From the NCBI RefSeq assembly GCF_900129775.1, contig NZ_FQWV01000001.1, positions 455,780 to 519,779 of the forward strand: a DNA stretch of 64,000 bases, written 5' to 3'. The notes below the pieces were generated by a model. That model searched no databases, was not told where the DNA came from, and saw only the letters and a program-made list of their open reading frames with translations. Position numbers and translations under genes: made by a program. Shown here piece by piece: positions 1 through 64,000 of this stretch (positions within the stretch are counted from its first letter, which is position 1; every line of letters begins with the position of its first letter). Origin of the DNA: Halobaculum gomorrense. GTDB lineage: Archaea > Halobacteriota > Halobacteria > Halobacteriales > Haloferacaceae.

Positions 1-1
1 G

Positions 2-973
2 TCGGTCGCCGACGGCGTCCTCCTCGTATCGACGCCGACGCGCGACGGGCTCGCAAACACCCGCAAGACCCAGGAGCTCACCGAGAAGCTCGGCGGCGAC
101 GTGGTCGGCCTCGCGCTCAACGAAGCCGAGGGGGACGAGGACACCGGCGCCGTCGACGTGCCGGTGCTCGGTGCGATCCCGGACGACCCGCTGGTCGCTG
201 AGGCGCAGGCGGCGGGCAGCCCGCTGTCGGCGCACGCGCCCGACAGCGACCCCGCGGCGGCGTACCGATCGCTGGCGTCGTCGCTCACCGGCGAGCCGAT
301 CCGCCCGGCGGTCACCCCCGACAACGCGGGGGCGACACCCGACGACCCCGAGTACGACGCGGCAGCCGCGACCGACGACCAGCCCGAGGCCGCGCTGGAC
401 CTCCCCGATCCCGACGCTGACCCCGACCCGACGAGCGGTTCGACGGGCGACGCCACCGCCGAGGCCGCCGAAGCCACCGAGGCGGCTTCGACAGCGGAGG
501 CGACCGCCGATCCGGAGGCGGACACGGCGGTCGAATCGGGTACCGAGACGGAGCCAGAGCAGGACGCCGAGACCCAATCGGACGCCGACGCGGGTACCGC
601 GGACGATGCCGGATCTGACTCTGAGTCCGCGGCTGACCCGGATCTGGAAGTCGACGACGCGGTCATCCTCGACGACGACCCCGCCGGCGCCGGCGACGAC
701 GCGGAGGACGACGCCGCGGTGGCGGCTCGGACCACGGTACTGGAAGGCGACGAGTACGCGGGCTACCGGGAGGAGCCCGATGATCCTCCGACCGTCGAGG
801 ACGCCGAGTCTGGCGAGTCCGCGGAGATCGGCGAGGACGTGATCCCCTTCGCCCAGCAGAGCAAGGAGCGCACCGAGCAGGCGAAACAGGAGAGCGACGA
901 CGGCGACGAGGACGACGAGGAAGACGGCCGCGACAACGGCGGCTTCCTCGGTCGGCTGTTCCGGTCGTCGTAA
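2..973 (+). CDS. MinD/ParA-like ATPase, C-terminal part (cut by window start)
   Basis: The open frame runs in from the left edge, so the Walker A region is outside the window. The first residues (VADGVLLVSTPTRDGL, then a VVGLALNEAE segment and PVLGAIPDDPLVAEA) match the C-terminal half of MinD-type deviant Walker ATPases: a conserved V-x-x-P strand, an N that reads the base, and the IPxD loop. After about residue 100 the protein becomes a very long Asp/Glu/Ala/Thr-rich tail. It ends in GGFLGRLFRSS, a short basic-hydrophobic segment like the MinD membrane-targeting helix. Family knowledge suggests cell positioning or polarity; which MinD paralogue this is cannot be told from the fragment. Confidence 0.75.
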   Translation, partial: SVADGVLLVSTPTRDGLANTRKTQELTEKLGGDVVGLALNEAEGDEDTGAVDVPVLGAIPDDPLVAEAQAAGSPLSAHAPDSDPAAAYRSLASSLTGEPIRPAVTPDNAGATPDDPEYDAAAATDDQPEAALDLPDPDADPDPTSGSTGDATAEAAEATEAASTAEATADPEADTAVESGTETEPEQDAETQSDADAGTADDAGSDSESAADPDLEVDDAVILDDDPAGAGDDAEDDAAVAARTTVLEGDEYAGYREEPDDPPTVEDAESGESAEIGEDVIPFAQQSKERTEQAKQESDDGDEDDEEDGRDNGGFLGRLFRSS

Positions 974-1029
974 CCGGCCGCGGGAATCGAATCGGGAGTT
1001 TCTTTTCGTCGCCGCCGCCTCTCGGGAGT

Positions 1030-1179
1030 ATGAGCGAAGCAGGCAACGACTCCGTGCCGGTCTGGTGGATCCTCGTCTTCATCGTCCTCGCGCTCGGGCT
1101 GGGCGCTATCGTGGTGCTCTCGGTCGGCGGGAGCCTGATCACGCCGGCGGGCGCGCTGTGGCCGGCGCTGGCGGTGTAG
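1030..1179 (+). CDS. small single-span membrane protein, 49 aa
   Basis: An ATG frame of 49 residues lies between the MinD-like gene and convergent argS. It reads MSEAGNDSVPVWWILVFIV and continues with one strongly hydrophobic segment (about residues 10-33), then a Gly/Ala/Pro-rich end. The short polar N-terminus, the aromatic WW at the membrane edge and the acidic bias fit a real haloarchaeal small membrane protein. A C/T-rich tract with TTTC lies just upstream, but no clear TATA box is evident. It may be cotranscribed with the MinD-like gene 56 bases upstream. No function can be assigned. Confidence 0.5.
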   Translation: MSEAGNDSVPVWWILVFIVLALGLGAIVVLSVGGSLITPAGALWPALAV

Positions 1180-1212
1180 AGCCGAGACACTCCCGACCAC
1201 GTTCCTTCTCCC

Positions 1213-2973
1213 TTACATGGACTCGGGCGCCTCGACCCCGAGCACGTCGAGTGCGTTCGCGACGGTGTGTCGCGCGGCGGCGACGAGCGCGAGGCGAGCC
1301 TCGCGGGTCGCCTCGTCGTCGGCGGTGAGCACGGGGCACTCCCGGTAGAAGGCGTTGAACGTCTCCGCGAACTCGCGGGTGTAGGTGGCGACGCGGTGCG
1401 GCTCCAGGTCCTCGGCCGCCTGCTCGACGACGGCGGGGAACCGCGCGACGACCTTCAGCAAGTCGCGTTCCTCGGGCGTCGACAGCGCCTCCGGATCGAC
1501 AGCGGCGTCGGGCGCGATCTCCTCGTCGCCCGCCTCGTCAACGATCCCACAGCAGCGCGCGTGGACGTACTGGACGTATGGCGCCGACTGCGCCTCGAAG
1601 TCGAGCGCGCGGTCCCACTCGAAGGTGATCGACTTCGTCGGCTGCTTGCTGACGATGTCGTAACGGACCGCGCCGATGCCGACCTGGCGGGCGATGCGGT
1701 CGACATCCTCTTCGCGCAGGTCGTCGTCGCGGATGCGGTCGTCCATCCGGGACTCCACCTCCTCGCGGGCGCGGTTGATCGCCTCGTCGAGCAGGTCGTC
1801 GAGGTTCACGGCGGTTCCCGCGCGCGTGGACATCTTCCCCTCGGGGAGGTTCACGTACGAGTAGAACGTGGACTGCAGGCGGTCGGTGTCGTTGCCCAGC
1901 AGGTCGAGCGCGGCCTGCAGCTGCCCGGCCTGGAGCTTGTGGTCCTCGCCGAGCACCGTCACCGCGCGGTCGTAGTTCTCGAACTTCCACTCGTGGTGGG
2001 CGAGGTCGCGGGTGGTGTACAGCGAGGTGCCGTCCGAGCGGAGGAACACGAGCTTCTTCTCGTAGCCGTACTCCGAGAGGTCGACCTGCCAAGCGCCTTC
2101 CTCAAGCACCGACTCGTCGAGAGCTTTCAGACGCTCGGCGACCTCATCACAGGAGCCGTCGCGGATGAAGCGTGTCTCCTTGACGAACTCGTCGAACGCG
2201 GCCGGGAGGCGGGCGAGCGACGCCTCCATGCCCGCGAGCACGGTGTCGACGACCTCGCCGACGCGTTCGTACGTCTCCTCGTCGCCCGACTCCAGTCCCT
2301 GCAGGATCGACGAGACCTCCGCCTCCGCCGCCTCCACCGTCTGCTCGTCGCCCTCCTCCAGCACCTCGTTCCCCTTGCGGTAGTAGCGCACGAGGTCGTA
2401 GTCGGCCTTGTCGCGGGCCGGCTCGGGGAGATCGCTCTCGTCGAACGTCTCGTAGGCCCACGTGAAGATCGCCATCTGCCGGCCGGCGTCGTTGACGTAG
2501 TAGTGCCGGTCCACGTCGTAGCCGGCGTACTCGATGGCGTTGGCGACAGCGTCGCCGATGATGGGGTTGCGCGCCCGGCCGACGTGGACCGGGCCCGTGG
2601 GATTCGCGGAGGTGTGCTCCACGACGACCGACTCGCCGTTCGGCGGGAGACGGCCGTACTCGGCGTCGCGTGCGGCGTCGAGCGTGTCCGCGAGGTACGC
2701 GTCGGCGACGAAGAAGTTCACGTACGGCCCGTTGGTGTCGACGCGCGCGAGGTACTCGGTGCCCGCCACGTCGACCGCCTCGGCGACCTCGACGGACACC
2801 TCCGGCGGCGGCGCGCCCGCCTCGCTCGCCAGCCGGAACGCGACGCTTGAGGCCAGCGTTGCGTCGACGCCGTCGGGCGGGTCCTCGATGCCGAGGTCGT
2901 CGGTCGGGTAGCCGAGGTCGGCGAGCGCGTCCGAGAGCGCCGCCGCCACGGCCGACCGGAACTGTCTGAACAT
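1213..2973 (-). CDS. argS: arginyl-tRNA synthetase
   Basis: Class I aminoacyl-tRNA synthetase that charges tRNA-Arg in the cytoplasm. The 586-residue protein has the N-terminal Arg-tRNA synthetase domain, then the ATP-binding HIGH-type motif within [14 protein letters not shown], and the specificity segment [10 protein letters not shown] catalytic core follows with GEDHKLQ and the signature [15 protein letters not shown], ending in the all-helical DALR anticodon-binding domain (about residues 470-586). Length is normal for the archaeal enzyme. The ATG is preceded on the minus strand by a TATA-like CATTTATCGG at about 2995-3004, which places transcription at or next to the start codon. It is divergent from the riboflavin operon and convergent with the small membrane gene. 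Confidence 0.97.
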
Positions 2974-3170
2974 GCGCGAGGCTTTCCCCGCCGCCGATAA
3001 ATGGGTTTCCGATGCGTCCGGCCGCGGGGCGACGGTGCAGGCGGGGCGGCGTCGGTCACGTCGGCCGATGCCGGACCCTCGTCGGTCGCCGCCGCGTTCG
3101 CCACCGACACCGACGGCTTTTGGTACGTCGCAGTCACAGTTCCGGTACAGATATTCAATGCGGCACAGTT

Positions 3171-3188
3171 CGTAACGGTTCTGTTACG
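3171..3188. promoter_or_regulatory. palindrome CGTAAC-N6-GTTACG, candidate riboflavin-regulator operator
   Basis: Perfect 6-base inverted repeat arms (CGTAAC and GTTACG) are separated by GGTTCT. It lies immediately upstream of the TATA-like region (GGTACCCTTTT, about 3201-3211) of the riboflavin kinase gene that starts at 3238. Because that kinase carries an N-terminal winged helix, as in the archaeal bifunctional regulator/kinase RbkR, this is a natural candidate autoregulatory operator. The inference rests on position and symmetry only. Confidence 0.5.
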
Positions 3189-3237
3189 CCTACCATATCC
3201 GGTACCCTTTTGCGTCGCGCCCACCGAGAACAGGGCA

Positions 3238-3993
3238 ATGAGTGCTTCCACGACGACCGTCGGCCACGACGAGGTGGTCGCACTGAAGACGGTCGCGCTC
3301 TACGGCGGGCTCCGCGAGCCGGTGAAGGTCTCCTGTTCGACGCTGGGCGAGCGACTCGACGCCTCCAGCCAGACGGCCTCTCGCCGACTCCAGCGGCTCG
3401 AATCCGCCGGCTTGCTCGACCGCGACGTCGTCGGCGACGGGCAGTGGGTGACGGTGACGGACGCCGGCGAGCGCCGCCTGCGCGCGGAGTACGCCGACTA
3501 CCGAAGGCTGTTCGAGGGCGAGGCCGGCCTCTCGCTGTCGGGGACGGTCACCTCCGGGATGGGCGAGGGTCGCCACTACATCCAGCTGTCGGGCTATCAC
3601 GAGCAGTTCGTCGAGCGCCTGGGCTACGAGCCGTTTCCGGGGACGCTGAACGTCGAACTGTCGGAGGCCGCCGTGCGCGCCCGCGCGGGGTTGGACTCCG
3701 TCGAGGGCGTGCCGATCGACGGCTGGGAGGACGAGGAGCGGACGTTCGGGCCGGCGACGTGTTACGCCGCGGAGGTCCGCGTCGACGGCGAATCGTTTGC
3801 GCCGGTCCACGTCATCGTGCCCGAGCGCACCCACCACGACGAGGACCAACTCGAACTGATCGCGCCGGCGAGGCTGCGCGACGAGCTGGGACTGGACGAC
3901 GACGACGAGGTCCGGGTGTACGTCACCGACGCCGAGCGCGCCGACGAGTCGGCGCCAGCGACCGAGGCGTCCGGCGCCGGGGGGTCGGCGTGA
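3238..3993 (+). CDS. ribK: CTP-dependent riboflavin kinase with winged-helix domain (RbkR type)
   Basis: Converts riboflavin to FMN using CTP, the archaeal reaction. Residues about 10-90 form a winged-helix DNA-binding domain (a helix-turn-helix around [18 protein letters not shown]). Residues about 95-235 form the archaeal RFK domain, with the glycine-rich nucleotide motif GMGEGRHY, the [10 protein letters not shown] segment and a late [10 protein letters not shown]. This architecture is that of RbkR, known in archaea to be both kinase and transcriptional regulator of riboflavin genes. I chose the ATG at 3238 because the TATA-like element sits about 27-35 bases before it; the frame stays open upstream to 3001 but without family similarity. 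The stop overlaps the ribB start (GTGA), so the two are translationally coupled. Confidence 0.93.
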
Positions 3994-4664
3994 GCCGGCA
4001 GGCGGGGCGCCTCGACAGGGCGCTCGCGGCGTTTCGCGCCGGCGGGCCGGTGCTCGTCCACGACTTCGACGACCGCGAGGGGGAGACGGATCTCGTGTAC
4101 CCCGCGGGCAGCGTCGCCCCGGCGGACGTGGCGCGCATGCGCAACGACGCCGGCGGGCTGATCTGCGTCGCCGTCTCTGACGCCGTCGCCGACGCGGTCG
4201 GGCTGCCGTTCCTCGCAGATCGGATCGACCACCCGGCGGCCGCGAGCCACGACCTCGGGTACGACGACCGCTCGTCGTTCTCGCTGCCGGTGAACCACCG
4301 CGACACGTTCACCGGGATCACCGACGACGACCGCGCCAGGACGATCACGGAGCTGGCGTCGATGGCCGCCGCCGTCGAGGGCGGCGTCGACTACGACCCG
4401 GAGGCGTTCGCCGCGGAGTTCCGCGCCCCCGGCCACGTCCACGTGCTCCGCGGTGCGCCCAACGGGCTCGACGACCGCCTGGGTCACACGGAGCTGGGGC
4501 TCGCGATGGCGGCCGAGACAGATCAGCCGCCCGCGGTCGTCGTCTGCGAGATGCTCGACGACGAGACCGGCGCCGCGCTGTCGCCGGCGGCCGCCCGCGA
4601 GTACGCCGACCGCCACGGCTTCCCGTACGTCGAGGGCGAGGAGCTGATCGAGGCGCTGCGGTAG
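3990..4664 (+). CDS. ribB: 3,4-dihydroxy-2-butanone 4-phosphate synthase
   Basis: Makes the four-carbon unit of riboflavin from ribulose 5-phosphate. The 224-residue protein starts at a GTG that overlaps the ribK stop. It shows the N-terminal acidic metal/substrate loop [12 protein letters not shown], the [13 protein letters not shown] segment, the [15 protein letters not shown] strand with the T-G-I motif, the GHVHVLR loop and the conserved [10 protein letters not shown], then [10 protein letters not shown] near the end. It is a stand-alone RibB with no GTP cyclohydrolase II fusion, as usual in archaea. With ribK it forms a two-gene operon covering precursor synthesis and FMN formation. Confidence 0.95.
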
Positions 4665-4745
4665 CCGTCGGGGCTCACGACGCGCCCCGATTCGCGGTCA
4701 CACGCCGCCGAAACGACTTTTCGAACGACGGCCGAGCGGAGACTC

Positions 4746-5267
4746 GTGTCCGCCGACATCGCCGTCCGCGTCGCCGCCGCCCGCGACCGCCGCGAGATAC
4801 AGGAGACCCTGGCGCGGTCGTGGCGCCACGGCTACGACGGCGTCCTCGACGGCGACGCGCTGGCGGAGGCAACGGCCGACCCCGCCGAGTTCTATCCGGG
4901 AGCGAGGTTCGAGCGCAAGCGCGAGGCCGACGGCCTCCTGTTCCTCGTGGCGGTCGTCGATGACCGGGTCGTCGGCGTCTGCAACGTCGCGCTGGGGCCT
5001 GAACACACCCACGCGTTCGTTCCAGACGGCGCCGCGCAGCTCCGGGCGGTCTACGTCGACCCCGACCACTGGGGGGACGGCGTCGGAACCGCGCTCGTGG
5101 GGCGGGGCACGGACGCGACCGGGGACGACACGCCGGTGTACGTCGAGTGTCTGGCCGCCAACCATTGCGGGCGACGCTTCTACGAGTCGCTCGGATTCCG
5201 GCCGTGCGGCGAGGGAGTCATCGACCTGTTCGACGGGACACACGAGACTGAGCGGTTTCGCCGGTAG
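4746..5267 (+). CDS. GNAT family N-acetyltransferase
   Basis: 173-residue acetyltransferase of the GNAT fold. It carries the central strand FLVAVVDDRVVGVCNV, then QLRAVYVDPDHWGDGVGTAL, which holds the acetyl-CoA pyrophosphate loop (here W-G-D-G-V-G, a Q/R-x-x-G-x-G/A variant). The C-terminal NHCGRRFYESLGF is the typical helix-strand ending. The GTG start is chosen because an ACTTTTCG TATA-like element lies about 27 bases upstream, giving a leaderless mRNA. The substrate cannot be read from sequence. It is convergent with the nhaC gene. Confidence 0.85.
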   Translation: MSADIAVRVAAARDRREIQETLARSWRHGYDGVLDGDALAEATADPAEFYPGARFERKREADGLLFLVAVVDDRVVGVCNVALGPEHTHAFVPDGAAQLRAVYVDPDHWGDGVGTALVGRGTDATGDDTPVYVECLAANHCGRRFYESLGFRPCGEGVIDLFDGTHETERFRR

Positions 5268-5332
5268 CGACCGAGTTGGAGAACAGTATCGCCGACCCGT
5301 CAGGGGCTCCCTCGCTTCGCCTGCGTCTCGCG

Positions 5333-6772
5333 TTAGTCGTCCGCGGGTGCGGCCCCCCTCTCCGCGTCCGTCGGCGTCGTCGCCCGCCCGGCCAGCGCCA
5401 TCCCGACGAGCGCCAGCACCGACAGCGGCCCGAAGAAGTAGTACGGGACGAACGCCCACGACGACTCGAAGCCGAGCGCCGCCGCCATGAAGACGGCGCC
5501 GGCGTGCCACGGGAACAGCGGCCCGGTGGGGGTACCCGCGGCCTCGACGGCTCGCGAGAGGTCCCGCGAGTCGAGGCCGTACTCGTCGTACAGCTCCCGG
5601 AGGCTGACCCCGGGGACGACGATGCTCATGTACTGCTGGGCGGTGAACGCGTTCGTGAGCAGCGCGGCGGCCCCCGTGGCGACCACGAGAGAGCCGCGAG
5701 ACCACACAACGTCGGCCAGCCGATCGGCCACCACCGCGAGTACGCCGGTGCCCTCCAGCAGTCCGCCCAGCGCGAGGGCGGCGACGACGACCGCGATGGT
5801 CCAGCCCGATCCGGCGACGCCGCCGGTCGCCAACAGCCCGTTGACGAGCTCGCTCCCCGTCTCGGGCGCGGTGCCGTTGAGGAACGCGTCCCAGGCGGCG
5901 GTGAACGACCGACCCTGCGCGAGCACGGCGGTGCCGGCGCCGGCGAACACGCCCGCGATCAGCGACGGGAGCGCCGGGTACCCGCTGATCGCCAGCCCGA
6001 ACGTGACCACCAGCGGGAGGAACACGAGCGGACCGAGCGCGTACGCCGACGCGAGCGGCTCGGTGATCGCGGCGGCGTCGCCGCCGGACCCAGTCACCGC
6101 GAACATGCCGAGGACGGCGTAGCCGACGACCGAGAGGCCAAGCGCGACGGCGGTGCCGAGGCGCATGGCGTTGATGTGGTCGTACAGGTCAGTGTCCGTC
6201 ACCGCGGCCGCGAGGTTGGTCGTGTCCGACAGGGGGCTCTGCTTGTCGCCGGCGTACGCCCCCGAGACGATGGCCCCGGCGGTCATCGGCGCCGACACGT
6301 CCAGCCCGCTCCCGATGCCGATGAACGCGACCCCGAGCGTCCCGACGGTCGTCCACGAGGAGCCGATGGCGAACGCGACGACGGCCGACAGCAGCGCGGT
6401 CGCCGGGAGGAACACGGCCGGCGACAGCAGGCCGAGCCCGTAGTACATCAGCCCCGGGATGGTCCCGGCCGCCGTCCACGTCGCGATCAGTCCGTAGATG
6501 ACGAACAGAATGAGGACCGCCTGCATGCCCATCAGCAGGCCGCCCTCGGCGGCGTCGTAGACACCGTCCCAGTCGTAGCCGAGCCGGTAGCGCGCGAACA
6601 GCCCGGCGAAGGCGATGCTCCACAGCAGCGGCGCGTGCGGCGACAGCCCGAGCAGCCCCGAGCCGACGCCCAGCGAGGCGACGACGACCGCGAGCGGCAC
6701 GAGCGCCTCTCGGAACGTCGGCGGCCGCACGTCGCCGCGGGCTCCGTCGGCGCGTGGCGTCTGCGTATCCAT
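5333..6772 (-). CDS. nhaC: Na+/H+ antiporter, NhaC family
   Basis: Polytopic membrane protein of about 479 residues with some 11-12 hydrophobic segments. It has NhaC-family signatures: GIGSGLDVSAPMTAGAIVSG followed by AYAGDKQSPLSDTTNLAAAV, which contains the DKxSPLSDTTN ion-pathway motif. It expels Na+ in exchange for H+ and may help pH and sodium homeostasis in this halophile. The ATG at 6772 is preferred over one six codons upstream. A minus-strand TATATTTT box (6801-6808) lies about 30 bases before it, and the upstream ATG would fall inside the promoter. It shares an A+T-rich divergent region with ilvE. Confidence 0.93.
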   Translation of the reverse strand: MDTQTPRADGARGDVRPPTFREALVPLAVVVASLGVGSGLLGLSPHAPLLWSIAFAGLFARYRLGYDWDGVYDAAEGGLLMGMQAVLILFVIYGLIATWTAAGTIPGLMYYGLGLLSPAVFLPATALLSAVVAFAIGSSWTTVGTLGVAFIGIGSGLDVSAPMTAGAIVSGAYAGDKQSPLSDTTNLAAAVTDTDLYDHINAMRLGTAVALGLSVVGYAVLGMFAVTGSGGDAAAITEPLASAYALGPLVFLPLVVTFGLAISGYPALPSLIAGVFAGAGTAVLAQGRSFTAAWDAFLNGTAPETGSELVNGLLATGGVAGSGWTIAVVVAALALGGLLEGTGVLAVVADRLADVVWSRGSLVVATGAAALLTNAFTAQQYMSIVVPGVSLRELYDEYGLDSRDLSRAVEAAGTPTGPLFPWHAGAVFMAAALGFESSWAFVPYYFFGPLSVLALVGMALAGRATTPTDAERGAAPADD

Positions 6773-6800
6773 CACCGATCGGTAATTCACTGAAGTAATT

Positions 6801-6820
6801 AAAATATACGTTTTTATTAT
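6801..6820 (-). promoter_or_regulatory. promoter of nhaC
   Basis: A+T-rich block containing TATATTTT on the minus strand, embedded in G+C-rich DNA. It is centred about 30 bases before the nhaC ATG at 6772, which predicts a leaderless transcript and decides between the two candidate starts. Confidence 0.6.
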
Positions 6821-6973
6821 TCACAGTCGTAGATGGAAGTCGGATCCGGAGATCTCGACGTGGTGGCGTGTGCCGACCGGCGGTGAGCGACGCCGACGTG
6901 GCGGGACGGCGGTGACTGCGCGGGAGCCGCGAATGGGGGGTGAACGGGGGTGGGCTCCCCGGCGTTTCTGTGG

Positions 6974-6981
6974 TATTTATT
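6974..6981 (+). promoter_or_regulatory. promoter (TATA box) of ilvE
   Basis: TATTTATT lies 25-32 bases before the ATG at 7006, the standard distance for a leaderless haloarchaeal gene. It argues against the longer frame that opens at 6940. Confidence 0.6.
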
Positions 6982-7005
6982 GTCCGGCAAATCCTGCGAC
7001 TGCGT

Positions 7006-7938
7006 ATGGCTGGCTTCGCGGAGATGGACGTCGACACCATCTGGCAAAACGGCGAGTACGTCGACTGGGACGACGCGACGACGCACGTCCTCACGCACGG
7101 ACTGCACTACGGCACGGGCGTCTTCGAGGGCGTGCGCGCGTACGACACCGGAGAGGGGACGGCGGTGTTCCGCTGGGAAGAGCACCTCGACCGCTTCTTC
7201 GAGTCGACGAAGCCGTACGACATGGAGATCCCCTACTCCCGAGAGGAGCTGACCGAGGCGACGATGGAGGTCATCCGCCGCAACGACCTCGACTCGGCGT
7301 ACGTCCGCCCCATCGCCTACTACGGCTACCACCAGCTGGGCGTCTCGCCGGGCGACTGCCCGACCGACGTGGCGATCGCGGCGTGGCCGTGGGGCACGTA
7401 CCTCGGCGACGAGGCGCTGGAGAACGGCATCAAGGCGATGGTGTCCTCGTGGCGCAAACACTCCTCCTCGCAGATCCCGACGAACGCGAAGACGACGGGG
7501 CTGTACGTCAACTCCCTGCTCGCGGGTGAGGAGGCCCGCCGCAACGGCTACAAGGAGGCCATCGTCCTCAACAAGGAGGGCAACGTCGCGGAGGGTCCCG
7601 GCGAGAACATCTTCCTCGTGCGCGACGGCGAGATCTTCACGCCCGGCCTGTCGGAATCGATCCTCGACGGCATCACTCGCAACACGGTGATCGAACTGGC
7701 CCGCGAGCGCGGCTACACCGTCCACGACAACGTGAGTATCTCGCGCGGCGAGCTGAACACCGCAGACGAGTTGTTCTTCACCGGCTCGGCGGCTGAGGTC
7801 ACGCCGATCCGGCAGGTCGACAACGTCGAGATCGGCAACGGCTCGCGCGGACCGATCACCGAGGAACTCCAGACCGCGTTCTTCGACCTCGTGGAGCGTC
7901 GCACCGACGACCACGAGGAGTGGTTCACGTACGTCTAG
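7006..7938 (+). CDS. ilvE: branched-chain amino acid aminotransferase
   Basis: PLP enzyme of fold type IV that transfers the amino group between Val/Leu/Ile and 2-oxoglutarate. The 310 residues start with a DTIWQNGEYV segment typical of the family. HGLHYGTGVFEGVRAY forms the substrate pocket and the PLP lysine is K162 in PTNAKTTGLY. EGPGENIFLV supplies the PLP-phosphate Glu, and GITRNTVIELA and TGSAAEVTPI follow. All key elements are intact and length is normal. The start is set by the TATTTATT box. It is monocistronic, divergent from nhaC. Confidence 0.95.
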   Translation: MAGFAEMDVDTIWQNGEYVDWDDATTHVLTHGLHYGTGVFEGVRAYDTGEGTAVFRWEEHLDRFFESTKPYDMEIPYSREELTEATMEVIRRNDLDSAYVRPIAYYGYHQLGVSPGDCPTDVAIAAWPWGTYLGDEALENGIKAMVSSWRKHSSSQIPTNAKTTGLYVNSLLAGEEARRNGYKEAIVLNKEGNVAEGPGENIFLVRDGEIFTPGLSESILDGITRNTVIELARERGYTVHDNVSISRGELNTADELFFTGSAAEVTPIRQVDNVEIGNGSRGPITEELQTAFFDLVERRTDDHEEWFTYV

Positions 7939-8032
7939 TGATCGAACCCGCGCACGGTTTGTCCTTCTCGACCCGTAGCGACCAGCGGACGGCGTGTCCC
8001 GAGGCGGCGACCTCGTCGCCGCGATCGACCGA

Positions 8033-9097
8033 TTACCGCTCCAACTCCTCGTCGACGCACTCGCGCACGGGCGCGACCAACTCGTCGGCCACGGTGTAAG
8101 GATCCGTTTCCTTCGCGAGCACGTCGTCGGCGAGCGCGTCGATCCCGCCGCGGGCCTCGATCACCTCCTCCAGCAGGGCCGCGGTGTCGCTGCGGACCAA
8201 CTGGCGGATCTCCTCGGCGTACCGCGTGCGCGCCTTGTTATCGATCCGGCCGGTCTCGCGGAGCCACGCGGCGTGGTCGTCGAGCGTGTCGATCAGCTCC
8301 TCGACGCCGGTGGCGTCGGTGGCGACCGTCTCGACGACCTCAGGGTCCCACGTCGCCTCGTCCGCGTCGTCGATGGCGACCTGCGCCATCTCCTCCTCGT
8401 CGACGGGGCCGTGGTGGCCGGTGTTCAGCCCCGCCGCGGGGTTCTCGCGCATGTGGATCATCTCCTCCAACTCGGCGACCGTGCGCTCGGCGCCGTCCAT
8501 GTCGGCCTTGTTGACGACGAACACGTCGCCGATCTCGAGGATCCCCGCCTTCAGCATCTGCACGTCGTCGCCCGAGCCGGGCTGGACGAGGACGCACACC
8601 GTGTCGGCGGTCTTCACGATGTCTACCTCGTTTTGTCCGGCGCCGACCGTCTCGATGATCACCGTGTCTTTGCCGAAGGCGTCGAGCGCTTTCACCGTGT
8701 CAGACGTGGCCGTCGAGAGGCCGCCGAGCGTGCCTCTCGCGCTCATCGACCGGAAGAACACGTCCATGTCGCCGACGTTGGAGGCCATCCGGATCCGGTC
8801 GCCCAGCACCGCCCCGCCGGTGTACGGCGAGGACGGGTCGACCGCGATGACGCCGACGGTGTCGCCGCGGTCGCGGTACGCCTTCGCCAGTTTGTCGACC
8901 AGCGTCGACTTCCCGGCGCCAGGGCTGCCTGTGATACCGATCACGTCTGCGGCCCCGGTGTGGGCGTGGAGCGCAGAGACGATCTCGCGGTAGCCCGGCG
9001 AGCGGTTCTCGATCTTCGTGATGACGCGCGCGAGCGCCCGGTGTTTTCCGTCCAGCAAGTCGTCGACCAGCGCCGACTCCGTTCTTGTGACCGTCAT
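8033..9097 (-). CDS. meaB: methylmalonyl-CoA mutase-associated GTPase MeaB
   Basis: G3E-type P-loop GTPase that loads and protects adenosylcobalamin on methylmalonyl-CoA mutase. The 354-residue protein shows Walker A GSPGAGKST, the metal/switch segments DPSSPYTGGAVLGDR and ETVGAGQNE, and the guanine motif NKADM, with a helical C-terminal dimerisation arm. The ATG at 9097 shares one base with the stop of the upstream mutase subunit (TGATG), so translation is probably coupled; a GTG one codon earlier is also possible. Co-location with the cobalamin-binding mutase subunit supports the role. It belongs to propionate and branched-chain acyl-CoA breakdown. Confidence 0.95.
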   Translation of the reverse strand: MTVTRTESALVDDLLDGKHRALARVITKIENRSPGYREIVSALHAHTGAADVIGITGSPGAGKSTLVDKLAKAYRDRGDTVGVIAVDPSSPYTGGAVLGDRIRMASNVGDMDVFFRSMSARGTLGGLSTATSDTVKALDAFGKDTVIIETVGAGQNEVDIVKTADTVCVLVQPGSGDDVQMLKAGILEIGDVFVVNKADMDGAERTVAELEEMIHMRENPAAGLNTGHHGPVDEEEMAQVAIDDADEATWDPEVVETVATDATGVEELIDTLDDHAAWLRETGRIDNKARTRYAEEIRQLVRSDTAALLEEVIEARGGIDALADDVLAKETDPYTVADELVAPVRECVDEELER

Positions 9098-9522
9098 CAC
9101 TCGCGGTCGTGAACGTTCTCGCGGACGAACTCGATCGTCTTCTCCATCGGCGTCCCGGGGCCGAAGACGGCGCCGACACCCATCTCCAGCAGGTCGTCGC
9201 GGTCGTCGTCGGGAATGATCCCGCCGACGAGGATCAAGGTGTCCTCGAACGCGTCGTACTCTTTCAGGCCGTCGACGATCTTCGGAACGAGCGTGTTGTG
9301 CGCCCCCGAGAGGATCGAGATGCCGAGGACGTCGACGTCCTCCTGGACGGCCGCCTGGACGATCTCGTCGGGCGCGCGGTGGAGACCGGAGTAGATGACC
9401 TCGAAGCCGGCGTCGCGAAACGCCCGCGAGATGACGTGCGCGCCGCGGTCGTGACCGTCGAGACCGACCTTCGCGATGAGACAGCGGATCTGCCGCCCCT
9501 CCTCGCGCTCTTGGGTACTCAT
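9097..9522 (-). CDS. mcmA2: methylmalonyl-CoA mutase, cobalamin-binding (small) subunit
   Basis: 141-residue stand-alone B12-binding domain. The cobalamin ligand motif D-x-H-x-x-G is present as LDGHDRG (H24 is the lower axial ligand). It is followed by the VIYSGLHRAPDEIVQAA helix, LGISILSGAH and the GGIIPDDDRDDL loop. In archaea the mutase is split into a large catalytic subunit and this small subunit; the large subunit is not in the window. The start at 9522 is the ATG of MSTQEREEGR; the 33-codon extension to 9621 has no family similarity. It overlaps meaB by one base. Confidence 0.94.
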   Translation of the reverse strand: MSTQEREEGRQIRCLIAKVGLDGHDRGAHVISRAFRDAGFEVIYSGLHRAPDEIVQAAVQEDVDVLGISILSGAHNTLVPKIVDGLKEYDAFEDTLILVGGIIPDDDRDDLLEMGVGAVFGPGTPMEKTIEFVRENVHDRE

Positions 9523-9627
9523 GGCTCTCGGTTGGACGGCGCCGGTGTTGACTTTAACGGACGTCCATGATGTGCCGGCCGGCGGCGGGTCGGGGCCGTC
9601 GGTGGCCGGTACGAGGCCCATCGCGCC

Positions 9628-10809
9628 CTACGGGAACTCGACGCTCGCGGCGTACAGTCCGAACGCCGCCGTCTCGATCCCCGAAATCGGGATCGGGACC
9701 ACGCCGACGGTGAGGCCGACCGGTCCGTCGTCGGTCTCGCGAGTGATCTCTCGGTGGGTCACATCGTCCGGGCCGTCGGAGCCGAACAGCGCTCGCTCCG
9801 TGTCGGTCGGGAACGCCTCCGACACGGGGCGACCGACCTCCTGTGATCCGAACATGGCCTCGTAGGCCGAGTTCATCTCCGTCAGAACGGGCTCGCCGCC
9901 GTCGGTCGACTCGACGTACACCGCTGGCGACTTGATCCCGTCGAAAAAGTAGTGCAGTCGATCGCGCTCGACGCGGAGATCGGCCTCCCGTTCGAGTCGG
10001 GCGAGCGCCTCGGCGGCGTGGGACCCGACGATCTCGATGAACTCGGCGTCTTGTCGGTCGAACGCCGCCCGCCGGTCGGTCGTCACCTGCAACACCCCGA
10101 TGTCGCCGACCGGGACGCTCACCACGGACCGAAGGCCGTCGATGTCCCGCACGTGGTCCGGATCCGTCCGGTAGTCGCTGACGATCTGGGTCTCGCCCGT
10201 CTGGTAGGTCCGCCCGGCGATGCCCTCGTCGGTGTCCAGTCTGACGTTCAATTCGCCGTCGTACGTGTGGCCGTACGGATAGAACTCGTCGCCCTCACGC
10301 AGCGCGAGCGCGCACTGACCGTGTCCGAGCGCGTTCGTCACCGCCGAGACGACCGTGTCGCTCACCTCCTTGACCGACTGGCAGCCGGTCAGCTCCTCGG
10401 TGTACACGTTCAGCGCCGACAGCTTCGCGTTCGCCTCCGCGAGGGCGTTGCGCTCGCGCTCGCGCTCGACGCGCTCGGAGACGCGGCGGGCGAGCAGATC
10501 CGTCCCCCCGTCGGTGGCGATGACCTCGTCCACGGGGACCGTCGGCACTTCGTCCCCGTAGACGATCAGCGGGACCGCCCTCGCCGCGGAAGCGATGTTC
10601 TCGACGCAGTTCGACCGGACGGAGACGACGACGACGCAGTCGAGTGTCGGTCCCAGTTCGCGGAGGAACTCGGTCGCGACGGAGCCGCGTTTGTGCAGGA
10701 CGGTCGCGTCGAGGCTCGATTCGATCGCGTCCACGACATCCGCGCCGAATCCGCTGGGCGTGCGGCTCGACACCGCAACGACGACGCGGGCGTCGTGAGA
10801 AGAAGACAT
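9628..10809 (-). CDS. GAF/PAS sensor protein
   Basis: 393-residue soluble sensor without a recognisable output kinase. Residues 1-115 resemble a degenerate receiver or sliding domain (ARVVVAVSSRTPSGF to PLIVYGDEVPT). A short coiled coil follows (RVERERERNALAEANAKL). A GAF domain spans about residues 150-280 (ELTGCQSVKEVSDTV, GIAGRTYQTGETQIVSDYRT, VSVPVGDIGVLQV). A second coil leads into a PAS-like domain (YFFDGIKSPAVYVESTDGG to SAYEAMFGSQEVGRPVSEAF). No His-kinase core is present, so it probably feeds a partner protein. The ATG at 10809 is preferred because an A+T-rich TATA-like stretch at 10844-10853 lies upstream; an earlier ATG would sit inside it. Confidence 0.75.
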   Translation of the reverse strand: MSSSHDARVVVAVSSRTPSGFGADVVDAIESSLDATVLHKRGSVATEFLRELGPTLDCVVVVSVRSNCVENIASAARAVPLIVYGDEVPTVPVDEVIATDGGTDLLARRVSERVERERERNALAEANAKLSALNVYTEELTGCQSVKEVSDTVVSAVTNALGHGQCALALREGDEFYPYGHTYDGELNVRLDTDEGIAGRTYQTGETQIVSDYRTDPDHVRDIDGLRSVVSVPVGDIGVLQVTTDRRAAFDRQDAEFIEIVGSHAAEALARLEREADLRVERDRLHYFFDGIKSPAVYVESTDGGEPVLTEMNSAYEAMFGSQEVGRPVSEAFPTDTERALFGSDGPDDVTHREITRETDDGPVGLTVGVVPIPISGIETAAFGLYAASVEFP

Positions 10810-10932
10810 CAGTCGTTCAGTGTGACCTGATGGATCGCAAAGAAGATAATTCATTCGTCCGGCCGGTGACGGGACGGCGTCGCGGCCGAGGGTGCACGGC
10901 CGACGACCGGTTCCGCCGACCGCCTCAACCCC

Positions 10933-12810
10933 TCACACGTGTTCGTGGAGGAACTCGACGACCGCGCGGTACGCCTCGATGCGGTTCTCCAGCTTCGAGA
11001 AGCCGTGCCCTTCGTCCTCGAAGATCAGCTTCTTCGTCGGGACGTGTTCGCTCGCCTCCTCGACGATCTGTTCGGCCTCGTCGACGGGAACCCGGGGGTC
11101 GTTTGCGCCGTGGAGGACGAACAGCGGCGCCGCGATCTCGTCGACGTGGTTGATCGGCGAGATGGACTCCAGGAACTCCCGGTCGTCCGCGAGGCTCCCG
11201 TACTCGGCCTCGCGCAGTTCGCGGCGCCAGTCGCCGGTGTTCTTGAGGAACGTGACGAAGCTTGCGATGCCGACGATGTCGACCCCGGCGGCCCACAGGT
11301 CGGGGTACTCCGTCATCGCCGCGAGCACCATGAAGCCGCCGTAGCTGCCGCCCATGGCGACGATCCGGTCGGGGTCGACGGCGGGGTGGTCGTGGAGCCA
11401 CTCGACGGCCGCCTCGATGTCGGCGACCGAGTCCATCCGGCGTTCCACGTCGTCGAGGTGGGCGTACGCCTTCCCGTACCCCGAAGAGCCGCGCACGTTC
11501 GGCTCGAACACGCCGTAGCCGTTGTTGAGGAAGTACTGCTTCACGGCGTTGAACGACGGCCGGCGCTGGCTTTCGGGACCGCCGTGGATGTCGACGACGA
11601 CGGGCGTCTCGCCATCGGTCGCGTCGTCGGGCGTCGAGAAGAACGCGGGGATCTCGCGGCCGTCGAAGGTCGGGTAGTGGACCAGCTCCGGCTCGACGAA
11701 CGTCTCCTCGGGAATGCCCGCGGTCGCGGCGTGGGTCCACCGCGACGCCTCGCCGGTCTTCACGTCCACGACGTACGCGTTCGCGTTGACGGTGCTGCCG
11801 GTGACGGTGGCCGCCAGTCGGTCGGCGTCGGGGCCGAACGAGACGCCGCCGGCGACGCCCTTCGGGAGCTCCGCCTCGGCGAACGGGTCGATGCGGTCGG
11901 CCGCGGTGAACTCGCCGACGGTGATCTCCGTGTAGCCGTCGACGTTGCGCGAGTAGGCGACCCGGGTGGTGTCCTCGTCGACGACGACGCCGTCGACGTT
12001 CCAGTCGCCGCCGTCCTCGACGACGAACAGGTCGCCGAGCGCCGCATCGCCGTCGCGGTTCCCGTCGCCACCGCTCTCGTCTCCCCGTCCGTCTCCGCCG
12101 CGATCGCTGCCACCGGGGGCGATCCGCTCCAGCCGGAGAGTGTCGGAGGCGTGGTCGGTGCACACGTACACGCCGTCGCCGTCGGGCGCCCACTCGGGGC
12201 TCTGGAAGCGCGCCTCGCTCGTGTGAGGCGTGAGGTGGATGAGGTCGCCGGTCTCCACGTCGAGCACGTGGAGGTCGTGGTCGAAGCTCGCGTGCGCCTC
12301 GTGGACGAGCAGCCGCGTGTCGTCGGGCGACCAGCCCGCCACCGACAGCCAGCCGTCTCCTTCGTACACCAACTCGGCCTCGTCGCCGGTCTCGTCACGC
12401 CCCTGCACGTACACGTCGAAGACGGACTCGTCGCGTCGGTTCGACGCGAACGCGAACTGCTCGCCGTCGTGGGACCAGCCGCCCCAGCGGTGTTTCGCGT
12501 CGGGCATTCCGGTCCACTCGGTGACGACGCCGGCGTCGGGATCGAGCCGGTACAGCTGCATCCGCTCGTTGCCGCCCTCGTCCATGCCGAACGCGAGTTC
12601 GCGGCGCTCGGGAGACCAGTCCACGAACGTGACGCGCTCCTCGTAGAAGGTGTGCTGTGCGGGCCAGGCCCCCGCCTCGTCGAGGCTCCACACCTGCGGG
12701 GTGCCGGTGGTGTCCATCAGGAACGCGAGGGTGCCGTCGGGGGCGAACGCGGCGCTGTGGGCCGAGCGGACGTTGAGGTACCGCTCGATGTCGTACGTCG
12801 GGTCGCTCAT
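10933..12810 (-). CDS. S9 family prolyl oligopeptidase / acylaminoacyl-peptidase
   Basis: Serine peptidase of 625 residues, probably cytoplasmic since no signal peptide is visible. An N-terminal beta-propeller-like region of WD/TolB-type repeats (SPERRELAFGMDEGG, SHDGEQFAFASNRRD, APDGDGVYVCTD) precedes a C-terminal alpha/beta hydrolase domain. The catalytic triad is Ser489 in GGSYGG, Asp571 in GANDPRVP and His602 in EDEGHGF. The oxyanion region is DIHGGPESQ. A Gly/Asp-rich low-complexity insert (about residues 235-260) is typical haloarchaeal loop expansion. Start at MSDPTYDIER; the much longer upstream extension of the frame is antisense to the glycosyltransferase and not coding. Confidence 0.93.
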   Translation of the reverse strand: MSDPTYDIERYLNVRSAHSAAFAPDGTLAFLMDTTGTPQVWSLDEAGAWPAQHTFYEERVTFVDWSPERRELAFGMDEGGNERMQLYRLDPDAGVVTEWTGMPDAKHRWGGWSHDGEQFAFASNRRDESVFDVYVQGRDETGDEAELVYEGDGWLSVAGWSPDDTRLLVHEAHASFDHDLHVLDVETGDLIHLTPHTSEARFQSPEWAPDGDGVYVCTDHASDTLRLERIAPGGSDRGGDGRGDESGGDGNRDGDAALGDLFVVEDGGDWNVDGVVVDEDTTRVAYSRNVDGYTEITVGEFTAADRIDPFAEAELPKGVAGGVSFGPDADRLAATVTGSTVNANAYVVDVKTGEASRWTHAATAGIPEETFVEPELVHYPTFDGREIPAFFSTPDDATDGETPVVVDIHGGPESQRRPSFNAVKQYFLNNGYGVFEPNVRGSSGYGKAYAHLDDVERRMDSVADIEAAVEWLHDHPAVDPDRIVAMGGSYGGFMVLAAMTEYPDLWAAGVDIVGIASFVTFLKNTGDWRRELREAEYGSLADDREFLESISPINHVDEIAAPLFVLHGANDPRVPVDEAEQIVEEASEHVPTKKLIFEDEGHGFSKLENRIEAYRAVVEFLHEHV

Positions 12811-12966
12811 AGCGTTGTAATCCCCGTCGCGCGTCGAAAGCGTTCGGGTCGGCGAACGGGCTCGCTCCCCGCGTCGCGCGTTCGGGGCGGGCGTCGTCGC
12901 GGCGCCGACCGCACCCCGGGGAGTATCGCCTCTCTTTTTATTCCCCCACTGGTAGCCGATCGCACA

Positions 12967-14028
12967 ATGCGCGTCGCGGTGGTCTCGATGGACACGGTAA
13001 CAACGCGGGACGCCCCCGCGGTCCGTCGGACGCGCCGCGTCGCCACCGGGCTCGACGCCCGCGGACACGATGTCCACTGGCTGTGCGCGCAGTGGTGGGG
13101 CGGCGAGATCCGGCAGTTCGAGCAGGACGATATCGCGTACCACGCGGTGACCGAGCGGCCCGCCGCCGCCCGCTTCCGATCGAAGCTCCCCTTCGCCCTC
13201 CGCCGCGTCGACCCGGACATCGTCCACGCCGTGTCGGTGCCGCCGGGACACGCGACGACCGCGAAGACGACCGCCGCGATGCTGCGGGTCCCGGTCGTCC
13301 TCGACTGGTGGGAGCGCGATCCAGACCGCGGCTCCGACCGCCGGTACCGGAAGGCGGCGACGCGCGCCGACCGGGTAGTCGCGCCCTCCGAGACGGTCCG
13401 CACGGCCGTGCGCGAGCACGGCGCCAGCGGCGTGAACGTCCGCGTGATCCCCGAGAGCATCGACATCGACCTGGTCCGCTCGGCCGACGCGGACGACCGC
13501 TTCGACGTGGTGTGGGGCCGCGATCTCGACGGCGACGCCAACGTCGGCGAGTTCCTCCTCGCGCTGGCGGAGCTGCGCGACCGCGACTGGCGGGCGGCGG
13601 TCGTCGGCGACGGCCCCGCCCGCGACGACGCCGAGCGCATGGCCGCGGACCTGCGGATCGACGACCGGGTGCGGTTCCTCGGCGACCTCGACGCCGCGGA
13701 GTTCGTCCCCGTGCTCAAGGGCTCGCACGTGTTCGCCCAGACGGCGACCTACGAGCCGTTCGCGACGGGGCTGCTGTGGGCGCTGGCGTGCGGTTGCGTC
13801 GGCATCGTCGAGTACCAAGCGGGGTCGTCGGCGCACGAACTCGTCGAGGGGCTCGACCGCGGGCGGCTCGTCACCTCGCCCCAGGAGCTGGCCGACGAGA
13901 TCGTCGCCTGCGGCGACCTCCCCCAGTGGGAGACGAACGACGGGTTCGCCGGCTTCGGCCACGACGAGGTGCTCTCCGAGTGGGTCGACTGGTACGAGGA
14001 CGCGATCGACGACCACGGCTGGTTCTAA
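12967..14028 (+). CDS. glycosyltransferase family 4-like
   Basis: 353-residue GT-B fold glycosyltransferase. The N-terminal Rossmann half begins MRVAVVSMDTV and has DIVHAVSVPPGHATTA. The C-terminal half holds the nucleotide-sugar part: VVGDGPARDDAERMA, VRFLGDLDAAEFVPVLKGSHVFAQTATYEPFATGLL, with the E-P-F-A-T-G-L-L segment standing for the usual E-x7-E motif, so the acceptor Glu region is somewhat divergent. Donor and acceptor are unknown. A TTTTTATTCC box at about 12934-12943 places the start for a leaderless mRNA. It is divergent from the S9 peptidase and not embedded in a polysaccharide cluster. Confidence 0.85.
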   Translation: MRVAVVSMDTVTTRDAPAVRRTRRVATGLDARGHDVHWLCAQWWGGEIRQFEQDDIAYHAVTERPAAARFRSKLPFALRRVDPDIVHAVSVPPGHATTAKTTAAMLRVPVVLDWWERDPDRGSDRRYRKAATRADRVVAPSETVRTAVREHGASGVNVRVIPESIDIDLVRSADADDRFDVVWGRDLDGDANVGEFLLALAELRDRDWRAAVVGDGPARDDAERMAADLRIDDRVRFLGDLDAAEFVPVLKGSHVFAQTATYEPFATGLLWALACGCVGIVEYQAGSSAHELVEGLDRGRLVTSPQELADEIVACGDLPQWETNDGFAGFGHDEVLSEWVDWYEDAIDDHGWF

Positions 14029-14034
14029 AGAACC
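14021..14034 (+). terminator. perfect palindrome GGTTCTAAAGAACC followed by TCTTTT
   Basis: Six-base stems separated by AA overlap the glycosyltransferase stop codon and are followed at once by a pyrimidine/T-rich run. This resembles a transcription end signal; function is inferred. Confidence 0.4.
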
Positions 14035-14171
14035 TCTTTTCGCCTCGGGTTTCCTCGCGCGCCGCTTCGCGGCGCGCTGCGGGAACCGCTCGGCGAAAAC
14101 CCGTTCATACCAAAGTTCCCGCTCGCTCGGCCTTCGGCCTCGCTCGCGGAACAACTACTAGTGACTTCCAC

Positions 14172-14257
14172 ACCGCTTCAGCGACCGCGTCCGCACCGCT
14201 TCAGCGACCACGCCCGCACCGCTTCGACGACCGCGTCCGCACCGCTTCAGCGACCGC
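14172..14257. repeat. 3.7 copies of a 23-bp tandem repeat
   Basis: Units start with ACCGCTTCAGCGACCGCGTC and end CGC. Copies lie at 14172-14194, 14195-14217, 14218-14240 and a 17-base partial copy at 14241-14257, with one to three substitutions between units. They lie between the glycosyltransferase and the halocyanin promoter. There are no spacers, so this is not CRISPR. Confidence 0.85.
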
Positions 14258-14314
14258 ACCGCCCCCGCGTCCGTACCGCCTCCGCACCGTCCCCCGCCAC
14301 GGATTCGATCGACG

Positions 14315-14322
14315 GATATAGG
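14315..14322 (+). promoter_or_regulatory. promoter of halocyanin gene
   Basis: GATATAGG in the otherwise G+C-rich spacer lies about 27-30 bases before the ATG at 14347, consistent with a leaderless transcript. Confidence 0.55.
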
Positions 14323-14346
14323 TTCGGGACACGCCAAGCCGCGGGC

Positions 14347-14913
14347 ATGGAAGACGACACGCTCAGCCGCCGGAGCTTCCTCCGGGGGGCGGCGGGCGCG
14401 ACCGCCGCCGCGGGCGCGGTCGCAGCGGGCGCCGGGAACGCCGCCGCGCAGGCCACCGCCGACGGCTCCGGCACCGTCGAGGTTGGCGCCGGGTCCCAGG
14501 GCCTCAAGTACGTCCCCGGCACCGACCAGACGCTGTACGTGACCCCCGGAACCACCGTCACGTTCGAGTGGGTGACGGGCGGCCACAACATCATCGTGGA
14601 GAGCCAGCCCGATGGCGCCTCCTGGGGCGGCCACGAGCCGCTCGAGGATGAGGGCTTCTCGACGGAGTTCACCTTCGAGACGACCGGCGTGTACGAGTAC
14701 TACTGCGAGCCCCACCAGTCGCTTGGGATGGTCGGGACGCTGGAGGTCGTCGAACAGCTCCCGACGCCGACGGCAACGGCTGCCGGTCCGCCCGAGGTGC
14801 CCGACTCAGCGAAGAGCCTCGGTATCGCCTCGTTCATCGCGATGGTGTCGACGCTCGGGCTGGCATTCTTCTTCACGAAGTACGGCGGCGACTACGAACC
14901 GCCCGAGGAATAG
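14347..14913 (+). CDS. halocyanin, membrane-anchored blue copper protein
   Basis: 188-residue type I copper electron carrier. The N-terminus has a twin-arginine signal (LSRRSFLRGAAGA) followed by an Ala/Gly-rich hydrophobic stretch. The cupredoxin domain spans about residues 40-140. The four copper ligands can be placed: His80 (GGHN), Cys120, His123 and Met128 in YYCEPHQSLGM. After a Pro/Thr linker, residues about 160-176 form a C-terminal transmembrane helix that would anchor the domain on the outer face. It probably shuttles electrons in the respiratory chain. It stands alone; a T-rich stretch after the stop may end transcription. Confidence 0.93.
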   Translation: MEDDTLSRRSFLRGAAGATAAAGAVAAGAGNAAAQATADGSGTVEVGAGSQGLKYVPGTDQTLYVTPGTTVTFEWVTGGHNIIVESQPDGASWGGHEPLEDEGFSTEFTFETTGVYEYYCEPHQSLGMVGTLEVVEQLPTPTATAAGPPEVPDSAKSLGIASFIAMVSTLGLAFFFTKYGGDYEPPEE

Positions 14914-14930
14914 CCGACGCGACGGTAGTT

Positions 14931-14944
14931 GGCGGCTTTTTCGG
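14931..14944 (+). terminator. oligo-T terminator after halocyanin
   Basis: GGCGGCTTTTTCGG directly follows the halocyanin stop; archaeal terminators are often simple T runs. No further gene is visible between here and pstB on either strand. Confidence 0.4.
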
Positions 14945-15125
14945 CGACGTAATCCAACTAATGGCACGGCTGTCTGCCCCGTGTAGAGCCGCCTCAGTGT
15001 CTACACGTGCCCACTCTCAACCGCGCTACTGGTCGCTGTCAGTTGCTACTGGTCGCCGTCGCTGGCGGGCGGAGCGTCGTCGCAAAATCGAACGGCCAGC
15101 CGCGGAATCCAGTGAGCGAGTCGAG

Positions 15126-16052
15126 TTATCCGAACTTCCCGCTGATGTACTCCTCGACGCGCTGGGACTGCGGGTTCTCGAAGATCTTGTCGGTGTCGTC
15201 GTACTCGACGAGTTCACCGCCGGTGAGGAAGACGGCCGTCTGGTCGGAGATACGCGCCGCCTGCTGCATGTTGTGCGTCACGATGACCACCGTGTAGTGC
15301 TCGGAGAGGTCGTCGATCAGGTCTTCGATCTTCGCGGTCGCGATGGGGTCCAGCGCGGACGCTGGCTCGTCCATCAGGATGACCTCCGGGTCGACGGAGA
15401 GACAGCGCGCGATACAGAGGCGCTGTTGTTGCCCGCCGGAGAGGCCGAGCGCGTTGTCGTCGAGACGATCGGACACCTCGTCCCACAGCGCCGCGTCGCG
15501 CAGACAGCGCTCGACGAGTTCGTCGCGCTCGTCCTCGTTCGCGCGCCCGAGGAGGCGCGCGAGCAGCCCCGTCTCGATGTCGCCGTGTTTGCGTGGGCCG
15601 TAAGAGATGTTCTCGGCGATCGACTTCGGGAACGGGTTCGGCGACTGGAACACCATGCCGACGCGCTTGCGGAGTTCGACGAGGTTGACGCCCTCCTGGT
15701 AGATCTCTTGGCCGTCGAGTTTCACCGAGCCGTCGATGCGGGCGCTCTTGACGCGGTCGTTCATCCGGTTGAGACAGCGGAGGAACGTCGACTTCCCGCA
15801 GCCAGACGGTCCGATGAGCGCTGTGACGCTGTTCTTGGGGATGTCCATCGAGACGCCCTTGAGCGCGTGGTCGTCGCCGTAGTACACGTCCAGATCGTCG
15901 ACGGCGAGTTTCGGTTCGCCGGCGAACTCGTAGTTGCGCCACTCGTCTTGGACCTGTTCTTCGGTCTCGCCGGTGGTCGTCTCGGGGTCGGTCTGCGTGT
16001 CGGTGCGGTTCTCGGTCTCCATGTCGGTCGTTCGCTGAGTGGTCTCGCTCAT
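15126..16052 (-). CDS. pstB: phosphate ABC transporter, ATP-binding protein
   Basis: 308-residue ATPase of the high-affinity phosphate importer. After a haloarchaeal Thr/Glu-rich N-terminal extension (about 45 residues) the core shows Walker [10 protein letters not shown], the Q-loop [11 protein letters not shown], signature LSGGQQQR, Walker B VILMDEP and the switch HN in [27 protein letters not shown] is PstB-specific. Its ATG overlaps the pstA stop by four bases (ATGA). It is the last gene of the pst run; no phoU follows, unlike many pst clusters. Confidence 0.97.
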
Positions 16053-17686
16053 TGGTTAAGTTCCCTCCGGAAGTAGTACCTCGCCGCGATGCCGATCGCG
16101 TAGAACGACAACACGACGACGAGCAGTACGAGCGCGGTCGCCCACTTGAACTCGTCAGGGTTGGCGACGTTGCCGGACGCGCCAACGCCGGCGGTGATCA
16201 GGGCGTACAGTTGGTACGGCAGCGCCGATGCCGCATCGAGCAGCACCGGATTCTCGACGAACGGCGGCGACGAGGTGAACGCGAAGCCGCCGACGATGTC
16301 GGGCGTCTGGCTGCCGGGGACGAACACGCCGCCCGCCATCGTCAGCAGGATGGGTGCCGTTTCGCCGGCGATGCGGCCGACGCCGAGGATGATGCCCGTG
16401 ACGACGCCCGGCAGCGCCGCCGGGAGGACGACGCTGCGGATGGTCTGCCACTTCGTGACGCCCAGCGCCGCGCTGGCGTCCCGGTACTCGTCGGGCACCG
16501 ACAGCATCGCCTCACGGCTGGTGATGACCACAAGCGGGAGGAGCATGAATCCGAGCGTGAGCATTCCCGCCAACAGCGACTTCCCGTTGCCGAAGCGGGG
16601 GATGAGGAACGCGAACCCGAACAGGCCGAAAACGATACTCGGCGTCGACCAGAGGCCGTTCGTCGCCACCTCGACCGCCTGCGTGAAGCGGCCGCGCTCG
16701 GCGTACTCGGTGAGGAAGATGGCCGCGCCGACGCCCAGCGGCACCGCGAACAGCACCGCGCCGACGACGAGCCAGATGGTTCCCACGATGGCCGGGAGGA
16801 CGCCGTTGAACTCGTTCATCAGGCCAACACCGTTCATCACGAACGGGAGGTACACCGGCCAGTCAAACGAGAACGCGATGCCAAACAGCACGACCGTCGA
16901 CGTCGGGCCGACGCCCGCACCGACCGCGAAGCCGTTGAGCACGCCGCCGATACCCTTGTACACGGTGAACGCGAGCAGAATGAAGAGGACGCCGACGATG
17001 GAGACGGCGTTGAGATAGACGAGCGTGTACGCGCCCGTGTGGCGGCCGCGTGCGCCGAAGCCGCCGTACGCCTTCGCGGCGGCCCACCCCGAGAGGAGCG
17101 AACTGAACAGCGTCAACGTCGGGATGGTGAAGCCGGCCGTGAACGACGCCTGCTGTTCCCAGCCGAGATTCCACACCCACGACGGACCGATGACGCCGGT
17201 GACGAACACGAGGCCCACGAACGCGGTGAGCACGCCCGCGGGAAGCGTCGACCCGATGTCCTCGCGGGTGACGACGCTCACCGCGAACACGCCGCCGCCG
17301 ACGAAGATCGCCGAGAGCAGCCACCCGATCGTGCCGACTCCGATCGTCTGGGAGGCGACGAGGCCGCCGGCGACGAACCAGACGAATCCGAACGCGATGC
17401 CGGCGACCATGCCGGCGCTTGCCTGCGGTTCGGTCTCGACGTAGCCGAGTCGCGAGCCGACGCCGAAGACGACGACCGCGCCGCCGAGCACGACCAGCGC
17501 ACCGCCGAGGAACGTCGAGACGGGAACGCCCGCGAGCGTGTCGGTCAACGATAGCTGTTGGAACAGCGCCGCGAGCGAGAGCGCGAACAGCAGCGCCGCG
17601 AGGGCGACCGCGCCCGCGGCGACGAGTCCGGTGCTCTCTGCGCCGTCGCGGACGAGCGGGTTTCGGGTGTCGGTCTCGGTCGACAT
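16049..17686 (-). CDS. pstA: phosphate ABC transporter, permease PstA with long N-terminal membrane extension
   Basis: 545 residues, nearly double the size of bacterial PstA. The first 280 or so residues add about six hydrophobic segments. The conserved permease domain follows with [21 protein letters not shown] and the EAA loop [20 protein letters not shown], ending with IAGETAPIL. With PstC it forms the transmembrane channel. The ATG at 17686 shares one base with the pstC stop (TGATG); a GTG one codon upstream is less likely. The enlarged N-terminus seems to be a haloarchaeal trait rather than a fusion error, because the reading frame is continuous and hydrophobic throughout. Confidence 0.95.
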
Positions 17687-18816
17687 CACTGCTCACCTCC
17701 GAGCTTGCTCCGCATGCGAGCTTCGACGTACTGCGACCCGATCGAGAGGAACATGACAGTGATGAAGAGAATGACGCCAGCCATGAACAACGCACTCAGC
17801 TGGAGGCCGTCGGCCTCGCCGTAGTTGCGCGCGATGAGCGACGTGAGCGTCTCCTGTCCGTAGAAGGCGTTGTACAGCGGTTCGGTCAGCTTCGGGACCC
17901 CCCGGAGCATCACCGTTGCCGCCATCGTCTCGCCGATGGCCCGACCGACGCCCAGCAGGACCGCCGCCGAGACGCCGGAAAACGCCGCGGGAAGCGTGAT
18001 CGAGATCATCGTCTGCCAGTCGGTGGTGCCCATGGCGAGCGACCCACTCTTCATCGACTCCGGCACCGACGAGAGGGCGTCCTCCGCGACGGAGACGACC
18101 GTCGGGAGCGCCATCAGGCCGACGACGATACCCACGAACAGATACGTCCCCTGTCCGAGGATGTCGAACTGGTCTGAGGCCCACGGGCTGAGGATGGTGA
18201 AGCCGATGAAGCCGTAGACGATCGACGGGATACCGGCGAGAATCTCCACGCCGGGCTTGACCGCCTCGCGGACGGGAGCGGGCGCGATCTCAGAGAGGAA
18301 CAGCGCGGCCGCGACGCCCAGCGGCGCGGCGACGGCCGTCGCGATGATCGTCACCATGACCGTCCCGTGGATCATCGGGACCATCGAGAAGCGGATAGGC
18401 GGGGAGACGGCGTCCCAGTTCGGTTGGATGAACATGCGGACGCCGGGGATCGACACCCCGAACACGGTCACGCTCTCGTAGCGGACGACGGGGACTGCCT
18501 CAACGATGATGAAGACGGTGATCAACAACAGTATCAGGATCGTCGACACGGTCGTCGCCAGCGCGAGGACCTTGGCGGTGAGTTCCTGGTGTCGAACCCA
18601 GCCGTAGCCCGCGGAGATGACGAAGACCGCGAACGGGAGTATCGTCAGCGACGAGACGAGTAGGAAACCGACGAGGGCGAACAACAACGAGGCGACGACG
18701 ACGCCGGCGACGGCGACGGCCTCGGGTTCCTCGTCCTCGAGGGAATCCCTAACGCGACGGACGGTTCTGGCTGCCGTCTCGACGCTCGATTCTACTCTGT
18801 TGGTTGCTTGTGCCAT
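17686..18816 (-). CDS. pstC: phosphate ABC transporter, permease PstC
   Basis: 376-residue inner-membrane permease. A basic/acidic N-terminus leads into about eight hydrophobic segments. PstC signatures are GVRMFIQPNWDAVSPP, AALFLSEIAP, LAGIPSIVYGFIGF and the EAA loop VPESMKSGSLAMGTTDWQT, then GRAIGETMAATVML. The ATG at 18816 follows an own A+T-rich promoter-like stretch (GTTTATTTCC on the minus strand, about 18848-18857), so pstCAB may also be transcribed without pstS. The stop overlaps pstA by one base. Confidence 0.96.
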   Translation of the reverse strand: MAQATNRVESSVETAARTVRRVRDSLEDEEPEAVAVAGVVVASLLFALVGFLLVSSLTILPFAVFVISAGYGWVRHQELTAKVLALATTVSTILILLLITVFIIVEAVPVVRYESVTVFGVSIPGVRMFIQPNWDAVSPPIRFSMVPMIHGTVMVTIIATAVAAPLGVAAALFLSEIAPAPVREAVKPGVEILAGIPSIVYGFIGFTILSPWASDQFDILGQGTYLFVGIVVGLMALPTVVSVAEDALSSVPESMKSGSLAMGTTDWQTMISITLPAAFSGVSAAVLLGVGRAIGETMAATVMLRGVPKLTEPLYNAFYGQETLTSLIARNYGEADGLQLSALFMAGVILFITVMFLSIGSQYVEARMRSKLGGEQ

Positions 18817-18901
18817 CGTGCGTGTATTGCGGTGGTTCGGACGTATGGAAATAAACGGCGTGATGATACGGCGAGACGAAACGGCAGCGTGACAGGTCGT
18901 C

Positions 18902-20116
18902 TTAGACCTGGTCTGGCAGCTTCTCGAACTCGCTTTTGATGTCTTTCGTCGGCAGCGGGATGTAGTTGTTCGCCTTGACAAAGACTTGCTGTCCGAAGTC
19001 CGTCAGGAACATGTTCATGAACGCGGCCTCGCGCATGTCTGTGCCCGAGGGCGTCTCCTCCGTGATCTTCGTGTACTGGTGAAGGTCACGGTTGAGTGGG
19101 TACGCGGAGTCGAAGATGGTGTTCTTCGCGTCCTTGTCGGGCTTGTAGACGGTGCCATTGAAATTGATCGCGATGGGACGAACCGACTCGCTGGTGAACG
19201 CCAGCGCCATGTACGCGATTGCGCCCTCGTTCTGCTGGACGGCCTGTGCGACCTGCTGGTTCTGGCCGAAGCGCGTGTCGACGCCCGACATCGGAGCGTC
19301 TGCGGAGCCCAGCATATTCAGACGGAAGGCGGTGTCCGTCCCCGAGCCCTCGGCACGGCCGATGACGTAGATCTCTTGGTCTGGGCCGCCGACCTCGTTC
19401 CAGTTGGTGATCTCGTCTTGGTAGATCTTGCGGATCTCTTCGCCGGTCAGTTGCGTGACGCCGGCCTCGTAGATGTCGGAACTGACGACGACGGGTTGGC
19501 CGTCACGACCGAGGACGTGGTCGACGACTTCCTCGTTGGCTTTCTCCTGGCTCCAGCCGAGTTCGGCCGTGATGGGGCCCGAGGAGTTGCCGATGTCGAC
19601 GAGGCCGTCGACGACGGACTGACAGCCGGTGCCCGAGTGGCTCAGGCCGATCGACGTCGGGTACGGCGGGGTCGCCTGCTGTCCGGTCGGCTCGAATCCG
19701 TAGAGGCTGGCGAAGTAGTCGGCGAGGCGCATGTCCGACGCGCCGTTGCTCGCGAGTTCGTTCCAGCCGGGGACGGTGTTACCCTCCTCCTCGTTGCTGC
19801 CCCAGTACTCACCGTCGGAGGACGGCGGGTTGGAGTTCCAGTAGGAGGAGCCCTTGTTGGCGATCGGATACACGGTCGAAGATCCCTCCGCCGTCAGCAT
19901 CGACGGAGCCGAGGAACTGTCTCCGGAGCTCCCCGAGTCGCTTCCTCCGGAGCCGCCCGAGCTATCGGAGCCGCCCGAGCTATCGGAGCCGCCCGAACCG
20001 CTGTCAGTCGACGAGGCCGAACAACCCGCGAGTCCGGCGACGCCCGCCGCGCCGGAGGCCGCGAGGAACGTTCTCCGCGAGAGACGTTTGGTGCTGGCCG
20101 CAGTATCCTGCGTCAT
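18902..20116 (-). CDS. pstS: phosphate ABC transporter, substrate-binding lipoprotein PstS
   Basis: 404-residue phosphate-binding protein. The N-terminus has a twin-arginine motif (RLSRRTFLAA) and a lipobox ending AGLAGCS, so it is exported by Tat and lipid-anchored, as usual in haloarchaea. A Gly/Ser-rich linker precedes the binding domain, with GSSTVYPIANK, the IGLSHSGTGCQ and DIGNSSGPIT phosphate loops, VGGPDQEIYVIGRAEGSGT and a long C-terminal half. A minus-strand TATCATATAA box (20151-20160) sits about 35-44 bases before the ATG, giving a short leader. It is the first gene of pstSCAB and shares a divergent A+T-rich region with the coiled-coil gene. Confidence 0.96.
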   Translation of the reverse strand: MTQDTAASTKRLSRRTFLAASGAAGVAGLAGCSASSTDSGSGGSDSSGGSDSSGGSGGSDSGSSGDSSSAPSMLTAEGSSTVYPIANKGSSYWNSNPPSSDGEYWGSNEEEGNTVPGWNELASNGASDMRLADYFASLYGFEPTGQQATPPYPTSIGLSHSGTGCQSVVDGLVDIGNSSGPITAELGWSQEKANEEVVDHVLGRDGQPVVVSSDIYEAGVTQLTGEEIRKIYQDEITNWNEVGGPDQEIYVIGRAEGSGTDTAFRLNMLGSADAPMSGVDTRFGQNQQVAQAVQQNEGAIAYMALAFTSESVRPIAINFNGTVYKPDKDAKNTIFDSAYPLNRDLHQYTKITEETPSGTDMREAAFMNMFLTDFGQQVFVKANNYIPLPTKDIKSEFEKLPDQV

Positions 20117-20150
20117 CACCTGGGTGGATGTCTCTGGAGTAAAAAGCGGT

Positions 20151-20160
20151 TTATATGATA
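20151..20160 (-). promoter_or_regulatory. promoter of pstS
   Basis: Minus-strand TATCATATAA upstream of pstS. The adjacent 20200-20260 stretch is strongly A+T-rich with additional TATATAG/TATATCT words, so more than one start site is possible, as is common for phosphate-regulated promoters. Confidence 0.55.
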
Positions 20161-20338
20161 GGTACCGTGAAGTTGGGTAGCTAACCATGTGAAGAACTGT
20201 GTTACGTATCAAACCTAGCCAGTTGTATAGGTATATAGTTCAATATATCTATTGGCGGTACCGGTAGCGATCGAGTGACTGCGCTCACATGACTGCGTAC
20301 CGAAGCTATATTGGTTGCTGACGCCCGAGCGAGTCACC

Positions 20339-21307
20339 ATGGACGACGCCGCCGACAGCGACGACGAACTCGTCGGAACGACGCTCGCCGAGGCGGCCGC
20401 ACGCGTCGCCGACCAGCGTGAGAGTGTCGACGAGGGCTCCGCGCGGGTGACGCTCTCGTCGATCAGCGACGAGGGTGAAATAACGATAGAGACGATCCAC
20501 GACGCCGTGGCGTACGCGGCGAAGGTCGTCTCCACGCCGGCTACGCGTGCCGAGTTCGCCGCGCTCGACATCGAGGATGCCCGCGATGCCGCCAGCGACG
20601 TGGACGACGTCGACGCGGTCGCCGCTCGCCTCGACGGCTTCGACGAGCGACTGGCCGCCATCGATTCGCGGGTGGCCGACCTCGACACCGACCTCCAACA
20701 GTTGGTCGCCCGTGCGGGCGAGCGCGCGAACGGCGATGTTCCCGACGACGTGTACGCCTTCGCGCAGGATCTGAACCGACTCCAGACGGCGGCGAACGAG
20801 CAACAGGGCGCGGCGGACGAACTCGCGATGGAGGCCGAGGCGTTCGAGCGGTGGCTGTCGTCACCCAGCGAACGTGTGGAAGAACTCACCGCCGACGTGG
20901 AGGAACTGGCGACGGCGGTCGACCGGCTGGCCGACGACGTGGAAGCGGTGGCTGCCGCGAACGGGGACGCTGACCTGTGGTTCGACTGTACGCTCCGGCG
21001 GCGCGTCCTCGAGCTCCAGGTGCGTGACCTGCGAGCGGAGGTTCGCGACCTGGAGACGCTCGCGGACCGGGCGGACAACGTCCCGGCCGGTCACCACGAC
21101 GATCTGACCGACGCCGTAGAGCGACTCGACGACTTCGGCGCGGCGGTCGACGAGGCGGCCCGCCGACTCGACGACGCCGCCAGTCCGGAGTGGTACGATC
21201 ACTTTGAGGAGCGCCTCGAAGCCCTCGATGACGACCTCGATGCGGTGTCGCCACCGGTCCCGTGGGGCCGTGTCCTGCGGGCACTCGAAGCGGCGCGCGA
21301 GGAGTAA
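20339..21307 (+). CDS. haloarchaeal coiled-coil protein
   Basis: 322-residue acidic protein divergent from pstS. It is largely helical with heptad-like stretches (about residues 85-125 and 170-260: VEELTADVEELATAVDRLADD, LELQVRDLRAEVRDLETLAD). It has no transmembrane segment or signal peptide. A preceding short globular part (SISDEGEITIETIHDAVAY) may be a dimerisation element. The ATG follows a CTATATTGG box at 20306-20314 by about 27 bases, giving a leaderless mRNA. The location suggests, but does not show, a tie to phosphate uptake; family function is unknown. Confidence 0.7.
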   Translation: MDDAADSDDELVGTTLAEAAARVADQRESVDEGSARVTLSSISDEGEITIETIHDAVAYAAKVVSTPATRAEFAALDIEDARDAASDVDDVDAVAARLDGFDERLAAIDSRVADLDTDLQQLVARAGERANGDVPDDVYAFAQDLNRLQTAANEQQGAADELAMEAEAFERWLSSPSERVEELTADVEELATAVDRLADDVEAVAAANGDADLWFDCTLRRRVLELQVRDLRAEVRDLETLADRADNVPAGHHDDLTDAVERLDDFGAAVDEAARRLDDAASPEWYDHFEERLEALDDDLDAVSPPVPWGRVLRALEAAREE

Positions 21308-21608
21308 CGACCGGCACATCACCACGCGGGCCTCTCACGCGGCTCCATCGACGGGCGATCACAGTTCTCACGACAGGTTGCCAGAACCGACCGACTCGAT
21401 CGGGGGGCGATCACAACGTGAGACGCATCTGTGAGCAACTGGCAAATTTATTCCAGATCCAATAAGTTGACAAGGAAATCCGAGAACGCTCACCCGGGGT
21501 GCCCGGGAGCGCGATGTCAGAGGCACACGACGGGGCCGCCCCACCGCGGCCGTCTCCGCCCGAGGCGGCCGGGGACCCGCTGACGCGAGGCCGTTTCTTC
21601 GCGAGCGC
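21308..21608. other. gene-free spacer between convergent genes
   Basis: About 300 bases between the coiled-coil gene and the M42 peptidase, which converge. It contains two similar GGGCGATCACA-type words (21352-21361 and 21402-21414), an A+T-rich stretch around 21443-21475 and a short CCCGGGGTGCCCGGG hairpin (21494-21508). A 35-codon ATG frame starting at 21514 overlaps the peptidase end and is not convincing. Confidence 0.5.
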
Positions 21609-22661
21609 TTACAGCGAGTAGTCGTGGCTGCCGTCCTCGCTGTCGAGGAACGCCGTCAGCAGGTCGATGGTCGCGCGGATGTCCTCGCGGTGGGCCGTCT
21701 CCGTCACCGTGTGGAGGTACCGCGTCGGGATCGAAATCGCGCCCACCGGCTTCGCGCCGTTGGTGTTCTGGAAGCCGGCCGTATCGGTGCCGCCGGCCGG
21801 GAGCACTTCCAGCTGGTGTGGGATCTCCTCGGACTCGGCCACGTCGCGCAGGCGGCGGGTCACCTTCGGGTTCGTGATGACCGAGCCGTCCTTGAGCTTG
21901 ATCGCCGCGCCGTCGCCGAGGCGGGTCACCTGCTTGTCCTCGGAAACACCGTCTATGTCGGAGGCGATGGTCACGTCGAGTGCGACGGCGAGGTCCGGGT
22001 CGACGTCGACGCCGAGCGCCTGCGCGCCGCGGAGGCCGACCTCCTCTTGGACGGTCGCACAGAAGTGGATCGTCGCCTCGGAGGCCTCCAGTTCGCGGGC
22101 GGATTCGAGCATCGCGAACAGGCACACGCGGTCGTCGAGCGCCTTTCCGGTGACCGTCTCGCCCATCCGGACGGTGGACTGCTCCATCGTCACGAGATCG
22201 CCGACGGAGACGAGGTCGTCGACCTCTTCGGCGTCGCGCCCGAGGTCGATGACAACATCCTCGACGGCGTCCTCCTTCTCGCGGTCCTCCTCCGAGAGCG
22301 TGTGCGGCGGCACCGAGCCGATGACGCCGGTGAGGTCGCCCTGTTGCGTGTGGACGCGCACGCGCTGAGCGCGCAGTACGCGGGGGTCCCAGCCGCCGAG
22401 CGCGTCGACCTTCAGGAAGCCGTCGTCGGTGACGTGCTTCACTATGAAGCCGATCTCGTCCATGTGCGCGGCGACGGCGACCTCGTAGTCGCCGCTGCCC
22501 TCGACGGTCCCGATCACGTTCCCCATCGCGTCGGTGCGCACCTCGTCGACGGCTTCGTCGAACACCGTCCGCACGCGGTCGCGCACGCGATCCTCGTAGC
22601 CGGGGACGCCGCTGGCCTCGGTCAACTCACGCAGCAGGTCGAAATCGAAATCGAACGCCAT
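21609..22661 (-). CDS. M42 family metallopeptidase (TET-like aminopeptidase)
   Basis: 350-residue zinc/cobalt aminopeptidase of the type that forms large dodecameric tetrahedra degrading peptides released by the proteasome. Putative metal ligands are His66 (AAHMDEIG), Asp176/177 (KALDDR), Glu206/207 with the catalytic base (QEEVG), Asp229 (VALDVT) and His317 (RYLHTVTE). Length fits the family. A minus-strand CGATTAATCC box (about 22683-22692) puts transcription at the ATG. It may cooperate in peptide turnover with the S9 and M29 peptidases elsewhere in the window. Confidence 0.93.
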   Translation of the reverse strand: MAFDFDFDLLRELTEASGVPGYEDRVRDRVRTVFDEAVDEVRTDAMGNVIGTVEGSGDYEVAVAAHMDEIGFIVKHVTDDGFLKVDALGGWDPRVLRAQRVRVHTQQGDLTGVIGSVPPHTLSEEDREKEDAVEDVVIDLGRDAEEVDDLVSVGDLVTMEQSTVRMGETVTGKALDDRVCLFAMLESARELEASEATIHFCATVQEEVGLRGAQALGVDVDPDLAVALDVTIASDIDGVSEDKQVTRLGDGAAIKLKDGSVITNPKVTRRLRDVAESEEIPHQLEVLPAGGTDTAGFQNTNGAKPVGAISIPTRYLHTVTETAHREDIRATIDLLTAFLDSEDGSHDYSL

Positions 22662-22788
22662 AGCCCACAGTTCGGCCCGCCCAGGATTAATCGCGGGGAT
22701 TCCGGCCCGGTCCGCCGGGTGCTGAAACTCTCCCGGTGTTTACCGTGGTTCCGGAACGCTTTTGCGGCCGTCGCCCGGCGGTGTGCGT

Positions 22789-23049
22789 ATGTCTGACGAC
22801 GTGGAAGCCGACCTCCGCAAGCAGTTCGAAGACGCGTTCTCCGGCGCCGACTTCCCGGTGTCGAGCCAGATGGATCTCGTGCCCGCGCTCCCCCAGGGCC
22901 CCGGCACGAAGTTCGAGTCCGGCGACTTCTCCGTCACCGCGATGGAGCTGGCCGCCAAGCTGGGCTCCAGCCAAGACTTCCCCTACGAGAACGTCGACTC
23001 GCTCGTCGACGACGTCATCCAGGGGCTGAAAGACAACGGAATGATCTGA
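22789..23049 (+). CDS. MTH865-like family protein
   Basis: 86-residue small acidic protein with the arrangement of the archaeal MTH865 family, an EF-hand-like helical fold of unknown role. It has an N-terminal helix (DDVEADLRKQFEDAF), a central SQMDLVPALPQGP loop, and a C-terminal segment PYENVDSLVDDVIQGLKD ending GMI. The ATG at 22789 is preferred over a frame opening nine codons earlier, since a GCTTTTGCGG promoter-like element lies about 30 bases upstream. It is monocistronic. Confidence 0.8.
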   Translation: MSDDVEADLRKQFEDAFSGADFPVSSQMDLVPALPQGPGTKFESGDFSVTAMELAAKLGSSQDFPYENVDSLVDDVIQGLKDNGMI

Positions 23050-23129
23050 GCGGCAGCGACACCACCCTCTTCCTCCTCTCTTCACCGCCACCTCCCGAGC
23101 GACTGCGCCGCGGGCCCGTGCACCGCTGT

Positions 23130-23162
23130 CTATATAGATCACGGTCGTCGTCATCTATATAG
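23130..23162. promoter_or_regulatory. two CTATATAG palindromes 25 bp apart
   Basis: CTATATAG occurs at 23130-23137 and again at 23155-23162 in G+C-rich DNA, both flanked on the left by T (TCTATATAG). Each is self-complementary and could act as a TATA box on either strand or as a two-site operator. The next gene starts about 105 bases downstream. Confidence 0.4.
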
Positions 23163-23265
23163 CGTCTAGACGCCGTCGGCTGTCCGGACGACGATGCGGG
23201 CGCGTCCGCACGCGGCTCCGGCGGACCGGCGAGGGGTTCAATAGCGCCGGTCGCCAACCGCGGGT

Positions 23266-23922
23266 GTGTTCGGTGAGTGGCTCGCCGCGCTGCCGGGATG
23301 GCTCTTGTGGGGCGTCGCCGCCGGCGTCCTCGCCTCCGCCGGCGTCGCCGGCGTCTTCCTCGCGGCCAATCGCCTGTTTCCCGATCCGCCCGCCCGCCCG
23401 GGCGGCCCCGACCAGGGGTCGCTCCGGCGGAAGGCGGAGATCCGCGACTACCTCCGGCGTATCGACGAGCGGTTCGTCGAAGACGCCGACATCGACGGCG
23501 TTCGCGTCGCCTTCTACCTCCCGGACCGACGGGTCGCGCTCACCTTCGACGTGCACGCGTACTTCGGCATCACGAACGACGACTCGCGCGACGAACACGT
23601 CGTGCTCTGTGAACACGAGATGCCGGGTCGTCACCTGGGACGGCGGCTCCCGTTCGAGGTTCCCGAGGTCCACCTCGGCCCCGACCCGGCGGCGTCGCCC
23701 CCGGTCACCGCCGCGTTCGACACGCTTGGCCTGCCCGCGACCGCCGACGAGGCGTCCGTCGAGCGGGCCTACCGGGAGAAAGTGAAGGAGACGCACCCGG
23801 ATCAGGGGGGGAGCCGCGAGGCGTTCACCGAGGTCCGCGAGGCGTACGCCACCGCGCTCGATCACACCGAGGAGCCACCGGAAGCGGGCCGCGAGCGTGA
23901 CCGGGGACGCGGCCGCGTCTGA
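23266..23922 (+). CDS. membrane-anchored J-domain protein
   Basis: 218-residue protein starting at GTG. Residues about 5-33 form a transmembrane helix (LPGWLLWGVAAGVLASAG). A globular middle region follows (IRDYLRRIDERFVEDADIDGVRVAFYLP). The C-terminus is a J domain: LGLPATADEASVERAYREKV, the HPD motif at about residues 177-179 (THPDQGG) and FTEVREAY. The HPD would stimulate DnaK ATPase at the membrane. GGTTCAATAG at about 23235-23244 supports a leaderless GTG start. It converges with kdgK. Confidence 0.85.
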   Translation: MFGEWLAALPGWLLWGVAAGVLASAGVAGVFLAANRLFPDPPARPGGPDQGSLRRKAEIRDYLRRIDERFVEDADIDGVRVAFYLPDRRVALTFDVHAYFGITNDDSRDEHVVLCEHEMPGRHLGRRLPFEVPEVHLGPDPAASPPVTAAFDTLGLPATADEASVERAYREKVKETHPDQGGSREAFTEVREAYATALDHTEEPPEAGRERDRGRGRV

Positions 23923-23935
23923 CCGGACGGCCGTG

Positions 23936-24895
23936 CTACCGCGAGATCCCGCCCTCGCCCTCGGCGACGACGCGCTCGACCTCTGTGGGCGTGACGACCG
24001 CTAGGTCCCCCGATATCGTCCGCTTGAGCGACGCGGTCGCGGCGCCCCACTCCAGGGCGGCGTCCACGTCGCCGCCGGCGCACCGCTTCGCGAGGAAGCC
24101 GCCGACGAACGCGTCGCCGGTGCCGATGGCGTCGAGCGTGTCGGCCTCGTACACCGGCTGCTCGAACACCTCGCCGCCGTGGAGCGCGAGCGCGCCGCGG
24201 TCGCCACGGGTGATCACGACCGTTTCGAACCCGAAGTCGGTGGCGAGGCCGTGGGCGACCTCGACCGCCTCGCCCTCGCGCTCGAGCACCGCCTCCGCGT
24301 CCCGCTTCGCGACGAACAGCGCGTCGACGTGATCGAACAGGGCTGTCAGGGTTTCGCGTGCCTCCGCGTGGCTCCAGAGTTTGCTCCGGTAGTTCAGGTC
24401 GAAACTCGTGGTCGCGCCCGCGGCGCTCGCGCGTTCGAGCACCGCGCGCGTCGTCTCGGCGGCGGCGTCCGACAGCGCCGGGGTGATTCCGGTCGTGTGG
24501 AACGCGGTCGCATCGTCGAGCACGCCCAGCGGGAGCTCCTCGGTCGACACCGTCGTCACCGCCGAGTCCGCGCGGTCGTAGATGACGTTCGTGCCGCGCG
24601 GCTCGCCGCCGTGTTCGAGGTAGTACGTGCCGAGGCGCGCGTCGTCGCCGTCGTCCCACGCGACGCCGGTCCGGACGCCGTGGGCGCGCAACTCACTCAC
24701 GACGCGGCGGCCAAGCGGCGAGCGCGGGAGCTTCGAGAGCCACACTGAGTCGAGCCCCAGCGACGCCCCCGCGACCGCGACGTTGCTCTCGGCGCCGCCG
24801 ACGCGCACGTCAAATTCGGCTGTCGTCTCCAGGCGGGTCCCCTGCGGCGGAGAGAGTCGAAGCATCGTCTCCCCGAACGTGACGAGGTCGGTCAT
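23936..24895 (-). CDS. kdgK: 2-keto-3-deoxygluconate kinase (PfkB family)
   Basis: 319-residue ribokinase-fold sugar kinase. The start [17 protein letters not shown] and the [16 protein letters not shown] glycine motif match haloarchaeal KDG/KDGal kinases of the semi-phosphorylative Entner-Doudoroff route. The C-terminal PfkB signature [17 protein letters not shown] carries the catalytic Asp in GTGD. The enzyme phosphorylates 2-keto-3-deoxygluconate before aldol cleavage to glyceraldehyde 3-phosphate and pyruvate. The ATG at 24895 (MTDLV) is preferred to one nine codons upstream. No aldolase gene neighbours it here. Substrate choice (KDG, KDGal or both) is inferred from family resemblance. 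Confidence 0.85.
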
Positions 24896-24962
24896 GCGCG
24901 AGGTGACGGCAGGGGCCACCAAGAAGGGTCTGGAAGCGCCGCGCCGGTCGAGTCGACGCCGC

Positions 24963-27353
24963 CTACTCTTCGCGCCGCCCGCCGTGACCGGGGTAGTCGC
25001 GTTCGAAGCGGTCCTCGATCTCCCCGCGGCCGAACTCCACGAGCACTGGGCGCCCGTGCGGGCACGCGTAGGGGTTCTCGCAGGCGTCGAGCGCGTCCAG
25101 CAGCTCCGCCACGCTGCCCTCGGTCAGCGAGGTGTTACCAGTGACCGACGGGTAGCACGCCAGGTCCGCCAATAGGGCGTCTGCCACCTCCGAGACGGGG
25201 CGGTCGCCGGCGGTCACCTCGTCGGCGAACGCCGCGAGCACGTCCCGCAGCAGGTCCGGGTCAAGCGTTGCGTCGAACACCGCCGGAACCGCCGTCACCG
25301 CGACGGCGTGGCCCGTGGAGGGATCTTCGCTGTCGTCGTTGCGATCACCGTTCCCTCGCTCCACCCGCTCCGCGCGGAAGCAGACCTCCCGCAGCGCCTC
25401 ACGGAACGTCTCGAACAGCTCCGACTCGCGGGCGGTCAGCTCCAACTCGACGGGGCTCGCGAGCGTCTGGGCCGGCGCGGCGTCGCCGACGGCGTCGCGG
25501 AGCCGCTCGTAGTTGACGCGCTCGTCGGCGGCGTGCTGATCGACGAGCATCAACCCGTCGTCGGTCTCGCAGACGACGTAGGTGTCGTCGTACTGCCCCA
25601 GGATGCGCATCGGCGGGAGGCGGTCGCGTTCGGTCCGCTCGTCGGTGGTGCCGCCGGCGAGGGTCGACTGCGAGGGCGTCCCCCACGTGCGGTCCCCGGC
25701 CGGCAGTTCGCCATCGTCCGCCGTTCCGTCGTCGACCACTGTCTCGCCGTCGTCCGCCGCCTCGCCGCCGTTCGACTGCCAGGCTCGCGGCGAGGGCGCG
25801 CCGCCGGCGGTCGCGTCGGTCCGCCCGCGCTCGGGGTGGTCCGTCGGTCGGTCGGTCGCGTCGCCGCTCCCACCGATGTCGACCCGCCACGCCGCGTCGC
25901 CGTCGTCGGTCGCGGTGTCCGTGTCGGTCGCGGTGTCCGTGCCGGTCGCGGTGTCCGTGCCGGTCGCGTCGGTCGCCGGCGTGTCGGCCGATTCGCCCGC
26001 CGGCTCAGACTCCGGGGTGCCCGTGTCGCCGTCGGGCGGTGTCACGCCGTCCGCCGGCGCGTCCGCGGGGTCGTCGGGCGTCGCGTCGGCGGACTCACCC
26101 CAGGCGTCGAGCACCGAGGAGGTGGGCTCCGCGCCCGCGCTCGTCGCGTCGGCGGTCTCCCCGTCGCCGCTGGTGTCGCTGTCGTCGCCGTTGTCGCCGC
26201 CACCGTCGTCATGCTCGACGGCCCCGCCGCCCGCTCCCTGCCGCTCGCGCGCGGCGCGTTCGTGATCGGTCCCGGCGCCGCCGACGACCTCGGGGTCGAC
26301 GGCGGCCTCCTCGGGCGCCGAGCGTCCCCGCGGCGCCGATGAGCGCACGAGGCCGTGCTCCAGCAGCGCCGCCCGGACCGCCTCGCGGGCGGTCTCGATC
26401 ACGTCGGCGTCGTCGTCGAAGCGCACCTCCGTCTTGCGCGGGTGGACGTTCACGTCGACCGCGCGGGCGGGCACGTCGACGAACAGGACGGCGAACGGGT
26501 AGCGGTCGGTGGCGAGTTGGCCGCCGTAGGCGTCGACGACGGCGCCGCGGAGGTCGCCGTCGCGCACCCAGCGGTCGTTCACGTAGGTGGTGAGGTACTC
26601 CCGGCCCGCGCGGGTCGTCTCCGGGTGTGAGACGAGCCCCGAGACGCGGACCTCGCCCGAGTCGGACTCGTGGTCCACGTCGATCATCGATTCCGCGACC
26701 TCGCGGCCGTACACCGCCAGCACCGCCGAGCGACGGTTCCCGTCGCCGGGTGAGGCGAACACCTCCCGGCCGTCGTGCTCCAGCGACACGGCCACCCCGG
26801 GGTTCGCGAGCGCGTACGCGGAGACGACGCCGCTGACGCGATCGAACTCCGTGGCGGGCGTCTTGAGGAACTTCCGGCGCGCTGGCGTGCGTCCGAACAG
26901 GTCCCGGACCTCGACGGTGGTGCCGACGGGACACCCCGCCGGCTGCACGTCGCCCTCGTCGCCGTGGTCGACGACCAGCTCCGCGCCGGTGTCGGCGTCT
27001 GGGGTGCGCGAGCGGACCGTCAGCTCCGCGACCGCGCCGACGGAGTGGAGCGCCTCGCCCCGGAAGCCGAGCGTGGCGACGCCCGAATCGAGGTCGTCCA
27101 TGCCGTCGAGCTTGCTGGTGGCGTGTTTCGCCACGGCCATCGGGATCTCGTCGGGGGGGATCCCGGCGCCGTCGTCGCGGACACGGATGCCGTCGATGCC
27201 GCCGTTCTCGACGGCGACGGCGACCCTGGATGCGCCGGCGTCGAGCGCGTTCTCGACGAGTTCCTTCACGACGGAGGCGGGTCGCTCGACGACCTCGCCC
27301 GCGGCGATCTCGCGGACGGTGCGGTCGTCGAGCGCGCGGATCTCCCTTGTCAT
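24963..27353 (-). CDS. mutL: DNA mismatch repair protein MutL (endonuclease type)
   Basis: 796 residues. The N-terminal GHKL ATPase shows the catalytic E in [11 protein letters not shown] (about residues 30-40), [11 protein letters not shown] and GFRGEAL. About residues 345-580 are a very long acidic, Thr-rich linker with repeated TDTAT units. The C-terminal domain has the nickase motif DQHA-x2-E-x4-E beginning at Asp605 and the zinc-site motif CPHGRP at about 764-769, so this MutL should nick DNA itself. It should act with MutS, encoded about 26 kb away. A minus-strand TTGATACGG element supports the start. It is divergent from the TSUP gene. Confidence 0.96.
25908..25961. repeat. three 18-bp tandem repeats inside mutL linker
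   Basis: Units GGTCGCGGTGTCCGTGYC at 25908-25925, 25926-25943 and 25944-25961. They encode the repeated Thr/Asp/Ala linker in mutL. The unit length is a multiple of three, so copy changes keep the frame. Confidence 0.9.
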
Positions 27354-27584
27354 GCTTCCGATCGAGGCGACCGAACCGTATCAATCCCGTGTTCGGCGGT
27401 CCGCACGCTGTGCTCTGTGTTCTGGACTATCGTGCCTGACCGATGCTCAAATCGCCCGTCGGCGACAGGACTTTTATCCGTTCGGTCACCACGGCCCTAC
27501 ACTCACAGTGACCCGTCGATTTTCACCGGACACGACCGCAGCAGCGACCCGTAAACCGATCCCCGCGAGCCGGGGTGTCAGGTA

Positions 27585-28622
27585 GTGTTCGGAACGGGGG
27601 TCCCGGCCGTCGGGCTCGTCGTGCTCGTGGTGCTCGGGTTCACCATCGCCACGACGGTGAACACCTTCGCGATGGAGGCCGCCGTGCTGTTCGTTCCCGC
27701 GTTCCTGTTCGTATTCCCGGCGCTCGTTCCTGGGTTCCCGGACCTCGCGGTCAACGCGGCCGTCGGGCTGGCGCTGTTCGTCGAGCTGTTCGGGTACTCC
27801 TCCAGCGTCGCCGCGTACTGGTACCGCCACCAGATCGATTTCAACGTCGCCGCGCGGCTGCTCGCGATCGCGGTGCCGGTCGCCGCCATCGCCCGTGTCG
27901 GCTCGTACTTCGTCCCCTCGAACGCGCTCATGCTCGGGTTCGGCGGCCTGCTCGTGACGCTCGCGGTCGTCCTCTACGAGGCACACGAGCACGGCCCGTC
28001 GCTCGTCGACGCGGTCGCGGAGAAGCCGGAACTGTCCGTGCTCGCCGTCCTCGACGCCGACTACGAGCCGCAGACGCGTGTGTTCTCGGACACGCACGAC
28101 GCCGCCGAGACGCCGCCGAGCGACCACATGGGCGGGGCGGCCGATTCCCCGAGCCAGCGGGGCAGCGGCGACGCCGTCGTCGGCGACGGCGGCGACCCGG
28201 CCGACTTCCACCTCGAACTGCCGGACGTCCTCGTCACCGTGCTCGGGGGCACGCTCGCGGGGCTGGTGGGTATCGCCATCGGGGAGCTCACTCAGGCGAT
28301 GCTCACGCTCCGCCGGCGCGTCCCGCTGAAGCTCTCGACGGGGACGAGCGCGCTCGTGCTCCACGTCACCATCGTCGCGGCGCTGCTCGCCAACCTCGCG
28401 CTCCTGCGGTTCGTCCCCTCGATCACCGGCGAGGGGTTCACGGTCCCCTTCGGTGTCGGGATCTTCGTCGCGACCGGCTGCCTGTTCGGGGGACAAGCCG
28501 GCGCCTACCTCAACAACCGCCTCTCGGAGTCGACCGTGATGCGGATGCTCATCGGCGTCTACTTCCTCGTCGGCGTGTTCGTCGTCGTCCGAACCCTGTT
28601 CCTCGGCGGCGCGGCCCACTGA
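27585..28622 (+). CDS. TSUP (TauE/SafE) family membrane protein
   Basis: 345-residue transporter of the sulfite/organosulfonate exporter superfamily, with about 8-9 hydrophobic segments. The family G-x-x-x-G pattern appears in both halves: an N-terminal set ending near residue 130 and a C-terminal set beginning LPDVLVTVLGGTLAGLVGIA, and then PLKLSTGTSALVLHVT and GGQAGAYLNNRL. A cytosolic Asp/Ser/Gly-rich loop (about residues 140-205) separates the halves, longer than usual. Start is GTG; a possible ACTTTTATCC promoter is about 110 bases upstream. Cargo unknown. Confidence 0.82.
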   Translation: MFGTGVPAVGLVVLVVLGFTIATTVNTFAMEAAVLFVPAFLFVFPALVPGFPDLAVNAAVGLALFVELFGYSSSVAAYWYRHQIDFNVAARLLAIAVPVAAIARVGSYFVPSNALMLGFGGLLVTLAVVLYEAHEHGPSLVDAVAEKPELSVLAVLDADYEPQTRVFSDTHDAAETPPSDHMGGAADSPSQRGSGDAVVGDGGDPADFHLELPDVLVTVLGGTLAGLVGIAIGELTQAMLTLRRRVPLKLSTGTSALVLHVTIVAALLANLALLRFVPSITGEGFTVPFGVGIFVATGCLFGGQAGAYLNNRLSESTVMRMLIGVYFLVGVFVVVRTLFLGGAAH

Positions 28623-28710
28623 GGTCGTTGTCGCGATCGCCTGATTACCGTCGGTGAGAATCCGGGGGAATCGATTACGTACACCACCCGCGTCGGCGGG
28701 GGTAGACACC

Positions 28711-29328
28711 ATGAGCGGGCGCGGGAGGGCGGGACACGCGACGGGCGAGGGCGACGGCGTCGAGAGGCAGGACGCCGGCGAACCGCGAACACGGACATCG
28801 AAGGCGGAACTGGCGTTGACGCCGCCGGGTGCCGAGCGGCGGACGACGCTGAAGCGGCAGGCCGTGACGGGGTACGTCGAGCACCCAACGGTGGTGGAGT
28901 TCACCTACGACACGGACCCGGTGACGCTCCACGAGCGCTGGCGCGCGGAGGTCGGCTCCCCGCCGTGTCACATGGTGGTCGACGCCTCGGGCACCGGCGA
29001 GGTCCCGGGCCCGGGGGTCGCCGCCGACGGGGGGTCGTTCGCCGCCGAGACCGCCCACCCGCACGACCTCACCGGCCTGTGCATGAAGTGGCAGGACGCC
29101 CTCGGGGAGGCGCGCACCCACGGCGGCCTCTTCGTCGCGTTCGACTCCGTGACGGCGCTGCTCCAGTACGTTGATCTGCGGGAGGCGTACCGGTTCCTGC
29201 ACACGCTGGTCACGGGCGTTCACCGGACCGGCGCCCGCGGGCAGTTCTACCTCGACCCGCGGGCCCACGACGATCGAACCGTCTCCACGCTCCAGGGGCT
29301 GTTCGACGCCGTGCGTTGCGTCGACTGA
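28711..29328 (+). CDS. haloarchaeal uncharacterised protein, RecA/KaiC-like core (DUF7504 type)
   Basis: 205-residue acidic protein. After a low-complexity N-terminus the segment VVDASGTGEV, GLCMKWQDALGEARTHGGLF, VAFDSVTALLQYVDLREAYRFL and FYLDPRAHDDRTVSTLQGLF resembles the degenerate RecA/KaiC-like fold of haloarchaeal sensory-associated proteins. It keeps the Walker-B-like strand (FVAFDSVT) but has no clear P-loop, so nucleotide hydrolysis is unlikely. The ATG at 28711 is favoured by TCGATTACG about 35 bases upstream. No partner gene is adjacent. Function unknown; the family assignment is from memory of similar proteins. Confidence 0.6.
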   Translation: MSGRGRAGHATGEGDGVERQDAGEPRTRTSKAELALTPPGAERRTTLKRQAVTGYVEHPTVVEFTYDTDPVTLHERWRAEVGSPPCHMVVDASGTGEVPGPGVAADGGSFAAETAHPHDLTGLCMKWQDALGEARTHGGLFVAFDSVTALLQYVDLREAYRFLHTLVTGVHRTGARGQFYLDPRAHDDRTVSTLQGLFDAVRCVD

Positions 29329-29388
29329 CGCTGTCGGAGGGCGGCGACCGCCCGGAGCGGCGGGTTCGGTCGGCCACGCACCGCACCC

Positions 29389-30333
29389 TCACCGCGGAAG
29401 CTCCACTTCCGCGCCGTCCGCGTACACGGTCGGCTCGGTCACGATCCCGTCGAGGTGGAGGGGCGCGTCCGTGTCGCCGCCGATGCCCGCGTCGTCGCCG
29501 ATGGCGACGTGGACGGTGCCGGCGGCCTTCTCGTCGAGCAGGACCGAGCCGACCAGGTCCGTGACCCCGACGTTCGTCCCGATCCCGAGTTCCGCGAGGT
29601 TGTAGGCGTCCTCGCCGACCTCCTCGGCGGCGGCCTCCACCTGCTCGCGCACCTCGTCGTCGGAGATGTGGGTCACGTAGCCGTCCTCGACCTCGAACGC
29701 GAGTTCCCGGCCCTCCAGCAGCCCGTGTGGCATCATCGTCCCGTCGACGACGTACGTCCCGTTCGCGGTCTCGGGGCTGACGAACACCTCGCCCGCGGGG
29801 AGGTTCGAGAACGACCCCGGCTCGCTCACGTCGCCGGTGTCCGACAGGAACTCCCGGGACCCCGGCTCGACGGTGAGGTCGGTGCCGGCCTCCGTAGTCA
29901 CCCGGATCTCCTCGGCGTCGTCGACCTGCTCGCGCACCTCGGCGCAGTGACGGGCGATGGCCTCGTAGTCGGCGTCGAGTCCAGTGAGGAACACTTCGCG
30001 GGTGATTCCCGGGAGCGTCGCGCCGCGCGAGCCCGCCTCGCAGGCGGCACCGCGAGCGCGAGTATGGCTCAGGCTCTTGGTCGTCGGCGCGAGGAAGGCG
30101 TCGGCCTCCCGCATCGCGGCGGCGACGGGCGCCGGCGGTTCCTCACCGTGCTGGCTCGCGGACGGATACCGGACCACGCTCGCGTCGAGCATCACCTCGC
30201 CGGCGACCGCGTACAGCGCCTCGCCGATCTCGGCGCGCTTGTCGTCGGTGACGACTGCGAGCGACTCCTCGTCCCCGAGGTCGAGACACTGGTGGATCGC
30301 CGTTTCCGCGGCGGCACGGAGGTCGTCGTCCAT
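29389..30333 (-). CDS. M29 family aminopeptidase
   Basis: 314-residue metallopeptidase. Family marks are the metal/catalytic Glu in NLAELGIGTNVGV, the VLLDEKAAGTVHVAIGD segment with Glu and His ligands, and the terminal APLHLDGI with His and Asp ligands. A first half carries LPGITREVFLTGLDADY. It is shorter than bacterial M29 enzymes (about 400 aa), which appears to be the archaeal norm. The first start giving an acidic N-terminus is ATG at 30333; the longer frame to 30600 overlaps the gap promoter region. It is divergent from gap. Confidence 0.88.
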   Translation of the reverse strand: MDDDLRAAAETAIHQCLDLGDEESLAVVTDDKRAEIGEALYAVAGEVMLDASVVRYPSASQHGEEPPAPVAAAMREADAFLAPTTKSLSHTRARGAACEAGSRGATLPGITREVFLTGLDADYEAIARHCAEVREQVDDAEEIRVTTEAGTDLTVEPGSREFLSDTGDVSEPGSFSNLPAGEVFVSPETANGTYVVDGTMMPHGLLEGRELAFEVEDGYVTHISDDEVREQVEAAAEEVGEDAYNLAELGIGTNVGVTDLVGSVLLDEKAAGTVHVAIGDDAGIGGDTDAPLHLDGIVTEPTVYADGAEVELPR

Positions 30334-30474
30334 ACCGGCGCTGCGAGCCGATTCGGTTTGGACCTGTCGGAGCGCCGCCCAAGACCGGGGTCGACGACTC
30401 CCGAGATCGTCCCGATCGCGCGTGGGCGATTCCGGCGAATTCGGGGAGCTTACTCGGTCCGTAGTTGCTTTCTG

Positions 30475-30484
30475 GTTATACAAC
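30475..30484 (+). promoter_or_regulatory. promoter of gap
   Basis: GTTATACAAC, the clearest TATA box before gap, lies 40-49 bases ahead of the ATG and implies a short leader. A second candidate, GATTAACC at about 30492-30499, sits nearer the leaderless distance. Confidence 0.45.
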
Positions 30485-30523
30485 CCGTAACGATTAACCC
30501 CGGTCACGAAGGACCATCTGACA

Positions 30524-31600
30524 ATGATCCAGGTGGGCGTCAACGGGTACGGCACGATCGGAAAGCGCGTCGCCGACGCGGTGGCCGCACAGCCCGACAT
30601 GACGCTGACGGGCGTGGCGAAGACCCGCCCGAACTACGAGGCGGAGGCGGCGATCCGGAAGGGGTACCCGCTGTACGCCGCGATCCCGGAGCGCGCGGAC
30701 CTGTTCCACGAGGCGGGCATCGACCTCGCCGGCGAGGTCGAGGACATGGTGATGACCGCGGACGTGGTCGTCGACACGACGCCCTCCGGCATCGGCGCCG
30801 ACAACCGCGAGCTGTACGAGCGCTACGACACGCCGGCCATCTTCCAGGGAGGCGAGGACGCAGACATGGCCGACGTGAGCTTCAACGCCCGCTCGAATTA
30901 CGACCGGGCCCGAGCCGACGATGTCGACGCCGCCCGCGTCGTCTCCTGCAACACGACGGGGCTCTCGCGGCTGCTCACCCCGCTGATCGAGACCTACGGC
31001 GTCGAGAAGTCCCGCGTGACGCTCGTTCGCCGCGGCGGCGACCCCGGACAGACCTCCCGCGGACCGATCAACGACATCCTCCCGGACCCGGTCACGATCC
31101 CCTCTCACCACGGCCCCGACGTGAACACGATCATCCCCGACGTGGACATCGACACGCTCGGCGTGAAGGTGCCCGCAACGCTGATGCACCTCCACTCGGT
31201 GAACGTGACGCTGGAGGAGGCGCCCTCCGCCGACGAGGTGCGCGATCTGCTCTCGGCGGAGTCGCGGCTGTTCCTCGTCCCCGAGGAGACGGGGATCGAC
31301 GGGACGGGGAAGCTGAAAGAGTTCGCGATGGACACCGGGCGCCCCCGCGGCGACCTCTGGGAGAACTGCATCTGGGAGCACTCCGTCTCGATGGAGGGGC
31401 GCGACCTGTACCTGTTCCAGTCGATCCACCAAGAGTCCGACGTGATCCCGGAGAACATCGACGCGATCCGGGCGCTGCTCGACTGGGAGGACCGCGAGAC
31501 GAGCATGGCGACGACCGACGAGACGCTCGGCGTCGGCCTGGAGTCACTGTTCGATGGCCAGCGCCAGCGGGTGGTTCCGAAGAGCAACAGCGACGACTGA
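30524..31600 (+). CDS. gap: glyceraldehyde-3-phosphate dehydrogenase, archaeal type II
   Basis: 358-residue phosphorylating dehydrogenase of the archaeal class, distinct from bacterial GAPDH. The Rossmann motif is [15 protein letters not shown]. The nucleophile is Cys142 in SCNTTGL, and [16 protein letters not shown] and HLHSVNV are conserved catalytic-domain segments. It interconverts glyceraldehyde 3-phosphate and 1,3-bisphosphoglycerate, probably in gluconeogenesis or lower glycolysis. The C-terminal [14 protein letters not shown] is typical of haloarchaeal GapB. The linked pgk gene catalyses the next step. Confidence 0.96.
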
Positions 31601-31639
31601 CCCCGGTTCACGCGATTCCCGAACGGTCCGTCGGTCCCG

Positions 31640-32155
31640 CTATCCGAGCCCGACGAACGACACCTCGTCGGACGCGGTATCGACGACTGCGGCGGCGGGC
31701 TCCTCCTCCCGTCCCGGGATCGGAACGCCGCCGGGGTTGATGTGGACGGTCCCCCCGCGCTCCTCGTGCACCCGTTCGTGGGTGTGACCGCGACAGACGT
31801 AGTCGTAGTTCTCGCTGGCGATCAGGGCATCGACGATCGGCTCGCTGGTGCCGTGGTAGACGGCGAAGTCCGCGCCGTCGAGCGTCAGCTCCGCGAACTC
31901 GCCGTGGTAGGTGCCGAACGACTCGACCGCGTCAGCGAGCGCCCACTCGCCGTCGTTGTTGCCGCGGACGGCGTGAAGCTTCCAGTCTGCGTCCGAGCCG
32001 TCGACTGCGTCCGGGTCGAACGGCGTCACGGAGAACGGCGCGACGATGTCGCCGCAGTGGACCACGGCGTCGACGCCCGCGTCAGCGAAGGCGGCGACCG
32101 CCGCGTCGACGTACTGTGCGTTGTCGTGGGTGTCGGAGACGACGCCGACGAGCAT
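31640..32155 (-). CDS. YfcE/MJ0936-type metallophosphoesterase
   Basis: 171-residue calcineurin-like phosphodiesterase with all metal ligands visible: VVSDTHDN (D-x-H), HCGDIV (G-D), RGNNDGE (G-N-x-D), YHGTS and GHTHERVHE (G-H-T-H), ending in NPGGVPIPG. It probably hydrolyses phosphodiesters or small phosphoesters with Mn2+/Ni2+. The ATG at 32155 is preceded by TTTGATTACT on the minus strand (about 32179-32188), a good leaderless fit. It lies between gap and pgk, but no metabolic link is established. Confidence 0.92.
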   Translation of the reverse strand: MLVGVVSDTHDNAQYVDAAVAAFADAGVDAVVHCGDIVAPFSVTPFDPDAVDGSDADWKLHAVRGNNDGEWALADAVESFGTYHGEFAELTLDGADFAVYHGTSEPIVDALIASENYDYVCRGHTHERVHEERGGTVHINPGGVPIPGREEEPAAAVVDTASDEVSFVGLG

Positions 32156-32241
32156 GGTCGGCGGGTCGCGCCGTCGAGTAATCAAACCATGCGCCTGCGC
32201 TGCGACGCCCGCGCTCGCGCGTGGTCACAGAGCGGGCCGTG

Positions 32242-33465
32242 TTACGCCTCGCGCTCGGCGCTCTGGACCAGTAGTTCGACCGCGGGAAGTGGCTCGCCCG
32301 TGAGCGCGCGGATGTACGCGCCGCCGGCGATGGAGACGTGCGAGAAGTCGCTCTCCGACATCCCGTACATCGTGATCGCGCGGGAGGTGTCGCCGCCGCC
32401 GACGACCGAGAAGCAGTCCGTCTCGGCGATGGCTTCCAGCACGCCCACCGTGCCGACGCTGAAGCGCTCGTCCTCGAAGACTCCGAGCGCGCCCTTCACG
32501 AACACCGCCTCGGAGTCGCGGACCACCGGCTCGTAGTCGGCGACCGTGTCGGAGCCGATATCCAGGAACGATTGCGACTTCTCCTCGATGTCGCCCACGG
32601 CGACCTCGGCGCGCTCGCCGTCGTCGTCCTCGTAGGCGAGGTCGGTCGCGAGCGTCACCTGATCGCGTCGCTCGTCGAGCACCGAGCGGATGACCTCCTC
32701 GTTGGCGTCCCACTGATCGTCGAACAGGTCAGTCTCCACGTCCTCGCCGACCGAGTAGCCGGCCGCGCGGAGGAACAACTCGCCGGCGACGCCGCCCAGC
32801 AGGAACCGGTCGACGGTCTCATCGAGCGCCTCCATCACGCCGATCACGTCGGTCGCCTTCGTCCCGCCGATGACCATCGTCACGTCGCCGTCGAACTCCC
32901 GCTCGGCGATGGCGGTGTTGGCCTCGTACTCCGTCTGCATCACCCGGCCGGCGTAGCTCGGGAGCGCGAGCGGGAAGCCGACGAGCGAGGCGTGTTTGCG
33001 ATGCGCGGCCGAGTAGGCGTCGTTGACGTACGCGTCGAACTCCGCCGCGAGTGTCTCGACAAAGTCGCTCGCGGCGTGCCCCTCGGGCTCTTTTTCCGGC
33101 AGTTCATCGTCGGTCATCCGGGTGTTCTCCAACAGGAGCACGTCGCCCGCGTCGAGGCCGCGGATGGCCGCGAGGGCGTCGTCGCCGAAGGTGTCCGGGA
33201 CGAAGTCCACGTCGACGCCGGCGTGCTCCGCGAGGATGTCGGCGTGCTGCTCCAGCGAGACGAAGGTGTCTCTGCCGGGGCGACCCTGGTGGGCCATGAG
33301 CGCGACGCGGTGGCCGGCCTCGGCGAGTTCGGCGACGGTCTCGGCGTGGCGCGAGAATCGGCGGTTGTCCTGCACGACGCCGTCCTCGACCGGGGAGTTG
33401 AGGTCCAGGCGGACGAGCACGCGCTGCTGTGCCGGCAGGTCGTCGAGGGTGCGGAAGGAACGCAT
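32242..33465 (-). CDS. pgk: phosphoglycerate kinase
   Basis: 407-residue two-domain kinase. N-terminal domain: RVLVRLDLNSPVEDG, DNRRF (substrate Arg), LMAHQGRPG and LENTRM. C-terminal nucleotide domain: VTMVIGGTKATDVIGVM, LGGVAGELFL, and the final VVGGGDTSRAI loop (in place of bacterial GGGDTAAA). It transfers phosphate between 1,3-bisphosphoglycerate and ADP. The start is supported by TTCTAAGTC on the minus strand about 30 bases upstream. It is convergent with the gap region via the small phosphoesterase. Confidence 0.96.
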   Translation of the reverse strand: MRSFRTLDDLPAQQRVLVRLDLNSPVEDGVVQDNRRFSRHAETVAELAEAGHRVALMAHQGRPGRDTFVSLEQHADILAEHAGVDVDFVPDTFGDDALAAIRGLDAGDVLLLENTRMTDDELPEKEPEGHAASDFVETLAAEFDAYVNDAYSAAHRKHASLVGFPLALPSYAGRVMQTEYEANTAIAEREFDGDVTMVIGGTKATDVIGVMEALDETVDRFLLGGVAGELFLRAAGYSVGEDVETDLFDDQWDANEEVIRSVLDERRDQVTLATDLAYEDDDGERAEVAVGDIEEKSQSFLDIGSDTVADYEPVVRDSEAVFVKGALGVFEDERFSVGTVGVLEAIAETDCFSVVGGGDTSRAITMYGMSESDFSHVSIAGGAYIRALTGEPLPAVELLVQSAEREA

Positions 33466-33708
33466 CACGCGAACGGTCGGCGCTTCGCGACTTAGAAGGC
33501 GCGGATGGCGCAGACCGACGCAGCCGCTTCGGAGCCGTTCCAGATTGGCGAACAGGTGGCCGTGCTCGGGGCGAGGGGACCGGCAGTCGCGTCCGCTCGC
33601 TTTCGAGCGCGCCGTCGGGCCACGCAACCGCGTCCCGGCGCGCCGTCGCAGTTAGCGCATTGTGGTGGCTGGTCCGGTATCGGTGAAGAAGGCACGGGCG
33701 AACCCACA
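33466..33708. other. spacer between pgk and the ABC exporter repeats
   Basis: Beyond the pgk promoter (about 33490-33500) this stretch shows no coding pattern I trust; open frames in it are Arg/Pro-rich products of the base composition. It leads directly into the tandem repeats at 33709. Confidence 0.5.
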
Positions 33709-33796
33709 CGTCGCTCGCTTCCGCCTCAGTCGTCGCTCGCTTCCGCCTCAGTCGTCGCTCGCTTCCGCCTCAGTCGTCGCTCGCTTCCGCCTCAGT
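33709..33796. repeat. four perfect 22-bp tandem repeats at the 3' end of the ABC exporter gene
   Basis: Unit begins CGTCGCTCGCTTCCGCCTCA and ends GT. Copies occupy 33709-33730, 33731-33752, 33753-33774 and 33775-33796 with no mismatch. The rightmost copy and the end of the third are the actual 3' end of the ABC gene (codons for E-A-E-A-S-D-D and stop). The others are extra copies downstream of the stop. Twenty-two is not a multiple of three, so expansion leaves the protein unchanged. Confidence 0.95.
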
Positions 33797-35701
33797 CCGG
33801 GAGGCGCGCTTGGCCGCGCGGTCGATGAACTCCTGCGGGAGTTCGTCGATCTCTCCGGCCTGCACGCCCCACAGGTGGGCGTAGAGACCGTCCTCGCCGA
33901 GCAGTTCCTCGTGGGAGCCGCGCTCGGCGATCCGGCCGTCCTCCAGCACGACGATCTGGTCGGCGTCCTTGATCGTCGAGAGCCGGTGAGCGATGGCGAA
34001 GGTGGTGCGATCCTCGGTCAACTTGTCGATAGAGCGCTGGATGAGCATCTCGGTCTCCGTGTCGACGTCGGAGGTCGCCTCGTCGAGGACGAGGACCTCG
34101 GGGTCCTTCAGGATCGCGCGGGCGATCGAGAGGCGCTGCCGCTGGCCGCCCGAGAGCTTCACGCCGCGCTCGCCGATCTCGGTGTCGTAGCCTTCCGGGA
34201 GGTTCGTGATGAACTCGTGGGCCTCGGCGGCCTTCGCCGCCTCGCGGATCGCGTCCTCGTCGGCGTCGAAGGTGCCGTAAGCGATGTTGTCGCGGACGGT
34301 CCCGTAGAACATGAACGTGTCCTGACTCACGTAGCCGAGCGACTGGCGCAGGCTCGGGATCGTCACGTCGCGGATGTCCTGTCCGTCGATCGTGATGCTC
34401 CCCTCGTCGACATCGTACATCCGCAACAGCAGTTTCAGCACGGTTGACTTCCCGGCGCCGGTCGGCCCGACAAGCGCGAGCGTCTCGCCGCCGTCGACGT
34501 CGAAGGAGATGTCGTCGACGATGATCTCCTCGTCGTCATAGCTGAACGTCACGTCGTCGTAGACGACCTCACCGTCCTCGACCACGAGGTCCTCCGCGGC
34601 GGGGTCCTCGACGATCCGCGAGGGCGTGTCCATCAGGCCGAACAGGCGGGCGCTGGACGCGCGAGCGCGCTGGTACATGTTGATAATGGAGCCGAACTGC
34701 GCCATCGGCCAGATGAACCGCTGGGTGTAGAGAATAAACGTCGTGAACGTCCCGACCGTGAGGCTCTCACTACCGGTGATCCACGTCGGTGCGACCCCGA
34801 GCACCCAAAAGCCGCCCACGCCGAAGGTGATGACGAAGCCGATGCCGGCGATGACCCGCAGGGCGGGGAAGAACTTGATCCGGGTGGTGATCGCGTCCCA
34901 GTTGGCGTCGTAGTACTCCCCGGAGACGTCGTCGACGCGGTCGGACTCAAATCCCTCGGTGTTGAACGTCTTGATCACCTTGATACCGCCGAGGTTGTTC
35001 TCCAGCCGGGAGTTGAGGTGGCCGACCGTCGATCGGACCTCGGCGTACTTCGGCTGGATCACGTCGATGAACTTCCAGGTCACGGCGGCGATGATGGGCA
35101 CCGGAAGCAGCGAGACGACCGCGAGCCGGGGATTCAACCAGAACATGATCCCCGCGATCCCGAGTACCATCACCGACAGACGGAACGCGGAGTTCATCCC
35201 GTCATTGAGGAACCGCTCCAGTCGGTTCACGTCGTTCGAGAGGACCGACATCATCTCGCCGGTCTGCTTCTCGGCGAAGAAGTCCATGTTCAGCCGCTGC
35301 ATCTTGTCGTAGGTGTCCGTCCGGATGGCGTGCTGGATGTTCTGTGCGAAGGAGTTCCAGCCGTAGTTGCGGATCCAGTGGAACACCGATCCGCCGAAGA
35401 ACGCGAACGCTATCACGCCGAGGGTGAACACGAGTTGGCCGTTCGGCTCCGTCGGGAGCAGCCCCTGCGGGACCAGCGGGAGGGTGAACGGTCGGTCGTT
35501 ACGGAAGATCGCGTCGATGGCGAGACCGAGCAGCAGGGGAGGCAACAGGTCGAGCAACCGCGCGGCGACGCTACCGAAGAATCCGAGCCCGAAGAAGCGG
35601 GCGTTGGCGGTACCGTACTCCGAGAACAACCGCTTCATCGGGTTATCCGTTTTCTCACGGATATCCTCGAAGGGATCGTCCTCGTCGGAGGGATGGCTCA
35701 T
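33770..35701 (-). CDS. ABC exporter, fused permease-ATPase (MsbA/MdlB type)
   Basis: 643-residue half-transporter that should work as a dimer. Residues about 45-340 are the six-helix exporter domain, with the coupling segment [20 protein letters not shown]. The ATPase domain has Walker [12 protein letters not shown], the Q-loop [10 protein letters not shown], signature LSGGQRQR, Walker [13 protein letters not shown] and switch His in AIAHRLST. The C-terminus ends TEAEASDD, overlapping the 22-bp repeats. The start ATG is followed by an acidic soluble N-terminus. Substrate (lipid, drug or other) is not indicated by context. It is monocistronic; a GTTTAGG element lies about 30 bases upstream. 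Confidence 0.92.
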
Positions 35702-35804
35702 TACATACTCTCAGCGACACCAGCATCCTAAACAGTTCGCTTCGAATCGAAACACGCCTCGATGTCGGTGCGGTCACCCCCGGTACTCTCCGCCGCGGCG
35801 ACGC

Positions 35805-36296
35805 TCAGTAGTCGCCGGCGATTTCCACGGTGTCGCCCTCGCATACGTCGTGATCGCTCGTCCAGCCGTACGGCACTTCGAGCACGTACTTCCCGGTTCC
35901 GCGGTAGCGGGTGAGGTCGGACCCGCTCGTTCCCTCGGCCGGGAGTTCGGCGTGGTGGATCCGGGCGATCGTGCCGTTAGCGGCGACGAACACGATGTCG
36001 ATCGGGAACGCCATGTCGCGCATCACGTACGCGTGGCTGCCCTCGGTGTCGTGGACGAACAGCATGCCCTCGTCCGGTCCGAGCGATTCGGTGTCGGAGA
36101 GTCCGGTGTAGCGCTTGTCGAAGGTGTCGGCGACGCGCGCGTCCACGCTGCCGAGTTCGGTGCCGCTCCCGTCGACGACGGTGACGGTCGTGTGCTCGTA
36201 CTCGCCGTCGTTCGCGACGTTCGCGACGGTTCCGATGCAGCCGGCGAGCACGACCAGCAGCGCGAGGAGCGCGGGGGCGACGCGGCGGGCGGCCAT
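35805..36296 (-). CDS. DUF192 family lipoprotein
   Basis: 163-residue secreted protein. The N-terminal hydrophobic stretch ends in the lipobox LVVLAGC, so it is probably lipid-anchored outside the membrane. The DUF192 domain (about residues 45-160) shows ARVADTFDKRYTGLSDTESL, GMLFVHD, HAYVMRDMAFPIDIVFV and KYVLEVPYGW. These match the family's R-x-x-G-L-x-x and W/V-M-x-x-M-x-x-P-I-D patterns. Function of the family is unknown. The ATG at 36296 is chosen because the signal peptide begins there; the upstream extension is not hydrophobic. Confidence 0.82.
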   Translation of the reverse strand: MAARRVAPALLALLVVLAGCIGTVANVANDGEYEHTTVTVVDGSGTELGSVDARVADTFDKRYTGLSDTESLGPDEGMLFVHDTEGSHAYVMRDMAFPIDIVFVAANGTIARIHHAELPAEGTSGSDLTRYRGTGKYVLEVPYGWTSDHDVCEGDTVEIAGDY

Positions 36297-36345
36297 TGTG
36301 ACACCGTCGGGCGGGGAGCGGGAAAGGGTATCGGGCAAAAGGTAA

Positions 36346-36355
36346 GCGTTATTCG
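36346..36355 (+). promoter_or_regulatory. promoter of tRNA-Val
   Basis: AGCGTTATTC about 24-33 bases before the mature tRNA 5' end, the usual archaeal TATA spacing. Confidence 0.4.
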
Positions 36356-36378
36356 AGCGCAGGCGGTCTGTCCGGTAC

Positions 36379-36451
36379 GGGCTCGTGGTCTAGTGGTTAT
36401 GACGCTTCCCTTACAAGGAAGAGATCGGTGGTTCAACTCCGCCCGAGCCCA
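36379..36451 (+). tRNA. tRNA-Val (anticodon UAC)
   Basis: 73-base cloverleaf. Acceptor stem GGGCTCG pairs with CGAGCCC at 36444-36450, with discriminator A at 36451. The D-arm is TGGTCTAGTGGTTATGACG. The anticodon stem CTTCC/GGAAG closes the loop CTTACAA, giving anticodon TAC. The T-loop is GTTCAACTCC. There is no intron and CCA is not encoded. A copy of its last 22 bases recurs 140 bp downstream. Confidence 0.96.
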
Positions 36452-36569
36452 GTTCTGCCGCCGACACGGCGAGGAGCGAAGCGACGAGCGTCGGCGGCGT
36501 CTGGCCTGTCGGGAGTTGAGCCCTGCAAGTCGCGCGCAACGAGCGAAGTGAGTGAGCATGTCTTGCTCC

Positions 36570-36591
36570 GGTTCAACTCCGCCCGAGCCCA
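36570..36591 (+). repeat. duplicate of the tRNA-Val 3' end
   Basis: GGTTCAACTCCGCCCGAGCC followed by CA is identical to 36430-36451 of tRNA-Val. It has no 5' tRNA half upstream, so it is not a second tRNA. It looks like an attachment-site-type duplication bounding a 118-bp insert. Confidence 0.9.
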
Positions 36592-36635
36592 CTTCTTCAG
36601 TCTAGAACGTCGCCGACGAGGGGCACGACGCGAAG

Positions 36636-37994
36636 TTACTTCGCGGGGACGGCCTCCTCCGCGTACGGGAAGTTCCCGACCGTCTCCTCGCGGAACGCCG
36701 CTTCGTCGAAGGTGTACTCGCCGTCGAAGAAGTCCATCAGCGTGTGAGTATCACGCATCGCGTTCTTGAGGCACGTCGAGGCCCCGGGCGACGGCGTGAT
36801 GTTGAAGATGATGTCTTTGCCGACGATCTTCGCTTCCCCCATGTCGAGCGAGCGCTGCTCGGTGTCGACGATCTGTGGACGGACGCCGCCGTACCCCTTG
36901 GCGCGCTCGATGTCGTCGAGTTCGACGCTCGGGATGACCTTCTGGACGTGCGGGAGGAACTGCTTCGGCCCCACCGCCGGGAGGTCGTACACGAGGTTCC
37001 GGACCACGTACGGCAGGAGGATCGGGTCCGCGAGGATGTTGGCGTAGCTGAGGAACGACGCCGCGTTGAGTCCGAACACGTCGAAGAAGTCGGACACCGT
37101 TGAGAGGCGCCCGCGTTCCAGGGCGGGAACGAGCTTCGCGGTCGGGCCGAACCGCGTCACACTTTGATCGTGCACGTCCGCGTCGCCGTGGACGGCCGCG
37201 AAGGGGAGCTTCTTCATTTGCAGCGTGTACACCTTGCCGTTCAGGAGGTCGTCGGCGAGGAAGAAGCTGCCTGCGACGGGTAACAGGACCTTGTTTTTGC
37301 CGTACCCGAGCTCCTTCGCCATCTGGAGGCTGTGTGAGCCCGCGGCGACGACGGCCGCCCGCGACTCGACCTGTCCGCCGGACGTCTCGAACGTGTAGCC
37401 GTCGGGCGTCGGTTCGACGGACGTGACTGCGGTCCCGGTCTTGATGTCGACAGTCGCCTCCTCGCGGGCCTGCTCGACGAACGACTTCGTCGTCTCGCCG
37501 TAGTCGACGACGTAGCCGTCGGGTGTCTGTAGCGCGAGCATCTCGGTGTCCGGGTCGCGTCCCTCGACGACCTTCGGCTCGATCTCGCCGATCTCGTCGC
37601 GCCCGATCGGCCGGAGCTTCGCGAAGAGATCTCCGAACCCGTTCTCGTGGTAGCGCTGCTCCAGCTTTTCGACCTCCTCGTCGCCGACGCCGAGCACCAT
37701 CTTGCTGCGCTTGGCGTGCATCTCTCGGTCGGGGTCCTCGTTCTCGAGGTAGCCGGCGAGCAGCTCCGCGCCTTCTTTCACCTCCTCGGCCTTCTCGAGG
37801 GTGTAGTTGGTCTCGATGTCCCCGAAGTGGAGGGTCTGGGAGTTGTTCGTGTGGTGTGAGTTGATCGCGGCGACGGCGGGCTCTTTTTCGATCAGCGCGA
37901 TCGACTCGATGTCAGTGAACTTCGCCGTCGTGTACAACAGCGACGCCCCACTGATACCGCCACCGACGATAACGAGGTCGTACTTATCGGTCAT
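36636..37994 (-). CDS. mqo: malate:quinone oxidoreductase
   Basis: 452-residue FAD enzyme oxidising malate to oxaloacetate and passing electrons to quinone at the membrane surface. The N-terminal FAD motif is DLVIVGGGISGASLLY. The Mqo-specific segment NSHHTNNSQTLHFGDIETNY follows, then TPDGYVVDYGE, VVAAGSHSLQMAKELGYG and the closing ITPSPGASTCLKNAM. It is somewhat shorter than bacterial Mqo (about 490 aa) but with no missing motif. AGTTAATTGG on the minus strand (about 38029-38038) is a promoter candidate giving a short leader. It is flanked by the two tRNA genes with duplicated 3' ends. Confidence 0.93.
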   Translation of the reverse strand: MTDKYDLVIVGGGISGASLLYTTAKFTDIESIALIEKEPAVAAINSHHTNNSQTLHFGDIETNYTLEKAEEVKEGAELLAGYLENEDPDREMHAKRSKMVLGVGDEEVEKLEQRYHENGFGDLFAKLRPIGRDEIGEIEPKVVEGRDPDTEMLALQTPDGYVVDYGETTKSFVEQAREEATVDIKTGTAVTSVEPTPDGYTFETSGGQVESRAAVVAAGSHSLQMAKELGYGKNKVLLPVAGSFFLADDLLNGKVYTLQMKKLPFAAVHGDADVHDQSVTRFGPTAKLVPALERGRLSTVSDFFDVFGLNAASFLSYANILADPILLPYVVRNLVYDLPAVGPKQFLPHVQKVIPSVELDDIERAKGYGGVRPQIVDTEQRSLDMGEAKIVGKDIIFNITPSPGASTCLKNAMRDTHTLMDFFDGEYTFDEAAFREETVGNFPYAEEAVPAK

Positions 37995-38224
37995 TGTGGG
38001 AAGTGCTACCTACACTGCGATTCTGAAGCCAATTAACTCATCTTCTTTGCGCCTGTTCTTTCTCGCGAGTGACGAATCTCCGAAGACCCGCCGACAGCGC
38101 CGACGTTCGGGGCGCCCCGTGACGGTTAATCCGGCTGGAGCCGCCTGAACGGCCACCTCCGCTTATGATCGGCGTCCCCCATCGTCCACCTGATGTACGA
38201 GCGTATCTTACGAGGGGAACCGAG

Positions 38225-38809
38225 ATGAGCCTGCGACGGATACTCGCGGTGCTGGCGGTCGTCGCGGTCGTCGCCGTCGGCGGCGCCGCGGCGTTCATCG
38301 CCGGCGTCGGCCCCTTGGGGGACATCGGCGGCGGAGCCTCGGACACGGTGACCGAGACGCCCGAGTCGACCGGGACGGTGTACGGCGACGCGGGCGGATC
38401 GTCGGGGGACAGCGGCGGCGCGACGAACACCGCGTCGGGCGGATCGAGCGACGCGAACTCGCTCCCGCCGTACACCTTCGCCGTCACGTCGATCGAGGAG
38501 TGCGGACAGACGTGCCGCGACGTGACCGTCCGACTCGACAACAACCGCAACGAGACGGCGACGGGCGTCACCATGTACACGCGGATCTTCGCCGGCAACT
38601 CCACCGATTCGAGCGACAAGGTGTGGGAGGGCAAGCGCGATGTCGGCACCCTCGAAGCGGGCGAGTCCATTACGGCGACGAGCCGGGTGCAACTCTCCTA
38701 CTCCGAGGGGTACCAGGTCAAGCAGGCGGACGGCTGGGTGACGATCCTCACGACCGTCGAGTCGGACGACGTGACGATCACGTTCAAACAGCGACGCGAC
38801 GTGCTGTGA
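38225..38809 (+). CDS. haloarchaeal membrane-anchored secreted protein
   Basis: 194 residues. An N-terminal hydrophobic helix (RRILAVLAVVAVVAVGGAAAF) without lipobox Cys acts as signal or anchor. A Ser/Gly/Thr/Asp low-complexity spacer (about residues 38-75) follows. The beta-rich domain has two Cys in EECGQTCRDVTVRLDNN that could form a disulfide, then RIFAGNSTDSSDKVWEG and VQLSYSEGYQVKQADGWVTI. The pattern resembles haloarchaeal extracellular FxLYD-like domains of unknown role. A T-run follows the stop at 38838-38843. No partner gene is evident. Confidence 0.7.
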   Translation: MSLRRILAVLAVVAVVAVGGAAAFIAGVGPLGDIGGGASDTVTETPESTGTVYGDAGGSSGDSGGATNTASGGSSDANSLPPYTFAVTSIEECGQTCRDVTVRLDNNRNETATGVTMYTRIFAGNSTDSSDKVWEGKRDVGTLEAGESITATSRVQLSYSEGYQVKQADGWVTILTTVESDDVTITFKQRRDVL

Positions 38810-38835
38810 CCGCCCGCCCGCGGGGCGATTCGAAA

Positions 38836-38844
38836 CGTTTTTTC
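38836..38844 (+). terminator. oligo-T terminator
   Basis: CGTTTTTTC, 27 bases after the stop of the secreted-protein gene and directly before tRNA-Phe. It probably ends that transcript and overlaps the A+T-rich promoter region of the tRNA. Confidence 0.45.
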
Positions 38845-38869
38845 ATACCGCCGGGGTTCCTTGAGGTGC

Positions 38870-38943
38870 GCCGCCTTAGCTCAGACTGGGAGAGCACTCG
38901 ACTGAAGATCGAGCTGTCCCCCGTTCAAATCGGGGAGGCGGCA
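38870..38943 (+). tRNA. tRNA-Phe (anticodon GAA)
   Basis: 74-base cloverleaf. Acceptor GCCGCCT pairs with AGGCGGC at 38936-38942, with discriminator A. The D-arm is TAGCTCAGACTGGGAGAGC. The anticodon stem CTCGA/TCGAG closes loop CTGAAGA, giving GAA. The T-stem/loop is CCCCGTTCAAATCGGGG. There is no intron and CCA is not encoded. A TTCATACC promoter element lies about 25 bases upstream. Its last part is duplicated 161 bp downstream. Confidence 0.96.
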
Positions 38944-39086
38944 TACTTTTCCGGGCGACACCGCGAACGAGCGTAGCGAATGAACCGTCGGCCGATGGTA
39001 CTGCGTCCCCGAGCCGATTTGCACACGGAAGTCACTTTGCACACGGGAGGTTGCAGTCAAGCGAAGTGAGGTCGTCTTCAGGAGTG

Positions 39087-39102
39087 CAAATCGGGGAGGC
39101 GG
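39087..39102 (+). repeat. duplicate of the tRNA-Phe 3' end
   Basis: CAAATCGGGGAGGCGG is identical to 38926-38941 of tRNA-Phe (T-loop and 3' acceptor strand). It is preceded by non-tRNA sequence, so it is a truncated copy. The intervening 145 bases contain two TTGCACACGG words and a GCGAAGTGAG box. Confidence 0.88.
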
Positions 39103-39191
39103 TACAGCTTTTTACTCGGATTGGATTCGCGAGCCTGGCGTTCTCGCCGCCCGGGGCAACGGTCTTGTCGGCCCGGACCGACACTCCATCG

Positions 39192-39614
39192 ATGCACTCG
39201 GATACCTTTCGACTGCGGTCTACGTCCGACGGCCCGCTGGTGTACGTGATGGGACTGCTCTACGTCGCCGCGGGCGTGGCGCACTTCGTCGCGCCGGGCC
39301 CGCTCGCGCGGATCGTGCCAGAGGAGCTTCCGGCTCCGCGCGCGCTCGTGTATCTCTCCGGGCTCGCCGAGGTCCTCCTCGGCGTCGGCGTGCTGTTCCC
39401 GCGGACCCGGCGCTCCGCCGCGAAGGGACTGATACTGCTGTTGCTAGCCGTCTTCCCCGCGAACGTCACCATGGCAACGCGCGGTGCGGGGCTGGATGCG
39501 GTGCCCGAGCGCGCGCGCCCCGCCGCGACGGCGGCCGCGTGGGTCAGGCTCCCGCTGCAGGGGGCGTTGATCGCGTGGGCGTGGTCGTACGCTTGCGCGG
39601 GCGACGACGACTGA
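39192..39614 (+). CDS. DoxX-like family small membrane protein
   Basis: 140 residues with four hydrophobic segments typical of DoxX-like proteins: VMGLLYVAAGVAHFVAPG, LVYLSGLAEVLLGVGVLF, KGLILLLLAVFPANVTMA and LPLQGALIAWAWSY. The AGVAHF and SGLAEVLLG motifs match the family. Its role is unknown, possibly redox or quinone related in relatives. The ATG at 39192 gives a polar N-terminus; the longer frame upstream runs through the tRNA duplicate and is not coding. It is downstream of the tRNA-Phe duplicate. Confidence 0.8.
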   Translation: MHSDTFRLRSTSDGPLVYVMGLLYVAAGVAHFVAPGPLARIVPEELPAPRALVYLSGLAEVLLGVGVLFPRTRRSAAKGLILLLLAVFPANVTMATRGAGLDAVPERARPAATAAAWVRLPLQGALIAWAWSYACAGDDD

Positions 39615-39687
39615 CTCGTGACCGGTGTGGCGTCGGCGCGAACCGACCGGTACGGCCCGGTGATCGATCGGGCTGTCGGGGTATTTA

Positions 39688-40338
39688 TTGACGAAGATCG
39701 CGATCACCCTGCAGCGTCGAGAAGGCACGTCCGCCGAGGCGTTCCGGGAGTACTACCGGGAGGAGCACGCGCCGCTCGCGGCCGAGCTTTCCGGACTAGA
39801 GCGGTACACCGTCTCGTTCCCCGCCGACTCCGACTCGGCGTCGTACGACGCGCTCGCGGAGTTGCACTTCCCCGACGGCGAGGCCATAGCCGCGGCGTTC
39901 GACTCCGAACTGGGCCGAGAGGTGACCGCTGACGCCGAGGCGTTCGCCGACATGGACGCCGCCGGGCGCGTCGTCCTCGACGAGGAGGTCGTCGTCGGCC
40001 GAGCGCGGCGCAGAACCGGCGTTCTGATCGATATTCTTCTGTTCACTGGCCGCAGCGGTGCGATTCTACCGCCGCGAGTGGACAGTTCACACGCACGCCG
40101 ACGACTCGGAAGGGTTATCAGTGGTCCTCCGTTCATATCGTGTATGGCAACTGGGAAGGTCGACTTCTTCAACGACACCGGCGGCTACGGATTCATCGAG
40201 ACTGAGGACGCGGACGAGGACGTTTTCTTCCACATGGAGGACGTTGGCGGTCCGGACCTCGAGGAAGGGCAGGAGGTTGAGTTCGATATCGAGGAGGCCG
40301 AGAAGGGCCCCCGCGCGAAGAACCTGCAGCGCCTGTAA
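39688..40338 (+). CDS. EthD-like domain frame running without stop into cspA
   Basis: Residues 1-102 from a TTG start (MTKIAITLQRREGTSAEAF, YYREEHAPLAAELSGLERY) form an EthD/YciI-like dimeric alpha-beta barrel domain, usually about 100 residues long. After EEVVVGRARR the frame lacks a stop. It passes through about 40 residues of low-quality sequence and continues in frame into the complete CspA protein. Either a stop was lost, creating an EthD-CspA fusion of 216 residues, or a frameshift or sequencing error hides the normal end. The cspA promoter sits inside the linker. A TATTTAT word overlaps the TTG, so the true start is uncertain. Confidence 0.55.
   Translation: MTKIAITLQRREGTSAEAFREYYREEHAPLAAELSGLERYTVSFPADSDSASYDALAELHFPDGEAIAAAFDSELGREVTADAEAFADMDAAGRVVLDEEVVVGRARRRTGVLIDILLFTGRSGAILPPRVDSSHARRRLGRVISGPPFISCMATGKVDFFNDTGGYGFIETEDADEDVFFHMEDVGGPDLEEGQEVEFDIEEAEKGPRAKNLQRL
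40111..40120 (+). promoter_or_regulatory. promoter of cspA
   Basis: AGGGTTATCA lies 24-33 bases before the cspA ATG, giving a leaderless mRNA independent of the upstream EthD-like frame. Confidence 0.5.
40144..40338 (+). CDS. cspA: cold shock protein CspA
   Basis: 64-residue single OB-fold nucleic-acid chaperone. The RNP1 motif is GGYGFIE and RNP2 is DVFFHM. The start MATGKVDFFNDT and the end GPRAKNLQRL are standard for haloarchaeal CspA. It binds single-stranded RNA/DNA and is usually abundant. It has its own promoter inside the preceding open frame and T-rich tracts after the stop (GTTTTCACCGTTTTTC at about 40373-40388) that may terminate it. Confidence 0.95.
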   Translation: MATGKVDFFNDTGGYGFIETEDADEDVFFHMEDVGGPDLEEGQEVEFDIEEAEKGPRAKNLQRL

Positions 40339-40593
40339 GGCTCCGACGAACCGGTCGCAAGACCGTGCCGCAGTTTTCACCGTTTTTCACCCCACAGCGA
40401 GCGACCGCTCACCGGTGGGTCCGTCCGACGCGGACGGGGGGCGGTCGGCCGCCAGCGACGGCGCCGGGTTCATCCCGGCGCCGCGTCGTACCGCCGTCGC
40501 CCGAGATCGGTCGCCTTCGCTTCCTCGCGTCGTTTATTATCGCTCAGATCGAATCCCGGCCGTGAACACGGTTCGGCGCCGGTCGCTCCGACG

Positions 40594-41358
40594 GTGGTCG
40601 CGGTGACGGCGACGACGCTGCACGACCCATCCCACCGCGAGGCGCTGTGGGAGCTGGAGGCGGCGTTCGAGCGCGGCGACCTGATCACGCTGTTCGGCAC
40701 CTGCACCGTCGAGTACGACGGTCGCGCGGCGTCCTCGCTCGGTCCCGGGGCACGCCTGCTCGTGCTCAAACCGGACGGGTCGGCGCTCGTCCACACCGAC
40801 GAGGGGCGCACGCCGGTGAACTGGCAGCCGCCGGGGAGCGAGCACCGCGCGGCGGTGCGCGACGGTCGCCTGCGCGTGCGCAGCGTCCGAACCGAGCCCG
40901 CGGAGACGCTCGACGTCCGCTTTTCGGTCGTCGACCAGCTCGCCGCCTACGGCGTCACCGGCGGCCGGTCGGTCGAGGTCGTTGGCAGCGAGGCGGATCT
41001 CAAGGGGCGCGTGCTCGACGACCCGAGCGTCGTCGAGCCCGGCTTCGAGCCGCTGGCGACCGAGCGCGAGTCCGACGCCGGCCCCATCGACGTGTTCGGT
41101 CGCGACGCCGAGGGCCGCCCGGTCGTCGTGGAGCTGAAGCGCCGTCGCGTCGGTCCCGACGCGGCTGGGCAGCTCGCGCGCTACGTCAGCGCCATCGAAC
41201 GCGAGGAGCCCGACGGCACCGAGGTCCGGGGGGTGCTGCTCGCGCCGTCGGTGACCGACCGCGCTCGCGCCCTGCTGGCCGACGAGGGGCTCGAACACGT
41301 CGCCGCAGAGCCGCCCGACGGCGGCGAGGGCGATGCCGGCGCCGGCGGCGACCCGTAA
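40594..41358 (+). CDS. nucS: endonuclease NucS (EndoMS)
   Basis: 254-residue mismatch-specific endonuclease. The N-terminal part (about residues 15-115) is the DNA-binding/dimerisation domain (LITLFGTCTVEYDGRA, LLVLKPDGSALVHT, PVNWQPPGS). The C-terminal RecB-like nuclease domain shows the catalytic Asp in GPIDVFGRD, the E-L-K in VVVELKRRRVG and the QLARYV helix. It cleaves both strands at mismatches and could provide MutSL-independent repair. Starts are GTG at 40594 or GTG at 40603; they cannot be separated. It ends in a Gly/Asp tail. MutL and MutS are also in this window. Confidence 0.94.
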   Translation: MVAVTATTLHDPSHREALWELEAAFERGDLITLFGTCTVEYDGRAASSLGPGARLLVLKPDGSALVHTDEGRTPVNWQPPGSEHRAAVRDGRLRVRSVRTEPAETLDVRFSVVDQLAAYGVTGGRSVEVVGSEADLKGRVLDDPSVVEPGFEPLATERESDAGPIDVFGRDAEGRPVVVELKRRRVGPDAAGQLARYVSAIEREEPDGTEVRGVLLAPSVTDRARALLADEGLEHVAAEPPDGGEGDAGAGGDP

Positions 41359-41472
41359 CCGCCGGCGCGAGGGCCTCGGCAGGGCTCCCCCGCCGGCGCG
41401 GTCGAGGCGCGCCTCGGACGGGCGAAACGTAGGCTTTAACCACGCCACCGCCGTCGACTCGGACAAGTAACC

Positions 41473-42003
41473 ATGTCCGACAAACCGGCCTCCATGTACC
41501 GGAAGATCGACAAGCCGTCGTACACGCGGCGGGATTACGTCACCGGGATTCCGGGCTCGAAGATCGCACAGCACAACATGGGCGACCTCACGAAGGACCC
41601 CGAAGACTACCCCGTCCACATCTCGCTGGTCACCGAGGAGGATGTCCAGATCCGCCACGGCTCGCTCGAATCGGCGCGCCTGTCGGCCAACCGGCACCTC
41701 ATCCGCGAACTGGGCGAGGGTAACTACAAGATGGTCCTGCGGAAGTTCCCGCACCAGATCCTGCGCGAGAACAAGCAGGCAACCGGCGCGGGTGCAGACC
41801 GCGTCTCCGACGGGATGCGCCAGGCGTTCGGCAAGCCGGTGGGCACCGCCGCTCGCATGAACGCCGGCGAGACCGTCTTCACCGCGTACGTCGACGTTGA
41901 CCAGGCCGACGCCGTGAAGGAGGCGTTCCGCCGCGCGTACAACAAGATGTCCCCGCCGTTCCGCGTCGTCGTGGAGAAGGGCGAGGACCTGCTCGTCCGG
42001 TAG
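41473..42003 (+). CDS. rpl10e: 50S ribosomal protein uL16 (archaeal L10e)
   Basis: 176-residue large-subunit protein. It has the start [20 protein letters not shown], the [13 protein letters not shown] segment, the [20 protein letters not shown] loop that reaches the peptidyl-transferase region, and the basic [20 protein letters not shown] stretch. It is stand-alone, not in a ribosomal operon, as usual for archaeal L10e. GGCTTTAACC (about 41431-41440) is the promoter, leaving a leader of about 10 bases. Confidence 0.97.
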
Positions 42004-42179
42004 TCCAGACGGCGACCGACCGCGAACTTCTCCGAGGCCCGCCGTCCGTCAGCGACTGCGCCGGCGGTCTAGCAGCGCGGGCGGCATCTGAACACGGAAT
42101 CGAGTAAATCCGCACGACAGCGGCGCCGACGACGCGAAACTCCGGCAAGCCTTTGCCCGCCGGGCGTCGACCGTCGTAT

Positions 42180-43346
42180 ATGACAGGAGTCCGAGTCGCG
42201 GGCGTCGGTCTCACCCCCTTCGGGGCGCACGAGGGCCGGACGGGTCGCGACCTGTTCGCGGAGGCGGCGCTCGCGGCACTCGACGACGCCGGCGTCGCCG
42301 GCGACGACGTGGAGCACCTCAACTACGGCAACTTCATGGGCGCGCTCGCGGAGCGACAGGGCCACCAGGCGCCGCTGATGGCCGAGGCGGCCGGCCTGCG
42401 GTGTGCGGGCACGCGCTACGAGGAGGCGTGCGCCTCCGCCGGCGTGGCGGTCCGCGAGGCCGTCCGCGCGGTCCGCTCGGGCGAGAACGACGTGCTGCTC
42501 GCAGGCGGGATGGAGCGCATGACCAACCTCTCGACGGCGGAGGTGACCGAGTCGCTGGCGGTCGCCGCCGACGAGCTGTTCGAGGTGCGCGCGGGCGTCA
42601 CCTTCCCCGGCGCGTACGCGCTGATGGCGCGGGCGTACTTCGACGAGTACGGCGGCGACCGCGAGGACCTGGCGCACGTCGCGGCGAAGAACCACGCGAA
42701 CGCCGTCCCCAACGAGTACGCCCAGTACCAGCGCGAGATCACCGTCGAGGAGGCGCTCGACTCGCCGGCGGTCGCCTCGCCGCTGCACTTGTTCGACGCC
42801 TGCCCCATCACCGACGGCGCGAGCGCGCTCGTGCTCGTCTCCGAGGAGTACGCCGAGGCGCACGACATCGCCGCACCCGTCGCCGTCACGGGGACCGGGC
42901 AGGGCGGCGACCGCGCGGCCCTGCAGGACCGTGCGGACATGGCCTGCACGCCCGCCGCGGCCGACGCGGCCGCCGAGGCGTACGCCGACGCGGGTGTCGA
43001 CAGTGACGACGTGGACGTGGCGGAGGTCCACGACTGCTTCACCATCGCCGAGGTGCTGGCGCTGGAGGCGTTGGACTTCTTCGACCCCGGCGAGGCGGTC
43101 GGCGCCGCCCGCCGCGGCGACACGACCCGCGACGGCGACCTCCCGGTGAACCTCTCGGGCGGCCTGAAGGCGAAGGGTCACCCAGTCGGCGCGACCGGCG
43201 GGTCGCAGATCGCCGAAATGACGCGCCTGCTGCGCGGCGATCACCCCAACAGCGACGCCGTGCCCGACGCGACCGTCGGGCTCACCCACAACGCGGGCGG
43301 AACGGTCGCCAGCGCCGTCGTCCACGTGCTGGAGGTGGCCGAATGA
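42180..43346 (+). CDS. thiolase family protein (acetyl-CoA acetyltransferase type)
   Basis: 388-residue thiolase of the archaeal SCP-x-like class. The nucleophile is Cys in RYEEACASAGVAV, the first catalytic His is in EVHDCFTIAE, and the closing region has LSGGLKAKGHPVGATGGSQI with the second His. It would condense or cleave acyl-CoA with acetyl-CoA. Its stop overlaps the DUF35 gene (ATGA). In archaea thiolase-DUF35 pairs form one complex, with HMG-CoA synthase or without it. Here no HMG-CoA synthase is adjacent, and the neighbours are beta-oxidation genes, so a catabolic role is likely. Confidence 0.92.
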   Translation: MTGVRVAGVGLTPFGAHEGRTGRDLFAEAALAALDDAGVAGDDVEHLNYGNFMGALAERQGHQAPLMAEAAGLRCAGTRYEEACASAGVAVREAVRAVRSGENDVLLAGGMERMTNLSTAEVTESLAVAADELFEVRAGVTFPGAYALMARAYFDEYGGDREDLAHVAAKNHANAVPNEYAQYQREITVEEALDSPAVASPLHLFDACPITDGASALVLVSEEYAEAHDIAAPVAVTGTGQGGDRAALQDRADMACTPAAADAAAEAYADAGVDSDDVDVAEVHDCFTIAEVLALEALDFFDPGEAVGAARRGDTTRDGDLPVNLSGGLKAKGHPVGATGGSQIAEMTRLLRGDHPNSDAVPDATVGLTHNAGGTVASAVVHVLEVAE

Positions 43347-43738
43347 GCGACGCCGACCCCGAGGCACCCGCAAACACCGGGTACGACGAGTGGGTCGACG
43401 CGCTCGCCGAGGGCGGCTACTTCATCGAGTGCGCGAACGGCCACGGGAGCCTCCCGCCGCGGCGCGTCTGCCCCGAGTGCGGCAGCGTCGACCTCTCGGA
43501 GGAGTCGCTGCCGGAGACCGGCGAGGTCGCGACGTTCTCGGAGATTCACGTCGCGCCCTCCGGGTTCGGCGAGGAGCCGCCGTACGTCACCGCCGTCGTC
43601 GACTTCGGCCCGGTTCGGGTCACCGGGATCGTCCGCGATCTGTCGGCCGACGAGGTCGAGATCGGCACCGCCGTCCGGCCGGACGCCGAGGAGAACGGCG
43701 CGAGTGAGAACCTGGTGGTCGTGTTCCGGCCGGTCTGA
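43343..43738 (+). CDS. Zn-ribbon OB-fold (DUF35) acyl-CoA partner protein
   Basis: 131-residue partner of the upstream thiolase. The N-terminal helix ends in a rubredoxin-like zinc ribbon. The only visible Cys pair of C-x-x-C type is RRVCPECGS, with IECANGHG supplying a further Cys and His. The OB-fold half is ETGEVATFSEIHVAPSGFGE and PYVTAVVDFG. In the thiolase/HMG-CoA synthase complex DUF35 forms the CoA-binding bridge. Start ATG overlaps the thiolase stop by four bases. Confidence 0.93.
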   Translation: MSDADPEAPANTGYDEWVDALAEGGYFIECANGHGSLPPRRVCPECGSVDLSEESLPETGEVATFSEIHVAPSGFGEEPPYVTAVVDFGPVRVTGIVRDLSADEVEIGTAVRPDAEENGASENLVVVFRPV

Positions 43739-43780
43739 GGCGGTCGCGAGCGGTCGGCCGATCCCGTTTCCGTCGCCGAA

Positions 43781-44752
43781 CTACCCGCCGTCCTCCTGCT
43801 CCACGGTCACGGTCGCGTCGGGTCGTTCGCCGGCGACGACGCCGACGAACTGGTCGCCGAACTCGACGTGGGGAAGCAGCATCGCGTCGTCGAACACGAC
43901 CAACTCGCAGCCGGCGGCGTCCGCGAGGTCGCGTCCCTCGGCCAGCGGCGGGAGGTCGGCCTCGCGACCCCACACGATCGTCGTCGGCACGTCGAGGGCC
44001 GCGAGCGCGTTCGCGAGGTCCACGTCGCTGTTGAGGAACCCGGAGACGAACGACGCGGGGGCGAAGCGGGCGTTCTCTTGGTGGGTCGTGCGCCACTCGT
44101 AGTCGGGCCAGTCGTCGCCCGCCTTCTCGGGGTCCCAGTAGCCGTGGTCGGCGTTGAAGTACGCGATCGAGGGCTTGGACGCGAGGAGGCCGAACACCGC
44201 GTCGCCGACGATCGGCGCCCGGATCAGTTCGCGGACCGCCGGCTTGGGCGGGTCGGGACCGGCGACCGCGGTCGGACACACGAGCGTGAGGTCCGCCAGG
44301 TCGAGGCCGTCGGCGACGCCGACGACGTACGCCGCCGTCAGCGACGACGCGACGACGCGCTGTCCGTCGTACCCCGTGAGGAAGTCGCGGACGAAGTCCT
44401 CGTATAGCGCCGCCGAGTAGCGCAGCGGCGGGCGGTCTGACCGGCCGAATCCGGGGAGATCGGGGGCGACGACGTGGTACTCATCGGCGAGGTCCGCGAA
44501 CACCTCGCGCCACTCGCCCGCCGAGCCCGCGGCGTTGATCCCGTGGAGCAGGACGACCGTCTCGTCGTCCTCGTCGCCGGCTTCCGTGTAGGCGATGTCC
44601 ATCCCGCGCCAGCGGGAGGTGCGTTTCCGGCCGTCGAGCGGCGGTTCGAGTTCGCCCGCTTTCGCGCGAAGCGCGCGCGTCGCGGCGACGGTGAAGCCGG
44701 CGCCGAGCGCGGCGTATTTGAGCGTCGAGGAGAGCGTCGATCGAAGTGTCAT
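43781..44752 (-). CDS. alpha/beta hydrolase with atypical nucleophile elbow
   Basis: 323 residues. A short N-terminal hydrophobic stretch (TLKYAALGAGFTVAATR) precedes the fold. The oxyanion segment is VVLLHGINAAGSAGEW and the second motif PDLPGFGRSDRPP. The nucleophile elbow is VVASSLTAAYV, lacking both glycines of G-x-S-x-G. The final His is in MLLPHVEFG. Thus a serine hydrolase is probable but the elbow is unusual. ACTAAGTTC on the minus strand supports the ATG. It converges with the DUF35 gene. Substrate unknown; it may hydrolyse acyl esters in the lipid island. Confidence 0.8.
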   Translation of the reverse strand: MTLRSTLSSTLKYAALGAGFTVAATRALRAKAGELEPPLDGRKRTSRWRGMDIAYTEAGDEDDETVVLLHGINAAGSAGEWREVFADLADEYHVVAPDLPGFGRSDRPPLRYSAALYEDFVRDFLTGYDGQRVVASSLTAAYVVGVADGLDLADLTLVCPTAVAGPDPPKPAVRELIRAPIVGDAVFGLLASKPSIAYFNADHGYWDPEKAGDDWPDYEWRTTHQENARFAPASFVSGFLNSDVDLANALAALDVPTTIVWGREADLPPLAEGRDLADAAGCELVVFDDAMLLPHVEFGDQFVGVVAGERPDATVTVEQEDGG

Positions 44753-44934
44753 GCGCCGTCGTAGGGCCGCGGAGAACTTAGTTCGCGTGGCGACCGATCG
44801 GCACGCGGTCATACGCCGCGGGAATGAGGGGGGTTCGGTGCCGCGGCGAGAGCGACCGGCGTTCGGTACCGCGGCGCCCGGCTGCCGCGACACTCGGGCG
44901 CCGCGCTCGGGTGTCGAGGGCGCCTCCAGCCCCG

Positions 44935-46005
44935 CTACAGCGGTTCCTTGCCGTCGACGATCCGCAGACACCGCTGAGCGAGCGCCGGCACCCGCGTCTC
45001 CATCGTCGGGTACAGCGGGTCGTCGCTGTTGCCCTCCAGGTACCGCCGGTAGAACATCTCTCCGAGCGCCGCGAGCTTGTACACCGCGAGCGTCCGGTAG
45101 AAGCGGTCGCGCTCGTAGTCGATCCCGGTCGCCTCCTCGTAGCGCGCGACCAGACCCCGTCGGCTCGGGTACCCGTCGCGCTCCATGAACGTCGAGGTGA
45201 GCTCCGGCGTCGCGGGCGCAGGATCGCCCGGGTCGCGCCAGAAGGAGAGCATCCAGCCGAGGTCGGTAAGGGGGTCGCCCAGCGCCGACAGCTCCCAGTC
45301 GAGCACGGCGACCAACTCGGGCGGCGTTCCGGGCGCGAACATGACGTTGTCCAGCTTGTAGTCGCCGTGGACGAGCGCGTGGTCGTGGTCGGCGGGGACG
45401 TTCGCCTTCAGCCACTCGGTGACCTCGGCGATCTCGGGCACCTCGCGGTCCTCAGCGGTCACCTCGAACGCCCACTGAAACTGCTTCGCCCAGCGATCCA
45501 CCTGGCGCTCGGTGAAGCCGGCGGGGCGGCCGAAGTCGCCGAGGCCGACCGCCTCGGGGTCGACCGCGTGGACCGCCGCGAGGCCGTCGACGAGCTTCTC
45601 GCCGACGCGGCGGCGGTGTGCGGGCGCGGCGAACCGCTCGGGCTCGTCGTCACGGAGCACGTCGCCCGGAGTTCGATCCATCACGTAGAAATCCGAGCCG
45701 AGCACGTCGCGGTCGTCGCACGCGAGCACCGTCTCGGGCAGCGGGACGGCGGTGTCCTGGAGCGCGTCCATCACCCGGTACTCGCGGAGCACGTCGTGGG
45801 CGGTCTCGGCGGTCTCTCCCGGCGGTGGCCGGCGGATCACGAGCTCCCGGTCGCCGTAGGTGACGAACAGCGTCTCGTTGGAGTGGCCCGCCGGGTGGCG
45901 GCGCACGTCGAACGCGTCGGCGGGCCCCAGCTCGGTCGCGAGGTACGAGCGGAGGCGCTCGGGGTCGACGAGCCGCCGGACGTACGCCTCGGAGTCGTCG
46001 GACAT
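44935..46005 (-). CDS. ACAD10/11-type phosphotransferase (APH fold)
   Basis: 356-residue kinase-fold protein. The glycine-rich HPAGHSNETLF and the VIRRPPPG lysine-region come first. The catalytic loop is VHGDYKLDN (Asp215, Asn220) and the metal loop LDWELSALGDPLTDLGW (Asp236). These segments closely resemble the phosphotransferase domain of mammalian ACAD10/ACAD11 and bacterial LvaA, which phosphorylate hydroxyl groups of hydroxyacyl-CoAs. It is divergent from an ACAD10/11-like dehydrogenase across a 72-bp region. Its TATA position (about 46032) falls in the loop of a palindrome. Substrate is inferred. Confidence 0.88.
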   Translation of the reverse strand: MSDDSEAYVRRLVDPERLRSYLATELGPADAFDVRRHPAGHSNETLFVTYGDRELVIRRPPPGETAETAHDVLREYRVMDALQDTAVPLPETVLACDDRDVLGSDFYVMDRTPGDVLRDDEPERFAAPAHRRRVGEKLVDGLAAVHAVDPEAVGLGDFGRPAGFTERQVDRWAKQFQWAFEVTAEDREVPEIAEVTEWLKANVPADHDHALVHGDYKLDNVMFAPGTPPELVAVLDWELSALGDPLTDLGWMLSFWRDPGDPAPATPELTSTFMERDGYPSRRGLVARYEEATGIDYERDRFYRTLAVYKLAALGEMFYRRYLEGNSDDPLYPTMETRVPALAQRCLRIVDGKEPL

Positions 46006-46022
46006 GCGGGTCGGTTGCACAC

Positions 46023-46044
46023 CCCCCGGCAAAAGCGCCGGGGG
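46023..46044. promoter_or_regulatory. palindrome CCCCCGGC-N6-GCCGGGGG between divergent genes
   Basis: Eight-base perfect arms (46023-46030 and 46037-46044) flank AAAAGC. The A/T-rich loop is about 27 bases from the phosphotransferase start on the minus strand, and the right arm ends about 33 bases before the dehydrogenase start. A regulator bound here would control both genes. Confidence 0.5.
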
Positions 46045-46077
46045 TAGTGTTTTGGCGCCGCGGTCGGTGGCGACGGT

Positions 46078-47301
46078 ATGGAGTACGACGACAGCGAGGC
46101 CGCGCGCGCGCTCGCCGAGCGGACGCGCGAGTTCGTCGACGAGGAGGTGATCCCCGTGGAGCGGGAGGTGCTCGGGGACGGCCCCGTGAGCGACGAGCGG
46201 CTCGCGGAGCTCCGGGAGACCGCACGCGAGTACGACGTGTTCTGCCCGCAGATTGGCGAGGAGTTCGGCGGCATGGGGATGGCCTTCCGCGACGTGCTTC
46301 CCATGTTCGAGCAGGCGGGGCGCTCGCTGCTGGGCGCGTCGGCCTGCCGCGTCGACGCCCCTGACGAGGGCAATATGCACACGCTGGAGCTGTTAGGCAC
46401 CGACGAGCAGCGGGAGCGGTGGCTCCGACCGCTCGTCGCCGGCGAGGTCTCCTCGGGGTTCTCGATGACCGAGCCCATGCAGGGCGGCGGCTCCGATCCG
46501 AAGATGATCTGCACGAGCGCCGAGCGGGAGGGTGACGAGTGGGTCATCGACGGTCACAAGTGGTGGACCACCGGCGGAAGCGAGGCGGACGTGCTCATCG
46601 TGATGGCCCGTACCGATCAAGACGCGCACCCCTACGAGGGCACGTCGCTGTTCCTCGTGCCCGCGGATACGTCGGGGGTGAACGTCGTCCGCGACATCCC
46701 CCACGTGGGTGGCGAGGTGACCGGCGTCGGCCACGCCGAGATCGAGTACGACGGCGTTCGCGTCCCCGAGGAGAACCTCCTCGGGACCCTGAACGAGGGG
46801 TTCGCCCACGCACAGCAGCGCCTCGGCCCTGCCCGTCTGACCCACTGCATGCGCTTCGCGGGGATGGCCGAGCGCGCGCTCGACGTGGCGAAGGCGTACA
46901 CGAGCGAGCGCGAGGCGTTCGGCGGGCCGATCGCCGACAAGCAGGCCGTCCGTCACGAGGTCGCCGACGCGGAGACGGAGCTGCACGCCGTGCGGACGAT
47001 GGTGCGCGACGCGGCCGACCGGATCGACCGCGGCGAGGAGGCGCGCGTGCAGGTGGCGATGAGCAAGAACTTCGCGGCCAACACGGTCCAGGAGATCGTC
47101 GACGCCGCGCTCCAGCTGTGCGGCGCCAACGGGATCGGGAAGGACCTCCCGATCGGCGACTTCTACGAGGCGGTCCGGCAGTTCCGCATCATCGACGGCG
47201 CCGACGAGGTCCACCGGCGTGTCATCGCCCGCGACGCCTTCTCGGACATCGACGAGTCGGAGCTGGCGAACGTCACCCGGTACGGCGAGCCGACCGAGTA
47301 G
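46078..47301 (+). CDS. acyl-CoA dehydrogenase, ACAD10/11-like
   Basis: 407-residue flavoenzyme. The FAD region has FSMTEPMQGGGSDP and NGHKWWTTGGS. A later section, RLGPARLTHCMRFAGMAERAL, AFGGPIADKQAVRHEVADAE and GADEVHRRVIA, is characteristic of ACAD10/11 and LvaC-like enzymes. At the position where ordinary enzymes have the catalytic Glu (YEGT), this protein has IIDGADE (Asp373). ACAD11-type enzymes process 4-phosphorylated acyl-CoAs, and that could apply here. Divergent from the phosphotransferase, with a GTGTTTTGG promoter-like element about 27 bases upstream. Confidence 0.93.
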   Translation: MEYDDSEAARALAERTREFVDEEVIPVEREVLGDGPVSDERLAELRETAREYDVFCPQIGEEFGGMGMAFRDVLPMFEQAGRSLLGASACRVDAPDEGNMHTLELLGTDEQRERWLRPLVAGEVSSGFSMTEPMQGGGSDPKMICTSAEREGDEWVIDGHKWWTTGGSEADVLIVMARTDQDAHPYEGTSLFLVPADTSGVNVVRDIPHVGGEVTGVGHAEIEYDGVRVPEENLLGTLNEGFAHAQQRLGPARLTHCMRFAGMAERALDVAKAYTSEREAFGGPIADKQAVRHEVADAETELHAVRTMVRDAADRIDRGEEARVQVAMSKNFAANTVQEIVDAALQLCGANGIGKDLPIGDFYEAVRQFRIIDGADEVHRRVIARDAFSDIDESELANVTRYGEPTE

Positions 47302-47407
47302 CCGGCTCGCGGTGACCCCGCGGTCGGCGCGCCGCCCCGCCGGGCGCGGGACCGCCGCGGGCGAACCGCCGCCCCGATTTTTGTCCCCCGCGGGCGACCG
47401 GACGTCC

Positions 47408-48268
47408 ATGGTGGGACTCGACGCGGACCACGAGGCGTGGACGGCCGCCCAATCGGAGACGACCGTGGCTGTCGACGGGCGTGAACTCGACGTGGCGTAC
47501 TACGAGGCCGGGCGCGACAACGACGGCCCGCCGGTGTTCTTCCTCCACGGGATCCCCACGTGGTCGTTCCTCTGGCGCGGGGTCGCCCCCGCGGTCGCCG
47601 AGGACCGCCACGTGATCGCCCCAGACCTCGTCGGCTACGGCAACTCCCAGCGAAGCGACAACTTCGACCGGTCGGTCAGGGCCCAGACGAGCGTCCTGGC
47701 GGACCTGATCGCGGAGGCGCCCGCCGCCGAGGTGGACCTCGTCGCCCACGACATCGGGGGCGGCGTCGCCCTCCGGTACGCGGCTGCCCGTCCCCAGCAG
47801 GTCAGGACGCTCGCGCTGTCGAACGCCGCCTGCTTCGACTCGTGGCCGGTGGAGTACATTAACTCCCTCGGCGTGCCCGGCGTGGTCGAGGGCTGGGACG
47901 ACGCCGCGTTCGAGGAGAACATGGCGTTCCTCTTCGAGGAGGGTGCCCACGGCGAGGCCGACCCGGCGTTCGTCGCGGGGATGAAGGCGCCGTGGGAGCG
48001 CGAGGGCGGCCGGACGGCGCTCGCGCGGGCGGCGGTCGCGACGAACACGAACCACACGACCTGCATCGACTACGGCGCGATCACCGCCGAGACGCTGTGT
48101 CTGTGGGGGGCCGACGACGTGCTCCAGCCGATCGACAACGCCGATCGCCTCGCCGACGCCGTCGCCGGCGACGCGACCGTCATCGGCCTCGACGACGCCT
48201 ACCACTGGGTCACCCACGACCGGACCGAGGCGTACCGCGAGGAGCTGCGGGCGTTCCTGACGAACTGA
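47408..48268 (+). CDS. alpha/beta hydrolase, haloalkane dehalogenase-like
   Basis: 286 residues with the Asp-nucleophile arrangement. The loop is HGIPTWSFLWR and the elbow AHDIGGGVA has Asp115 instead of Ser, as in haloalkane dehalogenases and epoxide hydrolases. The final His is probably His266 in AYHWVTHD. It could hydrolyse a C-O, C-halogen or phosphate-ester type bond. In this island, removal of a leaving group from an acyl-CoA intermediate is conceivable but unproven. It has its own CGATTTTTG promoter element (about 47375-47383) giving a leaderless ATG at 47408. It lies between the two acyl-CoA dehydrogenases. Confidence 0.88.
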   Translation: MVGLDADHEAWTAAQSETTVAVDGRELDVAYYEAGRDNDGPPVFFLHGIPTWSFLWRGVAPAVAEDRHVIAPDLVGYGNSQRSDNFDRSVRAQTSVLADLIAEAPAAEVDLVAHDIGGGVALRYAAARPQQVRTLALSNAACFDSWPVEYINSLGVPGVVEGWDDAAFEENMAFLFEEGAHGEADPAFVAGMKAPWEREGGRTALARAAVATNTNHTTCIDYGAITAETLCLWGADDVLQPIDNADRLADAVAGDATVIGLDDAYHWVTHDRTEAYREELRAFLTN

Positions 48269-48335
48269 TTCGAGGGCGACGGAGGGCGGCGGGAACCGGC
48301 GGTGGCTATATGTCAGTGGGACCGAACCCCCCGCC

Positions 48336-49484
48336 ATGTCGTTCCAGCTGTCGAGCGAGCAGGAGGCGATCCGCGACGTGGTCCGGGAGTTCGGCGAGAA
48401 CGAGATCCGACCCGTCGCGCGCGAACACGACGAGTCGCGCGAGTACCCGCACGACCTCGTCGAGGAGGCCGCGCAGTACGACCTCGTTGCGCCGACGATC
48501 CCCGAGGAGTACGGCGGCGCGGGCATGGACCTGCTGACCTCGGCGGTCGTCACCGAGGAGCTGTGGCGCGCGGACCCAGGGATCGGCTCGGCGATCGGCT
48601 CGCGCGGCTTCGGCACCTCGATGATCCAGCAGTTCGGCGACGAGTGGATGAAAGAGGAGTGGCTGCCGGCGGTCGCCGCCGGCGACGCGGCCACCTGCTC
48701 GTGCATCTCCGAGCCGGCCCACGGCTCCGACGTGGCGGGCATCGAGACCCGCGCCGAACGCGACGAGGACGCCGGCGAGTGGGTGCTCAACGGCGACAAG
48801 ATGTGGATCACGAACGGGACGATCGCCGACGTGGCGGTCGTGATGGCGAAGACCGCCCCCGGCGAGCGCCACCGGGGGATCACCGCGTTCCTCGTCGAGG
48901 CCGACCGCGAGGGGTTCGAGCCGACGAAGATCGACAACAAGCTCGGCATCCGCGCGTCGGATCTGGCCGAGATCCGGCTCGACGACGTGCGCGTCCCAGA
49001 GGAGAACGTGATCGGGGCAGTCGATCAGGGGTTCTACCAGCTGATGGCCTTCTTCGCGGGTGGCCGCACCTCGGTGGCGGCGCAGGCGGTCGGCGCCGCG
49101 CAGGGCGCGCTTGACGCGGCCGTCGAGTACGCCGGCGAGCGCGAGCAGGGCGGCCAGAAGATCAACGAGTACCAGGCCATCTCCCACAAGATCGCCGAGA
49201 TGGCCACCGACGTGGAGGCGGCGCGCTCGCTCGTCTACCGCGCGGCGTCGGTCGTCGACGAGGGCGGGGACGACCAGCTGGCCGCGAAGTTCGCGTCGAT
49301 GGCGAAGCTGTTCGCCTCCGAGCGCGCCGTTGAGGTCGCCGACGAGGGGATCCAGGTCCACGGCGGCGCCGGCTTCGTCACAGACCACCCCGCCGAGCGA
49401 TTCTACCGCGACGCGCGCATCACGAAGATCTACGAGGGCACCTCCGAGATCCAGAAGAACATCATCTCCGACCAGGTGTTGTGA
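48336..49484 (+). CDS. acyl-CoA dehydrogenase, classical type
   Basis: 382-residue FAD enzyme introducing the alpha-beta double bond in acyl-CoA. The FAD motifs are CSCISEPAHGSDVAG and MWITNGTIADVAVVM, and a central AVEYAGEREQGGQKINEYQ follows. A normal catalytic Glu367 lies in KIYEGTSEIQKN, in contrast to the ACAD10/11-like gene upstream. Closely resembles short/medium-chain family members. GGCTATATGT (about 48304-48313) is a clear TATA box about 27 bases before the ATG. It probably supplies the following beta-oxidation step. Confidence 0.95.
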   Translation: MSFQLSSEQEAIRDVVREFGENEIRPVAREHDESREYPHDLVEEAAQYDLVAPTIPEEYGGAGMDLLTSAVVTEELWRADPGIGSAIGSRGFGTSMIQQFGDEWMKEEWLPAVAAGDAATCSCISEPAHGSDVAGIETRAERDEDAGEWVLNGDKMWITNGTIADVAVVMAKTAPGERHRGITAFLVEADREGFEPTKIDNKLGIRASDLAEIRLDDVRVPEENVIGAVDQGFYQLMAFFAGGRTSVAAQAVGAAQGALDAAVEYAGEREQGGQKINEYQAISHKIAEMATDVEAARSLVYRAASVVDEGGDDQLAAKFASMAKLFASERAVEVADEGIQVHGGAGFVTDHPAERFYRDARITKIYEGTSEIQKNIISDQVL

Positions 49485-49637
49485 GGGCGCCGCGGGTCGC
49501 GGTCCCCGCAGCCCCCGGGATTGATGTGACGCGCTCCCCGAATCGCGGGCGATGTTCGAATCCCCGCCTCGGGACGGCTCGACGACGCACGCCACGCGGA
49601 CACCCGCGAACCGGACGCAGGCCACGGGGTGGACGGC

Positions 49638-50480
49638 ATGAGCGACGCCGCGGCCCGCCTCGCCGAGCGCTTCTCGATTTCGGACTCCACCGCGGTGATC
49701 ACCGGCGCCTCCAGCGGCATCGGTCGGGCGATCGCCGAGGAGTTCGCGGCCGACGGCGCCGACGTGGTCGTCTGCTCGCGCGAGCAGGGGAACGTCAACC
49801 CCGTCGCCGAGGAGATCAACGAGACCGAGGAGGCGGCCGCCGACACGGACGGCGGCGCCGAGACGGGCGCGGACGCCGCCCGCGGCCGCTGTCTCGCCGT
49901 CGAGTGCGACGTGACCAACCGCGACGCCGTCGACGCGCTCGTCGAGGCGACCGTCGAGGAGTTCGGCGGGATCGACGTGCTCGTGAACAACGCGGGCGCC
50001 TCTTTCATGGCGCCGTTCGAGGACATCTCCGCGAACGGCTGGAAGACCATCGTCGACATCAACCTCCACGGCACGGTCCACTGCACGCAGGCGGCGGGCG
50101 AGCACCTCGCCGACGGCGGCGGTGCGGTCGTCAACCTCGCGAGCGTCGCCGGGCAGCGCGCCGCCGAGTACATGAGCCACTACGGCGCCGCGAAGGCGGG
50201 GGTGATCAACCTCACCGAGACGCTCGCGCTCGAGTGGGCCGGCCGTGACGTGCGCGTCAACTGCATCGCCCCGGGATTCGTGGCGACGCCGGGCGTCGAG
50301 CAACAGATGGGCGTCTCCGCCGACGAGGTCGACCGCGACGACGTGGACCGCAGGATCGGGACGAGCGAAGAGATCGCCGACATCGCTCGGTTCCTCGCGA
50401 GCGACGCGGCGAGCTACATGACGGGTGAGACGGTCGCCGCGCAGGGTGTCCCGCAGGGCGAGGAGCTTCCGCAGGCCTGA
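49638..50480 (+). CDS. short-chain dehydrogenase/reductase
   Basis: About 280-residue Rossmann oxidoreductase. The cofactor motif is TGASSGIG. A low-complexity Asp/Glu/Ala insert follows beta-strand 2 (about residues 55-90). NNAG is in VLVNNAGAS, the catalytic Ser in LASVAGQ and Tyr-x-x-x-Lys in HYGAAKAG. The C-terminal region is CIAPGFVATPG. It would oxidise or reduce a hydroxy/keto group, compatible with the 3-hydroxyacyl step or with LvaD-like dehydrogenation. The start ATG at 49638 is three codons inside a GTG frame. Last gene of the acyl-CoA island on this strand. Confidence 0.9.
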   Translation: MSDAAARLAERFSISDSTAVITGASSGIGRAIAEEFAADGADVVVCSREQGNVNPVAEEINETEEAAADTDGGAETGADAARGRCLAVECDVTNRDAVDALVEATVEEFGGIDVLVNNAGASFMAPFEDISANGWKTIVDINLHGTVHCTQAAGEHLADGGGAVVNLASVAGQRAAEYMSHYGAAKAGVINLTETLALEWAGRDVRVNCIAPGFVATPGVEQQMGVSADEVDRDDVDRRIGTSEEIADIARFLASDAASYMTGETVAAQGVPQGEELPQA

Positions 50481-50532
50481 GTCCGGTCGGTTGCGGCCGG
50501 CGGCGGCTCCCTGACCCGTCGGGGGATGCCGC

Positions 50533-50637
50533 TCACAACGCGATGCTGGCGAGGCCGAGCGCGGCCAGCGCCGTCACCGCGAACACGGCCGCGGTGGCGA
50601 GGCCGATCCGAACCCGGTCGGCGGTCTCGGTGCGCAT
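50533..50637 (-). CDS. very small single-span membrane protein, 34 aa
   Basis: ATG frame reading MRTETADRVRIGLATAAVF and continuing in one Ala/Val/Leu-rich membrane helix, ending SIAL before TGA. A short charged N-terminus with two Arg before the helix fits an inside-positive anchor. Minus-strand TGAAATACC at about 50656-50664 lies about 25 bases before the ATG, giving a leaderless mRNA, which favours a real gene. No function known. Confidence 0.5.
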   Translation of the reverse strand: MRTETADRVRIGLATAAVFAVTALAALGLASIAL

Positions 50638-50698
50638 ACGCGGAGATGCGCGACCTGGTATTTCAATCCACGGCGCCGATTATCGGCGGCGAAAACAG

Positions 50699-51544
50699 CT
50701 ACCCGTCGCGAGAGGCGTCGACGACCTCGTAGCCGACAGCAGTCTCGCGGAGGCCGTCGGCGTGCGCGGACAGTTGCCCGGCGACGACGACGAGCACCAC
50801 GTCGAGCCCGCGCATGGCGGCCTCGCGGACGGCATCGACCGTGCCGAAGCGCACGTCCGGCTCGCGGTCGAACCGCCTGACCGCGGCCACCGCCTCGGTT
50901 CCGGCGGCGACGACGAGGTCCGCGTCGGCCGCGAGGTCGCGCAGGCGCGCAGGGTCGACCGCGCCGCTGCCTCCGTCGCGGACCGCGGGGACGGCGACGG
51001 CTGTGACGGCGCCCAGCTCGTAGTCGACGACGCCGTCGAACTCGGCGACGCCCACGTCGCGCCCCGACTCGGCCGAGGTGACGGCCGCCGCGGTGGCGCC
51101 GCCGGCGTCGGCGGAGCCGGAGTCAGCGGCGGCGACGCTGCGCGCGTGGAGGACCCCGTCGCGCATCGACAGGGCCACGCGGTCGCCCTCCTCGACCGGG
51201 CCGTCCGCGAGGGCTGTCTCGACTTCCACGTCGCCGAGCACGTCGCTGGTGACGTGATCGAGGTACTCGTTGAGCTCGTCGGTGCGGGAGATGAGCCAGT
51301 CGACCCCTTCCTTCGTGACGCGGTACCGTCCGCGCCCCTCGCGGTCGACGAACCCGCCCTCCGCGAGGTCGCCGAGGTGTTCGGAGACCGCCTGCGCGGT
51401 GACGCCGATGGCGTCGGCGATCTCGCGCTGGCTCACCGCGGGCTGTCGTTCGGCGATCTCGACGAGGATCCGGTAGCGCGTCGCGTCTCGCTTGTGTCGG
51501 AGGACGCCGAGCCCGGCGTCGCCGTCCGTGGCGTCGTCGCTCAC
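50699..51544 (-). CDS. winged-helix transcriptional regulator with C-terminal ligand-like domain
   Basis: 281 residues. The N-terminal HTH (about residues 10-80) shows RILVEIAERQPAVSQREIAD, IGVTAQAVSEHLGDLAEGGF and GRYRVTKEGVDWL, of the MarR/ArsR-like haloarchaeal type. The C-terminal half has two nucleotide-binding-like stretches (VDYELGAVTAVAVPAV, DADLVVAAGTEAVAAVRRFD, GLDVVLVVVAGQL), suggesting a small-molecule sensor. GTG at 51544 is favoured over GTG at 51562 because CCTATTTGTT on the minus strand lies about 27 bases before it. It may regulate the adjacent acyl-CoA island, but that is only proximity. Confidence 0.78.
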   Translation of the reverse strand: MSDDATDGDAGLGVLRHKRDATRYRILVEIAERQPAVSQREIADAIGVTAQAVSEHLGDLAEGGFVDREGRGRYRVTKEGVDWLISRTDELNEYLDHVTSDVLGDVEVETALADGPVEEGDRVALSMRDGVLHARSVAAADSGSADAGGATAAAVTSAESGRDVGVAEFDGVVDYELGAVTAVAVPAVRDGGSGAVDPARLRDLAADADLVVAAGTEAVAAVRRFDREPDVRFGTVDAVREAAMRGLDVVLVVVAGQLSAHADGLRETAVGYEVVDASRDG

Positions 51545-51642
51545 GGTCGATGGAGCGGCCACAGGAACAAATAGGGTTGCGGTCCGCCGCCCGATATCGC
51601 GGCGCTGAGCCGATCGACCACAAACGAAGTTGCGCTCTGCGG

Positions 51643-52320
51643 TCAGTTCGCTTCGAGCAGCCGCTGGAGGTGCGAGGGGGGAACCGCGCCGCGGGCGGCG
51701 TGGCCGTCCGCGACGAAGGTGGGAACGCCCGTGACCCCGCGCTCGCGCGCGGCGTCGAACTGCGACTCAAGCTCCTCGGCCAGCGTCTCGTCGTCGACGG
51801 CGTCGCGGATCTCCCCACCGTCGACGCCGACGGATTCGGCCAGCTCGACGAGCGTGTCGAGGTCGTCGATTTCGCGGCCGTCCTCCCAGTGGGCTTCGAG
51901 GATGGCGTCGTAGAAGCTGCGGAACGTCTCGGAGTCGGCCGACTGCTTCACGTACAGCGCGGCCTGTTGGGCGTCCCACGAGTCGGCGTCATGGACCTCG
52001 TCGAACGCGAGCATCTCGTCGGCGTCGTACTCCTCGCGCAGGCGCTGCACGTTCTCGCGCACCTGGTCGTAGTAGTCCTCGTCTTTCCCGTCGTCCACGT
52101 CGTCGCGGATCTCGCCGTCGGGCCCGCGCTTGTGCCCGCGCAGGTCGAAGAACTGCCAGTCGACCTCGACCGGCGGGAGTCCGCGGTCGTCGCGGTCGTC
52201 GCGGTACTGCCGGAGCGACGCCCGCCCGAGGTAACAGAACGGGCAGACGAAATCGGAGTAGATCGTGACCGGTCGTCGATCGTTCGGTTCGTCTGTTGGG
52301 GCGGCATCGTCAACACTCAC
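51643..52320 (-). CDS. DsbA family (FrnE-like) thiol oxidoreductase
   Basis: 225-residue cytoplasmic thioredoxin-fold protein without signal peptide. The redox motif is CPFC (Cys26, Cys29) in YSDFVCPFCYLG. A helical insert follows (DYYDQVRENVQRLREEY, SADSETFRSFYDAILEAHW), and the cis-Pro segment is GVTGVPTFVADG. FrnE proteins are linked to polyketide maturation or oxidative stress; here the role is unknown. TCTAAAAGC (minus strand, about 52342-52350) lies about 27 bases before the start. The partner may be any thiol substrate. Confidence 0.92.
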   Translation of the reverse strand: MSVDDAAPTDEPNDRRPVTIYSDFVCPFCYLGRASLRQYRDDRDDRGLPPVEVDWQFFDLRGHKRGPDGEIRDDVDDGKDEDYYDQVRENVQRLREEYDADEMLAFDEVHDADSWDAQQAALYVKQSADSETFRSFYDAILEAHWEDGREIDDLDTLVELAESVGVDGGEIRDAVDDETLAEELESQFDAARERGVTGVPTFVADGHAARGAVPPSHLQRLLEAN

Positions 52321-52467
52321 GGCCGTCGGAAGGGTCGCCGGCTTTTAGATTCCGTCGCTCCCGGCCGTTCTCGGTGCACGACCGATCCGTCTCGCGGACG
52401 CCGGGGACGCGCGGGAGCGCTCGCGCTACCGGCGGGTTTTTCACGGGTGCGTCCCGCGTGTCGTGGT

Positions 52468-52980
52468 ATGAATGTCCCCCGTCTCGGCGGTGCGACGGGT
52501 CGCAAGCGGCCCTGGCTGGCGGGCCTGCTCGCGCTCGTGGTCACCGGTCTGGGCCACGCGTACCTCCGCCGCTGGCTCCGTGGGTTCGGCTGGTTCGCGG
52601 CGACGTTCGCGGCGATCCTGCTGTTCGTCCCCCCGGACGTGGTGGAAGCGCTCAACACGGGCGGTCCGATCGGAAATCCGGTCGAGGCGCTCCCGCCGGT
52701 GCTCGTCGTCGTCGCCAGCGCGGTCGACGCGTACATGCTGGCCCGGCGAACGCACGCCGACGCCGTGGACCCGGCCGGAGCCGAGGCCGGTGCCGCCGCG
52801 GTCGGGAGTCGTCACCGACCCGATGAGTCGGCGCCGTCGTGTCCCAACTGCGGGAAGGAACTCGACGCCGATCTGGACTTCTGCCCGTGGTGCACGACCG
52901 AGTTGGAGTGGATCGACGCCGACGAGTCCGCCGCTCGCGGCGCTGGCGCCGGCGCCGGTGGTCGCGACGGCGGGGGGTGA
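52468..52980 (+). CDS. membrane protein with C-terminal zinc ribbon
   Basis: 170 residues. Three hydrophobic segments (WLAGLLALVVTGLGHAYL, FGWFAATFAAILLFV, LPPVLVVVASAVDAYM) precede a variable linker and a C-terminal zinc ribbon with two C-x-x-C pairs: CPNCGKEL and FCPWCTTELEW. It ends in a Gly/Ala tail. Family DUF7575-like, function unknown. The start is ATG at 52468. It may be cotranscribed with the next membrane-protein gene. Confidence 0.78.
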   Translation: MNVPRLGGATGRKRPWLAGLLALVVTGLGHAYLRRWLRGFGWFAATFAAILLFVPPDVVEALNTGGPIGNPVEALPPVLVVVASAVDAYMLARRTHADAVDPAGAEAGAAAVGSRHRPDESAPSCPNCGKELDADLDFCPWCTTELEWIDADESAARGAGAGAGGRDGGG

Positions 52981-53093
52981 CGCCCGCGACGCTCCACTCG
53001 GGGCGTCGACCGCGGGCGAGCCGAGCGCGTCCGGCGCTCCGGTCGGATCGAAATCGCCACCACACTTTCGGCTCCTGCCGTCGCAGATGGGGT

Positions 53094-53456
53094 ATGGTCG
53101 CAGTCATTGACTCGCTCATCGTTTTCGTCGTGAGCGCGCTGGTGGGGGGCGCAGGCATCTTCGCCGGGGCGGCGGTGTTGTCGGACGCGCGGAGCTACGG
53201 ACACGCCGTCTGGACGGCGCTCATCGGCGCACTGGCGTGGGTCGTCGTCTCGACGCTGTTCGGCTGGCTGCCGATCCTCGGGACCGCCCTCACGTATCTC
53301 GCGTACCTCGCGGTGATCAAGTGGCGCTACGCGGGCGGCTGGCTCACGGCGGCGGGGATCGCGCTGGTCGGCTGGCTCGCGTCGACGGTCGTGTTGTCCG
53401 TGTTGGCGGCGGCGGGTCTCGGCGGGTTCTCGGCGCTCGGGGTCCCCGGCGCGTGA
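53094..53456 (+). CDS. small four-span membrane protein
   Basis: 120 residues with four hydrophobic segments (IDSLIVFVVSALVGGAGIFA, HAVWTALIGALAWVVVSTLF, WLPILGTALTYLAYLAV, GWLTAAGIALVGWLASTVV). ATG at 53094 is used; the upstream frame is Arg-rich and not coding. No family name is recognised with confidence, although similar proteins of unknown function occur in haloarchaea. Ends 210 bases before mutS. Confidence 0.7.
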   Translation: MVAVIDSLIVFVVSALVGGAGIFAGAAVLSDARSYGHAVWTALIGALAWVVVSTLFGWLPILGTALTYLAYLAVIKWRYAGGWLTAAGIALVGWLASTVVLSVLAAAGLGGFSALGVPGA

Positions 53457-53666
53457 GCCGGCCTGCCCCGCGCGGCGCTCGGCCGACCCGGAGGCGAAAC
53501 GTAGAAGCGCCCGCCGGAACCCACTTCCAAGCGTCGCCGTCGGCCCGCGGGCGTCGGGTAGGGGCGTCGCTCCGGGGTCGCGGCGGCGACACGCAGTCCG
53601 AGCGGGCCGACCGCGGCTGCGACCCGTAGCGCTTTACCCCGAGACGACCCCACTCGGTACCAGACA

Positions 53667-56411
53667 ATGACGACCGACGCCGGCGGCATCGTGGGCGAGT
53701 TCCTCTCGCTGAAGGAGTCGACTGACGCGGACGTGCTCGCGATGCAGTGCGGCGACTTCTACGAGTTCTTCGCCGACGACGCCGAGCTCGTCGCCGACGA
53801 GCTCGACCTCAAGGTGTCGCAGAAGTCGAGCCACGGCTCCTCGTACCCGATGGCGGGCGTCCCCCTCTCCGAGCTGACGCCGTACCTGACGGCGCTCGTC
53901 GAGCGCGGCTACCGCGTCGCCGTCGCCGAGCAGTACGAGACCGACGATGGCCACGCCCGCGAGATCGAACGCGTCGTCTCCCCCGGCACCGTCGTCGACC
54001 CCGACGGCGCCGAGGCGCGCTACCTCGCGGCCGTCGAACACGAGGCGAACGCCGACGGCGACCCCTGGGGCGTCGCCTTCGCGGAGGTGACGACCGGCCG
54101 GTTCCACGCCGCCGCCGTCTCGGACCTCGACGACGTGCGCGCGGAGCTCCATCGGTTCTCCCCGGTCGAGCTGCTCCCCGGGCCGGGCGTTCGCGAGGAC
54201 GACGCGCGCCTCGCCGACCTCCGGGACTCGACCGACGCCAGACTCACCCTCCACGAGGCGGAGGCGTTCGCGCCCGGTCGCGCCCGGCACCGCCTCGGCG
54301 ACCACTTCGGGCAGCAGGCGCTCGGGGCCGTCGGCCTCGACGCGGACCCCGCGGTCGCCGCCGCCGGCGCGGTGCTCCACTACGTCGAGGAGACCGGCGC
54401 GGGCGTGCTGGCGTCGATGACGCGGCTCGGGGGGCTCGATCCCGGCGGTCGGGTCGCGCTCGACGCGACGACCCAGCGCAACCTCGAACTCATCGAGACG
54501 ATGCAGGGCGACTCGACCGGCACCCTGCTTTCCACGCTCGACCACACCGAGACGGCCGCCGGCACGCGGCTGCTGCGCGAGTGGCTCACGCGGCCGCAGC
54601 GCGACCGCGCGGAGTTGGAGCGCCGCGGCGCCGCCGTCGCGGCGTTCGCCGGGGCGGCGCTGGCGCGCGACCGCCTGCTCGACGCGCTCGACGGGACCGC
54701 GGACCTCGAACGGCTCGCCGCGCGCGCGACGAGCGGGTCGGCGGGGCCGCGCGATCTGGTCGCGGTCCGCTCAGCGCTGGGGCGGCTCCCGGAGCTGGCC
54801 GCCGCCATCGACGGCACCGACCTCGCGGACTCTCCGGTCCCCGACGTGCTCGCGCGCCCCGACCAGGCGGCCGCCCGCGACCTCCACGACGAACTGCGCG
54901 AGGCGCTGGCCGAGGAGCCGCCGGGGAGCATCGCCGGCGACGGCGGCGTCATTGCCCGCGGCTACAACGAGGAGCTGGACGAGCTGGTGGCGGAGTACGA
55001 GGAGGCCGTCGAGTGGCTCGACACGCTCGCCGAGCGCGAGAAGCGCCGCCACGGACTCTCGCACGTCTCCGTCGACCGCAACAAGACGGACGGCTACTAC
55101 ATCCAGGTCGGCAAGTCGGTCGCGGGACAGGTGCCCGAGCACTACCGCGAGATCAAGACGCTGAAGAACTCCAAGCGGTTCGTCACCGAGGAGCTTGAGG
55201 AGCGCGAGCGGGCGGTGTTGCGCATGGAGGAGCGCCGCGAGGACCTCGAACGGCGGATCTTCGAGGAGGTCCGCGAGCGCGTCGCGGGCGAGGCCGAACT
55301 CCTCCAGGACGTGGGCCGGGCGCTCGCGGAACTGGACGTGCTCGCGGCGCTGGGCCACCACGCGGCGACCAACGACTGGACCCGACCCGAGTTCACCGAC
55401 GACGACGAGCTCCGGATCGAGGCGGGCCGCCACCCGGTCGTCGAGCAGACGACCGACTTCGTGCCCAACGACCTGGACATGGACCGCGAGCGGGGCTTCC
55501 TCATCGTGACGGGGCCGAACATGAGCGGCAAGTCCACCTACATGCGCCAGTGCGCGCTGATCGCGCTGCTCGCGCAGACCGGCTCGTTCGTCCCCGCCGA
55601 CGCCGCGACGCTCCCGCTCGTCGACGGTATCTACACCCGGGTGGGCGCGCTCGACGAACTGGCGCAGGGTCGCTCGACGTTCATGGTCGAGATGCAGGAG
55701 CTGTCGAACATCCTCCACTCGGCGACCGAGGACTCCCTCGTGATCCTCGACGAGGTGGGGCGCGGGACCGCCACCTACGACGGCATCTCCATCGCGTGGG
55801 CGGCGACGGAGTACCTGCACAACGAGGTGCGCGCGAAGACCCTGTTTGCGACCCACTACCACGAGCTGACCGCGCTCGCGGAGCACCTCCCGCGGGTCGC
55901 GAACGTCCACGTCGCGGCCGAGGAGCGCGACGGCGACGTGACCTTCCTCCGGCGGGTGCGCGAGGGACCGACCGACCGGAGCTACGGCGTCCACGTCGCG
56001 GACCTCGCGGGCGTCCCCGGCCCGGTCGTCGGCCGAGCGGACGACGTGCTCGATCGCCTGCGCGAGGAGAAGGCCATCGAAGCGAAGGGATCCGGTGGCG
56101 GCGACGAAGATGCCGGCGGCACGACCCAGGCCGTCTTCGACCTCTCTGCGGGGCAGTTCGCCGGCGCGGGCGGCGGGGACGGGGACCGGGGCGACGACGG
56201 TGGCGAGACCGGACGCGACGAGACCGGGGGTACATTTGCGGCCCACGCGGGTAACGGCGCCGCGGCGACGAGCGCCGTCGCAGAGTCCGAACGCGATCCG
56301 GCCGTCGAAGAGGTGCTCACGGCGCTTCGTGGGACGGACCTAACTGAGATGTCGCCGGTGGAACTGATGGCGACGGTGCAGGAGTGGCAAGACCGGCTCG
56401 ACGACGAGTGA
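53667..56411 (+). CDS. mutS: DNA mismatch repair protein MutS
   Basis: 914-residue mismatch sensor. The N-terminal mismatch-recognition domain carries F-x-E in QCGDFYEFFADD. The connector, lever and clamp domains run to about residue 600. The ATPase domain shows Walker A GPNMSGKST, TRVGALDELAQGRSTFMVEM, Walker B ILDEVGRGT and THYHEL. The C-terminal extension has an Asp/Gly low-complexity stretch (about residues 810-880) then a final helix (LTEMSPVELMATVQEWQDRL) that resembles the MutS dimerisation tail. GCTTTACCCC about 30 bases upstream is the likely promoter. Works with MutL. Confidence 0.96.
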   Translation: MTTDAGGIVGEFLSLKESTDADVLAMQCGDFYEFFADDAELVADELDLKVSQKSSHGSSYPMAGVPLSELTPYLTALVERGYRVAVAEQYETDDGHAREIERVVSPGTVVDPDGAEARYLAAVEHEANADGDPWGVAFAEVTTGRFHAAAVSDLDDVRAELHRFSPVELLPGPGVREDDARLADLRDSTDARLTLHEAEAFAPGRARHRLGDHFGQQALGAVGLDADPAVAAAGAVLHYVEETGAGVLASMTRLGGLDPGGRVALDATTQRNLELIETMQGDSTGTLLSTLDHTETAAGTRLLREWLTRPQRDRAELERRGAAVAAFAGAALARDRLLDALDGTADLERLAARATSGSAGPRDLVAVRSALGRLPELAAAIDGTDLADSPVPDVLARPDQAAARDLHDELREALAEEPPGSIAGDGGVIARGYNEELDELVAEYEEAVEWLDTLAEREKRRHGLSHVSVDRNKTDGYYIQVGKSVAGQVPEHYREIKTLKNSKRFVTEELEERERAVLRMEERREDLERRIFEEVRERVAGEAELLQDVGRALAELDVLAALGHHAATNDWTRPEFTDDDELRIEAGRHPVVEQTTDFVPNDLDMDRERGFLIVTGPNMSGKSTYMRQCALIALLAQTGSFVPADAATLPLVDGIYTRVGALDELAQGRSTFMVEMQELSNILHSATEDSLVILDEVGRGTATYDGISIAWAATEYLHNEVRAKTLFATHYHELTALAEHLPRVANVHVAAEERDGDVTFLRRVREGPTDRSYGVHVADLAGVPGPVVGRADDVLDRLREEKAIEAKGSGGGDEDAGGTTQAVFDLSAGQFAGAGGGDGDRGDDGGETGRDETGGTFAAHAGNGAAATSAVAESERDPAVEEVLTALRGTDLTEMSPVELMATVQEWQDRLDDE

Positions 56412-56528
56412 CTCGGTCGGCGGTCGGCCTCCGCGTCCGCCGCGCGCCACCGACCAGAACGAAATTTGGTGAGAGTTCGCCCGCAGACCGGTCCGAATCC
56501 CGAGACAGTTCCGTCGCAGTTCGGAAAT

Positions 56529-56538
56529 GGTATTTATT
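56529..56538 (+). promoter_or_regulatory. promoter of the double ferritin-like gene
   Basis: GGTATTTATT lies about 29-38 bases before the ATG at 56567, close to the leaderless distance. Confidence 0.5.
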
Positions 56539-56566
56539 CTGATAGGTGATTGGTCTCGGTGTAGCA

Positions 56567-57925
56567 ATGAGCGATACCCCACGCGGCACGGACGCGACGG
56601 ACGGGACGGACGCGACGGACGGGACGAACTCGAATACCGACCGGCTCTCGCGGCGCAGGTTCGGCGGCGCGCTGGCGGCCGTCGGCGCGGCCGGTCTCGC
56701 CGGCTGTTCGAGCAACACCGGCGGCGGCGGGACGCCGACCGGGGGCACGGAGACAGAGATGGACACGCCCATGGATACGGAGACGGAGACGGAGGAGCCG
56801 ACTGAGGCGGCCCCGCCGAACCCGGACATCGACGTGTTGAACTACGCGCTGACGCTGGAACACCTGGAGAACGCCTTCTACCGCGAGGGCTTGGACGAGT
56901 TCTCTGACGACGAACTGATGATGGCCGACTCGCTGTCGACGTTCAGCGAGACGCTGCGCATGCAGGTGCCCGAATACCTCGCGACCGTCGGCGCCCATGA
57001 GGCCGCCCACGTGAGCGCTATCTCCGGGACCATCGAGGACCTCGGCGGCGCACCGGTCGGGGAGGCCGAGTACGACTTCGGCTACTCGACGCCGTCGGAG
57101 TTCCTCGCGACCGCGGGCGCGCTGGAGAACACCGGCGTCGCCGCCTACACGGGCGCGGCGGCCGCGATCAAGCAGAACGCGGTGCTCGGTGCGGCCGCGG
57201 GCATCCAGAGCGTCGAGGCGCGCCACGCGTCGTTCCTCAACCTGATCAACGGCGAGGTGCCGTTCCCGAACGGCGTCGAGACCGCGAGCACCGTCGAGGA
57301 GGTGCTGGAGATCGCCGGCCAGTTCATCACTAGCGAGGTGTCCTCGCCGGCGCCGCTCGACGGCGAGAACGAGCCCGCGGCCGACAGGAAGGCCGACGAC
57401 GACACCAGTGACGTGGAGGTGCTGAACTACGCGCTGACGCTGGAACACCTGGAGAACGCCTTCTACCGTGAGGGCCTGGAGACGTACTCCGACGACGAGC
57501 TGATGAACGCGAGCGTGCTCTCCGACTACGGCGAGGAGCTGCGGATGGCGGTCCCCGGCCACCTCGAAACCGTCGGAGCCCACGAGGCCGCCCACGTGAG
57601 CGCGATCACCGACACCGTGAACCAACTCGGCGGGACGCCCGTCGAGGAGGCGAGCTACGACTTCGGCTACACGAACCCCTCCGAGTTCCTCGGCGTCGCG
57701 CGGGCGCTGGAGAACGTCGGCGTCTCCGCGTACGCCGGACAGGCCGGCACGATCTCGGCGGACGCCGTCTTCGGCGCGGCCGTCGGCATCCACGCCGTCG
57801 AGGCGCGCCACGCGTCGTTCCTCAACGAGCTGAACGTCGAGTCGCCGTTCCCGATGGCTGTCGACGAGCCGCGGACGATGGAGGAGGTCACGGAGATCGC
57901 CGGCCAGTTCATCGTCGAGGAGTGA
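56567..57925 (+). CDS. secreted lipoprotein with two ferritin-like domains
   Basis: 452 residues. A Thr/Asp repeat N-terminus, a twin-arginine motif (LSRRRFGG) and a lipobox ending AGLAGCS (Cys47) export it as a lipoprotein. A Thr/Glu linker precedes domain 1 (about residues 88-255) and domain 2 (about 283-452). These are tandem copies of a four-helix ferritin-like fold (DUF4439 type). Each has TLEHLENAFYREGL, GAHEAAHVSAI and VEARHASFLN, supplying Glu and E-x-x-H metal ligands, so two complete di-metal centres are expected. A role in iron handling or peroxide scavenging is inferred. DNA identity between repeats is unusually high. Confidence 0.88.
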   Translation: MSDTPRGTDATDGTDATDGTNSNTDRLSRRRFGGALAAVGAAGLAGCSSNTGGGGTPTGGTETEMDTPMDTETETEEPTEAAPPNPDIDVLNYALTLEHLENAFYREGLDEFSDDELMMADSLSTFSETLRMQVPEYLATVGAHEAAHVSAISGTIEDLGGAPVGEAEYDFGYSTPSEFLATAGALENTGVAAYTGAAAAIKQNAVLGAAAGIQSVEARHASFLNLINGEVPFPNGVETASTVEEVLEIAGQFITSEVSSPAPLDGENEPAADRKADDDTSDVEVLNYALTLEHLENAFYREGLETYSDDELMNASVLSDYGEELRMAVPGHLETVGAHEAAHVSAITDTVNQLGGTPVEEASYDFGYTNPSEFLGVARALENVGVSAYAGQAGTISADAVFGAAVGIHAVEARHASFLNELNVESPFPMAVDEPRTMEEVTEIAGQFIVEE

Positions 57926-58098
57926 GCGTGTCTGACCGTCTCCGGTCGTCGCGTCCGGCGATCGGGCGGTCGACCGGTCGCGCGCCCCCGCTGACGCGCC
58001 CGACACGCACCGACCGCCCGCGACTCCCGCCGCCCCGCGGGTCGCTCCCGGCGGCCCGCACGCGGCCGGGAACCGGGGCGGGGGTCAGGAGGTAGCGC

Positions 58099-58407
58099 GT
58101 GGTCACGTTGTGGGCGACCGTCGCCCGAGTCGCCGCCGGGGTCAATCTGGTGTTGCTGGCGGCGCTCCTGGTCGTCTGGGGACGCAACGCGCTCCGTCTC
58201 CGCTCGTCGCACGCGCTCGGCTTGAGCACGTTCGCCCTCCTGCTGGCGGCCGAGAACGCCGTGGCGCTGTACTACTACCTCGCCGACCCGACGCTGTCGG
58301 CGTGGTTCTCGTCGTCTGTGCCGCCGGTCGCGTGGCGCGCGATGCTCACGCTGCACCTGTTGGAGACGGTCGCGCTGGTGGCGCTGGTCCGTGTGACCTG
58401 GGACTGA
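58099..58407 (+). CDS. small membrane protein
   Basis: 102 residues from GTG with three hydrophobic segments (VARVAAGVNLVLLAALLVVW, LGLSTFALLLAAENAVALYYY, AMLTLHLLETVALVALV). No family recognised. A short T-run (58433-58438) follows the stop and separates it from the convergent DUF7546-like gene. Start codon choice is tentative. Confidence 0.6.
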   Translation: MVTLWATVARVAAGVNLVLLAALLVVWGRNALRLRSSHALGLSTFALLLAAENAVALYYYLADPTLSAWFSSSVPPVAWRAMLTLHLLETVALVALVRVTWD

Positions 58408-58430
58408 GCGCCCCCGACACGGCCCGATCC

Positions 58431-58439
58431 CGTTTTTTA
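58431..58439 (+). terminator. oligo-T terminator
   Basis: CGTTTTTTA ends the forward small membrane gene and abuts the stop codon of the convergent gene. Confidence 0.45.
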
Positions 58440-59123
58440 GCTGTCGACCGGACAGCCGCGGATTTCGGTGCCGCGCATTCCGTCGGCCAGCCAGAACAGC
58501 GACAACAGCAGCGGGAGCAGCGCGATCAGCGTGAACTCCAACCCCTCGAACGGGAGCGCGAGCAGGAGCCCCGAGCCCCCGACCAGCGAGAGCAGGCCGA
58601 CCAGCACCGCCGACCCGCAGGCGGCACAGCCGGCGCCGAGCGCACCGAGCACGACGCCGACGAGGCTGCCCGCGCCGCCCACGGCGTTGCCGGCGGCGGC
58701 ACCCGCGCGCGCTTCCGCCTCGTCCGCGTCGCCCGCGTCGCCGAACACGCCGTTCTCGCGGAGGTGGTAGGCCGCGACCGCGAGGTTCGCGCCCGTCACC
58801 AGCGCGACGAGGACGAGCATCGCGCCCGCCGCCGGTTCGTAGGAGGTCCCGACGAACGGGTACTGCTCGACGAGGATCGTGAGCCTGGCGTCGAGCGGGA
58901 GGCTCCCGCCGACTACCGTGTCGCGGACGAGCGCGACGTTCTGGGAGAGGGCGAACCCCGAAAGCGCCAGCACTGCGGCAGCGACGGCGACGACCGCGTA
59001 GCCGGGAACGCCGAGCACGAGCCTGACCGTTCGACCGACGAGCCGGAGGTCCCGCTTCGAGGACGGGAGCCGCGGGAGGCCCAGTCGCCGACGCATCCGG
59101 GTGAGCCGTGTCGCGCCGCTCAT
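58437..59123 (-). CDS. membrane protein with C-x-x-C in a transmembrane helix, partner of the DsbA-like lipoprotein
   Basis: 228 residues with about six hydrophobic segments and a basic N-terminus. Within a Gly/Ala-rich helix it carries GAGCAACGSAVL (Cys166 and Cys169, C-A-A-C), and a third Cys lies near the end (IRGCPVD). The start ATG overlaps the stop of the upstream DsbA-like gene by four bases (ATGA), so the pair is cotranscribed. By analogy with DsbB or CcdA, such a membrane dithiol could reoxidise or reduce the partner. Resembles the haloarchaeal DUF7546 type; function unproven. Confidence 0.75.
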   Translation of the reverse strand: MSGATRLTRMRRRLGLPRLPSSKRDLRLVGRTVRLVLGVPGYAVVAVAAAVLALSGFALSQNVALVRDTVVGGSLPLDARLTILVEQYPFVGTSYEPAAGAMLVLVALVTGANLAVAAYHLRENGVFGDAGDADEAEARAGAAAGNAVGGAGSLVGVVLGALGAGCAACGSAVLVGLLSLVGGSGLLLALPFEGLEFTLIALLPLLLSLFWLADGMRGTEIRGCPVDS

Positions 59124-59812
59124 AACTGGAGCGCCGAGGCGACCGTTTCGTAGCTCACGCTGCCCGACGCACGGGTTACGTACGCGCCGTCGCGATAGAG
59201 GAACAGCGTCGGGGTCCGGTTCGCCCCGGCGGCCTCGCCGGCGTCGAGATCCGCTTGCACGGCGTCGTCGTACGCCTTCGCCTCCGCGTCGGCGACGACG
59301 CCGGCCGCATCGAGGTCGGTGTTCGACGAGAGGAACGACTCCGTCCGGTCGAGGACGTTGTCGCCGTTCAACTGCCCCTGCGCGCCGAAGTAGTAGTCGA
59401 ACAGGTCCCAGTACGCCTCGGTGCCGTCGTCGCGGGCGTACACGGCCTCCAACGCCTGGGTCGCGGGATCGCCCCACGGGTAGACGATCGGGTACACACG
59501 CGAGACGAACCGGAGGTCGCCGTCGGCGACCGGGCCGGACTTGAGCCGCGCGCCGGCGTCCCGCTCGAAGTTCCGGCAGGTCGGACACGAGGGGTCCTCG
59601 AAGGCGATTACCGTCGCGCCCGCGTCGACCGAGCCGAGGGAGGGTTGGTCGGCCAGACCCGCGGCGGCAGGGTGTTCGGCGATGGGGGTTCCGGTCCCCG
59701 AACCCCCGGATCCGCCGTTTCCAGAGCTGCCCGCGCCGCCCGTGCAGCCGGCGAGCGCGCCGAGGCCCGCGGCGCCGAGCGTCGAGAGGGCCGCGCGCCG
59801 AGTGACGTTCAT
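59120..59812 (-). CDS. DsbA-like thioredoxin-fold lipoprotein
   Basis: 230 residues. A twin-arginine motif (TRRAALSTLG) and lipobox ending GALAGC (Cys23) indicate an exported, lipid-anchored protein. A Gly/Ser linker follows. The redox motif is CPTC (Cys76, Cys79) in FEDPSCPTCRNF. Helices DATQ-like to YWDLFDYYFGAQGQ lead to the cis-Pro region GANRTPTLFLY. It would form or shuffle disulfides outside the membrane. It is translationally coupled to a membrane C-A-A-C protein. Divergent from rpa1. Confidence 0.9.
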   Translation of the reverse strand: MNVTRRAALSTLGAAGLGALAGCTGGAGSSGNGGSGGSGTGTPIAEHPAAAGLADQPSLGSVDAGATVIAFEDPSCPTCRNFERDAGARLKSGPVADGDLRFVSRVYPIVYPWGDPATQALEAVYARDDGTEAYWDLFDYYFGAQGQLNGDNVLDRTESFLSSNTDLDAAGVVADAEAKAYDDAVQADLDAGEAAGANRTPTLFLYRDGAYVTRASGSVSYETVASALQL

Positions 59813-59988
59813 ACCTGCTATGTGGACACCGCACACAAGGAACTTCACTCGAGTGGGTGCCGGCGACGCACGACCGGAGCGGTCTCGGCGGGCGACGGCA
59901 GTGTCGTGCGTGCCGGAGGTGCCGGCGACCCCGCCGCGAGTGCGCGGTGAGTTTAACAGTTGTCGGGAGGTAGGTTCCGACGGAACAC

Positions 59989-61254
59989 ATGGACATCGAC
60001 GCACACGCCGAGGAGCTCGCCTCCGCTCTCGGCGAAGACACAGCGGAGGTCAAACGCGATCTGGAGAATCTCTTGGAGTACAGCGTGCCGATCGACGAGG
60101 CCAAGCAGTCCGTCCGTCGGAAGTACGGCGGCGCGGGCGGCGCCGACGCGACGCCCTCGTCGGTCGACATCGCAGACATCTCGCCGGATTCGGGCAACGT
60201 CACCGTCACCGTCCGCGTGCTGACGGTCGGCAAGCGGTCGATCCGCTATCAGGGCGACGACACCGTCATCCGTGAGGGCGAACTCGCCGACGAGTCGGGG
60301 ACAGTCTCCTACACCGCCTGGCAGGACTTCGGCTTCGAGCCGGGAGACACGGTCACCGTCGGCAACGCCGGCGTCCGCGAGTGGGAGGGCGAACCCGAAC
60401 TCAACATCGGGCAGTCGTCCTCCGTGGCGATGGAGCAGGACCCGCTCGACGTGCCCGCCGAGGTGGGCGGCGAGCGCGACCTCGTCGACCTGCAGGCGGG
60501 CGACCGCGGCCGCACGGTCGAGGCGAAAGTGCTCGAACTCGAACAGCGCACCATCGACGGCCGCGACGGCGAGACGACGATCCACTCGGGCGTCATCGGC
60601 GACGAGACCGCCCGGCTCCCGTTCACCGACTGGCAGGCCCGCGAGGCGGTCACGAAGGGCGCGGAGCTTCGGCTGGAGGACGTGTACGTCCGGGAGTTCC
60701 GCGGCGTCCCCTCGGTGAACCTCACCGAGTTCACCGAGGTGTCGCCCGCGAGCGTCGCGGTGAGCAACGAGGCGCCGCGCGTCACCATCGGCGAGGCCGT
60801 CGGCTCGGGGGGGATGTACGACGTGGAGGTGCTCGGAAACGTGCTCGAAGTGCGCGACGGCTCCGGGCTCATCGAGCGGTGTCCCGAGTGCGGTCGCCTC
60901 GTCCAGAACGGGCAGTGCCGCAGCCACGGCCAGGTCGACCCCGAGGACGACCTCCGCGTGAAGGCGATCCTCGACGACGGCACCGCGACCGTCACCGCGA
61001 TCCTCGACCGGGATCTGACCGAGGAGATCTACGGCGGCACGCTGGCGGAGGCGCTCGAGGCCGCCCGCGACGCGATGAGCCGCGAGGTCGTCGCCGACGA
61101 CATCGCCGAGACCCTTGTGGGACGCGAGTACCGCGTGCGCGGGCACCTCTCGGTCGACGAGTACGGCGCGAACCTCGACGCGACGGAGTTCGCACCCAGT
61201 GATGACGACCCGGCCGCGCGTGCGGCCGACCTCCTCGCGGAGGTGGACGCGTGA
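59989..61254 (+). CDS. rpa1: replication protein A, Rpa1 type (three OB folds, zinc finger)
   Basis: 421-residue single-stranded-DNA-binding protein. A helical N-terminus (residues 1-45) leads into OB folds at about residues 60-150, 165-255 and 265-400. The third carries a zinc motif with Cys298, Cys301, Cys310 and His313 (RCPECGRLVQNGQCRSH). Size and domain count match Haloferax Rpa1. Its stop overlaps the next gene (GTGA), making an rpa1-rpap1-rpe operon as known in Haloferax. GAGTTTAACA (about 59949-59958) is the promoter. It protects ssDNA in replication and repair. Confidence 0.94.
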   Translation: MDIDAHAEELASALGEDTAEVKRDLENLLEYSVPIDEAKQSVRRKYGGAGGADATPSSVDIADISPDSGNVTVTVRVLTVGKRSIRYQGDDTVIREGELADESGTVSYTAWQDFGFEPGDTVTVGNAGVREWEGEPELNIGQSSSVAMEQDPLDVPAEVGGERDLVDLQAGDRGRTVEAKVLELEQRTIDGRDGETTIHSGVIGDETARLPFTDWQAREAVTKGAELRLEDVYVREFRGVPSVNLTEFTEVSPASVAVSNEAPRVTIGEAVGSGGMYDVEVLGNVLEVRDGSGLIERCPECGRLVQNGQCRSHGQVDPEDDLRVKAILDDGTATVTAILDRDLTEEIYGGTLAEALEAARDAMSREVVADDIAETLVGREYRVRGHLSVDEYGANLDATEFAPSDDDPAARAADLLAEVDA

Positions 61255-63125
61255 GCTCCAGCGACGGCGACGACGGGAGTGACGCCGGGCCGGGGACCCG
61301 CGAGGTGGCCCACCGGATCTTCGCCGCGGAGTTCGACGACGCGGACCTCGATCACTCCGAGAGCGACGAGGAGCGCGCGCCCAACTACGTCGTCACGCCG
61401 ACGGGGCTGCGCGTCAACCGCCTGTTCGCGGTGGGCGTGCTCACGGAGGTGGAGTCCGTGAACGAGCAGACCCTCCGCGGGCGCGTCGTCGATCCGACGG
61501 GCGCGTTCGTCACCTACGCGGGCCAGTACCAGCCTGACGAGGCGGCGTTCCTCGACCGGACGGCGCCGCCTGCGTTCGTCGCGCTCACGGGGAAGGCGCG
61601 GACCTTCCAGCCGGAGGACTCTGACCTGGTGTACACCTCCGTGCGCCCGGAGAGCCTCGCGACCGTCGACGCCGACACGCGCGACCGCTGGGTCGTCTCC
61701 GCTGCGGAGGCGACGCTCCGGCGGATCGCGGTGTTCGCCGAGGCGCTCGCGATGGACGAGCGCGGCGACCGCCTGCGCGCCCGCCTCGAGGACGCGGGGG
61801 TCCCCGCGGCGCTGGCCGCGGGGGTTCCGCTGGCGATCGACCACTACGACACCGGACACCGGTACCTCGAGGCCGTCCGGACGCTCGCGGTCGACTCGCT
61901 CGCCGTCGTCGCCGACGAGCGCGAGGAGGTGCGCGCGCTCACCGTCGCCCCCGTCGACCGCGGCGGCGCCGACCTCGGGTCGCTTCCCGACGTGCCGTAC
62001 GACTTCGCGGGCGCGACGGCGCCCGAGGCGGAATTCGACGATCCCGTCGAGCCCGCGGCCGCGGGCACGGACGCCGCGGCGTCGACGGCGTCGACGGTCG
62101 ACGAATCCAGCGCGGGCGAGACGGAGCGAGCCGGTGAACCGGCCGAGGCAGCGGACGCGACCGGCGACGATGTCGCGGTCGCGGAAGCAGATCCCGGTGC
62201 GGGCGCCGAGCCCGAGCCCGTCGAGTCGGCGGACGCGACGCGAGCGGACGAGCCCGAAGACGACGATCCGATCGCGGGCGGCACCGCGGCGGCTGGATCG
62301 ACCGAGTCGCTGACCGACGCCCCCGACGAATCGGGCGGCGACGGTGGCGAGGCCGCGGCGGCGGAACCCGCGGAAGCGGCCGGCGCTGACGACGACGCCG
62401 CGGTCGCGGAGGCCGACCCCGGAGCGGACGCGGAACCGGAGCCCGTCGAGTCGGCCGGCGGTGGCGACCTCGGAGACTTCGAGGACCCGGACGACGGACC
62501 GGGCGAGTTCGACGCGGGCGGAGCGGCCGACGCAAGCGGCGAGCCGGCGTCCGCCGACGCGGCCGACGAGGCGGGCGCGCCCGAGGAGGCGGACGACCTC
62601 GGCGAGTTCGACGCCGACGCGGATGCCGATCCCGCCAACGCGGACGCCGACCCGGAGGACCTCGAGGACGCGCTCTCCGAGGAGGAGCGCCGCGAGGTCG
62701 AGGCGGAACACGGCGTCGAGTTCTCCACGGGGAGTGAGGTTCCCGACGCCGGGGAGTCCGGGATCGAGACGCCGGACCCGGACACCGGGGCGGGCGACAC
62801 CACGGGGAGCGACGAGTCGACGAGCGACCCGAGTTCCGAGCCGGCCGACGCCGAACGCGAGGAGCCCGCCGGTGGCGGCTCCGACGACGGGTCTGACGAC
62901 GAGGCCGACGCGAGCGACGCCCCCGCAGATGTCGACCTCGAGAGCGCCGTGGTCGACGTGATGAGCGACCTCGACGACGGCGACGGCGTCGACCGCGAGG
63001 CCGTCGTCGCGGCCGCAGTCGATCGCCACGGCGCCGACCCCGGCGACGCGGAGGACGCCATCCAGGAGGCGCTCATGAGCGGGAAGTGCTACGAGCCGGC
63101 CGACGGGACGCTCAAGCCGATCTGA
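61251..63125 (+). CDS. rpap1: RPA-associated protein, COG3390 (Rpap1)
   Basis: 624 residues. The N-terminal COG3390 part (about residues 1-230) has an OB fold: REVAHRIFAAEFDDADL, PNYVVTPTGLRVNRLFAVGV, LTEVESVNEQTLRGRVVDPT and FVALTGKARTFQPED. Residues about 260-560 are an extreme Asp/Glu/Ala low-complexity linker with two near-identical AVAEADPGA-x-AEPEPVESA units. The C-terminal about 50 residues (DLESAVVDVMSDLDDGDGVD to QEALMSGKCYEPADG) form a winged-helix-like domain. It partners Rpa1 in ssDNA binding. Start GTG overlaps the rpa1 stop. Confidence 0.92.
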   Translation: MSSSDGDDGSDAGPGTREVAHRIFAAEFDDADLDHSESDEERAPNYVVTPTGLRVNRLFAVGVLTEVESVNEQTLRGRVVDPTGAFVTYAGQYQPDEAAFLDRTAPPAFVALTGKARTFQPEDSDLVYTSVRPESLATVDADTRDRWVVSAAEATLRRIAVFAEALAMDERGDRLRARLEDAGVPAALAAGVPLAIDHYDTGHRYLEAVRTLAVDSLAVVADEREEVRALTVAPVDRGGADLGSLPDVPYDFAGATAPEAEFDDPVEPAAAGTDAAASTASTVDESSAGETERAGEPAEAADATGDDVAVAEADPGAGAEPEPVESADATRADEPEDDDPIAGGTAAAGSTESLTDAPDESGGDGGEAAAAEPAEAAGADDDAAVAEADPGADAEPEPVESAGGGDLGDFEDPDDGPGEFDAGGAADASGEPASADAADEAGAPEEADDLGEFDADADADPANADADPEDLEDALSEEERREVEAEHGVEFSTGSEVPDAGESGIETPDPDTGAGDTTGSDESTSDPSSEPADAEREEPAGGGSDDGSDDEADASDAPADVDLESAVVDVMSDLDDGDGVDREAVVAAAVDRHGADPGDAEDAIQEALMSGKCYEPADGTLKPI

Positions 63126-63943
63126 TGGGTACGGGCACAGACCGCGGAACCGATCAGGGTCAGAGGGGCCCAGCGGATCGCCGGCCGCCGCTCGTCGAGC
63201 CGGTGCCCGACGCGCCCGCGGCGGTCGCCGATCTCGGCGACGAGACCGGCCTGCTCCTGGCCGATTACCACGCCGGCATCGAGGTCGGCCTCCGCTACGA
63301 GCGCGGCGTCGAACTCGACAGCGCCGCCGCCGAGCGCCGCGAGCGGGTGCTCGACCTGCTCGCGCGCACGGACGCCGACCGGCTCGTCGTCTTGGGCGAC
63401 GTGAGCCACCGCATCGGCGGCGTCGGCGACGCCGAGGCCGACGAACTGGAGACGCTGCTGTCGGCGGTCGACGTTCCCGTGACGCTCGCGCGCGGCAACC
63501 ACGACGCGGGGGTCGCCGAGGCGTTCGGCGACCGGATCGAGGTGACGCCGCCCGGAGGTGCCCGCATCGGCCACGTCGGCGTCTTCCACGGTCACACGCG
63601 GCCGGCGCCGGAGGTGCTCGGCGCCGACGTGGTCTGCATGGGACACGAGCACGTGGCGGTCAGGCTGGAGGACGCCGTCGGCGGCGCGCGCGCGGAGAAG
63701 GCGTGGCTGCGCGGACCGCTCTCGCGGGCGGCGTTCGAGGGCGAGGTGGACCTCGCGGACGCCGGTATCGAGTGGCGAGAGCCGGAACTCGTCGCGTTCC
63801 CGGCGTTCAACGACCGGTCGGGCGGCACGTGGGTGAACGTCGACGCGCAGGGGTTTCTCGCGCCGTTCCTCCCCGAGGCGCTGGCCGCGGGCGAAGCGTA
63901 CCTCCTCGACGGGACGCGGCTCGGGGACTACCGCGTCGTATGA
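63125..63943 (+). CDS. rpe: RPA-operon phosphoesterase (Rpe)
   Basis: 272-residue calcineurin-like metallophosphoesterase. Ligand motifs are visible: LLLADYHAGIE (D-x-H), VVLGDVSHRIG (G-D), LARGNHDAGV (G-N-H-D), VGVFHGHTRP and CMGHEHVAVRL (G-H-E-H). A short Gly/Arg-rich N-terminus precedes the domain. The ATG shares one base with the rpap1 stop (TGATG). Third gene of the rpa1 operon; its substrate is unknown, although family members act on nucleic acid or phosphodiesters. The remaining 57 bases show no further gene. Confidence 0.92.
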   Translation: MGTGTDRGTDQGQRGPADRRPPLVEPVPDAPAAVADLGDETGLLLADYHAGIEVGLRYERGVELDSAAAERRERVLDLLARTDADRLVVLGDVSHRIGGVGDAEADELETLLSAVDVPVTLARGNHDAGVAEAFGDRIEVTPPGGARIGHVGVFHGHTRPAPEVLGADVVCMGHEHVAVRLEDAVGGARAEKAWLRGPLSRAAFEGEVDLADAGIEWREPELVAFPAFNDRSGGTWVNVDAQGFLAPFLPEALAAGEAYLLDGTRLGDYRVV

Positions 63944-64000
63944 GGCACGCGAGGATGGGCTCCGCGAGCGATCGACACGTCCAGGGGTCCGACCGCGACC

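Follow-up and report, generated by a model that had tools for sequence, protein, structure and literature searches.

A haloarchaeal kinase and acyl-CoA dehydrogenase gene pair as a candidate module for hydroxyacyl-CoA phosphorylation and phosphate elimination

We asked whether a locus in Halobaculum gomorrense encodes an archaeal version of the route by which hydroxyacyl-CoAs are phosphorylated and then relieved of phosphate on their way into beta-oxidation. The window is a 64,000-nt stretch of DNA (GCF_900129775.1, NZ_FQWV01000001.1, positions 455,780 to 519,779), and its coordinates are used throughout. In a partial, open-access literature library, experimental proof of the route was found only for mammals and Proteobacteria, and no report of an archaeal version was found. 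The question is raised by two divergent genes, one for a kinase (44935 to 46005, minus strand) and one for an acyl-CoA dehydrogenase (ACAD) homologue, here called ACADx (46078 to 47301, plus strand), which are separated by a 72-bp intergenic region (46006 to 46077). Their haloarchaeal counterparts carry no more than the annotations "phosphotransferase family protein" for the one and "acyl-CoA dehydrogenase family protein" for the other. A sequence-only reading had interpreted the two genes as a kinase-plus-dehydrogenase pair of the ACAD10/11 or Lva type, accompanied by an Asp-nucleophile hydrolase, a classical ACAD with Glu367, an SDR and an upstream thiolase-DUF35 pair. We recovered the divergent pair and all of these neighbors at the places it gave.

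Residues and relatives of the two proteins

Where classical enzymes have the catalytic Glu, ACADx has Asp373 (within FRIIDGADEVH), as the sequence-only reading had noted. In the alignment, R248, R253, H256, R259 and D373 of ACADx correspond to R626, R631, H634, R637 and D753 of mouse ACAD11, for which roles and mutants have been described; the mouse enzyme holds the 4-phosphate with R626, H634 and R637, and D753 abstracts the proton (PMC12440821). The clamp and Asp residues are common to ACADx and all 29 further haloarchaeal orthologues used for the trees, and every haloarchaeal orthologue aligned reads R-R-H-R-D at the five positions. Classical ACADs from the same loci have F-R-V-Q-E and similar combinations at the five positions, and the R, H, R clamp set never occurred together in any Glu-type ACAD compared. 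If the proposed chemistry holds, the R-R-H-R-D pattern gives a clear sequence rule for telling candidate phosphate eliminases and true dehydrogenases apart in a family with many genes. The best PDB matches of ACADx were 4hr3 and mouse and human ACAD11, and 4hr3, mouse ACAD11 and human ACAD11 were also the top three Foldseek matches.

In an ACAD tree built without LvaC and ACAD10, the motif-bearing ACADs form a single clade (support, 100/99), which persists after the signature columns are removed (SH-aLRT, 99). With or without these columns, ACADx groups with the ACAD11-type enzymes but in a sister subfamily, outside the core that contains mouse ACAD11 (core, 100/100; joint clade, 100/99). To our knowledge, no member of this sister subfamily has a measured activity. 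ACADx is about 33% identical to mouse ACAD11 (BLAST), whereas LvaC is 56 to 62% identical to ACAD10/11 (PMC11342911). The nearest non-archaeal branches are kinase-linked ACADs of Georgenia, Sphingobium, Acinetobacter and Pseudosulfitobacter, which share a PAR(L/M)xH-type motif. All four loci have an adjacent kinase gene and an SDR gene inside the locus; unlike the haloarchaeal pair, their genes are in same-strand order, and these uncharacterized proteins are 35 to 44% identical. More generally, in bacterial relatives that flank the clade on either side, a kinase gene adjoins or lies near the ACAD gene, often with an SDR gene.

The kinase is an APH-family protein (PF01636; E = 2e-50 [Pfam]), and its closest solved structures in a PDB search were 9o56, 3dxp and mouse ACAD11. 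We identified an alpha-C pair (R74-E75), a CoA-site residue (R167), catalytic D215 and N220 and a metal-binding residue (D236) by alignment. The counterparts of the ACAD11 alpha-C Arg-Glu pair, R176, D220, N225 and D240 are kept in 81 of 82 haloarchaeal kinase open reading frames (ORFs), the remaining one being a fragment that is gapped at these columns. In the same alignment, the alpha-C pair is replaced by L-Q in the outgroup 9fsg. As judged from these columns, the haloarchaeal kinase retains the catalytic and CoA-site residues of ACAD11. The alpha-C Arg is R84 of ACAD11 by our count and R86 in the published numbering. The AlphaFold model of the kinase has a pLDDT of 45. In the kinase tree, the haloarchaeal proteins are on a branch apart from ACAD11 and the bacterial kinases, although the outgroup branches are very long and the root (support, 63/64) is unreliable.

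Placement within the ACAD10/11 clade had been set beforehand by the sequence-only reading as a test that could refute it, and the outcome went against that placement, with the dehydrogenase in a sister subfamily outside the core and the kinase on a separate branch with an unsure root. The kinase-plus-dehydrogenase logic itself stands on the clamp and Asp residues, the kinase residues, the co-occurrence and the linkage to SDR, FadB-type and MaoC genes.

The haloarchaeal pair can be compared with two known systems. Mammalian ACAD11 and ACAD10 combine a kinase and an ACAD of the same families, and ACAD11 has the same catalytic Asp, R/H/R phosphate clamp and kinase residues; the haloarchaeal proteins, in contrast, are encoded by separate divergent genes with no fusion. 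In the Pseudomonas putida lva operon, LvaA is the kinase, LvaC the ACAD and LvaD the SDR (PMC6692424). This system resembles the haloarchaeal locus in that two genes encode the kinase and the ACAD, an SDR accompanies them and the context is beta-oxidation; it differs in that its genes lie in one operon and not as a divergent pair. As bacterial LvaA and LvaC are already separate, the separate genes are not the novelty that had been claimed for the archaeal version.

Co-occurrence and gene neighborhoods

Across 292 haloarchaeal genomes (Halobacteria), the kinase and ACADx were both present in 143 and both absent from 148, with a single discordant genome (143/1/0/148; phi = 0.993), a co-occurrence far beyond chance. 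The adjacent divergent arrangement was found in 24 of 43 haloarchaeal genus groups. In 33 loci, the kinase gene had no ACADx gene inside the fetched flanks, but genome-wide the two still travel together. Counted by genus group, the neighboring genes include an SDR (22 groups), a FadB-like gene (16) and MaoC (12). Some haloarchaea also have a HAD companion gene, which recalls the HAD domain of ACAD10; no orthologue of this gene was found in the H. gomorrense genome (best match, 31%).

The SDR oxidoreductase (49638 to 50480, plus strand) is a recurrent third partner. It lies three genes 3′ of ACADx in the window and directly beside it in many relatives, and its co-occurrence with the kinase is weaker than that of ACADx (phi = 0.73; 292 genomes). 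Its sequence similarity is generic. It is a candidate 4-oxoacyl-CoA reductase or 3-hydroxyacyl-CoA dehydrogenase and plausibly an LvaD-like reductase.

A proposed route and its alternatives

The arrangement of the genes, the conserved residues, the co-occurrence, the trees and the fold are observations; both reactions, C4 as the position and the identity of the substrate are inferred. The module probably couples ATP-dependent phosphorylation of hydroxyacyl-CoAs to phosphate elimination and thereby feeds beta-oxidation. The kinase (LvaA or ACAD10/11 kinase-domain type) would transfer phosphate from ATP to the hydroxyl group of a hydroxyacyl-CoA, with C4 as the likeliest position. R248, H256 and R259 of ACADx, a proposed FAD-dependent 4-phosphoacyl-CoA phosphate eliminase, would bind the phosphoacyl-CoA, and D373 would take the alpha proton, with FAD used transiently as phosphate is expelled. 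The product would be a 2-enoyl-CoA, formed with no net oxidation and no need for an electron acceptor, which the usual beta-oxidation enzymes (hydratase, 3-hydroxyacyl-CoA dehydrogenase and thiolase) could then process. The SDR probably either supplies the hydroxyacyl-CoA, starting from a keto compound, or oxidizes a later intermediate.

The same two-step chemistry might instead act at another position or skeleton than that of straight 4-hydroxy acids, for example on 5-hydroxy compounds, or on methyl-branched and isoprenoid-derived hydroxyacyl-CoAs released when archaeal lipids or carotenoids are degraded. The distinct sister subfamily and the copy number, which reaches six in some genomes, suggest several substrates. 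Against this, ACADx has the very clamp residues with which ACAD11 positions the 4-phosphate, ACAD10 yields phospho-intermediates with 4-hydroxyhexanoate and none with 5- or 6-hydroxyhexanoate (PMC11342911), and Haloferax mediterranei takes up gamma-butyrolactone, a 4-hydroxy precursor (PMC3880725). We consider a different position or skeleton unlikely.

A levulinate pathway proper, in which the SDR reduces levulinyl-CoA, the kinase phosphorylates 4-hydroxyvaleryl-CoA and ACADx eliminates the phosphate, would match the LvaA, LvaC and LvaD set of P. putida (PMC6692424), and the SDR-kinase co-occurrence is in line with it. However, 15 genomes with the kinase lack the SDR and 24 without the kinase have it, and its sequence similarity is generic. 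The H. mediterranei cassette (kinase-ACADx pair E6P09_RS18925 and E6P09_RS18920, on plasmid pHME132), moreover, has a gene annotated as a long-chain fatty acid-CoA ligase and a FadB-like gene alongside, which indicates longer acids. Levulinate, a growth substrate suggested by the sequence-only reading, is only one possibility, and a dedicated levulinate pathway seems doubtful.

More speculatively, and with small probability, the haloarchaeal clade could be a separate phospho-elimination branch that evolved to handle compounds typical of archaea or hypersaline settings, for instance the branched or tertiary hydroxyacyl-CoAs that isoprenoid lipids or bacterioruberin would give, with phosphorylation as a general haloarchaeal means of removing hydroxyls that block beta-oxidation. 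Finally, ACADx has the fold and Pfam domains of any ACAD and APH kinases take many substrates, but that ACADx is an ordinary Asp-base dehydrogenase linked by coincidence to a kinase for an unrelated small molecule is very improbable, given the near-perfect co-occurrence even of nonadjacent genes, three clamp residues besides the Asp that are never combined in the Glu-type enzymes compared and a like linkage to a kinase in bacteria from each of the two subclades.

If phosphorylation and phosphate elimination do occur as proposed, the hydroxy fatty acid phosphorylation route extends to archaea, and roughly one in two of the haloarchaea sampled has it. H. mediterranei is a tractable test host; as it incorporates 4-hydroxybutyrate into bioplastic, a drain on 4-hydroxyacyl-CoA would be relevant to polymer engineering.

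Flanking genes at the Halobaculum locus

The alpha/beta hydrolase with an Asp nucleophile (47408 to 48268, plus strand) had been proposed as a dedicated part of the module. The nucleophile-elbow Asp (VAHDIGG) is conserved in homologues. We rejected a dedicated role, as co-occurrence with the kinase is weak (phi = 0.40), the two are linked in only four genus groups and one Halobaculum relative (G183) retains the hydrolase although the kinase, ACADx and SDR are all absent. Haloalkane dehalogenases stabilize the halide with Asn or Glu in HGxP and a Trp after the nucleophile Asp. The window hydrolase (HGIPTWS and HDIGG) has Ile at both positions, which rejects this identity, and no homologue examined had a halide-binding Asn/Glu or Trp there.

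The classical ACAD (48336 to 49484, plus strand; Glu367 in YEGTSEIQ) provides beta-oxidation context, and its linkage is lineage specific. Upstream on the plus strand are an SCP2-like thiolase (42180 to 43346) and its OB-fold/DUF35 partner (43343 to 43738); thiolase-kinase linkage was seen mainly in Halobaculum. Between them and the kinase is a Ser-type alpha/beta hydrolase (about 43781 to 44752, minus strand), 3′ of the kinase and in the same orientation, which the sequence-only reading did not list and which is placed near the kinase only in Halobaculum-type loci. Within the 72-bp gap, a GGGGGTA(C/G)TGTTTT element 5′ of ACADx recurs among the Halobaculum relatives read.

Locus and genome setting

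The cluster spans positions 42180-50480 and comprises, in order, genes for a thiolase, a DUF35 protein, a Ser-type alpha/beta hydrolase (−), an APH-family kinase (44935-46005, −), an Asp-type acyl-CoA dehydrogenase (ACAD) homologue here called ACADx (46078-47301, +), an Asp-type alpha/beta hydrolase (47408-48268, +), a classical ACAD (48336-49484, +), and an SDR (49638-50480, +). Kinase and ACADx stand back to back, with 72 bp between their starts. Since genes for ribosomal L10e, NucS, PGK, GAPDH, and MutL lie nearby, the DNA is probably chromosomal, from a Halobaculum-like haloarchaeon; the kinase scores 91% against that of the named near relative Halobaculum saliterrae. The genome has about nine ACAD relatives, one of them of the ACADx type, and its sole full-length APH match is the window kinase.

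The spacer at 46006-46077 carries a GGGGGTA(C/G)TGTTTT-like element 5′ of ACADx that recurs in Halobaculum relatives (L002-L005, L031, and L077), as well as an inverted repeat (CCCCCGGC..GCCGGGGG). Downstream of the SDR gene, a winged-helix protein with a DUF7839 C-terminal domain (50699-51562) is a possible regulator of the cluster; Halobaculum loci L031 and L077 encode one too.

Signature residues and phylogeny

In ACAD10 and ACAD11, the kinase domain phosphorylates 4-hydroxyacyl-CoAs, after which the ACAD domain expels the phosphate (PMC12440821, PMC11342911). Modeling of mouse ACAD11 has R626, H634, and R637 binding the 4-phosphate beside catalytic D753; replacing these residues weakens or eliminates the second step, and conventional ACADs lack the phosphate-site residues (PMC12440821). 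We rebuilt the mouse ACAD domain from the PDB alignment (chain number plus 1 gives the published numbering) and found that ACADx R248, R253, H256, R259, and D373 align with R626, R631, H634, R637, and D753, which bears out the sequence-only reading that Asp373 replaces the catalytic Glu. This RRHRD signature occurs in every haloarchaeal orthologue examined and in bacterial kinase-linked ACADs, and is invariant in a separate 15-sequence alignment; Glu-type ACADs of the same loci have FRVQE, TRIRE, CRIGE, and the like. On the kinase side, the alpha-C Arg-Glu, R176, D220, N225, and D240 of ACAD11 are kept in 81 of 82 haloarchaeal kinase ORFs; the exception is a fragment that is gapped there.

In a 61-row tree, all RRHRD sequences form one clade (100/99). 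Its core A (100/100) holds mouse ACAD11, 4hr3, and sequences from Burkholderia, Deinococcus, Rhodococcus RHA1, Methylobacterium, Ruegeria, and Haematobacter; the sister group contains the haloarchaeal family (100/100) with Georgenia, Sphingobium, Acinetobacter, Sulfitobacter, Variovorax, Rhodococcus USK13, and Pseudosulfitobacter. As this grouping might stem from the motif itself, we took out the motif helix and D373 region, and a single branch (SH-aLRT, 99) still separated the motif-bearing rows from the others. Both trees contain long branches that were flagged. ACADx thus belongs to a sister subfamily of core A and is not nested in it, so that the ACAD10/11-type placement first proposed for the dehydrogenase shifts to a position beside the core holding mouse ACAD11. 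A weakly rooted kinase tree sets the haloarchaeal kinases apart from ACAD11 and bacterial ones (96/91). Across a 247-genome phylum sample, the strong ones among the matches listed came only from the window's own order.

A PDB comparison with the AlphaFold model of ACADx, whose pLDDT of 82 drops near D373 and over residues 132-143, ranks 4hr3, mouse ACAD11, and human ACAD11 in the top three places; as other ACADs are close behind, this lends weak support to kinship with ACAD11.

A Thioclava ACAD (L123, 3944-5116) with SRHRD branches just outside the motif clade and may be an intermediate or act on a different phospho-substrate. In one Rhodococcus ACAD (DK17), Gly takes the place of the catalytic residue.

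Co-occurrence and neighborhoods

Of 292 Halobacteria genomes, 144 carry ACADx (E ≤ 1e-100) and 143 carry the kinase (E ≤ 1e-90). Every kinase-positive genome is ACADx positive, with a single discordant genome (G224; phi, 0.993; the Fisher test ignores genome relatedness), and presence and absence of the pair are both seen inside single genera (e.g., g2). Co-occurrence with the kinase is lower for the SDR (phi, 0.73) and the Asp-type hydrolase (phi, 0.40), whose presence sets depend on E-value cutoffs of our choosing. A Halobaculum relative of the same genus (G183) lacks kinase, ACADx, and SDR and retains the hydrolase at 81% identity. Some haloarchaea (G198, G058, G085, G109, G167, and G287) have four to six strong ACADx matches, which suggests paralogues with different substrates.

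We sampled 80 kinase loci plus Haloferax mediterranei, in 43 partly overlapping genus groups (MAGs counted apart). The divergent adjacent pair occurs in 24 groups. Neighbors within about 8 kb of the kinase, at identity thresholds of 25 to 60%, include SDR (22 groups), FadB-like (16), HAD hydrolase (15), winged-helix regulator (15), and MaoC (12). An oxidoreductase of LLM-type look by eye (flavin/F420-like; e.g., L071, 4491-5567) lies near the kinase in 31 loci from 15 groups.

Proposed route and phosphatase-fold companions

By analogy with ACAD10/11, whose chemistry is itself proposed in its details and not fully proven (PMC12440821, PMC11342911), the kinase most likely phosphorylates a hydroxyacyl-CoA. 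ACADx would then deprotonate C2 of the phosphoacyl-CoA and, through transient FAD use, phosphate loss, and hydride return, yield a 2-enoyl-CoA that would enter beta-oxidation. The SDR fits the role of LvaD, which reduces levulinyl-CoA (PMC6692424), but may instead act as a 3-hydroxyacyl-CoA dehydrogenase. In H. mediterranei, gamma-butyrolactone is converted to 4-hydroxybutyrate units of PHA (PMC3880725), which means that hydroxy acids of this kind enter the CoA pool in a haloarchaeon.

Homologues of lvaABCD have been reported in Alpha-, Beta-, and Gammaproteobacteria (PMC6692424); our search of the open-access literature, with subscription papers outside its scope, found no report of an archaeal version. 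We strongly infer that the chemistry is that of the known route, here in a new domain of life (archaea) and with a subfamily and gene layout that are distinct.

Several kinase-ACAD systems have a phosphatase-fold partner, a HAD protein in haloarchaea. The ACAD10 HAD domain restrains the kinase (PMC11342911), and a histidine phosphatase accompanies the system of P. citronellolis (PMC6692424). Together with the annotated phosphoglycerate mutase adjoining the kinase on a Deinococcus grandis plasmid (L119, 9389-10087), the latter suggests that such companions recur. They may reflect a need to control phosphoacyl-CoA levels, a hypothesis for which HAD matching was loose. We did not find the HAD companion in the window's genome. 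At that loose threshold, a HAD-family hydrolase lies near the kinase on H. mediterranei pHME132 (L111, 9228-9950) and in 36 other loci, across 15 haloarchaeal genus groups. The first motif of the H. mediterranei protein is DIGG, which retains the first Asp of DxD but not the second, a feature also reported for the ACAD10 HAD domain.
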